Source: Acidimicrobiales bacterium
GTDB lineage: Bacteria > Actinomycetota > Acidimicrobiia > Acidimicrobiales > RAAP-2
Direction: 5' to 3'
DNA: 33,645 nt
NCBI GenBank assembly: GCA_017883065.1
Contig: JADGOG010000016.1
Coordinates: forward strand, 1-33,645
In this document: positions 1-33,645 of the stretch, piece after piece
How the letters are laid out: each line of letters opens with the position of its first letter
Numbering within the stretch: position 1 is the stretch's first letter
Translations under genes and position numbers: made by a program
The notes under the pieces: generated by a model
What the model saw: only the letters and a program-made list of their open reading frames with translations
Told to the model about the DNA's origin: nothing
The model's database searches: none

Positions 1-71
1 CCGCCGGGCCCGACGATCGTCCGGAGGCGGAGGCCGACCCGCTCCCGGTGGGCGCCGGTGACCCGTCGTGA
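1..71 (+). CDS. C-terminal tail of an upstream gene (probably CcmF or another cytochrome c maturation protein), 5' truncated
   Basis: An open frame runs in from the window edge and ends at the TGA at 69-71. The visible tail is rich in Asp, Glu, Pro and Gly (…EAEADPLPVGAGDPS) and looks like a cytoplasmic C-terminus. The stop overlaps the GTG start of the thioredoxin-like gene (GTGA junction), so the two are almost certainly in one operon and translationally coupled. The next genes are CcmG and CcmH, and in System I operons CcmF normally comes just before CcmG, so CcmF is the best guess. No CcmF domain is visible here, so the identity is inferred from position only. Confidence 0.45.
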   Translation, partial: AGPDDRPEAEADPLPVGAGDPS

Positions 72-685
72 CCATCGGGACCGACGTGGACGAGGAGGCC
101 ACCCCCCGGGCCGGCCTGGCGCACCGGGCCCCGGCCCGGCACACGGCGCGCTGGGTGGGTGTCTCCACCCTGGTCATCGCCGCCGGCCTCATCGCCGTGC
201 TGGCCACCCGGCCGTCGGCCCTCACCGTCGAGGCCAAGAATCCGTTGGTCGACAACCACGCCGTCGCCCCGACCATCGCCGGTGCCACCGTCGACGGCAC
301 ACCGTTCCGGTTGGCCAGGGCACCTGGTCACTACGTGGTGGTCAACTTCTTCGCCAGCTGGTGTGTGCCGTGCCAGGAGGAAGGGCCCGAACTGGTCGCC
401 TTCCAGTTCCAGCACCACCAGAGCGGCACTGCCTCCATGCTCAGTGTGGTCTTCAACGACACCGCCCCTGCGGCCCGTGACTACCAGGCCAAGATCGGTG
501 CCACCTGGCCGACGATGGCCGACGCCAACGGGAGGTTGGCGTTGGCCTACGGGGTCCGCGAGAACCCGACCTCGTTCGTGATCGCCCCTGACGGGCGGGT
601 GGTGGCATCGGTACTCGGGGGAGCGACTGCGGCCGGCCTGGACAAGATCCTTGCCAAGGCCGAGGCCGCCGGTTACGGCACATGA
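68..685 (+). CDS. ccmG: CcmG/DsbE-type membrane-anchored thioredoxin (cytochrome c maturation)
   Basis: A 205-residue protein with a GTG start. It has a cytoplasmic N-terminus, one membrane anchor at about residues 29-47, and a thioredoxin-like domain outside the membrane. The active site is W98-C-V-P-C102 within NFFASWCVPCQEEGPEL. Later, ENPTSFVIAPDGRVV contains the cis-Pro region of the fold. In System I cytochrome c maturation CcmG keeps apocytochrome c cysteines reduced for haem ligation. It overlaps both its upstream partner (GTGA) and the CcmH gene (ATGA at 682-685), which supports tight coupling in a ccm operon. A generic TlpA/ResA reductase is the alternative, but the direct linkage to CcmH favours CcmG. 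Confidence 0.9.
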   Translation: MTIGTDVDEEATPRAGLAHRAPARHTARWVGVSTLVIAAGLIAVLATRPSALTVEAKNPLVDNHAVAPTIAGATVDGTPFRLARAPGHYVVVNFFASWCVPCQEEGPELVAFQFQHHQSGTASMLSVVFNDTAPAARDYQAKIGATWPTMADANGRLALAYGVRENPTSFVIAPDGRVVASVLGGATAAGLDKILAKAEAAGYGT

Positions 686-1992
686 CCAGGCGTCGGTTCC
701 CGCTGTGGACACTGTTCGGCGTGGTGGTGGTGATCGCCCTGATCATCGGCAGCGGGGTGCTCTCCTCGTCGTCGCCGACGGCGACCCAACGCGCCACGGC
801 CATCGAGTCGGCGGTGCGCTGTCCGACCTGTGAGGACCTGTCGGTCGCCCAGTCGTCCGCCCCGACCGCAGTGGCCGTCCGGGCCGCGGTGGCCCAGCAG
901 ATCGCCGAAGGCCGGACCGACCAGCAGATCACCAACTACCTGGTCGACCGGTACGGGTCGTCGATCGTCCTCGACCCGCCGGCCAGCGGCTGGTCCCTGC
1001 TGGTCTGGTTGCTCCCGCTACTCGGTGGCCTGGTGGCTTCAACCCTGGTGGTCGTCGTGCTGGTCCGACGTCGGGGTGCGGTCGGCGAGGGGCCCGACGA
1101 GCGTGACGGCGGGCGGGACCTCGACCCGGAGGTGGTCGAGGAGCGCAGGCGGTTCCTGACCCAGTCGCTGGCCGACGCCGATGCCGAGTACCTGGCCGGA
1201 GACCTCTCCGACAAGGACTACCTGGCCCTGCGGCAGCGCGACCTGGCGCGCCTGACAGCACTGGAGTCGCCCGCCGCTTCGGTTGCGCCGGTGCCGGCGG
1301 GAGCGGAGGCGCAACCGTCGTCGGCATCCCGGTCGGTGGCGGTCGACGACCGGAAGGGGGACCGGGCCGAGGGAGCACAGTGGCCCGGGACCACGCCGCC
1401 GGCTGCCGCCGGGGACGGGCCCCGGCGTCGGATCCGGAGCCGTCGGAGCTGGTGGTTCCTCGGGGGAGCGGTGGCCGCGTTCGGCGCTGCCCTGGTGGTG
1501 GCCGTGGTCATGTTCGCATCGGGTCGCCAACCCGGTCAGTCAGCCACCGGAAGCGTGGCCCAGTCCCAGCAACAACAGGTCGCCGAGGACCTCGCCCAGG
1601 CGGCCACCTACGAGAACAACGGCCAGCTCGGCCAGGCCGCCGACCTCTACCAGTCGGTGCTGGCCCGGCACCCCGACAACGAGGTGGCCACGGCCCAGCT
1701 GGGGTGGCTGGAGGTCGAGACCGGACAGCAGGGCAAGAGCGCGTCGCTGATCGCCGACGGCCGGGCCAAGCTGAACAAGGCCGTGCAGCTGAATCCGGGC
1801 GACTACGCGGCCCGGCTCTACCTGGGCACGCTCCTGCTCCAGCAGGACGGCAACGCCACGGGAGCGGTGGACCAGTACCGCCAGTTCCTGGCCGACAGCC
1901 CCCCGGCGTCCCTGGTCGACCAGGCCGCTCCCCAGATCCGTCGGGCCTATCAGCGGGCCGGCGTCCCGGTGCCGGCCGCGGTGGCCGGCTGA
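682..1992 (+). CDS. ccmH: CcmH-CcmI fusion: haem-lyase thiol reductase domain plus TPR domain
   Basis: A 436-residue fusion. Residues about 8-28 are a signal anchor. Residues 37-100 are the CcmH/CycL domain with redox motif RC47-P-T-C50 followed by EDLSVAQS and the YLVDRYG…VLDPP segment. A second membrane helix (about 105-129) leads to a CcmI-like cytoplasmic stretch (EERRRFLTQSLADADAEYLAGDLSDKDY, about 153-180). A third helix (about 256-280) precedes TPR-like helices to the end. CcmH and CcmG handle the apocytochrome CXXCH thiols; CcmI chaperones apocytochrome to the CcmF/H lyase. In many proteobacteria these are separate proteins. The start overlaps the ccmG stop by 4 nt. The long Ala/Pro/Ser-rich linker at about 195-250 is low complexity. 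Confidence 0.88.
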   Translation: MTRRRFPLWTLFGVVVVIALIIGSGVLSSSSPTATQRATAIESAVRCPTCEDLSVAQSSAPTAVAVRAAVAQQIAEGRTDQQITNYLVDRYGSSIVLDPPASGWSLLVWLLPLLGGLVASTLVVVVLVRRRGAVGEGPDERDGGRDLDPEVVEERRRFLTQSLADADAEYLAGDLSDKDYLALRQRDLARLTALESPAASVAPVPAGAEAQPSSASRSVAVDDRKGDRAEGAQWPGTTPPAAAGDGPRRRIRSRRSWWFLGGAVAAFGAALVVAVVMFASGRQPGQSATGSVAQSQQQQVAEDLAQAATYENNGQLGQAADLYQSVLARHPDNEVATAQLGWLEVETGQQGKSASLIADGRAKLNKAVQLNPGDYAARLYLGTLLLQQDGNATGAVDQYRQFLADSPPASLVDQAAPQIRRAYQRAGVPVPAAVAG

Positions 1993-2020
1993 ACCTCGGG
2001 CCGTGTGGGACGGTGCGCTC

Positions 2021-2992
2021 TCAAGGGACGAGGACGGCCTTGCCCCCGACCGATCGGTCGATGAGGCCGCCCATCACCGCGGCCGCCTCGGACAGGCGAT
2101 ACTCGGCCGGGTGCGCGGGGTGGAGGCGTGCCGAGCCGACCAATTCCATCAGCTCGCCGATCAGGGCACGATTGTCCATCGGATCCTGGAACGTCCACCC
2201 GCCCCAATCCACCCCGACCACCGTCCGGTTGTTCAACAGCACCAGGTTGAGCGGGATCGAGGCGATCGGTCCGGAGGCAAACCCGAGGACACAGAAGCGC
2301 CCGAACTGCCTGGTGGCCCGCAGTGCCGCCTCGCTGTGACGTCCGCCCACCGAGTCGACGACCACATCCACGCCTCCACCCGAGATCTCCCGGGCCCGCA
2401 CCTTCAGGTCCTCCTCCTCGTAGGCGATGGTCGCCTCGGCCCCCACCGCCCGGGCCGCCTCGAGCTTGTCCGGAGTCGAGGCGGCGGCGATGACCCGCCC
2501 ACCCAGTGCGGTGGCGACATCGGTGGCGGCCAGACCGATCCCGCCTCCGGCGCCGAGGACCAGCACCCACTCGCCGGGAGAGAGCGTGGTCCGCCGGGTC
2601 AGTGTGAACAGCACGGTGCAGTAGCTCTGGAGCAGGGTGGCCGCCTGGGCGAAGTCGACGGTGTCGGGCATGGGGATCAGGGACAGTGCGGGCACCACCG
2701 CCTGCTCGGCGAACCCTCCGAAGCCGGTGAAGGCGATCACGCGGTCTCCGACCTCGAACCCGCTCACCCCCGCTCCGATGGCGGAGACCTGGCCGGCCAC
2801 CTCGCTGCCCGGCACGAACGGGGTCGGCGGCTTGATCTGGTACTTCCCCTGACAGATCAGGCCGTCGACGAAGTTCACTCCAGCGGCCCGCACGTCAACC
2901 ACCACCTGACCCTCACCGGGGACGAGCGACTCCCGTTCCTCGACGACGAGTCCCTCCAGTGGACCGAGCTCGGGACAGACGACGGCGCGCAT
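2021..2992 (-). CDS. Zinc-independent MDR-family NADPH:quinone oxidoreductase
   Basis: A 323-residue medium-chain dehydrogenase/reductase of the quinone oxidoreductase subgroup. The N-terminal GroES-like domain contains AAGVNFVDGLICQGKYQ and FVPGSEVAGQVSAIG. The Rossmann domain follows with the nucleotide-binding stretch VLVLGAGGGIGLAATDVA. The catalytic zinc ligands of alcohol dehydrogenases are absent, as expected for QOR enzymes. It would reduce quinones or enones with NADPH in the cytoplasm; the true substrate cannot be told. It lies 78 bp downstream of the cysteine desulfurase on the same strand, but has its own leaderless-type promoter (TAGGTT, 6 nt before the ATG), so it is probably transcribed separately. 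It converges with ccmH, leaving 28 bp. Confidence 0.9.
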   Translation of the reverse strand: MRAVVCPELGPLEGLVVEERESLVPGEGQVVVDVRAAGVNFVDGLICQGKYQIKPPTPFVPGSEVAGQVSAIGAGVSGFEVGDRVIAFTGFGGFAEQAVVPALSLIPMPDTVDFAQAATLLQSYCTVLFTLTRRTTLSPGEWVLVLGAGGGIGLAATDVATALGGRVIAAASTPDKLEAARAVGAEATIAYEEEDLKVRAREISGGGVDVVVDSVGGRHSEAALRATRQFGRFCVLGFASGPIASIPLNLVLLNNRTVVGVDWGGWTFQDPMDNRALIGELMELVGSARLHPAHPAEYRLSEAAAVMGGLIDRSVGGKAVLVP

Positions 2993-2998
2993 GGCCAG

Positions 2999-3004
2999 AA
3001 CCTA
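2999..3004 (-). promoter_or_regulatory. -10 element of a leaderless promoter for the quinone oxidoreductase gene
   Basis: Read on the minus strand the hexamer is TAGGTT, followed by exactly six bases (CTGGCC) and then the ATG at 2992. This places the -10 at -12 to -7 relative to the A of the ATG. There is no Shine-Dalgarno in the gap. No convincing -35 was identified. Confidence 0.55.
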
Positions 3005-3070
3005 CCGGACCACCCGGGCCCCTCCGGGGTGGTCGGCTCCCACCGGATCGCCCGCCACCCGGTCGGACCG

Positions 3071-4216
3071 TCAGCGACGAAGCGAGCGCAGTCCCCCCAC
3101 CACTCCGGAGAAGGCGGCGGCGAAGGAGTCGATGTCGGCATCGGTGGTCGACCAACCCACCGACAGGCGTAGCGAGCGCTCGGCATCCACGCCCATCGCC
3201 TCGAGGACCGGGGACGGTTCGAGAGTCTCGGACGAGCACGAGGACCCGGAGTGGGCGGCGATGCCGGCCTGGTCGAGGCCGAGGAGGATCGGCTCGGCCT
3301 CGACGCCGTCGATGCCCAGGCACACCAGATGGGGGAGTCGACCGTCAGGATCGCCGAAGACGGTCACTCCCTCGACAGCCCGGGTGGCGGACGACAGCCG
3401 CTCCGTCCGATCAAAGGCCGTCGCCGCCTCGTCGGCCAGGGTCGAGGGGTCGGACAACCGGGCGGCTGCGGCGCCGAAGCCGATGGCCCCCAGCACGTTC
3501 TCGAGGCCGGCCCGCCTGGCCCGCTCCTGTTCACCGCCGACCAGCAGCGGCTCGATCCTCAGGCCACGGCGCACCACCATGGCGCCGATGCCGACTGGGC
3601 CTCCGAGCTTGTGGGCCGAGATCGACACGAGGTCGGCATCGAGAGCCCCGAGGTCGGTGGGGAGGTGACCGGCGGCCGCCACCGCATCGACGTGGACCAG
3701 AGTGCCGTGCCTTCGTGCGAGTTCCACGATCCGGTCGACCGGTTGGACGGTGCCCACCTCGTGGTTGGCCCACTGGCAGTGGAGGAGCGACGGTCCGCGC
3801 CCGTACTCCGCACGGCACCGGTGGACGGCATCATCCATCGCCGCCGGGTCGATCCGGCCCACCCGGTCGACGATGACGTTCACGACTGCGGCGGCTCGGG
3901 CGGAGGCATCCCGGACGGCTGAGTGCTCGACCGCGGCCAACACAACCGGTCCCGGATCTGCACGGGTCACTCCCCATACTGCGGCGTTGATGGACTCGGT
4001 ACCGCCCGAGGTGAAGACGACCTGTCGTGGGCGAACACCCACCAGCCCCGCCACCTGCTCCCTCGCCTCTTCCAACGCGGCCCGGGCCATCCGGCCCTCG
4101 GTGTGCACCCGGCCCGGATCGGCGGTCACCCCGGTGGCCTCCCATGCCTGCATGGCCGCACGGGCCTCAGGACGGAGCGGCGTGGTCGACGCGTGGTCGA
4201 GGTAGTGACGGGCCAC
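3071..4216 (-). CDS. Class I (NifS/IscS-type) cysteine desulfurase
   Basis: A 381-residue PLP-dependent aminotransferase-fold enzyme that converts cysteine to alanine and passes persulfide sulfur to Fe-S clusters or tRNA thiolation. It opens with YLDHASTTPLRPEA. The cofactor site includes TSGGTESINAAV (69-80), the VEHSAV histidine (H98), D177 in HVDAVA and the PLP lysine K203 in ISAHKLGGPVGIGA. The sulfur-accepting cysteine is C327 in SGSSCSSETLEPSPVL, on a long class I loop. The start is GTG. It lies 15 bp downstream of the SufR-like regulator, so the two probably form an operon. No IscU/SufU scaffold is adjacent within the window, so its acceptor is unknown. Confidence 0.93.
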   Translation of the reverse strand: MARHYLDHASTTPLRPEARAAMQAWEATGVTADPGRVHTEGRMARAALEEAREQVAGLVGVRPRQVVFTSGGTESINAAVWGVTRADPGPVVLAAVEHSAVRDASARAAAVVNVIVDRVGRIDPAAMDDAVHRCRAEYGRGPSLLHCQWANHEVGTVQPVDRIVELARRHGTLVHVDAVAAAGHLPTDLGALDADLVSISAHKLGGPVGIGAMVVRRGLRIEPLLVGGEQERARRAGLENVLGAIGFGAAAARLSDPSTLADEAATAFDRTERLSSATRAVEGVTVFGDPDGRLPHLVCLGIDGVEAEPILLGLDQAGIAAHSGSSCSSETLEPSPVLEAMGVDAERSLRLSVGWSTTDADIDSFAAAFSGVVGGLRSLRR

Positions 4217-4231
4217 GACCGGGCTCGCCGA

Positions 4232-5011
4232 TCAGACCACGGCTGCGCAGGAGTCGTCGCCACGGGCCCGTGACGACGACAGCACCACCGGCACCATCCC
4301 TCCGGCATCCTCGCCGCACAGTCCGGCCAGCAACCCCTTCACCATGCCCCGGTCCACGGCACACAGCACCGGGTACTGCGAGGCCGCGTTGCCGAAGGGA
4401 CAGTTGTCGGCCACCACCGCCGTGCTGGTGCCCTGGTCCTCGGCGTGGGCCGCGAACCCGTGGGCGGTCAAGGTGTCGGCGATGGCGTGCATGGCGGTGC
4501 GCAGCGACCTCTGACTGTCGCCGGGGGACATCTGGCCGGCCAGCGTGCGGCCGTACTCCTCGCCCACCCGCTCGGCCATGCCTTCGGCCGCCACCGGACC
4601 CAGCAGCTGCAGCGCCTCCTGCAGCAACAGGACGAGCAGATCGTCGCGACGGGTGAGCAGATCGAGGGTGGGATCGTTGCCTATGGCCCGGAACCGCTTG
4701 GACGGCCGGCCGGCGCCGTTGCCGGCCACCCGCTCCATGGTCACCTCGACGTAGCCCCCGGTGGCCAGCCGCTCGAGATGGTGTCGGGCCACGTTGGGGT
4801 GGAGCGAGAACCGGGCGGCCACCTCGGAGGCGGTCGCGCCGGGATTGGACCGGACGAACAGGTAGATCTCCCGCCGGGTCGGATCGCCGAAGGCGGCGGT
4901 CACCGCGGTCACTGCCGCCGAGAAGTGGTTGTCCGCCTCGGTTGAGTCCACCTCGACCGCTTCCTCGACACCCTTGAGCGCCAGTACAGAGCTGTCCGAG
5001 TCCGGTTGCAC
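4232..5011 (-). CDS. sufR: SufR-like Fe-S-sensing winged-helix transcriptional repressor
   Basis: A 259-residue regulator. Residues about 33-110 form an ArsR/DeoR-like winged helix (AFGDPTRREIYLFVRSNPGATASEVAARF, then HPNVARHHLERLATGGYVE). The C-terminal half carries four cysteines, C204, C217, C232 and C255 (spacings x12, x14, x22), in the region where SufR proteins hold their Fe-S cluster. SufR represses Fe-S assembly genes when clusters are sufficient. The GTG start at 5011 has no Shine-Dalgarno, but TAGACT lies 7 nt upstream, so the mRNA is probably leaderless. A 7-bp-arm dyad covers that -10, suggesting autorepression. It is first in line with the cysteine desulfurase and divergent from the ApbC-like gene. 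SufR is the closest match I recognise; in other actinobacteria this family leads sufBDCSU operons, which are not seen here. Confidence 0.82.
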   Translation of the reverse strand: MQPDSDSSVLALKGVEEAVEVDSTEADNHFSAAVTAVTAAFGDPTRREIYLFVRSNPGATASEVAARFSLHPNVARHHLERLATGGYVEVTMERVAGNGAGRPSKRFRAIGNDPTLDLLTRRDDLLVLLLQEALQLLGPVAAEGMAERVGEEYGRTLAGQMSPGDSQRSLRTAMHAIADTLTAHGFAAHAEDQGTSTAVVADNCPFGNAASQYPVLCAVDRGMVKGLLAGLCGEDAGGMVPVVLSSSRARGDDSCAAVV

Positions 5012-5033
5012 GTCACCTAGTCTACCGGTGACG
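5011..5033. promoter_or_regulatory. Divergent promoter/operator between the SufR-like gene and apbC
   Basis: An inverted repeat with perfect 7-bp arms, CGTCACC (5011-5017) and GGTGACG (5027-5033), spans most of the 47-bp intergenic gap. Its centre contains TAGTCTA (5018-5024). Read rightward this gives TAGTCT, a -10 for apbC with a start about 28 nt upstream of its ATG. Read leftward it gives TAGACT, a -10 placed 7 nt from the regulator's GTG. One bound repressor would block both. The arms are seen directly; binding by the SufR-like protein is inferred from position. Confidence 0.65.
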
Positions 5034-5058
5034 GCGAAATTCCCCGAGGAGATGCTGG

Positions 5059-6228
5059 ATGTCCATCGACGAGTCCCAGGTCACAGCGGCAGTCGCCGCG
5101 GTGACCGATCCCGAACTGCGACGTCCGCTGGGGGAGCTGGGCATGGTGGGCCCGGTCCAGGTGAAACGCAAGCGGGTGACCGTGGAGCTGGCCCTCCCCG
5201 TGGCGCACTACCCCCAGGTCGATGAGTTGGTCCGGCGGGTCCGCCAGGCGGTGGGACCGCTTCCCGGGGTCGACGAGGTGGCGGTGGAACAAGTGGTCAT
5301 GGACGAGGAACCCCGTGCCCGGCTGCGCATGCTCCTCCGAGGCGAGCCGGTGGACGGTGGGACCCAGCACGCGCCGGACGACCACGGCCATGCCCACGGC
5401 GGCCAACTCGGTCACGAGGAGGGACGCCCCAACCGGTTCATGCTGCCGCGATCGAAGACCCGGATCCTCGGGATCTCGTCGGGCAAGGGTGGCGTCGGCA
5501 AGTCGTCGGTCACGGTCAATCTGGCCGTCTCGCTGGCCCGCTCCGGCTACGACGTCGGCATCCTCGACGCCGACGTCTACGGTTTCTCGGTCCCCAAGAT
5601 GCTCGGCGTCACCACCGACCCGCTGATCATCGGGGACCTGGTGGTGCCACCCACCGCCAACGGGGTCCGGTGCCTGTCGATGGGCTACTTCGTCCCCGAC
5701 GACACGCCGGTGATCTGGCGCGGGCCGATGCTGCACAAGGCGCTGGAGCAGTTCCTGGTCGACGCCTACTGGGGCGAGCCCGACTTCCTCTTGATCGACA
5801 TGCCCCCGGGCACCGGGGACGTCACCCTCTCCCTGGGCCAGTACCTGACCAAGACGGAGGTCTACGTGGTGACCACCCCGCAGGCCGCCGCCGAGCGGGT
5901 GGCCCAGCGGTCTGCCTACGCTGCCCGCAAGCTCAAGCTGGCGGTGCGGGGGGTCATCGAGAACATGAGCTGGTTCACCGGGGACGACGGGAAGCGCTAC
6001 GAGCTCTTCGGGGCGGGCGGCGGCGAGCAGCTTGCCGGCGAGCTCGGCGTGCCGCTCCTCGCCCAGGTCCCCCTGGTCTCCGCACTCCGCGAGGGAGGCG
6101 ACGAGGGGATCCCGGTGGTGGTGGCCGATCCCGAGTCCGAGACGGCGGGTGTCTTCGACCGACTGGCCCAGGCCATCGTCGACCTCGGCCCCGCCCGGGT
6201 CTACCGCTCGGAGCTGACCCTCCGCTAG
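5059..6228 (+). CDS. apbC: Mrp/ApbC-family P-loop Fe-S cluster carrier with N-terminal MIP18 (DUF59) domain
   Basis: A 389-residue protein. Residues about 5-95 are a MIP18/DUF59 domain (VTDPELRRPLGELGMV). A linker at 100-120 is His-rich (THAPDDHGHAHGGQLGHE in part). The P-loop NTPase domain has the deviant Walker A ISSGKGGVGKSSVTVNLA (about 139-156), then ILDADVYGFSVPKMLG and DFLLIDMPPGTGD. Mrp/ApbC proteins bind and transfer [4Fe-4S] clusters. The CPxC pair that usually follows the ENMS motif is missing: the text reads ENMSWFTGDDGKRYELFGAGGG, as in several actinobacterial homologues. The start at 5059 is supported by GAGGAG at 5046-5051, 7 nt upstream. It is divergent from the SufR-like gene and shares its promoter dyad. 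Confidence 0.92.
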   Translation: MSIDESQVTAAVAAVTDPELRRPLGELGMVGPVQVKRKRVTVELALPVAHYPQVDELVRRVRQAVGPLPGVDEVAVEQVVMDEEPRARLRMLLRGEPVDGGTQHAPDDHGHAHGGQLGHEEGRPNRFMLPRSKTRILGISSGKGGVGKSSVTVNLAVSLARSGYDVGILDADVYGFSVPKMLGVTTDPLIIGDLVVPPTANGVRCLSMGYFVPDDTPVIWRGPMLHKALEQFLVDAYWGEPDFLLIDMPPGTGDVTLSLGQYLTKTEVYVVTTPQAAAERVAQRSAYAARKLKLAVRGVIENMSWFTGDDGKRYELFGAGGGEQLAGELGVPLLAQVPLVSALREGGDEGIPVVVADPESETAGVFDRLAQAIVDLGPARVYRSELTLR

Positions 6229-6488
6229 GAGCGACGGGCAGGACCATCGGTGCCGTCCGATGCGTCGCCCGACCGGTCCAACGCTCCCTCGGCCTACCGC
6301 AGTTTCTGAAATCCTACTAATGGTATTCGTGGTCAGGCATCATGCACCATACGGTTAGTACGCCGGCGAACTAACACACAGCGAAGTTGGACAGCGCTTC
6401 CCGTGGTCCCTGGTGCTGGGCGAGCCGCCGGGGCACGCAGAACCCACGGGGCAGGACTCGGTTGTCGGAGCGGACCGTCCGGCCGCCC
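6229..6488. other. Convergent intergenic region with a downstream hairpin and an AT-richer dyad island
   Basis: The 260 bp between apbC (+) and cfa (-) contain no convincing gene. A 6-bp hairpin, CATCGG/CCGATG (6245-6250 and 6257-6262), lies 16 nt after the apbC stop and may help termination. From about 6300 to 6376 the sequence becomes markedly AT-richer than its surroundings and carries nested inverted repeats, listed separately. The remainder (6377-6488) shows nothing I can name. Confidence 0.5.
6315..6375. repeat. Cluster of alternating TTAGT-type half-sites (nested inverted repeats)
   Basis: Three related half-sites alternate in orientation: TACTAA (6315-6320), TTAGTA (6355-6360) and ACTAAC (6370-6375). 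The first two extend to TACTAA-nn-GTAT facing ATAC-nn-TTAGTA, 10 of 12 positions complementary around a 22-nt centre that itself contains GCATCATGC. The last two form a 22-bp near-perfect palindrome (6354-6375), GTTAGT and ACTAAC flanking CGCCGGCG, with one A/A mismatch on each side. There is no T-tract, so it is not a standard terminator. Function unknown. Confidence 0.6.
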
Positions 6489-7838
6489 TCAGCCCCAGTC
6501 GGCCCTGGTCCGGGGCATCCCACTGAACCCGTCCGGTTCTGGAACGACGCCGAGGACCTGGTGGATGGCCAGACCGCCATCGTCGAATCCGTTTGCCGAG
6601 GCGGCCATGTAGAGCCGCCAGATGTTGGCCCGCGAACGTCCGACCAGCGCCACCGCCTCCTCCCAGTGCTCCTCGAGATTGGACACCCAACGGTGCAGGG
6701 TCCGCGAGTAGTGCTCGCGCAGCGACTCGACGTCACGGACCTCGAATCCAACCTCCTGCATGGCCCGGATCACTGCCGACACGTCGAGCAGTTCGCCGTC
6801 GGGGAACACGTAGCGTCCGACGAACGTCCTGCGGCCGAGGAACGATCCACCGGGCTTCGAGATGGCATGGTTGAGCAGCCGTCCGGTCGGGGTGAGCAGT
6901 CCGAACAGGGTCTCGAAGTAGCGGGCCATCCGGGACGCTCCCACGTGCTCGAACATCCCGATCGAGGAGATGGCGTCGAAGGTCTCACCGTGCAGGTCGC
7001 GGTAGTCCTGCAGGCGGATCTCCACCTGGTCGTCCAGGTGGGCCTCGGACACCCGACGCCTGGCCTCGTCGACCTGCTCGCGGCTGAGGGCAACTCCGAC
7101 GACGGTGGCCCCGTGCTGACGGGCGGCATGCATGGCCATCGATCCCCAGCCACACCCCACGTCCAACAGCCGGGCCCCGGGCCGGGTGTGGAGACCCAGC
7201 TTGCGGCAGATGAGCTCGTGCTTGGCGGTCTGGGCCTCCTCCAGCGTCGTCTCCGCCGACAGAAAGCGGGCACACGAGTAGGTCATGGCCGGTCCGAGCA
7301 CCAGGCGGTAGAAGTCGTTGCCCACGTCGTAGTGGTGGCTGATCGCTTTGGCATCGCGGGCCGGGGAGTGGAGCCGGCCGGCCGGCCTGGCCTCCTCGGG
7401 CGGAGGCGGAAGGGGCGGCCCGAGGGCTCCGAGCCGCCGCGCCGCGTCGAGTATGGCGGGCAGGGTCCTCAGCCCAATGGACCGGAGGTCACGCGGCGTG
7501 GAGCCCTGGAGCACCCGCAACAAGGAGTAGAGGTCGCCGTCGACTGTGATGTCACCGGACACGAAGGCCCGGGCCACACCCAGCTCGCCCGGTGCCCACA
7601 TGATCCAGCGCAGCGCGTCGGGCGAGCGGATCTCCAGGGTCCCCGACCCGTCCGTGGGCCCGATGCCGCTCCCGTCCCAGAATTCGAACCGGACGGGAAG
7701 GTCCGAGCCCACCATGGCCCTCACCAGGGGGGCGAGCGCCTCGGCGGCGCTCCCCGGAGGAGCAGGAACCGGGTCGATCGACCGACCGACCGACCGACCG
7801 ACCCGCAGATGTGGCCGGTGCGAAACATCGGTGACCAT
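6489..7838 (-). CDS. cfa: Cyclopropane-fatty-acyl-phospholipid synthase family SAM methyltransferase
   Basis: A 449-residue enzyme expected to add a methylene (or methyl) group from S-adenosylmethionine to unsaturated phospholipid acyl chains at the inner membrane face. Recognised motifs are SHHYDVGNDFY (167-177), SAM motif I LLDVGCGWGS (224-233) and GMFEHVG (294-300), in the normal order for the family; the C-terminal part matches in layout. The ATG at 7838 is supported by GAGGAGG, 5 nt upstream. Codons 13-20 are encoded by six perfect GTCG units, giving VGRSVGRS; because the unit is four bases, a change of one unit would shift the frame. M42 is an in-frame fallback start with a poor ribosome site. 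It follows the DUF2252 gene on the same strand after 99 bp. Confidence 0.92.
   Translation of the reverse strand: MVTDVSHRPHLRVGRSVGRSIDPVPAPPGSAAEALAPLVRAMVGSDLPVRFEFWDGSGIGPTDGSGTLEIRSPDALRWIMWAPGELGVARAFVSGDITVDGDLYSLLRVLQGSTPRDLRSIGLRTLPAILDAARRLGALGPPLPPPPEEARPAGRLHSPARDAKAISHHYDVGNDFYRLVLGPAMTYSCARFLSAETTLEEAQTAKHELICRKLGLHTRPGARLLDVGCGWGSMAMHAARQHGATVVGVALSREQVDEARRRVSEAHLDDQVEIRLQDYRDLHGETFDAISSIGMFEHVGASRMARYFETLFGLLTPTGRLLNHAISKPGGSFLGRRTFVGRYVFPDGELLDVSAVIRAMQEVGFEVRDVESLREHYSRTLHRWVSNLEEHWEEAVALVGRSRANIWRLYMAASANGFDDGGLAIHQVLGVVPEPDGFSGMPRTRADWG
7779..7802 (-). repeat. Tetranucleotide microsatellite, six GTCG units, inside the cfa coding sequence
   Basis: On the minus strand the tract is (GTCG)6, followed by ATCG; with the flanking bases it also forms the palindrome GGTCGATCGACC at 7772-7783. 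It covers codons 13-20 of cfa. The unit is not a multiple of three, so slippage by one or two units would truncate or frameshift the protein near its N-terminus. Confidence 0.9.
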
Positions 7839-7937
7839 CGTGACCTCCTCGACCCGTAGCCGGCGTGCGAAGCTCGGTTCGATCCTAGGGCGACCCGACC
7901 GTGCGCTCCACCGCGGCTGGCAGCCTCACGGACCGCG

Positions 7938-9398
7938 TCAGAGGTCTTCGAGCGCAGCCACCCGGCCGCTCCGGACAGCCTGTTCGAGGGCCTCGTAGTC
8001 CCGCTCGTTCTGATCGGCGTAGGCCGACGAGAACCCGGCGATGGCCCGGTCGAACCCGTCGCCCTTGCCCAGGTAGGACGCGATGGCGATCCAGTCGCCG
8101 GACCGGGCGTGGGCCCGGGCCAGGGTGGCCCCGCACATGCGGCCGTACATGGTGGCCCCGTCCACGCCCATGGTGTCGACGTCGGCCGATCCCTTCCAGT
8201 CGTGCAGCTGGCGGATGTAGTAGTCACGGGACCGGCCGTCGATGTCCTTGACCCGCTGCCAGCCGAGGAAGATGTCGCTGGCCGTCTGCATCAGTCGCTG
8301 CCCGACCACCACCCGCTGGCCGTGGTTGGTGTAGTCGCTCCTCCGGGTGAACCGCTCGAGCACCGACGGCTGGGCCTCCTTCGCCTGGAGGATCAGGGGG
8401 TCCTGTTCGTCCACCCCGAGCATGAGGAAGATCCAGGCCCGGGTGCCCACGCTGCCCACGCCGACCACCTTGCGGGCCATGTGTACGTATCCGTAGTCCT
8501 CGAGCGGATGGTGCTCCCCGGCCAGGGTTCGCCGGTACTTCTTGATGAGCTTGCGCAGGGACTGCTCGGTCTCGTGGCGGACCTGTTCGGAGAGGACCAG
8601 GTCCTCGAGGGGCACGATGAGCGGCGGATCGGCCACGAAACGGAGTCTGCCGTGGTCTTGGGCGGTCAGCTTCTTGAACGCCCGCATCCGGTCGCGGGTA
8701 CGCGCTTTGGTCACGTGGCGGTCCACGCCCCGAATCTCCCGCTTTCCCAGCCGCTTCTCCCGCACCTCGGTGTTGACCCACTCCAGCATCTGGCGGATCT
8801 CCATGTGGGAGTACCAGACGTCGAGAGAGCCGTGCTTGGCCGCACTGCGCATCTCGGTCCGGTACTCCCGGGCCACGGCCAGCACGATGTCCCTCCGGTC
8901 GTCGACCGAGAAGCCCCGATCCCTACCGGCGATCTCGAAGCTGGCGGCCAGGCGTTTGACGTCCCACTCCCACGGGCCCGGATGGGTCTCGTCGAAGTCG
9001 TTGATGTCGAACATCAGCTGGCGCTCGGGCGACCCGAACAGGCCGAAGTTGGAGAGGTGGGCGTCTCCGCAGCACTGCACGTCGAGGCCTGACCGGGGGG
9101 TGGTGGCGAGATCGGAGGCCATGATGAGGGCGGCGCCGCGGTAGAAGGTGAACGGCGAGACCAGCATCCGGCCGTAGCGGATCGGGACCAGTTCGGGAAC
9201 CCGGGTGGACGCCTGCGCCTCGAGCAGGTCCACCGGATCGGGTCGATCGACCGCCGGTGCCCACGTTGCATGGGAGGAGCGCGGAGACACCGCCCGCAGC
9301 GCCTTGCCCCGGTCGGTCCGTTCCGATCGGCTGAGCCGGTGGTGCTTCCTCGTGCCGATGCCGAGCCCCACCCGCCGCGATGACTTGGTCAGGTCCAT
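7938..9398 (-). CDS. DUF2252 family protein (kinase-like fold, function unknown)
   Basis: A 486-residue soluble protein matching the DUF2252 family by length and motifs: a basic N-terminus, RYGRMLVSPFTFYRGAA, QCCGDAHLSNFGLF, DINDFDETHPGPWEWDVKRLAASF, and a C-terminal YYIRQLHDWKGS. The GDxHxxN and DxxDFDE segments resemble the catalytic and metal-binding loops of aminoglycoside-phosphotransferase/protein-kinase-like folds, so a small-molecule or protein kinase activity is possible but not established. The ATG at 9398 has a leaderless-type -10 (TAGAGT, 6 nt upstream) and no ribosome site. It is divergent from the YccF gene and upstream of cfa on the same strand. Confidence 0.88.
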   Translation of the reverse strand: MDLTKSSRRVGLGIGTRKHHRLSRSERTDRGKALRAVSPRSSHATWAPAVDRPDPVDLLEAQASTRVPELVPIRYGRMLVSPFTFYRGAALIMASDLATTPRSGLDVQCCGDAHLSNFGLFGSPERQLMFDINDFDETHPGPWEWDVKRLAASFEIAGRDRGFSVDDRRDIVLAVAREYRTEMRSAAKHGSLDVWYSHMEIRQMLEWVNTEVREKRLGKREIRGVDRHVTKARTRDRMRAFKKLTAQDHGRLRFVADPPLIVPLEDLVLSEQVRHETEQSLRKLIKKYRRTLAGEHHPLEDYGYVHMARKVVGVGSVGTRAWIFLMLGVDEQDPLILQAKEAQPSVLERFTRRSDYTNHGQRVVVGQRLMQTASDIFLGWQRVKDIDGRSRDYYIRQLHDWKGSADVDTMGVDGATMYGRMCGATLARAHARSGDWIAIASYLGKGDGFDRAIAGFSSAYADQNERDYEALEQAVRSGRVAALEDL

Positions 9399-9404
9399 GT
9401 GGCG

Positions 9405-9410
9405 ACTCTA
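9405..9410 (-). promoter_or_regulatory. -10 element of a leaderless promoter for the DUF2252 gene
   Basis: Minus-strand TAGAGT is followed by CGCCAC (6 nt) and the ATG at 9398. No Shine-Dalgarno is present. The geometry matches the other leaderless candidates in this window. Confidence 0.55.
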
Positions 9411-9492
9411 CCGGCGGCTCCCCGCAGGGCCCCGGCGGCCCCGGGCCCCGGAGCGTCGGCGCCTGTGCCGGGCGGTGCCAAGCTGGTCTCCG

Positions 9493-9888
9493 ATGAAGAC
9501 CATCTTGAACGTCCTGTGGCTGGTGCTGTGCGGCTTCTGGTTGGCCGTCGGCTACGTCCTGGCCGGCGTGGTCATGTGCATCCTGATCATCACCATCCCG
9601 TTTGGGATCGCCTCATTCCGACTGGCCTCCTTCACCCTGTGGCCGTTCGGCCGGACGACCGTCCCCAAGCCCGACGCCGGAGCCGGATCGGCCATCGGGA
9701 ACGTCCTGTGGTTCGTCCTGGCCGGTCTGTGGATGGCCATCGCCCACGTCGTCACCGGCGTGGCGCTCTGTCTGACCATCATCGGGATCCCCCTGGGCAT
9801 CGCCGACTTCAAGCTGGCCGCAGTGGCCCTGGCCCCGTTGGGCAAGGACATCGTCCGCACCGACGACCCACGCGCCTTCTACCGTTAG
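9493..9888 (+). CDS. YccF-family inner-membrane protein
   Basis: A 131-residue hydrophobic protein made of two similar halves. Each begins NVLWxVLxGxW and continues through a membrane helix to IITIPFGIASFRLASFTLWPFGR (first half) or IIGIPLGIADFKLAAVALAPLGK (second half), which is the internal duplication of the YccF family. About four membrane segments are expected. Function is unknown. The frame is open upstream to 9205, but that part overlaps the DUF2252 gene on the other strand and lacks the family pattern, so the ATG at 9493 is the start chosen. The gene converges with the dGTPase gene, with a terminator-like hairpin between them. Confidence 0.88.
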   Translation: MKTILNVLWLVLCGFWLAVGYVLAGVVMCILIITIPFGIASFRLASFTLWPFGRTTVPKPDAGAGSAIGNVLWFVLAGLWMAIAHVVTGVALCLTIIGIPLGIADFKLAAVALAPLGKDIVRTDDPRAFYR

Positions 9889-9895
9889 GCAGCCC

Positions 9896-9917
9896 CCGGC
9901 CGGAGACAGCCGGCCGG
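9896..9917. terminator. Hairpin between convergent YccF and dGTPase genes
   Basis: Perfect 8-bp arms CCGGCCGG (9896-9903) and CCGGCCGG (9910-9917) enclose the loop AGACAG, 7 nt after the YccF stop. No T-tract follows, as is common for actinobacterial hairpins. It could serve both directions. Confidence 0.55.
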
Positions 9918-9939
9918 AGCGGGTGACGGCCCCGGAGTC

Positions 9940-11148
9940 TCAGAGGCGCCGGGTCACCCCGATGCCGGCCGGGAGCTTGTCGGGGTCCCAGCCCAGAAGC
10001 GCCACGGCCTGGCTGAAGGCGAAGCGGTCGGTCATGCCGGCCACGTAGGACACCGCCTCCCGCACCGCCTGGGTGTCGCCTCCGTTGAGGTCGGCCTGTT
10101 CGGGTCCGGCGTCGGGAATCAGATTGGGGCGGTCGCCGAAGTAGTCGACCAACGCACGCAGCACGGCCACCACGGCCCGCCCCTGGGCGACCGAGCTTGG
10201 ACGCAGGTAGATGAGCTCGTAGTTGCTGGCCCGGAAGGCGGCCAGTGCCTCGGCCTGTTCGTCGGCCATGCCGATCCGGCCGGTCTCGAGGATGGTCGAA
10301 ACCAGGGCGTCGATGAAGGTGCCCAGCTGCTGGCTGCGCACGTCCCCGCACCGCTCCCGCACCAGCGGGGGCAGGGCGCTCGGAGTGACGATGCCGCTCT
10401 TGACCGCGTCCTCGAAGTCGTGGCACACGTAGGCGATCCGGTCGGCCCAGCTCACCACCTCGCCCTCCGGGGTGGAGGGTGCCGGCCGGGACCACGAGTG
10501 ATTGCGGATGCCGTCGAGGGTCTCCACGCAGAGGTTGAGGGGAGCGAGGGAGACGTCGGCACCCCACGGCGCATGGTCGAACCCGCTGTCGAGATAGGGC
10601 GAGAGGGCGTCCTCGCTGGCGTGCCCGCCGGGCCCATGGCCACAGTCGTGCCCGAGGGCAATGGCCTCGGTGAGGGCGACGTTGAGCGAGCAGGCCCGGG
10701 CCACGCTGGTGGCCACCTGGGCCACCTCCAGCGCGTGGGTCAGCCGGGTCCGCTGGTGATCGTCGGGGAAGACGAAGACCTGGGTCTTGCCGGCCAGTCG
10801 TCGGAACGCGGTGGCATGGAGGATGCGGTCGCGGTCCCGCTCGAAGCAGGTACGCCACCGATCGGGCCCCTCGGGGCGGACCCGATTGCCTGCACCGGTC
10901 CCCCTGGTTGCACCCGGGGCCAGTCGCTCGTCCTCGATCGCCTCGCGGGCCTGGCGGTCGAAGCCGAGTGCCGGACCGTCGGAGGTGACCACGGCCCGAC
11001 TGTCGGCGTGGGCGAAGGTGATGCCCGGCCCCTCGTGCCCGGACATGGTCGACGCCCAGCGGCGATTCCTCTCGTTCTCCGCGGCCGGAGCTCCCGGCGG
11101 ACCTCCTGACTGCTGTCCCGACGGCACTCCCGACGCCTCTTCCACCAC
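9940..11148 (-). CDS. dgt: HD-domain deoxyguanosinetriphosphate triphosphohydrolase-like protein
   Basis: A 402-residue member of the dGTPase family, which hydrolyses dNTPs to nucleoside and tripolyphosphate. Metal and catalytic residues are visible in the usual order: RLTHALEVAQVA (H138), ALGHDCGHGPGGH (H167-D168) and ADRIAYVCHDFED. The DRDRILHATAFRRLAGKTQVF segment is typical of the family. About 90 N-terminal residues before the core are Gly/Pro/Ala-rich and look disordered. The GTG at 11148 is only 2 nt from GGAGG; the adjacent GTG at 11145 has a better 5-nt spacing, and an ATG at residue 35 is another possibility. In many actinobacteria dgt lies by dnaG; it does not here. Confidence 0.9.
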   Translation of the reverse strand: MVEEASGVPSGQQSGGPPGAPAAENERNRRWASTMSGHEGPGITFAHADSRAVVTSDGPALGFDRQAREAIEDERLAPGATRGTGAGNRVRPEGPDRWRTCFERDRDRILHATAFRRLAGKTQVFVFPDDHQRTRLTHALEVAQVATSVARACSLNVALTEAIALGHDCGHGPGGHASEDALSPYLDSGFDHAPWGADVSLAPLNLCVETLDGIRNHSWSRPAPSTPEGEVVSWADRIAYVCHDFEDAVKSGIVTPSALPPLVRERCGDVRSQQLGTFIDALVSTILETGRIGMADEQAEALAAFRASNYELIYLRPSSVAQGRAVVAVLRALVDYFGDRPNLIPDAGPEQADLNGGDTQAVREAVSYVAGMTDRFAFSQAVALLGWDPDKLPAGIGVTRRL

Positions 11149-11236
11149 ACCCTCCAGACGGCCGGCTGAACAACCGGCTCCAGGGCCAGTGTGCCCGATG
11201 GGTGTGACCGCGGGGCGGCACTGCTCCCGGACCTTG

Positions 11237-11268
11237 TATCGTCAGATGGGTCCGGCAGACCTGCCGGA
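11237..11268 (+). promoter_or_regulatory. Candidate promoter and dyad operator of the DUF3107 gene
   Basis: TATCGT (11237-11242) is a plausible -10, giving a start near 11249. Immediately after it lies a dyad with perfect 8-bp arms, TCCGGCAG (11251-11258) and CTGCCGGA (11261-11268), separated by only two bases. Such a short centre suits a dimeric DNA-binding protein better than an RNA hairpin. No -35 is obvious. The binding protein is unknown. Confidence 0.5.
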
Positions 11269-11292
11269 GTTCAGGGAAGAGGAGCGTGCCAG

Positions 11293-11529
11293 GTGGACGT
11301 GCGTATCGGAATCGTGCAATCGATGAAGGAGCTCGACATCGAGTTGCCCGACGATGCTGATCGCGAGAAGGTCCTGGCCGACATCGAAAGCGCGCTCTCC
11401 GAGGACGGGAAGATCCTCTGGCTGACCGATCGCAAGGGTCGCCAGGTCGGGGTCCCGGTGGCCAAGGTCGCCTATGTCGAGGTGGATCCGCCGGTCTCCG
11501 ATCGTCGGGTCGGTTTCGGGATCTCCTGA
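11293..11529 (+). CDS. DUF3107 family small protein
   Basis: A 78-residue protein matching the actinobacterial DUF3107 family (the mycobacterial TB9.4/Rv3208A type): VDVRIGIVQSMKELDIELPDDADREKVLADIESAL, then DGKILWLTDRKGRQVGVPVAKVAYVEV. It is probably a compact alpha/beta domain; function is unknown. The start chosen is GTG 11293, supported by AAGAGGAG at 11277-11284 with 8-nt spacing; the frame is open further upstream but crosses the promoter region. It is followed after 66 bp by the ArsA-like pair on the same strand. Confidence 0.85.
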   Translation: MDVRIGIVQSMKELDIELPDDADREKVLADIESALSEDGKILWLTDRKGRQVGVPVAKVAYVEVDPPVSDRRVGFGIS

Positions 11530-11595
11530 TCCGACACCCCGCTCACCGACGTTCCGGGCGATTCGGCTCCGGCCGGTGAGCGACCCGGTGGCCCG

Positions 11596-12543
11596 ATGAG
11601 CGACCTGCTCGGCCTGAAGCTGGTCTTCGTCACCGGCAAGGGCGGCGTGGGCAAGACCACGGTGGCCTCGGCACTGGCCCTGTTCGCCTCCACGCGGGGC
11701 AAGCGGGTGCTCATCTGCGAGGTCGACGCCAAGGGCGACGTTGCCGGCTTCTACGAGGCGCCGCCCACCGGGTTCAACGAACGGGAGATCCTCCCGGGCC
11801 TCTTCGCCATGACCATGGACACCGAGGCGTCGCTTCGCGAGTACCTCAAGCTCCACCTGCGGATTCCGGTGGTGGGCCGGATCGGGCCCCTGGCCAAGGC
11901 CTTCGACTTCGTGGCCACCGCCGCCCCGGGGGTCCGCGAGATCCTCACCGTGGGCAAGCTCTGCTACGAGGTGAGGGAGCGCACCTACGACCTGGTGGTG
12001 GTCGACGCTCCGGCGGCGGGCCACATCGTGGGCCAGTTGGCCGCCCCGCAGGCCATCAACGACCTGGTCAAGGTAGGCCTCATCCGGGGCCAGACCGACT
12101 GGATGCTGGAGATTCTCTCCGATCCCGGCCAGACCGGGCTGGTGGCCGTGTGCACCCCCGAGGAGATGCCGGTCAACGAGACCATCGAACTGGCGGTGCG
12201 GGTGAGAGAGGAGACCACCGTGCAACTGTCGGCGGTGGTGGTCAACCGAGTCCTACCCGAGCTCTTCGGACGTCAGGAGGAACAGGTCTTCGACGCGTTG
12301 AGCGGGACGGTGCCCGAGGAGCGCCTCGACCAGCTGGCCGGCGGGGACGTGGGGCCACTGCTCGACGCCGCCCGTCTGGCCGTGACCATGCGACGGACCC
12401 GCTCCACCCACCTCGACCGGCTGCGCGCCAGCATCGACGAGTCGGTGCCGATGCTCTACCTCCCGTACCTGTTCACCCGGTCGCACGGGTTGCGCACCAC
12501 CCGCCAGGTGGCAGCCTCGCTCGGTGAGGAATTGGGCTTCTGA
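11596..12543 (+). CDS. ArsA/Get3-like ATPase, first of a tandem pair
   Basis: A 315-residue P-loop ATPase of the ArsA/Get3 class. The deviant Walker A is TGKGGVGKTT (13-22), and CEVDAKGDVAGFY replaces the DPAH-type segment of true arsenite pumps. The switch region reads YDLVVVDAPAAGHI. The metal-binding cysteines of ArsA and the CXXC of Get3 are not evident, so arsenite export is unlikely. Adjacent ArsA-like pairs are conserved in actinobacteria (M. tuberculosis Rv3679/Rv3680, which form a complex), and this gene corresponds to the Rv3679-like member by order. Its stop overlaps the next start (TGATG), so the two subunits are probably made in equal amounts. Confidence 0.88.
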   Translation: MSDLLGLKLVFVTGKGGVGKTTVASALALFASTRGKRVLICEVDAKGDVAGFYEAPPTGFNEREILPGLFAMTMDTEASLREYLKLHLRIPVVGRIGPLAKAFDFVATAAPGVREILTVGKLCYEVRERTYDLVVVDAPAAGHIVGQLAAPQAINDLVKVGLIRGQTDWMLEILSDPGQTGLVAVCTPEEMPVNETIELAVRVREETTVQLSAVVVNRVLPELFGRQEEQVFDALSGTVPEERLDQLAGGDVGPLLDAARLAVTMRRTRSTHLDRLRASIDESVPMLYLPYLFTRSHGLRTTRQVAASLGEELGF

Positions 12544-13733
12544 TGGCGGGCGGGCGAACGACGCCGAGCAGCTCGCTGGACGGGCTGCTGGCCACCAAGG
12601 AGATCGTCATCGCCTGTGGTCCCGGCGGGGTGGGCAAGACCACCACTGCGGCAGCGGCGGCGGTGATGGCGGCGGTGCGCCACGGCAGCAAGGTGCTGGT
12701 ACTCACCATCGACCCGGCCAAGAGGCTGGCCGACGCTCTCGGACTCGACGGCATCGGCAACACCGAGCACCGGGTGCCCGACGAGGCGTTCCGTGCCGCC
12801 GGACTCAAGCCGAGAGGCCAGTTGTGGGCGGCCATGCTCGATACCAAGGAGTCGTGGGACGAGCTGATCCGCCGTCAGGCGCCCGACAAGCAGACCCGGG
12901 ACGAGATTCTGGCCAATCCGCTCTACCAGAACATCGCGGGCCGGTTCGTCCAGAGCCACGACTACATCGCCATGGAACGGCTCTACGAGATCCACTCGGA
13001 GGGCGACTACGACCTGATCGTGGTGGACACCCCGCCCACCAGGAACGCCCTCGACTTCCTCGACGCCCCACAGCGCATGGCCGACTTCTTCTCCTCCCGC
13101 CTCCTGCGCTGGCTGATCGTTCCCTACCGCTCTCGGCTGGTCAACGTGGCCACCAAGCCCTTCTACAACGTCGCCGACCGGATCCTCGGCACCGAGTTCC
13201 TGGGCGACATCTCCGAGTTCTTCATCCTCTTCCAATCGATGTACGACGGCTTCGTCGAGCGCTCCGAATCGGTGGGCCGACTCCTGTCCGACCGCCGGAC
13301 CACCTTCGTGGTGGTGTCCACCCTCGAGGCGGTCCCGCTGCGAGAGGCCGAGTTCTTCGCCGAGCAGCTCACCTCCCGCCATCTCCACCTGGGCGCCATC
13401 GTGTTGAACAAGGTGCTGCCCGACTACCTCCGCGGCGCGGAGGGGACGGCAACCGCCGAATCGGTCAAGGAGCACGCCGATGCGCTGGCTGCCCAGCTGG
13501 CCCCCGAGCTCGGCGCCATCGACCCGGCGCTCGGGGATGCCGACCAGATCTCGCGGGTGCTCACCGAGGTGGCCGACAGCTACCTCAACTTCCAGGTGGT
13601 CGCCCTGCGCGAGATGGAGGAGCGGGCCATGCTCTCGGTGGTGCCCGACGTCCTGGCCACGGTTCCCTTCTTCGACACCGACCTGTTCGACCTGGCCGGA
13701 CTGGTCCGGCTGGGGGAGGAGATCTGGGAGTAG
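12543..13733 (+). CDS. ArsA/Get3-like ATPase, second of a tandem pair
   Basis: A 396-residue partner of the preceding ATPase. Walker A is CGPGGVGKTTT (25-35), followed by VLVLTIDPAKRLADALGL, which is closer to canonical ArsA/Get3 (TDPA-type) than its neighbour. The YDLIVVDTPPTRNALDFLDAP segment is the switch/Walker B region. A likely role is as half of an ATPase heterodimer acting with membrane proteins or metabolite signals, as proposed for Rv3679/Rv3680, but the client is unknown. The ATG overlaps the upstream stop by one base. A 7-bp inverted repeat, TAGGTCC/GGACCTA, begins at its own TAG stop (13731-13747). Confidence 0.9.
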   Translation: MAGGRTTPSSSLDGLLATKEIVIACGPGGVGKTTTAAAAAVMAAVRHGSKVLVLTIDPAKRLADALGLDGIGNTEHRVPDEAFRAAGLKPRGQLWAAMLDTKESWDELIRRQAPDKQTRDEILANPLYQNIAGRFVQSHDYIAMERLYEIHSEGDYDLIVVDTPPTRNALDFLDAPQRMADFFSSRLLRWLIVPYRSRLVNVATKPFYNVADRILGTEFLGDISEFFILFQSMYDGFVERSESVGRLLSDRRTTFVVVSTLEAVPLREAEFFAEQLTSRHLHLGAIVLNKVLPDYLRGAEGTATAESVKEHADALAAQLAPELGAIDPALGDADQISRVLTEVADSYLNFQVVALREMEERAMLSVVPDVLATVPFFDTDLFDLAGLVRLGEEIWE

Positions 13734-13745
13734 GTCCGCCGGACC

Positions 13746-13751
13746 TACGAT
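13746..13751 (+). promoter_or_regulatory. -10 element of a leaderless promoter for the O-methyltransferase
   Basis: TACGAT is followed by six bases (GCAACC) and the GTG at 13758. It overlaps the right arm of the inverted repeat TAGGTCC-GCC-GGACCTA (13731-13747) that starts at the preceding stop codon. The hairpin could act as terminator for the upstream gene, or the dyad as an operator on this promoter. Confidence 0.5.
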
Positions 13752-13757
13752 GCAACC

Positions 13758-14402
13758 GTGACCGAGATCGTTGACCCCGCCCTCGACGCGTACGCCGCCG
13801 AGCACACCACCGCACCACCCGCCTACCTCGCCGAGTTGGCCTCCGAGCTGGAGGTGACACTCGAGTCCCCCGGCATGATGGTCGGCCGGCTCGAGGGCCG
13901 ATACCTCGAGATGCTGGCCTTCGCCCTCGGCGCCACGGCGGTGCTGGAGATCGGTACCTTCGGTGGCTATTCGGCGCTGTCGATGGCTCCGGGACTGGCT
14001 CCCGGGGGCACCATCACCAGTTGCGAGATCTCCCCGGTCCACGCCGAATTCGCCCGCCGCCACATCGCCGCCAGCCCGTTCGCGGACGCCATCGAGGTGG
14101 TGGTGGGACCGGCCCTCGACACCATCGCCACGCTGTCGGGTCCCTTCGACCTGGTGTTCATCGACGCCGACAAGGCCAACTACCTCGAGTACTTCGAGGC
14201 GGTCCTGCCCAAGCTGGCGCCCCGGGGGATCATCGCCGCCGACAACACCCTGTGGAGCGGCCGGGTCCTCGACCCGTCGGACACCAGCGAGGACACCGTG
14301 GCCCTCCGCCGGTTCAACGAGGCCCTGGCCGTCGACCCCCGGGTGGTGGTGGTCCAGACCACCGTGCGCGACGGAGTCACCCTCATCCGGCACGCCGGGT
14401 AG
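13758..14402 (+). CDS. Class I SAM-dependent O-methyltransferase (CCoAOMT/COMT-like)
   Basis: A 214-residue Methyltransf_3 family enzyme. SAM motif I is VLEIGTFGGYSALSMA (62-77); FDLVFIDADKANYLEYF carries the metal-binding Asp, and IIAADNTLWSGRV has the second metal ligand Asn, as in Mg-dependent catechol or caffeoyl-CoA O-methyltransferases. The methyl acceptor is unknown. The length fits the family. The GTG start is only 6 nt from a -10-like TACGAT with no ribosome site, so it is probably leaderless. It is followed after 16 bp by the PHP phosphoesterase. Confidence 0.9.
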   Translation: MTEIVDPALDAYAAEHTTAPPAYLAELASELEVTLESPGMMVGRLEGRYLEMLAFALGATAVLEIGTFGGYSALSMAPGLAPGGTITSCEISPVHAEFARRHIAASPFADAIEVVVGPALDTIATLSGPFDLVFIDADKANYLEYFEAVLPKLAPRGIIAADNTLWSGRVLDPSDTSEDTVALRRFNEALAVDPRVVVVQTTVRDGVTLIRHAG

Positions 14403-14418
14403 GGGCGGGGACGGGACG

Positions 14419-15303
14419 ATGCTCGACTACCACCTCCATCTGTGGCCGCACTCGCAGAGCGACGCCGAGGCCACGGTGGAACAGGTGGCCGCCTACTGCG
14501 AGCGGGCGGCCGAGGTCGGGGTCACCGAGATCGCCGTCACCGAGCACCTCTTCCGGTTCACCCAGGCCAAGGACCGGCTCGGGGGGTTCTGGGACGATCT
14601 GCCCGGCGAGGCGCTCCGGCCGGGGATGGCCGCCTACTGGGACCACCATGCACGGGTGGACCTCGACGAGTACGTGGAGGTGGTCCAGGCGGTCAAGGCC
14701 GAGGGCCTTCCGGTGGTCCTCGGACTGGAGGTCGACTACTACCAGGACCGGATGGGCGACGTGGCCGACCTGCTGGCCGGGTACCCCTTCGACGTGCTGC
14801 TCGGCTCGGTGCACTGGCTGGGCACCTGGAGGTTCGACGTGCTCAACGACCCGCTGGTCCTGGCCGAGTGGGACGTCCGCGACGTCGACGCGGTGTGGGA
14901 CGAGTACACCCGGGCCATGGAGGAGCTGGGCGCGTCGGGGGTGTGCGACGTCTTCGCCCACCCGGACCTGGTCAAGATCGCCGGTCGGGTGCCGGCGGTC
15001 CCCGACGAGTTCTACGACCGGATCACCGAGGCGGCGGTTCGGTCGGGGATGGCCGCCGAGCTGTCGTCGGCGGGCTGGAGGAAGCCGGCAGGGGAGGAGT
15101 ACCCCGCCCCGCCGCTGCTGCGGCGGTTCGTCGAGGCCGGCGTGCCGCTGACCACCGCCTCGGACGCCCACGGCCTGCCCGACGTGGCCGACCGGACCGA
15201 TGCCATGCGGGAGCTCCTGGCCGCCGTGGGGGTCGACCACCTCCAGGGGTTCCGAAACCGTCGTGCCCACCAGGTGCCGGTGGCCGCAGCCAACGGGCGC
15301 TGA
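14419..15303 (+). CDS. PHP-domain phosphoesterase, histidinol-phosphatase-like
   Basis: A 294-residue PHP (polymerase and histidinol phosphatase) superfamily protein. Metal ligands appear as DYHLHLWPHS (H-x-H, 3-9), TEIAVTEHLF, GLEVDYY, LLGSVHWLG, DVFAHPDLVK and ASDAHG, covering the expected set of His/Asp/Glu ligands. It could be HisK-type histidinol phosphatase, but no other his gene is nearby and related PHP proteins act on other phosphoesters. The frame is open far upstream; the ATG at 14419 is chosen because the PHP domain starts right there and it follows a purine-rich GGGGCGGGGACGGGA stretch. It ends 2 nt before the PdtaS start, so the two are cotranscribed. Confidence 0.86.
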   Translation: MLDYHLHLWPHSQSDAEATVEQVAAYCERAAEVGVTEIAVTEHLFRFTQAKDRLGGFWDDLPGEALRPGMAAYWDHHARVDLDEYVEVVQAVKAEGLPVVLGLEVDYYQDRMGDVADLLAGYPFDVLLGSVHWLGTWRFDVLNDPLVLAEWDVRDVDAVWDEYTRAMEELGASGVCDVFAHPDLVKIAGRVPAVPDEFYDRITEAAVRSGMAAELSSAGWRKPAGEEYPAPPLLRRFVEAGVPLTTASDAHGLPDVADRTDAMRELLAAVGVDHLQGFRNRRAHQVPVAAANGR

Positions 15304-15305
15304 CC

Positions 15306-16862
15306 GTGGCCACCCCGGCGGAGCTCGCCTTCGAGCGCACCAACCTCGACGAGATCCAGTTGGCCCATCTCCAGCGCCTGCTGGGTACCTGGGGCATCCT
15401 CGCCGACCTCTCGTTCTCCGACCTGGTCTTGATGGCGCCGATGGCACCCGAGGCCCGCGAGCACCACGGTGACGGCCTGGAGTTGGTGGTGCTCGGGCAG
15501 ATGCGACCGTCCAACAGTGCCACCGTGGTCCAGCACGACCTGGTGGGGCAGACCGCCGGCATCGGCGACTGGCCGCTCGCCGTGCTGACCGTGGAGTCGG
15601 GCGAGGTCACCAGGGGAGAGGTCCTCCTCGAGCCGGGCGAAGAGCCGGTGCGCCTGCACTGCATCCCGGTTCGGTGCGAGGGCACCACCGTGGCCGTCCT
15701 GGCCCGGCTGGCTGCCGGTGCCGGGCGAAGGCCGGGTCACCTCGAGCGCACCTACCGCGATCTCTTCGACCGGTTCGCGGTGATGCTCTCGGAGTCGACG
15801 TTCCCGTTCCCCAGCGAGGAGGTGGCCACCGAGGAGGCCCCCCGGGTCGGTGACGGCGTGGTCGTGGTCGACGAGGAGGGCCGGGTCCGGTACGCCTCTC
15901 CCAACGCCACCAACGCGCTGCACCGCATGGGCATGTACTCCCAGATCGAAGGCCGGCGCCTCACCGACCTGGGCATCGAGGAGTCGGCCATCGAGTGGGC
16001 GCTGGCCTCGGCGCTCCCGGTGGTGGAGGAGGTCGAGCGCCGGCCCGACGTGACCGTGCTCTTGCACTGCATCCCTCTCGTGGCCCAGGACGACGTCACC
16101 GGGTGCATGGTGCTGTTGCGTGACGTGACCGACGTCCGCCGGCTCGACCGGCTGCTCCTGTCCAAGGACGCGGCCATCCGAGAGGTGCACCACCGGGTCA
16201 AGAACAACCTGCAGACCATCTCGGCGCTGCTCCGGCTGCAGGCCAGGCGGCTCCCGCCCGGTGGTGGCCGCGTGGCGCTGTTCGAGGCCGAGCGCAGGGT
16301 CCGCTCCATCGCCATCGTCCACGAGATCCTCTCCCGCGAACCGAGTGATCAGGTCCCCTTCGACGAGATCGTGACCTCGCTGATCCGGATGGCCGAGGAC
16401 TCGGTGGTCCTGTCCCGGCCGGTGACCTTCGAGGTGATCGGCGAGCTCGGCGAGGTGCCGGCCGACGTGGCCACCCCGCTGGCCGTGGTGCTGGCCGAGC
16501 TGCTGCAGAACGCCGTCGAGCACGCCTTCCTCGAGGTGGACGGGGGTGACGGTGCCGTGGGTGGGGACGGAGGTGTCGGCGCCCTGCCGTCGGCGCAGAC
16601 CGTGGGGCACATCCAGGTACACCTGATCAACGATCTGGGCACCCTGACTCTCGAGGTCATCGACGACGGGTCCGGCCTGCCCGACGGATTCGACATCGAC
16701 GAGACCCAGAGCCTCGGACTGTCGATCGTGCGGGATCTCGTCCGCAGTCAGTTGGAGGGCACCATCACCATGCGCAACCGCCGGGACACGCTTCCGGGGA
16801 TGGCCGGAACGGTGGTGGCCATCGAACTGCGGGCCCAAGAAGGCCACAAGGTGGGCCTGTAG
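15306..16862 (+). CDS. pdtaS: PdtaS-type cytosolic sensor histidine kinase
   Basis: A 518-residue soluble kinase with no membrane segment. Residues about 1-150 are a GAF-like N-terminal domain (AHLQRLLGTWGILADLSFSDLVL). Residues 180-280 are a PAS domain (VGDGVVVVDEEGRVRYASPNATNALHRMG). The HisKA_2 box IREVHHRVKNNLQT (291-304) has the phosphoacceptor H296 just before RVKNN. The ATPase domain shows AELLQNAVEHAF (N-box) and IDDGSGLPDGF (G1). In Mycobacterium PdtaS phosphorylates the ANTAR-domain antiterminator PdtaR; no PdtaR is in the window. GTG 15306 lies 2 nt after the PHP gene. WhiB1 is next, on the opposite strand, as in M. tuberculosis. Confidence 0.9.
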   Translation: MATPAELAFERTNLDEIQLAHLQRLLGTWGILADLSFSDLVLMAPMAPEAREHHGDGLELVVLGQMRPSNSATVVQHDLVGQTAGIGDWPLAVLTVESGEVTRGEVLLEPGEEPVRLHCIPVRCEGTTVAVLARLAAGAGRRPGHLERTYRDLFDRFAVMLSESTFPFPSEEVATEEAPRVGDGVVVVDEEGRVRYASPNATNALHRMGMYSQIEGRRLTDLGIEESAIEWALASALPVVEEVERRPDVTVLLHCIPLVAQDDVTGCMVLLRDVTDVRRLDRLLLSKDAAIREVHHRVKNNLQTISALLRLQARRLPPGGGRVALFEAERRVRSIAIVHEILSREPSDQVPFDEIVTSLIRMAEDSVVLSRPVTFEVIGELGEVPADVATPLAVVLAELLQNAVEHAFLEVDGGDGAVGGDGGVGALPSAQTVGHIQVHLINDLGTLTLEVIDDGSGLPDGFDIDETQSLGLSIVRDLVRSQLEGTITMRNRRDTLPGMAGTVVAIELRAQEGHKVGL

Positions 16863-16920
16863 CCTGCACCGCCGACTCGGGCGGACGGATCAGGGCAGGG
16901 GGCCGGCAGGCGACGGTCCG

Positions 16921-17211
16921 CTACGAGGCGCGGCGGCGGGCGGCCAACCAGGCCTTGCGCAGCTTGCGGCGCTCCTCTTCCGAGGTGCCACCCCACACGC
17001 CAGACTCCTGGTTGGTGGCGAGGGCGAAGTCGAGACACGGCTCGAGGGCGTCACAGCTCCGGCAGACGCGCTTGGCCGCGTCGATCTGGTCGACGGCCGG
17101 CCCGGTGGTGCCGATGGGGAAGAAGAGGTCGGGCTCGGTACTGCGGCAAGCGGCCATATGCCTCCAGTCACCGTCGTCCCACTCGACCGTACGGTTCCAC
17201 ATCAGAGCCAC
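16921..17211 (-). CDS. whiB1: WhiB1-type Fe-S transcriptional regulator
   Basis: A 96-residue WhiB protein. The four cluster-binding cysteines are C22, C50, C53 and C59 (C-x27-C-x2-C-x5-C), in AACRSTEPDLFFPIG and RVCRSCDALEPC. The GVWGG turn (71-75) is followed by the basic EEERRKLRKAWLAARRR. WhiB proteins hold an O2/NO-sensitive [4Fe-4S] cluster and act with the housekeeping sigma factor; WhiB1 is the essential NO-responsive member in mycobacteria. The match to WhiB1 (DWRHxAxCR…DPELFFPxG…GVWGG) is strong, and the neighbour is PdtaS as in M. tuberculosis. GTG 17211 has GGAGG 7 nt upstream. A CRP-type site lies about 48 bp upstream. Confidence 0.92.
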   Translation of the reverse strand: MALMWNRTVEWDDGDWRHMAACRSTEPDLFFPIGTTGPAVDQIDAAKRVCRSCDALEPCLDFALATNQESGVWGGTSEEERRKLRKAWLAARRRAS

Positions 17212-17233
17212 GCTGTTTCCTCCGCTCTCGTCA

Positions 17234-17250
17234 TTCCCGAGCTTTCCCGA
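17234..17250. repeat. Tandem TCGGGAA repeat, one helical turn apart, upstream of whiB1
   Basis: Plus-strand TTCCCGA occurs at 17234-17240 and again at 17244-17250, exactly 10 bp apart. On the whiB1 strand this reads TCGGGAA-AGC-TCGGGAA. It sits between the CRP-type palindrome and the whiB1 ribosome site and could bind a regulator on one face of the helix. Confidence 0.5.
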
Positions 17251-17251
17251 T

Positions 17252-17267
17252 TGTGATCTGTTTCACA
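17252..17267. promoter_or_regulatory. CRP/FNR-family binding site (perfect palindrome) between whiB1 and the GDPD gene
   Basis: TGTGATCTGTTTCACA is the exact TGTGA-N6-TCACA consensus of cAMP receptor protein sites. It lies in the 208-bp divergent region, centred about 48 bp before the whiB1 start codon and about 160 bp before the GDPD start. In M. tuberculosis whiB1 is a known CRP (Rv3676) target, so regulation of whiB1 by a CRP homologue is the straightforward reading. A candidate whiB1 promoter, TTGCAA-N17-TACTCT (-10 at 17314-17319), would place the site downstream of the transcription start, so activation versus repression cannot be decided. Confidence 0.8.
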
Positions 17268-17311
17268 TGGCTCGGCGCCACAATGTCACCGGCCGTTCAG
17301 GATTCGTTCAT

Positions 17312-17319
17312 TAGAGTAC
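17312..17319. promoter_or_regulatory. Overlapping divergent -10 elements between whiB1 and the GDPD gene
   Basis: Read leftward (whiB1 direction) 17319-17314 is TACTCT, with TTGCAA 17 bp upstream as a fair -35. Read rightward (GDPD direction) 17312-17317 is TAGAGT. The arrangement resembles the shared -10 core between sufR and apbC. Assignment rests on hexamer matches only. Confidence 0.4.
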
Positions 17320-17419
17320 CGATCGGCACCCTTGGTTGCAAGCAGTTTTGACACCGGATGCATGTTGTTCTGCGCAGTGCACGTCCCCGTGACGGAGCGT
17401 CAGCGAAAGGTCTCGAGGA

Positions 17420-18127
17420 GTGGCGATCACGGCCGTCCAGGCACACCGAGGGAGCCCTGACCCGGCGTCGGGGATCGCCGAAAACACGCTCGAAGCCTTC
17501 GCCCGGGCCCGCCGGCTCGGTGCTGACGGTGTCGAGCTCGACGCCCGGCTGACAGCGGACGGCACCATCGCCGTCCACCACGACCCGGAGATCCCCGGCC
17601 TCGGTCCCATCGCCGACCTGCGGGCCGACCAGCTCCCCGCCCACGTCCCGTCGCTGGCGGCCGCCTTGGACGCCTGTTCCGGGATGATCGTCAACATCGA
17701 GGTCAAGAACTTCCCCAGTGAGCCCGGATTCGATGCCGACGACCATCTGGCCAGGGACGTCGCCCACCTGGTGGCCGAGTCGGGACGGACCTCGAGCGTG
17801 GTGGTCTCGTCGTTCTGGCCCCAGGCGCTCACCAAGGTCCACGACACCCGGCCCGAGATCCCCACCGGCCTGCTGGTGGCCCCCTGGTTCGACCCGGCCG
17901 AGATCGTCCCCGTCGCACTGGCCCGGTCGTGCACGGCGGTCCACCCCCACGCCACCCTGGTGACCGGGGCGCTGGTCACCGAGGCCCGCCGGGCAGGGCT
18001 CTCGATCGCCACCTGGACGGTCAACGACCGACCCCAGCTCGAGAGGTTGATCGAGTTCGGAGTGGACACGGTGATCACCGACGACGTGCCCCTGGTCCTG
18101 GACACCCTCGGTCGCCGCCCGTTCTGA
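17420..18127 (+). CDS. Glycerophosphodiester phosphodiesterase (GDPD family)
   Basis: A 235-residue TIM-barrel GDPD that hydrolyses glycerophosphodiesters to glycerol 3-phosphate and an alcohol. Key motifs are AHRG (8-11), AENTLEAFARA, the metal ligands in DGVELDARLTADG and VHHDPEIPG, NIEVKNF in mid-protein, and TWTVNDRPQLERLIEFGVDTVITDDV at the C-terminus. There is no signal peptide, so it is cytosolic. The start is GTG 17420; AAAGG at 17406-17410 is a modest ribosome site. It is divergent from whiB1 and shares a region containing a CRP-type palindrome. EtfB follows after 55 bp. Confidence 0.9.
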   Translation: MAITAVQAHRGSPDPASGIAENTLEAFARARRLGADGVELDARLTADGTIAVHHDPEIPGLGPIADLRADQLPAHVPSLAAALDACSGMIVNIEVKNFPSEPGFDADDHLARDVAHLVAESGRTSSVVVSSFWPQALTKVHDTRPEIPTGLLVAPWFDPAEIVPVALARSCTAVHPHATLVTGALVTEARRAGLSIATWTVNDRPQLERLIEFGVDTVITDDVPLVLDTLGRRPF

Positions 18128-18182
18128 CCTGGGAACGCGGCCCGATTGGTCGGGAGTCCGATTTTCGTCAACAATGCAGGCC

Positions 18183-18962
18183 ATGAATGTCGTTGTCTGC
18201 GTGAAACAAATCCCCGATCCGGCCGCACCACCGGCCCTCGATCCAGGGACGAAGAACCTCGTTCGAGCCGGAAAGCTGATCCTCGACGACTCCGATGCCT
18301 ACGGCGTCGAGATGGCGCTCCAGCTTGCTGACGCCGCCGGAGGGGGCGAGGTGACTCTGGTCTCCATGGCTCCCAACGGCGAGACGTCCGGACTGCGGAC
18401 GGCGTTGGCCATGGGGGCGGCCAAGGCCATCCTGATCAGCGACGAGTCGCTGGCCGGAACCGACGCGCTGGGCACCGCCAAGGTGCTGGCCGCAGCCATC
18501 AAGCGCGCCGAGCCCGATCTCATCCTGGCGGCCACCGAGTCGTCGGACGGCTACACCGGCACCACGCCCGTCCAGGTGGCCGAGCTGCTCGGACTGCCCT
18601 CGGTGACCTTCGCCAAGAAGGTGGAGGTGAACGGCGACTCGGTCAAGGTCGAGCGTCAGACCGAGGCCGGATACGACGAGGTCGAGTGCCCGCTGCCCGC
18701 CCTGGTCACCGTCACCGCCGGCGTGGTCGAGCCCCGCTACCCGTCGTTCAAGGGGATCATGGCCGCCAAGTCGAAGCCGGTGGACACCCTCACCGTGGCC
18801 GACCTCGGCATCGCCGCCGATCAGGTCGGCGCGGTCGGAGCCCGTCAAGAGGTGACCGACGTCGCCGAGGCGGAGGCCCGGTCCGCCGGAGAGATCGTCA
18901 CCGACGAGGGCGAGGGCTACGCCCGCATCATCGAATTCCTCGAGCAACTCAAGGTCCTCTAG
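18183..18962 (+). CDS. etfB: Electron transfer flavoprotein beta subunit
   Basis: About 259 residues from ATG 18183 (MNVVVCVKQIPDP); an ATG nine bases earlier adds only MQA. Family features are the N-terminal VVCVKQIPDP, the AMP-binding region ALAMGAAKAILISDE, ILAATESSDGYTGTTPVQVAELLGLP, and PALVTVTAGVVEPRYPSFKGIMAAKSKP. EtfAB accepts electrons from acyl-CoA and related dehydrogenases and passes them to the quinone pool through ETF-QO or a FixCX-like protein. The alpha subunit follows after 23 bp. AACAAT (18170-18175), 7 nt before the start, could be a weak leaderless -10 with TTGGTC 18 bp upstream. Confidence 0.94.
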   Translation: MNVVVCVKQIPDPAAPPALDPGTKNLVRAGKLILDDSDAYGVEMALQLADAAGGGEVTLVSMAPNGETSGLRTALAMGAAKAILISDESLAGTDALGTAKVLAAAIKRAEPDLILAATESSDGYTGTTPVQVAELLGLPSVTFAKKVEVNGDSVKVERQTEAGYDEVECPLPALVTVTAGVVEPRYPSFKGIMAAKSKPVDTLTVADLGIAADQVGAVGARQEVTDVAEAEARSAGEIVTDEGEGYARIIEFLEQLKVL

Positions 18963-18985
18963 GACCGGTAGGAGAACACGAACAC

Positions 18986-19957
18986 ATGTCTGTCGACAAG
19001 ATCTGGGTCCTGGCCGAAGTCACCGACGGGGCTCCCATCACCACCTCGCTCGAACTGATCACCGCCGCCCGCTCACTGGGCGGAACCGTCGAAGCCGTCG
19101 CCTACGGTGACGACACCGCTTCGGTGGCCGCCGCTCTCGGCGCCTACGGTGTCACCACCGTGCACGACGTCGGCGATCTGGCCGGCTCGCTGCCCGGCGT
19201 CCCGGTGGCCGCGTCCATCGCTGCCGCCGTCGAGGCCGGCAACGGACCCGGCGCCATCTTGTTTCCCGCCACCTACGACGGCCGGGACATCGCCGGACGT
19301 CTGTCGGTGAAACTGGACCGCCCGGTGCTGACCAACGTGGTCGACCTCACCGAGGCCGACGGCGGACTGGTCTCCCAGCACGCCATCTTCGGCGGCACCC
19401 AGGTACTCTCGGCCCGGTTCACCGGCGAGGGTCCCCAGATCTTCGTGGTCCGGGCCAAGTCCTTCGCCGCCGAACCGTCCGGTGGCGCCGCCGCCGAGGT
19501 GGTCGCCGCCCCCGCCCCGGACACCGGTGCGTCCAACGCCGCCAAGATCGTCTCGCGGCACGTCGAGGAGCGGACCGGGCCCAAGCTGGACGAGGCCGAC
19601 GTTGTGGTCTCCGGCGGCCGTGGCCTGGGGGACAAGGACCAGTACGTGCTCATCGAGGAACTCGCCACCCTCCTCAAGGGTGCTCCGGGCGCCAGCCGGG
19701 CCATCGTGGACGCCGGCTGGGTGCCCTACTCCCATCAGGTGGGCCAGACCGGCAAGACGGTGAAGCCCACCGTCTACCTGGCCTGTGGGATCTCCGGCGC
19801 CACCCAGCACATGGTGGGCATGAAGAACTCCAAGAACATCGTGGCCATCAACAAGGACCAGGACGCACCGATCTTCTCGGTGGCCGACCTGGGCATCGTG
19901 GGTGACGTGCACAAGGTGCTTCCGCAGCTGATCGAGGCCCTCAAGGCCCGCAGCTGA
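18986..19957 (+). CDS. etfA: Electron transfer flavoprotein alpha subunit
   Basis: A 323-residue FAD-binding alpha subunit of ETF. The N-terminal domain begins [10 protein letters not shown]. The C-terminal FAD domain carries [84 protein letters not shown] (in part), the standard FAD-binding signature. ATG 18986 is preceded by TAGGAGAA at 18969-18976, a good ribosome site. It is coexpressed with etfB. A perfect 10-bp hairpin follows the stop. No dehydrogenase or ETF-quinone oxidoreductase is adjacent. Confidence 0.95.
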
Positions 19958-19960
19958 CCC

Positions 19961-19997
19961 GTCGCCTGGACGGTCCCACCGGGGCCCTCCAGGCGAC
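19961..19997 (+). terminator. Terminator-like hairpin after etfA
   Basis: Perfect 10-bp arms GTCGCCTGGA (19961-19970) and TCCAGGCGAC (19988-19997) enclose 17 nt, starting 3 nt after the etfA stop. There is no T-run. Position and stem strength support termination of the etfBA transcript. Confidence 0.7.
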
Positions 19998-20272
19998 CAC
20001 GGCGGACCTCGAGCGGGCGTGCTCCCCCTGGTTGGGGTCGCCTGTCCTCAGGCGTGGGGAGACCCCAGTTCGGGAAGGGGGCGTGCCATACTGTGGCCTC
20101 AGCGTCCCCTCTTGCACAGAACCTACGGGTGTGAACTCCTCCGCTTACCGTCGCCGCAGCCGTCCGTCCCCAGACGAGAGGCTCGACAGACCGTGGCCCC
20201 GGGGCGTGCGGTCGGTCGAGGGTCCGGTGGCACCGCTGAGCGGCATGGCCGTTCCCCCGGTTCGGCCGAACC
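19998..20272. other. Intergenic leader before the acyltransferase gene
   Basis: No gene is supported between the etfA hairpin and the acyltransferase start. The stretch holds a G/C-rich foldable segment (20022-20068), a weak -10 TACTGT (20089-20094) without a clear -35, a GACCG/CGGTC stem around GCCCCGGGGC (about 20190-20215), and a palindrome next to the GTG start. Confidence 0.5.
20022..20068 (+). other. Possible structured RNA with alternative pairings
   Basis: A perfect 6-bp stem CGCCTG/CAGGCG (20039-20044, 20049-20054) has a TCCT tetraloop. Around it two pairings compete: CTCCCC (20022-20027) with GGGGAG (20056-20061), or GGGGTC (20034-20039) with GACCCC (20061-20066). The exclusive stems resemble a switch, but I recognise no known riboswitch class and no ligand is implied. 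Confidence 0.35.
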
Positions 20273-20273
20273 G
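20258..20273. promoter_or_regulatory. Perfect 16-bp palindrome at the acyltransferase start codon
   Basis: CGGTTCGGCCGAACCG is fully self-complementary, and its last base is the G of the GTG start. There is no ribosome site here. It could be a repressor operator or an RNA hairpin masking initiation. Confidence 0.5.
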
Positions 20274-22111
20274 TGCCTAGGCCGGTAGAGGGAACCAGCC
20301 CCTACCTCCCCGGCCTCGACGGGATCCGCGCCATCGCCGTGCTGTCGGTCATCGCGTTCCACCTCAACTTCGGCTGGGCCTCGGGCGGCCTGCTCGGCGT
20401 CCAGGTCTTCTTCGTGCTGTCGGGCTACCTGATCACCGATCTGCTGGTGTCCGAGTATCGCCGGTCCGATGGGATCGCCCTCACGCAGTTCTGGATCCGG
20501 CGGGCCCGACGGCTCCTGCCCGCCCTCTTCGTGGTGCTCTTCGTCACCGTGGGCTGGGCCACGCTCTTCGACCGGAGCCAGCTGATGGCGCTGCGCAGCG
20601 ACCTGCCGGCCGGCATCTTCTACGTGAGCAATTGGTGGTACATCTTCCACCACGTCTCCTACTTCGCCAAGTTCGGGCCGCCCTCCCCGCTCGGCCACCT
20701 GTGGTCGCTCTCGATCGAGGAGCAGTTCTACCTCTTCTGGCCGCTGCTGGTCCTGGCCGCCATGAAGTGGATCCACGACAAGCGCACCATGATCATCCTC
20801 ACGCTGGCCGCGACGGCCGCCTCTGCCATCGAGATGGGGATCCTCTTCGTGCCCGACGGCGACCCGACCCGCGCGTACGACGGGACCGACACCCGGGCCT
20901 TTGCACTGCTGATCGGCGCCGCACTGGCCATGGCCCTTCCCCGGAACCAGGTCTTCGCCTCGGTGACGGCCAATGCCCGACGCCTGCTCGACGCGGTGGG
21001 TGGCCTCTCCCTGGCCGGCATCTTCTTGATGTTCTGGCTGACCAGCCAGTACGACTCGTTCCTCTACCACGGCGGCCTGGTACTGCTCGCCCTGTTGACC
21101 GCACTGCTCATCGGGGTGACCATCCACCCCGGTTCGCACCTCCAGGTGGTCCTCGGGTGGGAGCCGCTCCGATGGATCGGGGAACGGTCGTATGGCATCT
21201 ACCTGTGGCACTACCCGGTCATCGTGTTGACCACGCCGCTCAACGCGCCGCCCAGTGTGCTGCGGGCCAGCCTGCAGATAGCGGCCACCGTGGTGCTGGC
21301 CGCGCTGTCGTGGCGCTACATCGAACAGCCGGTCCGCCACGGCGCACTCGGGCGCCAGTGGCAGAAGATCCGGGGCCACGAGTGGACCTGGCCCCACTTG
21401 AGGCCGGTCGGCTGGGTGGTCGCCGGAGCGGTGGCTGTCAACGCCACGCTGTGCGCCCTGGGCCTGTTCGGCCTGGTGTCGGCCTCCGCTGCCGACCCGG
21501 GCTCCCAGGTCACCAGCATCGTCCCGTTCATCCACCGGCACCCCGGAGCGTCGACGACGGCGCCGAGCCCGTCCTCGACGCTGTCGGGTGGAGCCACCAC
21601 CACGACCGCCGCCCCGCCACCGGCCGGCCAGGGCGTGACCGCCGTCGGCGACTCGATCATGGTCGACGCCGCCCCCTACCTCCAGTCGTCACTGCCGGGG
21701 ATCGTCATCGATGCCCAGGTCGGCCTGCAGCTCTACCAGGTCCAAGAGGCGGTCCCCCAACTCAAGTCCGAAGGGGCGATCGGTGACCGGATCATCCTCG
21801 AACTGGGGACCAACGGCCCCTTCACGCCAGCCCAGCTGACCAGCCTGCTCGACTCCTTCGGCCCCATGCACCGCATCGTGCTGGTCAACACCCACGTGCC
21901 CCGCCCGTGGCAACAACAGGTCAACGACAGCATCGCCGCCGTCGCCCAGACCTACCCGGACACGGTGGTGGTGGACTGGAACACGGCCAGTGCGGCCTAT
22001 CCCCAGTACTTCTATTCCGACGGCGTGCACCTCGATCCCGACGGTGCCAAGTACTACGCCTCGCTGCTCGTCCAGGCCCTCGACGAGCCTGCGCCCAGGG
22101 CCAGCCACTGA
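20273..22111 (+). CDS. Membrane acyltransferase with C-terminal SGNH hydrolase-like domain (OafA/OatA type)
   Basis: A 612-residue protein. The N-terminal half is an acyltransferase-3 domain of about ten membrane helices, starting [25 protein letters not shown] with the conserved His, then [28 protein letters not shown] and [18 protein letters not shown]. After a final helix (about 380-405) an external Ser/Thr/Pro-rich linker leads to an SGNH domain: GDSIM near residue 459, LGTNGPF, and [15 protein letters not shown] near 580. Such proteins move acyl groups across the membrane onto peptidoglycan, polysaccharide or glycolipid. The substrate is unknown. The GTG start lacks a ribosome site; a palindrome adjoins it. 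Confidence 0.92.
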
Positions 22112-22112
22112 A

Positions 22113-22171
22113 GGCCCTGGTCTCGGCTATCCGGGCCGGACGCTCCCGGCATCGAACTCAGACCAAGGGCC
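22113..22171. terminator. Bidirectional stem-loop between convergent acyltransferase and SCO1664-family genes
   Basis: GGCCCTGGTCT (22113-22123) pairs with AGACCAAGGGCC (22160-22171) with a single bulged base, enclosing an inner CCGGG/CCCGG stem (22131-22135, 22146-22150). The right arm overlaps the last codons and stop of the minus-strand gene, so it can terminate both transcripts. Confidence 0.6.
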
Positions 22172-22925
22172 ACGGATAGGGCGGCCGCTCGCCCGTCGGC
22201 TCGGGGAAGACACCGGACGCGAGCATCCGGCGGATCCGGTCGATCAGCGCCTCACGCTCGGACTCGGGGAGCAGCCGGCCCAGTTCGTCGGGGATGTCGC
22301 TGGCCAGCTCCTCGAGATCGGCCAGCACCACGTCGGGGATGTCCTCGCCGGCGAAGTCCCAGATCACCGTGCGCAGCTTGTCATGGCGGTGGAAACAGAG
22401 CCCGTGGTCGATGCCCCACAGGCGACCGTCGGTGCCCTCCAGTACGTGACCGCTCTTGCGGTCGGCGTTGTTGGCGGCCACGTCGAAGGCGCACATGACC
22501 ATCAGGGCGTGGCGGTGCCGGTCCTCCTCGAACAGCGTGAAGTAGTGCTGCACGTAGTCGGCCTCCACGAACAGCTGGAGGGATCCCGGTCCGAAGGGGC
22601 CGTCGTCACGGGCAACGGTCGGGGGCACCAGTCCCCATCCCAGCGCCTCGGACAGGGCGTAGGCGGCCACCTCCCGCCGGTAGAGCCCGTCGGGGAAGTC
22701 CCACAGCGACTGCTCGCCGCTGGCCGGCTTGTACACGGCCCGGAGCGGCTCGTTCCCGTCGGCGGACGTTGGGTCGGCGGGCGGATCCGGGTCGGCGCCG
22801 ACCGTCACCAGGAAGGTGAGATTCGAGCTCCACTGCAGGCGACCCTCCACGATGATCTCCTCGGACAAGAGCAGATCGAGCGCCGTGTCGAGCCCGGGAC
22901 CGGCCTCAGGGCTCCACCCGGTCAC
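22158..22925 (-). CDS. SCO1664-family protein (PI3/4-kinase-like fold), function unknown
   Basis: About 255 residues from the GTG at 22925; ATGs at 22961 and 22994 are in frame but would overlap the DUF3090 gene further. The family resembles the phosphatidylinositol 3/4-kinase-like fold. Numbered from 22925, AVYKP (K66) could be the ATP-binding lysine, NNADRKSGH (152-160) a catalytic loop and GIDHGLCFH (172-180) a metal-binding DFG-like loop. REVAAYALSEALGWGLVPPTV and DGPFGPGSLQLFVE are strongly typical of the family. The GTG start overlaps the DUF3090 stop (GTGA). Whether it phosphorylates lipid, protein or metabolite is unknown. Confidence 0.85.
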   Translation of the reverse strand: MTGWSPEAGPGLDTALDLLLSEEIIVEGRLQWSSNLTFLVTVGADPDPPADPTSADGNEPLRAVYKPASGEQSLWDFPDGLYRREVAAYALSEALGWGLVPPTVARDDGPFGPGSLQLFVEADYVQHYFTLFEEDRHRHALMVMCAFDVAANNADRKSGHVLEGTDGRLWGIDHGLCFHRHDKLRTVIWDFAGEDIPDVVLADLEELASDIPDELGRLLPESEREALIDRIRRMLASGVFPEPTGERPPYPWPLV

Positions 22926-23419
22926 ACCGCCGGAGGACGGTGGCCGTTGGTTCGGGGGCATTCGTGTCCCGAGGGGTCGAGGGGGGATCCGCACAGGGGG
23001 CAGGGCGGACGTCCCGACTCGACCAGGCTGGTGGCCCGGATGGCAAAGGCGGCCGCCTGCTCACGCGAGATGGACAGCCGGGCGATCGCCCCGGTCTCCT
23101 CCTCGGGCAGCAGCTCCTCGATGACCAGGATGACCCGGTCGTCTGCTTCGTCGTAGGAGACGCCGATGGTCCCCACCGCCCAAGCGGGCTCGAACGGCTC
23201 CTCGAGTTCGAGGTCCTCGGGAAGGTGACCGGGTCGCTGCTCGCCGCGTACGATCCGGGCCAGATAGTCGGCCACGGTGGCTACCTGCTGCTTCTCGATC
23301 TTCAGCGTGAGGACCACGGGCCCCTGTCGGCACTGCAGCAGGAAGAGCCGCTCGCCCACCGGGCCCACCGTGCCCACGGTGATCCGATCCGGAGCGGACA
23401 GGTCGTAGCCTTCGCTCAC
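22922..23419 (-). CDS. DUF3090 family protein with C-terminal zinc-ribbon-like motif
   Basis: A 165-residue protein of the actinobacterial DUF3090 family: FLLQCRQGPVVLTLKIEKQQVATVADYLARIV, then PAWAVGTIGVSYDEADDRVILVIEEL. The C-terminus has C140-P-L-C143 followed by H152 and C154 (PPCPLCGSPLDPSGHEC), a likely zinc site. Function is unknown. It is the middle gene of a conserved three-gene set: its GTG overlaps the histidine phosphatase stop (GTGA at 23416-23419), and its stop overlaps the SCO1664-family start. The four-base overlaps argue for coupled translation of all three. Confidence 0.88.
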   Translation of the reverse strand: MSEGYDLSAPDRITVGTVGPVGERLFLLQCRQGPVVLTLKIEKQQVATVADYLARIVRGEQRPGHLPEDLELEEPFEPAWAVGTIGVSYDEADDRVILVIEELLPEEETGAIARLSISREQAAAFAIRATSLVESGRPPCPLCGSPLDPSGHECPRTNGHRPPAV

Positions 23420-24078
23420 GACAGGACCAGCTCGGTCAGGGCCCCGGTGGAGTTGACCGCCAGTACGTGGGGTCCGGCTCCGCTGTAGGCCAGCACCGAC
23501 ACCGAGCAGGGCGAGACGGTCAGCCGTTGGAAGAGATCCAGGTGAGTCCCGGCCGCAGTGGCCACCGCCGCCTTGATCGGGTCGGCGTGGGACACCGCCA
23601 CGATGGTCTCACCCCGGTGCAGGGCGGTCAGGCGGGCGATGGCCGACGTGATGCGGGCCTGCATCTCGAGGAAGGACTCGCCGGCGGGGAATCGGAATCC
23701 ACTGGGATTGCGCTGGACCTGGGCCCACTCTTGCTTCTTGGAGAGTGCCTTCAGCGAGGCACCGGTCCACGTACCGAAGTCGCACTCGAGGAGACCCCGC
23801 TCTGTCCGGACCCGGAGCCCGAGCTGGCGGGCGATGGGCTTGGCCGTCTCGGCGGTGCGCTCGAGGGGGGAGGCGTAGACAGCGGCCGGTCGGGACGCGC
23901 CGGCCTCGGCCAACGCCGCGATCCGTGCGGCGACCGCCTCGGCCTGGTTGCGACCCTCCTCGGACAGGTGCAGCCCGGGGGCCCGACCAGGGAGCACCTT
24001 GCCGGTGGTCGGTGTCTTGCCGTGCCGCACCAACAGGACCACGGTGGGTCGCTCGGGAGTCTTCGATCGGGTGGCCAC
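23416..24078 (-). CDS. Histidine phosphatase superfamily protein (MSMEG_4193 type)
   Basis: A 220-residue phosphoglycerate-mutase-like phosphatase. LLVRHGKT (15-22) carries the phosphorylated H19; YASPLERTAETAKPIA contains the second Arg, LLECDFGTWTG the acidic residue, and VAVSHADPIKAAVA the second His. Family members in actinobacteria are annotated as putative phosphomutases next to DUF3090 and SCO1664 genes, as here. It leads this operon. The GTG start at 24078 has TACGGT 8 nt upstream and no ribosome site. With the kinase-like SCO1664 protein downstream, an opposing kinase/phosphatase pair is conceivable. Confidence 0.9.
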   Translation of the reverse strand: MATRSKTPERPTVVLLVRHGKTPTTGKVLPGRAPGLHLSEEGRNQAEAVAARIAALAEAGASRPAAVYASPLERTAETAKPIARQLGLRVRTERGLLECDFGTWTGASLKALSKKQEWAQVQRNPSGFRFPAGESFLEMQARITSAIARLTALHRGETIVAVSHADPIKAAVATAAGTHLDLFQRLTVSPCSVSVLAYSGAGPHVLAVNSTGALTELVLS

Positions 24079-24086
24079 GAACGTTC

Positions 24087-24092
24087 ACCGTA
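24087..24092 (-). promoter_or_regulatory. -10 element of a near-leaderless promoter for the phosphatase/DUF3090/SCO1664 operon
   Basis: Minus-strand TACGGT is followed by GAACGTTC (8 nt, itself a palindrome) and the GTG at 24078. The spacing suggests transcription starting at or within a base or two of the start codon. Confidence 0.45.
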
Positions 24093-24164
24093 CTCTCTCC
24101 GTTGCCGCCCTCGGCCGGGCGTTCGGTGCCGACGACGGCAGGAGCTGGCGGTGTGCAGCGCGTC

Positions 24165-26534
24165 TCAGGAGCCCACGCCGGCCAGGGGTCGGGCCGAGGG
24201 CTCGGTCGCCTCGCAGCCTCCGACGGGGCCCAGGTCGCCGGGGAGCGGCGAATCGCCGGCGACGCCGCCGTCTGCGTGCCCGTCGCCGCTGTGGTCCTCG
24301 TGGGAGAGCGCGGACGGCCACCAGTTCCACCGTCCGAGCAGCACCACCACCGAGGGGACCAACAGGGTCCGCACGAAGAAGGTGTCGAGCAGGATCCCGG
24401 CGGCCAGACCGAGCCCGATCTCTTGGACCTGGGTGTTGCCGGTGGCGGTCAGCACCCCGAACGTGCCGGCCAGGATCAGGCCGGCCGACGTCACCGTGGT
24501 GCCGGTGGCCTCGACCGCCCGCCGCACCGCCTCCTTGATCGGGGCGTGGTGAGCCTCCTCGCGGATGCGGGTCATCACCAGGATGTTGTAGTCCTGGCCC
24601 AGCGCCATGATGAAGATGAACATGAAGAAGGGGAGCACGAAGTTGATCCCGTCCTGCCCCCCGATCAGCTCGAAGACGAGAACGGCCAGACCCAGGGAGG
24701 CCAGATACGAGAGGGCCACGCTCACCACCAGGTAGAGGGGCGCGATCAGGCTCCGAAGGACGATGGCCAAGAGCAGGGCCAGGACGATCATCACGATGGG
24801 GATGATCTTCATCAGGTCCCCCCCCGAGATCGCCCCCACGTCGTAGGCCACCGGGGCGTACCCGTCCACCCCGCTGGCGGTGGCGCCGATCTGGTGCGCG
24901 GTGCGGGTCACTGCGGCACGGACCCCGGGGATGGCCTGGGCCGCGGCCGTACTGGTCGACGGGCCCGCCCGCAGGGTGGCGGCGAACCGGATGGTGCGGC
25001 CGTCGGCGCTGATGAACTGGCTCGACGCCTTGTACGCGTTGTAGGTGGAGGTCGAGAGGGAGACGCCGGTCGGCACGGAGTCGGGAAGTCGGGAGACCGG
25101 GCCCAGGCCGGTCAGCTGTTGATGGGCCTGGGCCAGCTCGTCCGGCGCGACCACGGTGCCGTTGGGGTCGAGTGCGCCGATCAGCGAGGTGAACTGGCTC
25201 GACCGGGTCAGTTTCTGGCCGGCGGTGGCCAGTAGTTGCGGGTCGTTCCACACCGAGGTGGGCAGGCGGAAGACCAGGCTGGTCGGATCGGCCGCGGCCG
25301 ACGGGTAGTTGGCCACCAGGAGCGCCTGGCCCTTCCCCGAGTCGGACGACGCCGGCGCGGCCGGATCACCGAAACCCGACGGCGTGTAGGCGAGCATGGA
25401 CAGGGCAAGTCCCCCGAAGATCACCAGACCGACGATCAGGGTCCAGACCGGCCGCCCCACCACCTTTCCGGCGATCCGTCCCCACATCCCGTGACGGGGT
25501 GGCTCGGGCTTGGGAATGCGGGGCCAGAAGGTGCTCCGGCCGAGGATGGCGAGGAGCGCGGGCAGAAGGGTGAGGTTGGCCACCAGCGCCACGGCGATAC
25601 CGATGGCCAGTGCCGGTCCCAGCCCCTTGTAGAGGCCGAAGGTGGCTACGACCACGGTGATCAGGGCGCCGATCACCGTCAGTCCCGAGAAGGTGATCGA
25701 CTCGCCCACCTTGCACAGGGAGAACGAGACCGCTTCGTGGATCTCCCTTCCGCGCCTCAGCTCTTCGCGCAGGCGGAAGATGAGGAAGAGGCCGTAGTCG
25801 GTGCCGGCTCCGAGCAGGATCACCACCAACAGGATGGGGGTGAGGTCGGAGACCTGCACGCCGACGTGGGTGGACGCGGCGATGATCGGCTCTGCCGCGA
25901 AGAGCGCCACTGCCGATGGGAGCAGGGCGATCACCGGGGCCAGCAGGGCGCGGAAGGTGAGGAAGAGGAGGGCCAGGATGAACAGGATCGAGAGCAGCTC
26001 GGTCAGGGTCTGGGTATGGCTGTTCTGGCTCTTCTGATCGACCGCCTGGGCCACCGGTCCTGTCAGATGGAGGGCCAGGCCGGTCGGGGCGCCCGAGGTG
26101 GTGAAGGTGGAACGCAGTCCGGCGGTGGCCGCCACCGCCTCCGAGCCGTCCGACGACGGGACCTGCAGCTGTATCAGGGCGGTGCGCGCCCGCCCGTTGG
26201 CCGAGATCCCCTGATCCGTGAGAGCGACGACGTTGGGGATGGACAGCATGGTCTGCTCGGCCCGGTCGATGGCGGCGTTGTCGGCGGGGGAGAGCGAACC
26301 GGCGGAGGTGGCGGCGACGAAGGTGGCGTCCCTGGTGGACTTCGACCTGAAGGGGGCGTTCAGCGTCGCCGCCTTCACGCTGGCGGTGCTCGCCGGCAGG
26401 AACTGCGAGTTGCTGCTCTTCTCCACGCTCGACAGCGAGGGAAGGGACACCGTGAGCACCACGGTCACCACGATCCAGCCGGCGACGATCAGCCAGCGGA
26501 AGCGTACGGTGAATCGTCCCAGGGCGGCGAACAA
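24165..26534 (-). CDS. MMPL/RND-family membrane transporter
   Basis: About 789 residues with the MMPL layout: a first helix (RWLIVAGWIVVTVVLTVSLP), a large external loop, five to six helices ending in VALVANLTLLPALLAILG, a second external loop, and a mirrored helix block (IPIVMIVLALLLAIVLRSLIAPLYLVVSVAL…GILLDTFFVRTLLVP). The DYGLFLIFRLREE and DYNILVMTRIREE segments are family signatures carrying the proton-relay Asp-Tyr pairs. It probably exports lipids or hydrophobic compounds by proton-motive force. The start chosen is TTG 26534, with GGAGG 8 nt upstream and FAALGRFTVRFRW right after it; the in-frame ATG at 26624 would add 30 atypical residues. The short C-terminal tail is acidic. Confidence 0.9.
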   Translation of the reverse strand: MFAALGRFTVRFRWLIVAGWIVVTVVLTVSLPSLSSVEKSSNSQFLPASTASVKAATLNAPFRSKSTRDATFVAATSAGSLSPADNAAIDRAEQTMLSIPNVVALTDQGISANGRARTALIQLQVPSSDGSEAVAATAGLRSTFTTSGAPTGLALHLTGPVAQAVDQKSQNSHTQTLTELLSILFILALLFLTFRALLAPVIALLPSAVALFAAEPIIAASTHVGVQVSDLTPILLVVILLGAGTDYGLFLIFRLREELRRGREIHEAVSFSLCKVGESITFSGLTVIGALITVVVATFGLYKGLGPALAIGIAVALVANLTLLPALLAILGRSTFWPRIPKPEPPRHGMWGRIAGKVVGRPVWTLIVGLVIFGGLALSMLAYTPSGFGDPAAPASSDSGKGQALLVANYPSAAADPTSLVFRLPTSVWNDPQLLATAGQKLTRSSQFTSLIGALDPNGTVVAPDELAQAHQQLTGLGPVSRLPDSVPTGVSLSTSTYNAYKASSQFISADGRTIRFAATLRAGPSTSTAAAQAIPGVRAAVTRTAHQIGATASGVDGYAPVAYDVGAISGGDLMKIIPIVMIVLALLLAIVLRSLIAPLYLVVSVALSYLASLGLAVLVFELIGGQDGINFVLPFFMFIFIMALGQDYNILVMTRIREEAHHAPIKEAVRRAVEATGTTVTSAGLILAGTFGVLTATGNTQVQEIGLGLAAGILLDTFFVRTLLVPSVVVLLGRWNWWPSALSHEDHSGDGHADGGVAGDSPLPGDLGPVGGCEATEPSARPLAGVGS

Positions 26535-26784
26535 GCGGTGGTCCTCCAGACGTCCACGACCGGCCCACCATTCGACGCGCAACGACGAAGGTGGGCTGCT
26601 CGTCTGAAGCGGCCGTGCCAACATCGGGACGCACCGGCCACCTGCGGGTGACTGGGCCTCTCGTTGGCAATCCTACGTTCGAGGCCTCGGCGAATTGAGG
26701 GTCGAAAGTCCCGGAATACCTGATTATTACGAGATTCTCACCCAGGACGACCGTCCCGTCCGGCTCCCCCCGGAGCGCCGCCGT
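26535..26784. other. Intergenic region upstream of the MMPL gene
   Basis: This 250-bp stretch separates the MMPL gene from the FrhB-like gene on the same strand. TAGGAT on the minus strand (26670-26675) is a candidate -10 for the MMPL gene, about 136 bp before the TTG start, with no clear -35. The AT-richer segment 26710-26740 has no symmetry I can see. Confidence 0.35.
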
Positions 26785-26797
26785 TCAGGTGGCGGCG
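26776..26797 (-). terminator. Hairpin spanning the stop codon of the FrhB-like gene
   Basis: Perfect 7-bp arms CGCCGCC (26776-26782) and GGCGGCG (26791-26797) enclose GTTCAGGT, which contains the minus-strand stop. A factor-independent terminator starting inside the last codons is plausible, though no T-tract follows. Confidence 0.45.
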
Positions 26798-27909
26798 GGG
26801 AGCCGACGGGGCATCGGCACCGCCGTCTCCGGCCACCGTTTGCGGCTCACCTTGGCCAGCCGGTGGAGCAGGGCGATGGCCCCGGGATCGTCGTCACCCG
26901 GGCGGGTCTCGACCGCGCCGTCGGCGATCATCGCCTCCAGCAGCTCCCGGCCGGTGTCGGTCCGCACGATGGTCAGGGTCCAGTCGTTGAAGGCCCCGAT
27001 CCCACCGGTGGAGATATCGGCGTGCTCGGCGGCGAAGTCGGGGCACGAGGTGCATCCCTCCCTCGTCCAGGCGTGGGCCTCCTTGAGGGGGATCTGGTGG
27101 AACTCGCCGTCCCGTGTCCACACCTGGAACACGCCCTTGATGTTCATCTTGATGATGTCGGCCCGGGCGATCCCGTACTTGGCCTCGAACAGCTCGGGGA
27201 AGATGGCGTCGTCGAAGGTCTTCGAACAGAGCAGCCCGATGGTCAGCGACAGGCGGCGGGCGATCTTTCCCGCCTTGCGCGCCTTCATCATCGGCGCCGC
27301 CGAGGCCTGGCAGCCCATGCCCACCAGGGCGATGCGCTCGGCCCCGGCCTCGATGGCCGCCGGGTAGGCCAGGGGATTGGCCGAGTACGTGTACCGGGAA
27401 CCGGCCGCGGCCAGCACCTCGGCCCGGGTGGTGGCCACCCCGGGCGTGGCCTTCCAGGTGGAGCCGTCGCCCTCGAGGTTGGACACCAGGGCGGCGTCGA
27501 TCACGTCGTGTTCAAGGGCCCAGATCAACAAGGCGGACACCAGGCCGCCGTCCTGGCCGGCCACGTGGACTTCGGGATCGACGGCCCGCACCAACAAGAC
27601 GTCCGAGGAGATGCCGGCCACCTCCTCGTCGGTGCGCTCCCGGCCGAACAGGTGGGTGTCGATCTCCGGCTCCCACAGCCGGAACCGCGGACAGGCCCTG
27701 GTGCACATGGTGCAGCCCTTGACCCCGTGGGTGCAGCTGTCGGGACCGCCATCGGCATCGATGTGGAACGGCTTGTACTTTCCGCCGGTGTCGTCGTAGG
27801 AGAGGACGTCATAGGGGCAGGCGACCACGCAGGCGGCGCAGCCCGTGCACAGGCCCGAGGTCACCACCTCGGTGAGGAGCTCGGCCCAGTGCGGCTTTTC
27901 GGGAGGCAT
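26785..27909 (-). CDS. FrhB-like coenzyme F420 hydrogenase/dehydrogenase beta-subunit family protein
   Basis: A 374-residue iron-sulfur flavoprotein. Two ferredoxin-like clusters are visible: C21-x2-C24-x2-C27-x3-C31 (CTGCAACVVACP) and C59-x6-C66-x2-C69-x3-C73 (CTMCTRACP). The rest matches FrhB N- and C-terminal domains: GQDGGLVSALLIWALE, ALVGMGCQASAAPMM, LTIGLLCSKTF and EGCTSCPDFAAEHADISTGGIG. FrhB proteins bind FAD and transfer electrons between Fe-S partners and coenzyme F420. No hydrogenase or other F420 subunit is adjacent, so its electron partner is unknown. The ATG has TAGGGT 6 nt upstream and no ribosome site. Confidence 0.9.
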   Translation of the reverse strand: MPPEKPHWAELLTEVVTSGLCTGCAACVVACPYDVLSYDDTGGKYKPFHIDADGGPDSCTHGVKGCTMCTRACPRFRLWEPEIDTHLFGRERTDEEVAGISSDVLLVRAVDPEVHVAGQDGGLVSALLIWALEHDVIDAALVSNLEGDGSTWKATPGVATTRAEVLAAAGSRYTYSANPLAYPAAIEAGAERIALVGMGCQASAAPMMKARKAGKIARRLSLTIGLLCSKTFDDAIFPELFEAKYGIARADIIKMNIKGVFQVWTRDGEFHQIPLKEAHAWTREGCTSCPDFAAEHADISTGGIGAFNDWTLTIVRTDTGRELLEAMIADGAVETRPGDDDPGAIALLHRLAKVSRKRWPETAVPMPRRLPAAT

Positions 27910-27915
27910 GGCCCA

Positions 27916-27921
27916 ACCCTA
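27916..27921 (-). promoter_or_regulatory. -10 element of a leaderless promoter for the FrhB-like gene
   Basis: Minus-strand TAGGGT is followed by TGGGCC (6 nt) and the ATG at 27909, with no Shine-Dalgarno. Confidence 0.55.
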
Positions 27922-28011
27922 GTAAGCCGTTCGACGGTCGAACGACGGAGCAGCGTGTCCTCTGCGGTCCACCGGTCCCCCCTGGTGGCCCGCCGCGATC
28001 GCACCGCTGGC

Positions 28012-28017
28012 TACCCT
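28012..28017 (+). promoter_or_regulatory. -10 element of a leaderless promoter for the Fpg/Nei gene
   Basis: TACCCT is followed by CGGGCA (6 nt) and the GTG at 28024. It faces the FrhB-like promoter about 90 bp away; the divergent gap is 114 bp. Confidence 0.5.
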
Positions 28018-28023
28018 CGGGCA

Positions 28024-28806
28024 GTGCCCGAACTCCCCGAGGTCGAGAGCTATCGCCGGCTGGCCGAACGGGCTCTCGGCCGGACGGTGTTGTCGGTGGC
28101 CACCCCGGACCCGTGGTTCCTGAAGGGGGGCGTCGACGGTGCGACGCTCGCCGCCGCCCTCGAGGGGCGTGCCTTCACCGAAGCCCGGCGGATCGGGAAG
28201 CTCCTCTTGCTGGACACTGCCGAGGGGCCGACCGTCGGGGTCCGCTTCGGGATGACCGGCACGCTGGTGGTCGACGACAACGCCGGCGTCGACCAGCTCC
28301 TCTACGCCCCCCGCCGTCACGACCCGGCCTGGGACCGGGTCACGGTCCACTTCGCCGATGGCGGATCGATGGCGGTACGCGACCCGAGGCGACTCGGCGG
28401 GGTGTCGTTGGACCCCGACGTGTCCGGCATGGGCCCCGACGCCGCCACCATCACCGGGGCCCGGCTGGCCCGGGCCCTCGAGGGGTCGCATGCACCCCTC
28501 AAGGCCCGGCTGCTCGACCAGTCCCGGGTGTCGGGTATCGGAAACCTGATGGCCGACGAGGTCCTGTGGCGGGCCGGCCTCTCACCGCTCCGGCCGGCGG
28601 GCGACCTCTCGTCCAGCGAGGTGCGGCGGCTGCACCGGCATCTGCGTCGGGTCGTCGCCGACCTGATGGACCGTGGCGGGTCCCACCGAGGCGACCTGAT
28701 GGAGCATCGCCACGTCGGGGGCCACTGTCCCCGCGACGGAGTGGGACTCACGCGGTCGACGGTGGGAGGTCGGACGTCGTGGTGGTGCCCTGGTCACCAG
28801 GTCTGA
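28024..28806 (+). CDS. Fpg/Nei-family DNA glycosylase with a variant zinc finger
   Basis: A 260-residue base-excision repair glycosylase/AP lyase. After removal of the initiator, the catalytic Pro-Glu begins PELPEVE. K59 (RRIGKLLLL) and MTGTL (77-81) match the family, as does DQSRVSGIGNLMADEVLWRAGLSP (in part). The C-terminal finger has ligands C235-x2-D238 and C255-x2-H258 in exact register with the usual C-x2-C-x16-C-x2-C, with R250 as the finger arginine. It removes oxidised purines or pyrimidines; which ones is not clear. GTG 28024 puts the catalytic proline second, which fixes the start; the long upstream frame is spurious. It converges with bcp. Confidence 0.92.
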   Translation: MPELPEVESYRRLAERALGRTVLSVATPDPWFLKGGVDGATLAAALEGRAFTEARRIGKLLLLDTAEGPTVGVRFGMTGTLVVDDNAGVDQLLYAPRRHDPAWDRVTVHFADGGSMAVRDPRRLGGVSLDPDVSGMGPDAATITGARLARALEGSHAPLKARLLDQSRVSGIGNLMADEVLWRAGLSPLRPAGDLSSSEVRRLHRHLRRVVADLMDRGGSHRGDLMEHRHVGGHCPRDGVGLTRSTVGGRTSWWCPGHQV

Positions 28807-28855
28807 CCGTCGCAGAGGAGTGGAGGGCGCCGTTCGACCGGGTCAGTTCCGGGGC

Positions 28856-29320
28856 TCAGGTTTCGAGCTCGCCGAGGACCTTGGCCGCGTGGCCGTCGGC
28901 CTTCACGTGGTACCAGGGTCGGGCGATGGTGCCGTCGGCGGCGACGAGGAAGGTCGAGCGGATCACACCGATGGACTTCTTGCCGTAGAGGGTCTTCTCC
29001 CCCCAGGCCCCGTAGGCCTCGCCCACCGTGTGATCGGCATCGGTCAGCAGGGGAAAGGTGAGGCCGTACTTCTCGCGGAACTTCCGGTGCTTCTCGGCGC
29101 TGTCCCCCGAGATCCCGAGCACCTGCACCTTGGCCTTGGCGAAGGCCCGGAGGTTGTCGTTGAACTGGCAGGCCTCCTTGGTGCAGCCGGGTGTGTCGTC
29201 TCTCGGGTAGAAGTAGACGACCACCCTCTTGCCGGCGAAGTCCTTCAGCGAGACCTTCTTGCCATCCTGGTCGGGCAGGCTGAATGCGGGCGCCTTGTCG
29301 CCGGCGGCGAGCTTTCCCAT
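28856..29320 (-). CDS. bcp: Thioredoxin-dependent peroxiredoxin, Bcp/PrxQ type
   Basis: A 154-residue cytosolic peroxiredoxin that reduces hydrogen and organic peroxides. The peroxidatic cysteine is C46 in YPRDDTPGCTKEACQF, with the resolving C51 five residues later as in the atypical 2-Cys E. coli BCP type. KLAAGDKAPAFSLPDQDGKKVSLKDFAGKRVVVYF (in part) is the usual N-terminus, and SIGVIRSTFLVAADGTI holds the conserved Arg. The ATG is preceded by AGGAAAGG. A striking dyad lies 30-48 bp upstream and may control it. Confidence 0.95.
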   Translation of the reverse strand: MGKLAAGDKAPAFSLPDQDGKKVSLKDFAGKRVVVYFYPRDDTPGCTKEACQFNDNLRAFAKAKVQVLGISGDSAEKHRKFREKYGLTFPLLTDADHTVGEAYGAWGEKTLYGKKSIGVIRSTFLVAADGTIARPWYHVKADGHAAKVLGELET

Positions 29321-29349
29321 GGTGCGGTGTCCTTTCCTGGGAGGTCGGT

Positions 29350-29368
29350 CCGGGGTGACTCACCCCGG
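29350..29368. promoter_or_regulatory. Perfect dyad upstream of bcp (candidate operator)
   Basis: CCGGGGTGA (29350-29358) and TCACCCCGG (29360-29368) are perfect 9-bp inverted arms around a single C. The one-base centre excludes an efficient RNA hairpin and points to a dimeric DNA-binding protein. It is centred 39 bp before the bcp start codon, where it could overlap the promoter. Confidence 0.6.
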
Positions 29369-29575
29369 GTTTCCGGTTCGGTCCTCAGGGTAGGGCGTGG
29401 CCGGCATCGTGTCGTCCGCCGCCCCAATCGGGGCCAACCCCTGGGACAGTGTCCCGGCCAAGGCCCGGATCGAGTTCAGATGGAAGGACCAGTTCCGAGG
29501 ACCGCCTGGAGCCCACCGCCCCTTGGTCTGTACTGCCTCAGGGTCCTTTGACCTGGTTTTTCGGGCGATACCCGG

Positions 29576-29581
29576 TAGACT
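29576..29581 (+). promoter_or_regulatory. Candidate -10 for the DEAD-box helicase gene
   Basis: TAGACT matches the hexamers used at other promoters here (the regulator promoter at 5019-5024 has the same sequence). A TTGACC at 29548-29553 is 22 bp away, longer than ideal. If used, it gives a leader of about 170 nt before the ATG at 29760. Confidence 0.4.
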
Positions 29582-29636
29582 GTGCTTCGTGGACAGGCGC
29601 AGTGCCTTCCACCGGGGTCTTCCTCATCCGGTTCTC

Positions 29637-29726
29637 CGGGCCGCTGTCGCGGTTCGGATCAGTGGCCCGAGGCGGGCCCGCAGGCATTCGTGATTGGCAC
29701 GGATGTCGACGGTCGGCCTCCGGCCG
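29637..29726 (+). other. Structured 5' leader of the DEAD-box helicase mRNA
   Basis: CGGGCCGCTG (29637-29646) pairs with CAGTGGCCCG (29660-29669) over 10 bp with one G-U, loop of 13 nt. GCGGGCCCGC (29672-29681) is fully self-complementary and could compete with the first stem. CGGCC-TCC-GGCCG (29714-29726) follows. Helicase-sensitive leader control is an inference from the gene it precedes. Confidence 0.4.
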
Positions 29727-29759
29727 TCACTGAACCGATGAGAGTGAGAATTCCACCCG

Positions 29760-30992
29760 ATGACTACCCTTGCCGATCCGGCAGATCCCATCGCCGATGG
29801 CGCTGATCTTCCCGACCCCGACGCGGCGCCCTCGTTTGCATCGCTCGGCGTAGACCCGGCCCTGGTCAAGGCGCTGTCCGCCCAGGGCATCACCCACACC
29901 TTCGCCATCCAGGCCATGACCGTGGCCGACGCCCTCGCCGGCCGGGACGTGTGCGGCAAGGCCAAGACCGGGTCCGGCAAGACCCTCGCCTTCGGCATCC
30001 CGCTCTTGCAGCGCACCATGGCCGCCCGCTCGACCGAGCCCGGTCGTCCCCGTGCCCTGGTGCTGGTCCCGACCCGCGAGCTCGCCGTCCAGGTGAGCGA
30101 GGTGCTCGAGCCCCTTGCCGAGGAGGCCGGACTCCGGATCGTCGCCGTCTACGGCGGTGCCGACATCGAGCGCCAGGTCAAGAAGCTCCGCAAGGGCGTC
30201 GACGTGATCATCGCCACGCCCGGCCGCCTCATCGACCTCGGTGACCGGGGTGAGCTGTCGGTGGCCGACATCGAGACCCTGGTGCTCGACGAAGCCGATC
30301 GCATGGCCGACATGGGGTTCATGCCCCAGGTCGAGTGGGTGCTCCGCCGACTCGAGCGGGACCACCAGACGCTCTTGTTCTCTGCCACCCTGGACGGCGC
30401 CGTGGACCGGCTGGTCAGCCGCTACCTCTCCGACCCCGTCCTCCACGAGGTGGCCTCGCCCAGCACCACCGTGGACGCCATGGAGCACCGCTTCCTCGAG
30501 GTGCACCAGATGGACCGGGTCAAGGTGGCTGCCGCCATTGCCCGCAACTACGAGAAGACCCTGATCTTCGTCCGCACCAAGCGGGGCGCCGACCGTCTGG
30601 TCGAGCAGCTGCGCAAAGAGGGGATCAACGCCGACGCCATCCACGGTGACCTCCGTCAATCCAACCGGGAGCGCACCCTGAAGGACTTCGGTGACGGGAA
30701 GCTCCCCGCCCTGGTGGCCACCGACGTAGCCGCCCGCGGCCTGGACATCGATATGGTCGACGTGGTCATCCACTACGACCCGCCGGAAGACCACAAGGCC
30801 TACCTCCACCGTTCCGGGCGGACGGCCCGGGCCGGTGAGGCCGGTCTGGTGGTGACCCTGGTCCAGTGGAACCAGGTCCTCGAGATCGAGCGCATCCAGA
30901 CCCGCATCGGTCTGCGCTCGCCGATCGTCGAGATCTTCTCCAACGATCCCCGCCTGGCCGACCTGGCCGCGTGGGATCCGACAAAGGCCTGA
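29760..30992 (+). CDS. DEAD-box ATP-dependent RNA helicase
   Basis: A 410-residue RNA helicase with the full core set: Q-motif region (HTFAIQAMTVADAL), Walker A AKTGSGKTLAF, PTRELAVQV, TPGRLIDL, DEAD near residue 177, SATL, then in domain 2 IFVRTKRGADRLVEQL, TDVAARGLDID and HRSGRTARAG. It unwinds RNA in ribosome assembly or mRNA turnover. There is almost no C-terminal extension, so it is close to a minimal core like RhlE; M. tuberculosis RhlE (Rv3211) is a comparable protein. ATG 29760 lacks a strong ribosome site. It heads a run of four plus-strand genes. Confidence 0.94.
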   Translation: MTTLADPADPIADGADLPDPDAAPSFASLGVDPALVKALSAQGITHTFAIQAMTVADALAGRDVCGKAKTGSGKTLAFGIPLLQRTMAARSTEPGRPRALVLVPTRELAVQVSEVLEPLAEEAGLRIVAVYGGADIERQVKKLRKGVDVIIATPGRLIDLGDRGELSVADIETLVLDEADRMADMGFMPQVEWVLRRLERDHQTLLFSATLDGAVDRLVSRYLSDPVLHEVASPSTTVDAMEHRFLEVHQMDRVKVAAAIARNYEKTLIFVRTKRGADRLVEQLRKEGINADAIHGDLRQSNRERTLKDFGDGKLPALVATDVAARGLDIDMVDVVIHYDPPEDHKAYLHRSGRTARAGEAGLVVTLVQWNQVLEIERIQTRIGLRSPIVEIFSNDPRLADLAAWDPTKA

Positions 30993-31747
30993 TCCTGCCC
31001 GACAACCACTTCCGTCAGCCCCTGCTGGTCGGCGCCGGCATCGAGGGCATTGAGCGCATCCTGGTGGTCACCGCTCATCCTGACGACGTGGACTTCGCGG
31101 TGGCCGGCTCGGTGGCGGTCTGGACCCAGGCCGGCATCGACGTCGCTTACTGCATCGCCACCGACGGGGATGCCGGTGGCTCGGACCGGTCCATCTCCCG
31201 ATCCGAGATGGCAGCCATCCGCCGCCGCGAGCAGACGGAGGCGGCGGCCACGGTCGGCGTCACCGACGTGACCTTCCTCGGCTTCCCCGACGGCAGGCTG
31301 GTCCCCGACCTCGAGCTGCGCTGTGCCATCTCGCGGGTGATCCGCCGGTTCCGACCGGACCGGGTCGTGGCTCAGTCACCCGAACGCAACTGGGCGAGGA
31401 TCTATGCCAGCCACCCGGACCACCTGGCCGCAGGGGAGGCTGCGCTGTGCGCCGTCTATCCCGACGCCCGAAACCCGTTCGCCTTCCCCGAGCTCCTCGA
31501 GGAAGGCCTCGAACCGCATGCCGTCCCCGAACTGTGGGTGATGGCCACCGAGCGTGCCGACCGGGTGGTTGACGCCACCGAGGTCTTCGGCCGGAAGCTG
31601 GCCGCACTGCAGTCCCACCGCAGCCAGGTCGGTGACGGTGAGCACCTCGAGGACCTGCTGACCAACTGGATGTCCGGAACCGCCCTCGCCGCGGGGCTGC
31701 CCGAGGGGCGGTTGGCCGAAGCCTTCCACGTCGTCGATTCGGCCTGA
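30971..31747 (+). CDS. PIG-L/LmbE-family N-acetyl deacetylase
   Basis: About 258 residues from GTG 30971, which overlaps the end of the helicase gene by 22 nt; no better start is seen. The PIG-L signature VVTAHPDDVDFAVAGSVA supplies the zinc-binding His and Asp plus the general-base Asp, and SHPDHLAAGEAAL supplies the second His. Family members deacetylate N-acetylglucosamine-type conjugates, including MshB (mycothiol synthesis) and Mca (mycothiol-conjugate amidase). The HPDDVDF variant is of a subgroup with undefined substrates, so I do not assign MshB or Mca. The stop overlaps the start of the glutamine amidotransferase (TGATG). Confidence 0.88.
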   Translation: MGSDKGLILPDNHFRQPLLVGAGIEGIERILVVTAHPDDVDFAVAGSVAVWTQAGIDVAYCIATDGDAGGSDRSISRSEMAAIRRREQTEAAATVGVTDVTFLGFPDGRLVPDLELRCAISRVIRRFRPDRVVAQSPERNWARIYASHPDHLAAGEAALCAVYPDARNPFAFPELLEEGLEPHAVPELWVMATERADRVVDATEVFGRKLAALQSHRSQVGDGEHLEDLLTNWMSGTALAAGLPEGRLAEAFHVVDSA

Positions 31748-32460
31748 TGGGGGCCGGACGTCCCTGGGCCGTCCTCCAACACGTTCCCTTCGAGGGGCCG
31801 GGCCTGATCGAGACGGTCCTGGTGGATGCCGGACGTGACGTCGAGGTGATCCGTCTCGACCTCGGCGACGACCTGCCCGATCCTCGATCCATCGCCGGGT
31901 TGGTGGTCATGGGTGGCCCGATGGGCGTGCACGACTCGGACGACCATCCCTGGTTGGCCCCCGAACGGGTGTTGCTGGCCGCCGCGGTCGACTCCGGTTT
32001 GCCGGTTCTCGGTGTGTGCCTGGGTGCCCAGCAGCTGGCACTCGCCCTCGGGGCCGAGGTGACCACCGGGCCGGTCGCCGAGGTCGGGCCCGGGCAGGTC
32101 GAGCTCACCGCGGCCGGCCGTCTCGATCCGGTCTTCGGCCCCGAGTACGGCGGCCTGGCCACCACCACCGTCCCATGCGTGCACTGGCACCAGGACACCT
32201 TCTCGCTCCCTCCGGACACGGTCCACCTGGCTGCGACCCGCCCCTGTCCGCACCAGGCCTTCCGATCGGGTGACCGCGCCTACGGCCTGCAGTTCCACGT
32301 CGAGGTCGACCGTGGTCTGGCCTCGTCGTGGGCCCCATTGCTTCCCCGCGGAGTCACCCTGGACGACTCCCATCTGACCCAGGTCGAGACGGTGGGTCGT
32401 CGGCTGCTGACCCGGTACCTCGCCTGCGCCGACGTCCCCACTCCCGCCCCCGGCCGGTAG
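31747..32460 (+). CDS. Class I glutamine amidotransferase (GATase1) family protein
   Basis: A 237-residue stand-alone GATase1. The oxyanion segment VVMGGPMGVHDSDDHPWL and nucleophile C91 in GVCLGAQQLALALG are clear; the His-Glu of the triad lies in YGLQFHVEVD. Domains like this hydrolyse glutamine to ammonia for a partner enzyme, or act as peptidases on gamma-glutamyl compounds. GMP-synthase-like GATases of this size are common orphans; the partner is not encoded nearby. The ATG overlaps the PIG-L stop by one base, and hemolysin III follows after 5 nt. Confidence 0.9.
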   Translation: MGAGRPWAVLQHVPFEGPGLIETVLVDAGRDVEVIRLDLGDDLPDPRSIAGLVVMGGPMGVHDSDDHPWLAPERVLLAAAVDSGLPVLGVCLGAQQLALALGAEVTTGPVAEVGPGQVELTAAGRLDPVFGPEYGGLATTTVPCVHWHQDTFSLPPDTVHLAATRPCPHQAFRSGDRAYGLQFHVEVDRGLASSWAPLLPRGVTLDDSHLTQVETVGRRLLTRYLACADVPTPAPGR

Positions 32461-32465
32461 GACCG

Positions 32466-33158
32466 ATGACCTCCTCCGACGACGTGCCGATGGACACGGT
32501 CGGCCGGTCCGATCAGGTGGAACTGGTCAAGCCCACGTTGCGCGGCGCCCTTCACGAAGTGGCCTTCGTCGTGTCGCTGGTCACCGGCACCGTCCTGGTC
32601 TGGATCGCCCCGACGCTCGGGTCCACGCTGATCATGGTGGTCTACGCCGCGTCCATCTCGTTGCTGTTCGGAGTCAGCGCCCTGTTCCACCGGCACACCT
32701 GGGGACCGGTGGGTCGCCGACGGATGCGCCGGGCCGACCACTCGACCATCTTCATCGCCATCGCCGGGTCGTACACCGCGGTGGCCGGGATCGCCCTCAG
32801 CGGTTGGGCCCGCACCGTCCTGCTGTGCATGGTGTGGGGCGGTGCCGTGGTGGGGATCGTCCTGCGCCAGGTGTGGCTCGACGCCCCCAAGTGGGTGATC
32901 GCCCTGCCCTATGTGGTGGTGGGCTGGGCGGCCGTCGTGGTCCTGCCCCAGCTGTTTCGGGCCCTCGGGTCCACCGGCTTCGGCCTGCTGCTGGCCGGGG
33001 GACTGGCCTACTCGGCCGGAGCGGTGGTCTACGCCCTCAAGCGTCCCAACCCGGTACCGGGGGTCTTCGGCTACCACGAGGTCTTCCACGCCTGCACCAT
33101 CGTCGGGGCGACCCTGCACTTCGTGCTGATCGCCTGGTTCGTCCTGCCCCTGGCCTGA
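32466..33158 (+). CDS. Hemolysin III family (PAQR-like) membrane protein
   Basis: A 230-residue seven-helix protein of the HlyIII/YqfA/PAQR superfamily. Conserved features are the N-terminal LRGALHEVAFVVSLVTG, SALFHRHTWG, RRADHSTIFIAIAGSYT, and the C-terminal GYHEVFHACTIVGATLHF with the metal-binding histidines. PAQR-type relatives are hydrolases of membrane lipids; the bacterial role is poorly defined. The frame is open upstream but overlaps the GATase; ATG 32466 is chosen for its position 5 nt after that stop and the matching N-terminus. A strong hairpin begins 2 nt after the stop. Confidence 0.92.
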   Translation: MTSSDDVPMDTVGRSDQVELVKPTLRGALHEVAFVVSLVTGTVLVWIAPTLGSTLIMVVYAASISLLFGVSALFHRHTWGPVGRRRMRRADHSTIFIAIAGSYTAVAGIALSGWARTVLLCMVWGGAVVGIVLRQVWLDAPKWVIALPYVVVGWAAVVVLPQLFRALGSTGFGLLLAGGLAYSAGAVVYALKRPNPVPGVFGYHEVFHACTIVGATLHFVLIAWFVLPLA

Positions 33159-33160
33159 CG

Positions 33161-33190
33161 CCGTCCGCCGGGCGAGGGCCCGCCGGGCGG
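33161..33190 (+). terminator. Terminator-like hairpin after the hemolysin III gene
   Basis: CCGTCCGCCGGGC (33161-33173) pairs with GCCCGCCGGGCGG (33178-33190): 13 positions with one G-U and one mismatch, loop GAGG. It starts 2 nt after the stop and ends the four-gene plus-strand run. There is no T-tract. Confidence 0.65.
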
Positions 33191-33282
33191 TCACCTCTCG
33201 GTGGCGTGTAGCCGACCTGAGGCCGAGGGCATGGGTCGATCGTGTTCCGTCGGCAGTCCTGTTTCTTCCGTTTCATGCGGAG

Positions 33283-33329
33283 AGTAGGCGAATCCATGCC
33301 TTCTTCTGCCTACTGTTGGTAGGAATCCA
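33283..33329. repeat. AT-richer element with competing inverted repeats and a direct repeat
   Basis: In the convergent gap before acnA, AGTAGGC (33283-33289) is complementary to GCCTACT (33308-33314), while CCTAC (33309-33313) can instead pair with GTAGG (33319-33323). GTAGG-CG-AATCCA (33284-33296) is repeated directly as GTAGG-AATCCA (33319-33329). CCTACTGTTGGTA resembles CCTACTAATGGTA at 6313-6325, 11 of 13 bases. Function unknown. Confidence 0.5.
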
Positions 33330-33434
33330 AGAAAACCGACGTGGCAAGAGGCGCTTGCGCGATCCCTCCGACCCACCTGATGGCCCACCTCCGACCCAGC
33401 GGGCGGATCGGGGGAACGACGGCTTGAGGTCCGG

Positions 33435-33645
33435 TCAGCCGGCCATCTGGCGCAGCATGTAGGGAAGGATGCCGCCGTGGCGGTAGTACTGGGCCTCCAT
33501 TGGGGTGTCGATCCGCAGCCGGGCCTCGAACTCGACCACACGGTCACCCTCCACGGCCCGGACCGCCACCGTCTTCGGGGTCACCCCGTCGTTGAGCGCT
33601 TCCAGGCCGGTGACGGAGAACTCTTCGCGGCCGGTCAGCCCGAGC
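33435..33645 (-). CDS. acnA: Aconitate hydratase, C-terminal end (5' part outside the window)
   Basis: The minus-strand frame entering from the right edge gives 69 residues and stops at 33435. It reads LGLTGREEFSVTGLEALND, then VAVRAVEGDRVVEFEARL and ends PMEAQYYRHGGILPYMLRQMAG. The YRHGGILPYxLRQ ending is the characteristic C-terminus of AcnA/IRP-type aconitase (swivel domain 4). The enzyme interconverts citrate and isocitrate in the TCA cycle and carries a [4Fe-4S] cluster whose cysteines lie outside this window. Confidence 0.9.
   Translation of the reverse strand, partial: LGLTGREEFSVTGLEALNDGVTPKTVAVRAVEGDRVVEFEARLRIDTPMEAQYYRHGGILPYMLRQMAG

Follow-up and report, generated by a model that had tools for sequence, protein, structure and literature searches.

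A probable bidirectional sufR/mrp promoter in Acidimicrobiia whose putative SufR operator appears to be kept at suf and lost at sufR/mrp in one family

Introduction

SufR regulators are described as dedicated to the suf locus, with M. tuberculosis and S. avermitilis named as examples in PMC8593673. According to four reports, the cyanobacterial and Streptomyces proteins bind CAAC-N6-GTTG (PMC4755962, PMC11995493, PMC13421787, PMC8593673). For M. tuberculosis SufR, PMC6034842 states that C203, C216 and C244 are needed, and describes it as autorepressing and as leaderless, the latter being what is predicted also for the regulator studied here. The second point of comparison is provided by bidirectional promoters, such as those of Warman, Grainger and colleagues. 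According to PMC12825309, polymerases exclude each other at these promoters, and nothing was known about how they are controlled. Our literature search, which left most subscription papers outside, returned no report of SufR in Acidimicrobiia nor a comparative study of the SufR regulon in actinobacteria.

We analysed a stretch of 33,645 nt from an Acidimicrobiales bacterium (assembly GCA_017883065.1, contig JADGOG010000016.1), hereafter the window. Like SufR of Synechocystis, Streptomyces avermitilis and M. tuberculosis, its regulator has a winged-helix N-terminus, a C-X12-C pair plus a distal cysteine, and a link to suf. Compared with the M. tuberculosis residues, the first cysteine pair is equally spaced (C203/C216/C244 there, C204/C217/C255 here), while 37 residues separate the second and third cysteines, versus 27 in M. 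tuberculosis. Only the first pair of the cyanobacterial C-X12-C-X13-C-X14-C arrangement, as given in PMC8593673, is matched. Unlike in those systems, the gene lies beside a cysteine desulfurase gene and a divergent mrp and not at suf, and the putative operator reads CTAY-N4-RTAG instead of CAAC-N6-GTTG.

As in the bidirectional promoters of Warman, Grainger and colleagues, the promoter has a TANNNTA core with a symmetric -10, the opposed starts being predicted 18-20 bp apart here, and a regulator is encoded on one flank, soxR/soxS and acrR/acrA being parallels (PMC12825309, PMC10268837). It differs from them in belonging to a GC-rich actinobacterium, in having one transcript predicted to be leaderless, and in that the core is kept over many families, with one genus using two separate promoters. 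The carrier resembles the described ApbC/Mrp proteins in combining the same NUBPL-type P-loop NTPase with FeS_assembly_P; what differs is its divergent SufR-type partner.

Genomes and loci compared

In the family survey a regulator match was obtained in 122 of 150 genomes. We read 90 family loci, the window's own included; the remainder are mostly from genus g10 or are weak paralogue matches. Fifty-four of the 90 lie outside genus g10 and 36 inside it. The near loci (n = 23) come from genera g1, g3, g5, g20 and g21, and the outer loci number 31. The named relatives among the best 80 listed are Acidimicrobiales/Acidimicrobiaceae assemblies, many labelled palsa, bog or Chersky. From the 189 non-family genomes with a match, 96 loci of 41 other families were read, a sample in which distant families are under-represented. 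All the loci are relatives, and the counts given below are not independent of one another.

The sufR/mrp locus

The locus consists of two genes on the minus strand and one, preceded by a Shine-Dalgarno-like sequence, on the plus strand:

3071-4216, minus strand: NifS/IscS-type cysteine desulfurase (PF00266, 1e-57; TIGR03402 the best model, under its cut-off)
4232-5011, minus strand: SufR-like regulator of 259 aa, with a winged helix and C204/C217/C255
5046-5051, plus strand: GAGGAG, Shine-Dalgarno-like, 7 nt ahead of the mrp ATG
5059-6228, plus strand: Mrp/ApbC-type Fe-S carrier (PF10609, 1.4e-82; N-terminal FeS_assembly_P, PF01883, 1.2e-11)

The mrp gene diverges from the regulator gene in 90/90 family loci and in 93 of the 96 loci of other families. 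The desulfurase gene directly follows the regulator gene in all 54 family loci outside g10, in none of the 36 within it, and in 62/96 loci outside the window's family; desulfurase and regulator are probably on one transcript. The mrp transcript is predicted to be leadered, given its ribosome-binding site, and that of the regulator to be leaderless.

The protein had been called SufR-like from its sequence, and this description is borne out by the N-terminal winged helix (PF12840, 2.9e-11, 43.6 bits against a cut-off of 27) and by the three cysteines C204, C217 (C-X12-C) and C255, which are invariant in 123/123 aligned regulators. The curated equivalog model TIGR02702 (SufR_cyano) scores 27.7 bits, far under its cut-off of 178.8, and solved structures searched by sequence yielded nothing at E 0.1. 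We detected no second full-length SufR-like protein in the window's genome. Paralogues of about 30% identity, present in six relatives, were considered as suf-linked SufR and rejected: no sufB, sufD, sufS or sufU adjoins them in the stretches examined. We propose that the regulator is the SufR-type protein of the class Acidimicrobiia.

A predicted leaderless start and a putative shared -10 core

The sequence-only reading had pointed to a dyad at 5011-5033, with perfect 7-bp arms and a 9-bp centre (TAGTCTACC) containing TAGTCT when read rightward and TAGACT when read leftward. This dyad was found exactly as described, with the following elements:

5011-5017, strand not applicable: left arm CGTCACC, pairing 7/7 with the right arm; limited to one clade
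5018-5024, strand not applicable: TAGTCTA, opposed overlapping -10 hexamers, putative bidirectional promoter core
5018-5023, plus strand: rightward -10 TAGTCT for mrp/apbC, predicted transcription start at about 5030-5031
5019-5024, minus strand: leftward -10 TAGACT, 7 nt from the GTG (5011-5009), predicted transcription start at 5011
5027-5033, strand not applicable: right arm GGTGACG, pairing 7/7 with the left arm; limited to one clade

The leftward hexamer was followed through all loci by scanning offsets of 5-9 nt between hexamer and start codon, with the reading frame taken as that of the HTH. A TANNNT lies 6-7 nt (9 nt in one locus) before an in-frame GTG or ATG in 90/90 family loci. The start of the regulator varies from 14 to 77 codons ahead of the residue aligned to residue 36, and the spacing of the hexamer hardly moves with it. 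In the other families, TANNNT is found at 6-8 nt in 83/96 loci, as compared with 1-7 of 96 for seven control sets of offsets; the 13 loci without it are mostly from distant families. The fixed spacing in the family makes the leaderless initiation of the regulator, already suggested by the first reading, well supported at the level of sequence.

The same seven bases also contain the rightward hexamer. TAGT[CG]TA is present in 54/54 family loci outside g10, which supports the two opposed, overlapping -10 hexamers, and in 1/36 inside g10; among the 83 leaderless loci of other families (from the 96 loci of 41 families), 69 have TANNNTA. Counting an additional rightward TANNNT only if it stood at least 14 nt ahead of the mrp start, we found outside g10 that the shared hexamer provides a rightward TANNNT in all 53 measurable gaps to mrp, with an additional one in 4/53. 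In g10, the shared rightward hexamer occurs in 1/35 measurable gaps and a separate one in 35/35, usually GGTANNNT (31/35); this loss may count as a single event. The measured gaps of other families behave likewise: those with TANNNTA carry the rightward hexamer in 58/58 cases and another one in 6, and of the 7 gaps lacking TANNNTA, 5 have a separate rightward hexamer. Shared and separate hexamers are thus complementary. It is mainly on this pattern that we base the use of the shared hexamer by mrp, and the pattern upholds the earlier assignment of the rightward hexamer to apbC.

Alternatively, TAGTCTA could be kept solely as the leftward -10, mrp having another promoter. The distance from the hexamer to mrp would fit this idea, being 44-126 nt in outer genera as against 38-42 nt in near genera. 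However, the first T of the heptamer, which serves only the rightward hexamer, is kept in 54/54 loci and is lost in 35/36 loci of g10, a genus with a separate hexamer. We regard this alternative as extremely improbable. TAGTCTA is best taken as the candidate core of a bidirectional sufR/mrp promoter, with starts predicted at 5011 and about 5030-5031; the -10 hexamers overlap symmetrically, as in the 18-bp class of bidirectional promoters. No -35 elements were recognised by eye at the promoter. In one g10 locus (L084) TAGTCTA is kept and the mrp match lies about 680 nt away, the gap being enlarged or rearranged.

The arms of the dyad

In the first reading, CGTCACC/GGTGACG serve as the operator through which a single dimer of this clade's regulator would shut both promoters. 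The perfect 7-bp arms are indeed unique in the genome at this spacing; with a spacer of 7-11 bp, the exact arms occur at a single other place in the whole genome (spacer 8). Allowing up to 3 mismatches, there are 11 matches in the window against 7.27 expected, a count reached by 13/100 shuffles, so that only the perfect copy is notable. A search of the window's genome with CACGTCMCCTAGTSTACCGG at up to 3 mismatches gave no second copy; the reversed control has one.

The first reading named missing arms in the gaps of orthologues as a finding that would count against it, and this applies to the 31 outer loci among the 54 with the shared hexamer. Pairing is raised in the near loci (mean 4.43 of 7; expected 1.88, other offsets at most 2.83), where 8/23 retain 6 or 7 of the 7 pairs and L009 and L012 carry perfect variant arms, CGTCCCC/GGGGACG. 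On the other hand, the arms are not paired in the 31 outer loci (mean 1.48 of 7) or in the 36 g10 loci (1.69 of 7). Even in g1 (13 sequences), the right-arm columns average 10.7 of 13, barely above the 9.5 of the following 13 leader columns. In addition, this genome has a different dyad in its sufB promoter (see below). Pairing is high only in the nearest genera, and the arms are therefore a feature of one clade and were ruled out as a general operator; that the regulator uses them as its operator within this clade appears very unlikely to us, and they may have some local role there. With their axes offset by one base, at 5022 for the arms and 5021 for the TAGTCTA heptamer, the two do not form one symmetric element. 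Judged from these alignments, the conserved part of the dyad is its centre, not its arms.

A putative SufR operator at suf

It had been supposed that the desulfurase and the carrier act here instead of a classical suf operon. This proved wrong: PF01458 identifies two proteins (SufB/D) on another contig of the same genome, in a stretch that comprises sufB, a small ORF, sufD, a Rieske-type ORF, sufC, SufU and SufS. The end of a second sufC adjoins SufS. The genes other than sufB and sufD are ones that we take to be sufC, SufU and SufS from sequence similarity.

In this genome, CTATCTGTATAG stands 55 nt ahead of sufB. The promoters of 90 suf loci were collected in three sets of 30 genomes (the first set was matched in 29/30), and 22 of the 90 were dropped, the match falling short of the SufB N-terminus or being less than 60% identical; the divergent SufB-like genes L357, L359, L394 and L395, among those dropped, have no dyad. 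CTAY-N4-RTAG occurs within 160 nt upstream of sufB in 60/68 of the promoters kept, the genome of the window included: 21/23 in the family, 22/23 in families that bear the operator at the regulator, and 17/22 in others. Dinucleotide shuffles of the same promoters (50 rounds) gave a mean of 0.32 and a maximum of 2. Among the eight promoters missed, several are one or two letters off the dyad. The dyad with its common flank, CTAYNNNNRTAGNNNAAAT, yields 91 sites in 44/50 genomes, the reversed pattern 3, and the window's genome has one such site, at sufB. The strict dyad-plus-AAAT is absent from 5/21 family genomes (g7, g15, g10), and the bare dyad is present at their sufB.

Of 20 chosen sites located away from sufB and the regulator, 18 are at or just upstream of sufC-sufS and one is by sufD. 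The CAAC-N6-GTTG motif was found in 0/173 regulator gaps and 0/30 suf loci scanned, nor is it in the window or in the suf stretch of its genome; we rejected it as the operator here. The likely SufR operator, as far as its distribution tells, is instead CTAY-N4-RTAG, and the regulator would be tied to it by location and by the lack of a better SufR candidate in the genome.

A further alternative is that some other regulator binds CTAY-N4-RTAG, or that the dyad is an element of the core promoter or of an RNA, with the window's regulator acting elsewhere. The dyad is unlike the CAAC-N6-GTTG given for known SufR in PMC11995493 and PMC13421787, and it overlaps or abuts -10 elements. However, in 57/96 loci of other families it stands by the regulator start, and the remaining sites examined are nearly all at suf; no rival full-length SufR-like protein was detected in the genome. 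We consider this alternative distinctly unlikely and retain CTAY-N4-RTAG as the putative SufR operator.

Three side observations concern the suf loci. In L459-L478, sufC directly precedes sufS in 18/20 stretches, with an operator-like site at the sufC start. In a genome of the same genus (L467:1641), a site lies near a gene for a 289-aa HTH_67 protein (PF21863) with no suf gene, possibly an extra target or a chance occurrence. Finally, the SUFBD_core match of three genomes (G074, G012 and G013; L396-L398) is split at about position 88 within frames of 1244-1711 aa, an intein-like arrangement; an intein in SufB is mentioned for M. tuberculosis Rv1461 in PMC6034842.

Presence and probable loss of the putative operator at sufR/mrp

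In the other families, CTAY-N4-RTAG precedes the leftward -10 of the regulator at a distance of 0-1 nt in 57/96 loci, representing 26/41 families, and anywhere in the regulator gap in 66/96. The composite of operator and -10, CTAYNNNNRTAGGTANRAT, gives 83 sites in 81/296 genomes of the class, 74 of them within 160 nt of a regulator match. The nine others are four in f29 genomes, those in G394, G404 and G354 (regulator place not listed), and those in G280 and G322, which are second copies near contig ends. In the window's family, by comparison, none of the 90 sufR/mrp gaps contains the dyad, each scan having started at mrp and ended 60 nt inside the regulator.

We placed this difference on a quick tree of 123 regulators, a short search with many open forks in which the named outgroup does not form one side of any branch. 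The family (27 rows) has a support of 86 (SH-aLRT). The dyad is borne by 3/6 outgroup rows, 3/4 rows of f28, L225 and L191, a near relative. It is missing from the family as well as from L179 and L193, which neighbour it. The dyad label needs 18 changes on this tree, and losses have thus recurred.

A trace of the operator may persist in the window:

5022-5040, plus strand: CTAC-CGGT-GACG-GC-GAAAT, possible decayed operator; weak, with the left half and the flank intact and the right half not

This stretch is in the register of CTAY-N4-RTAG-NN-GAAAT, and it can be regarded at best as a decayed operator from its sequence. One could suppose that the regulator still binds it weakly, in a loose autoregulation; a low-affinity sufR site is reported for Synechocystis in PMC6034842. 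The CTAC half-site and the GAAAT flank are in the exact operator register in the window, L004 and L005, and register 0 scores best in 13/23 near loci. However, the matrix gives the remnant 2.8, whereas none of the 118 training sites falls under 18.1, and negative scores were obtained for the 22 remaining near loci. Outer and g10 loci, too, most often have register 0 as their best, with median best scores that do not rise above those of shuffles. Moreover, the CTAC half belongs to the -10, and no operator is required to explain why it persists. Residual binding is, all considered, somewhat unlikely, and the best reading of the comparisons is a bidirectional sufR/mrp promoter that has lost its SufR operator in the family of the window.

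Residue 81 of the regulator (window about 4769-4771, minus strand) adjoins the putative recognition helix. It is K in 57/57 operator loci and R in 27/27 family representatives (89/90 family loci). Since the dyad retained at suf in the family is the same, we made no use of this difference.

Proposed mechanism

The conserved hexamers, their spacing to the starts and the distribution of the operator are all observed; from them we infer the transcription starts, the competition of polymerases, the binding of SufR and its Fe-S sensing. TAGTCTA would be a single place for RNA polymerase, with overlapping -10 hexamers on both strands: leftward it would give the leaderless sufR-desulfurase transcript, and rightward the mrp/apbC transcript with its ribosome-binding site. 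Two polymerases would be unable to occupy the core together, resulting in mutual exclusion. In many families of Acidimicrobiia, a SufR dimer on the adjacent dyad may block both directions as well as the suf promoters, and SufR acting at sufR/mrp and at suf would complete a regulatory loop that responds to Fe-S supply. For the family of the window, sufR/mrp would be run by the shared promoter alone or with a weak remnant site. The operator is kept at suf and lost at sufR/mrp, from which SufR most likely controls suf in trans.

We hold this explanation as a whole, from the shared core and the leaderless SufR-type regulator to the CTAY-N4-RTAG dyad kept at suf and lost at sufR/mrp, with good confidence. 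More tentative, and in our estimation falling short of an even chance, is the idea that in the family lacking the sufR/mrp operator the promoter is free of repressor and competition between polymerases determines how much regulator and desulfurase is made relative to carrier, SufR shutting both directions elsewhere in the class. As for the sequence-only reading, its opposed hexamers, leaderless start, SufR-like protein and mrp hexamer stand, while the arms as operator and the replacement of suf do not. The dyad is real and appears to deserve a partly different interpretation, in which the centre and the leaderless start gain strength and another putative operator and regulon emerge.

These comparisons point to a SufR-type regulon in a poorly studied actinobacterial class, with an operator that differs from the established one and with Mrp among its members, and to a bidirectional promoter kept at the sequence level over many families. 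The natural variants, in which the operator is lost or the core is replaced by two promoters, make the control of bidirectional promoters testable.

Further along the window, six GACC units are arranged in tandem at 7780-7803, inside the start region of the ORF 6489-7838, which presumably encodes a cyclopropane-fatty-acid-synthase-like methyltransferase.
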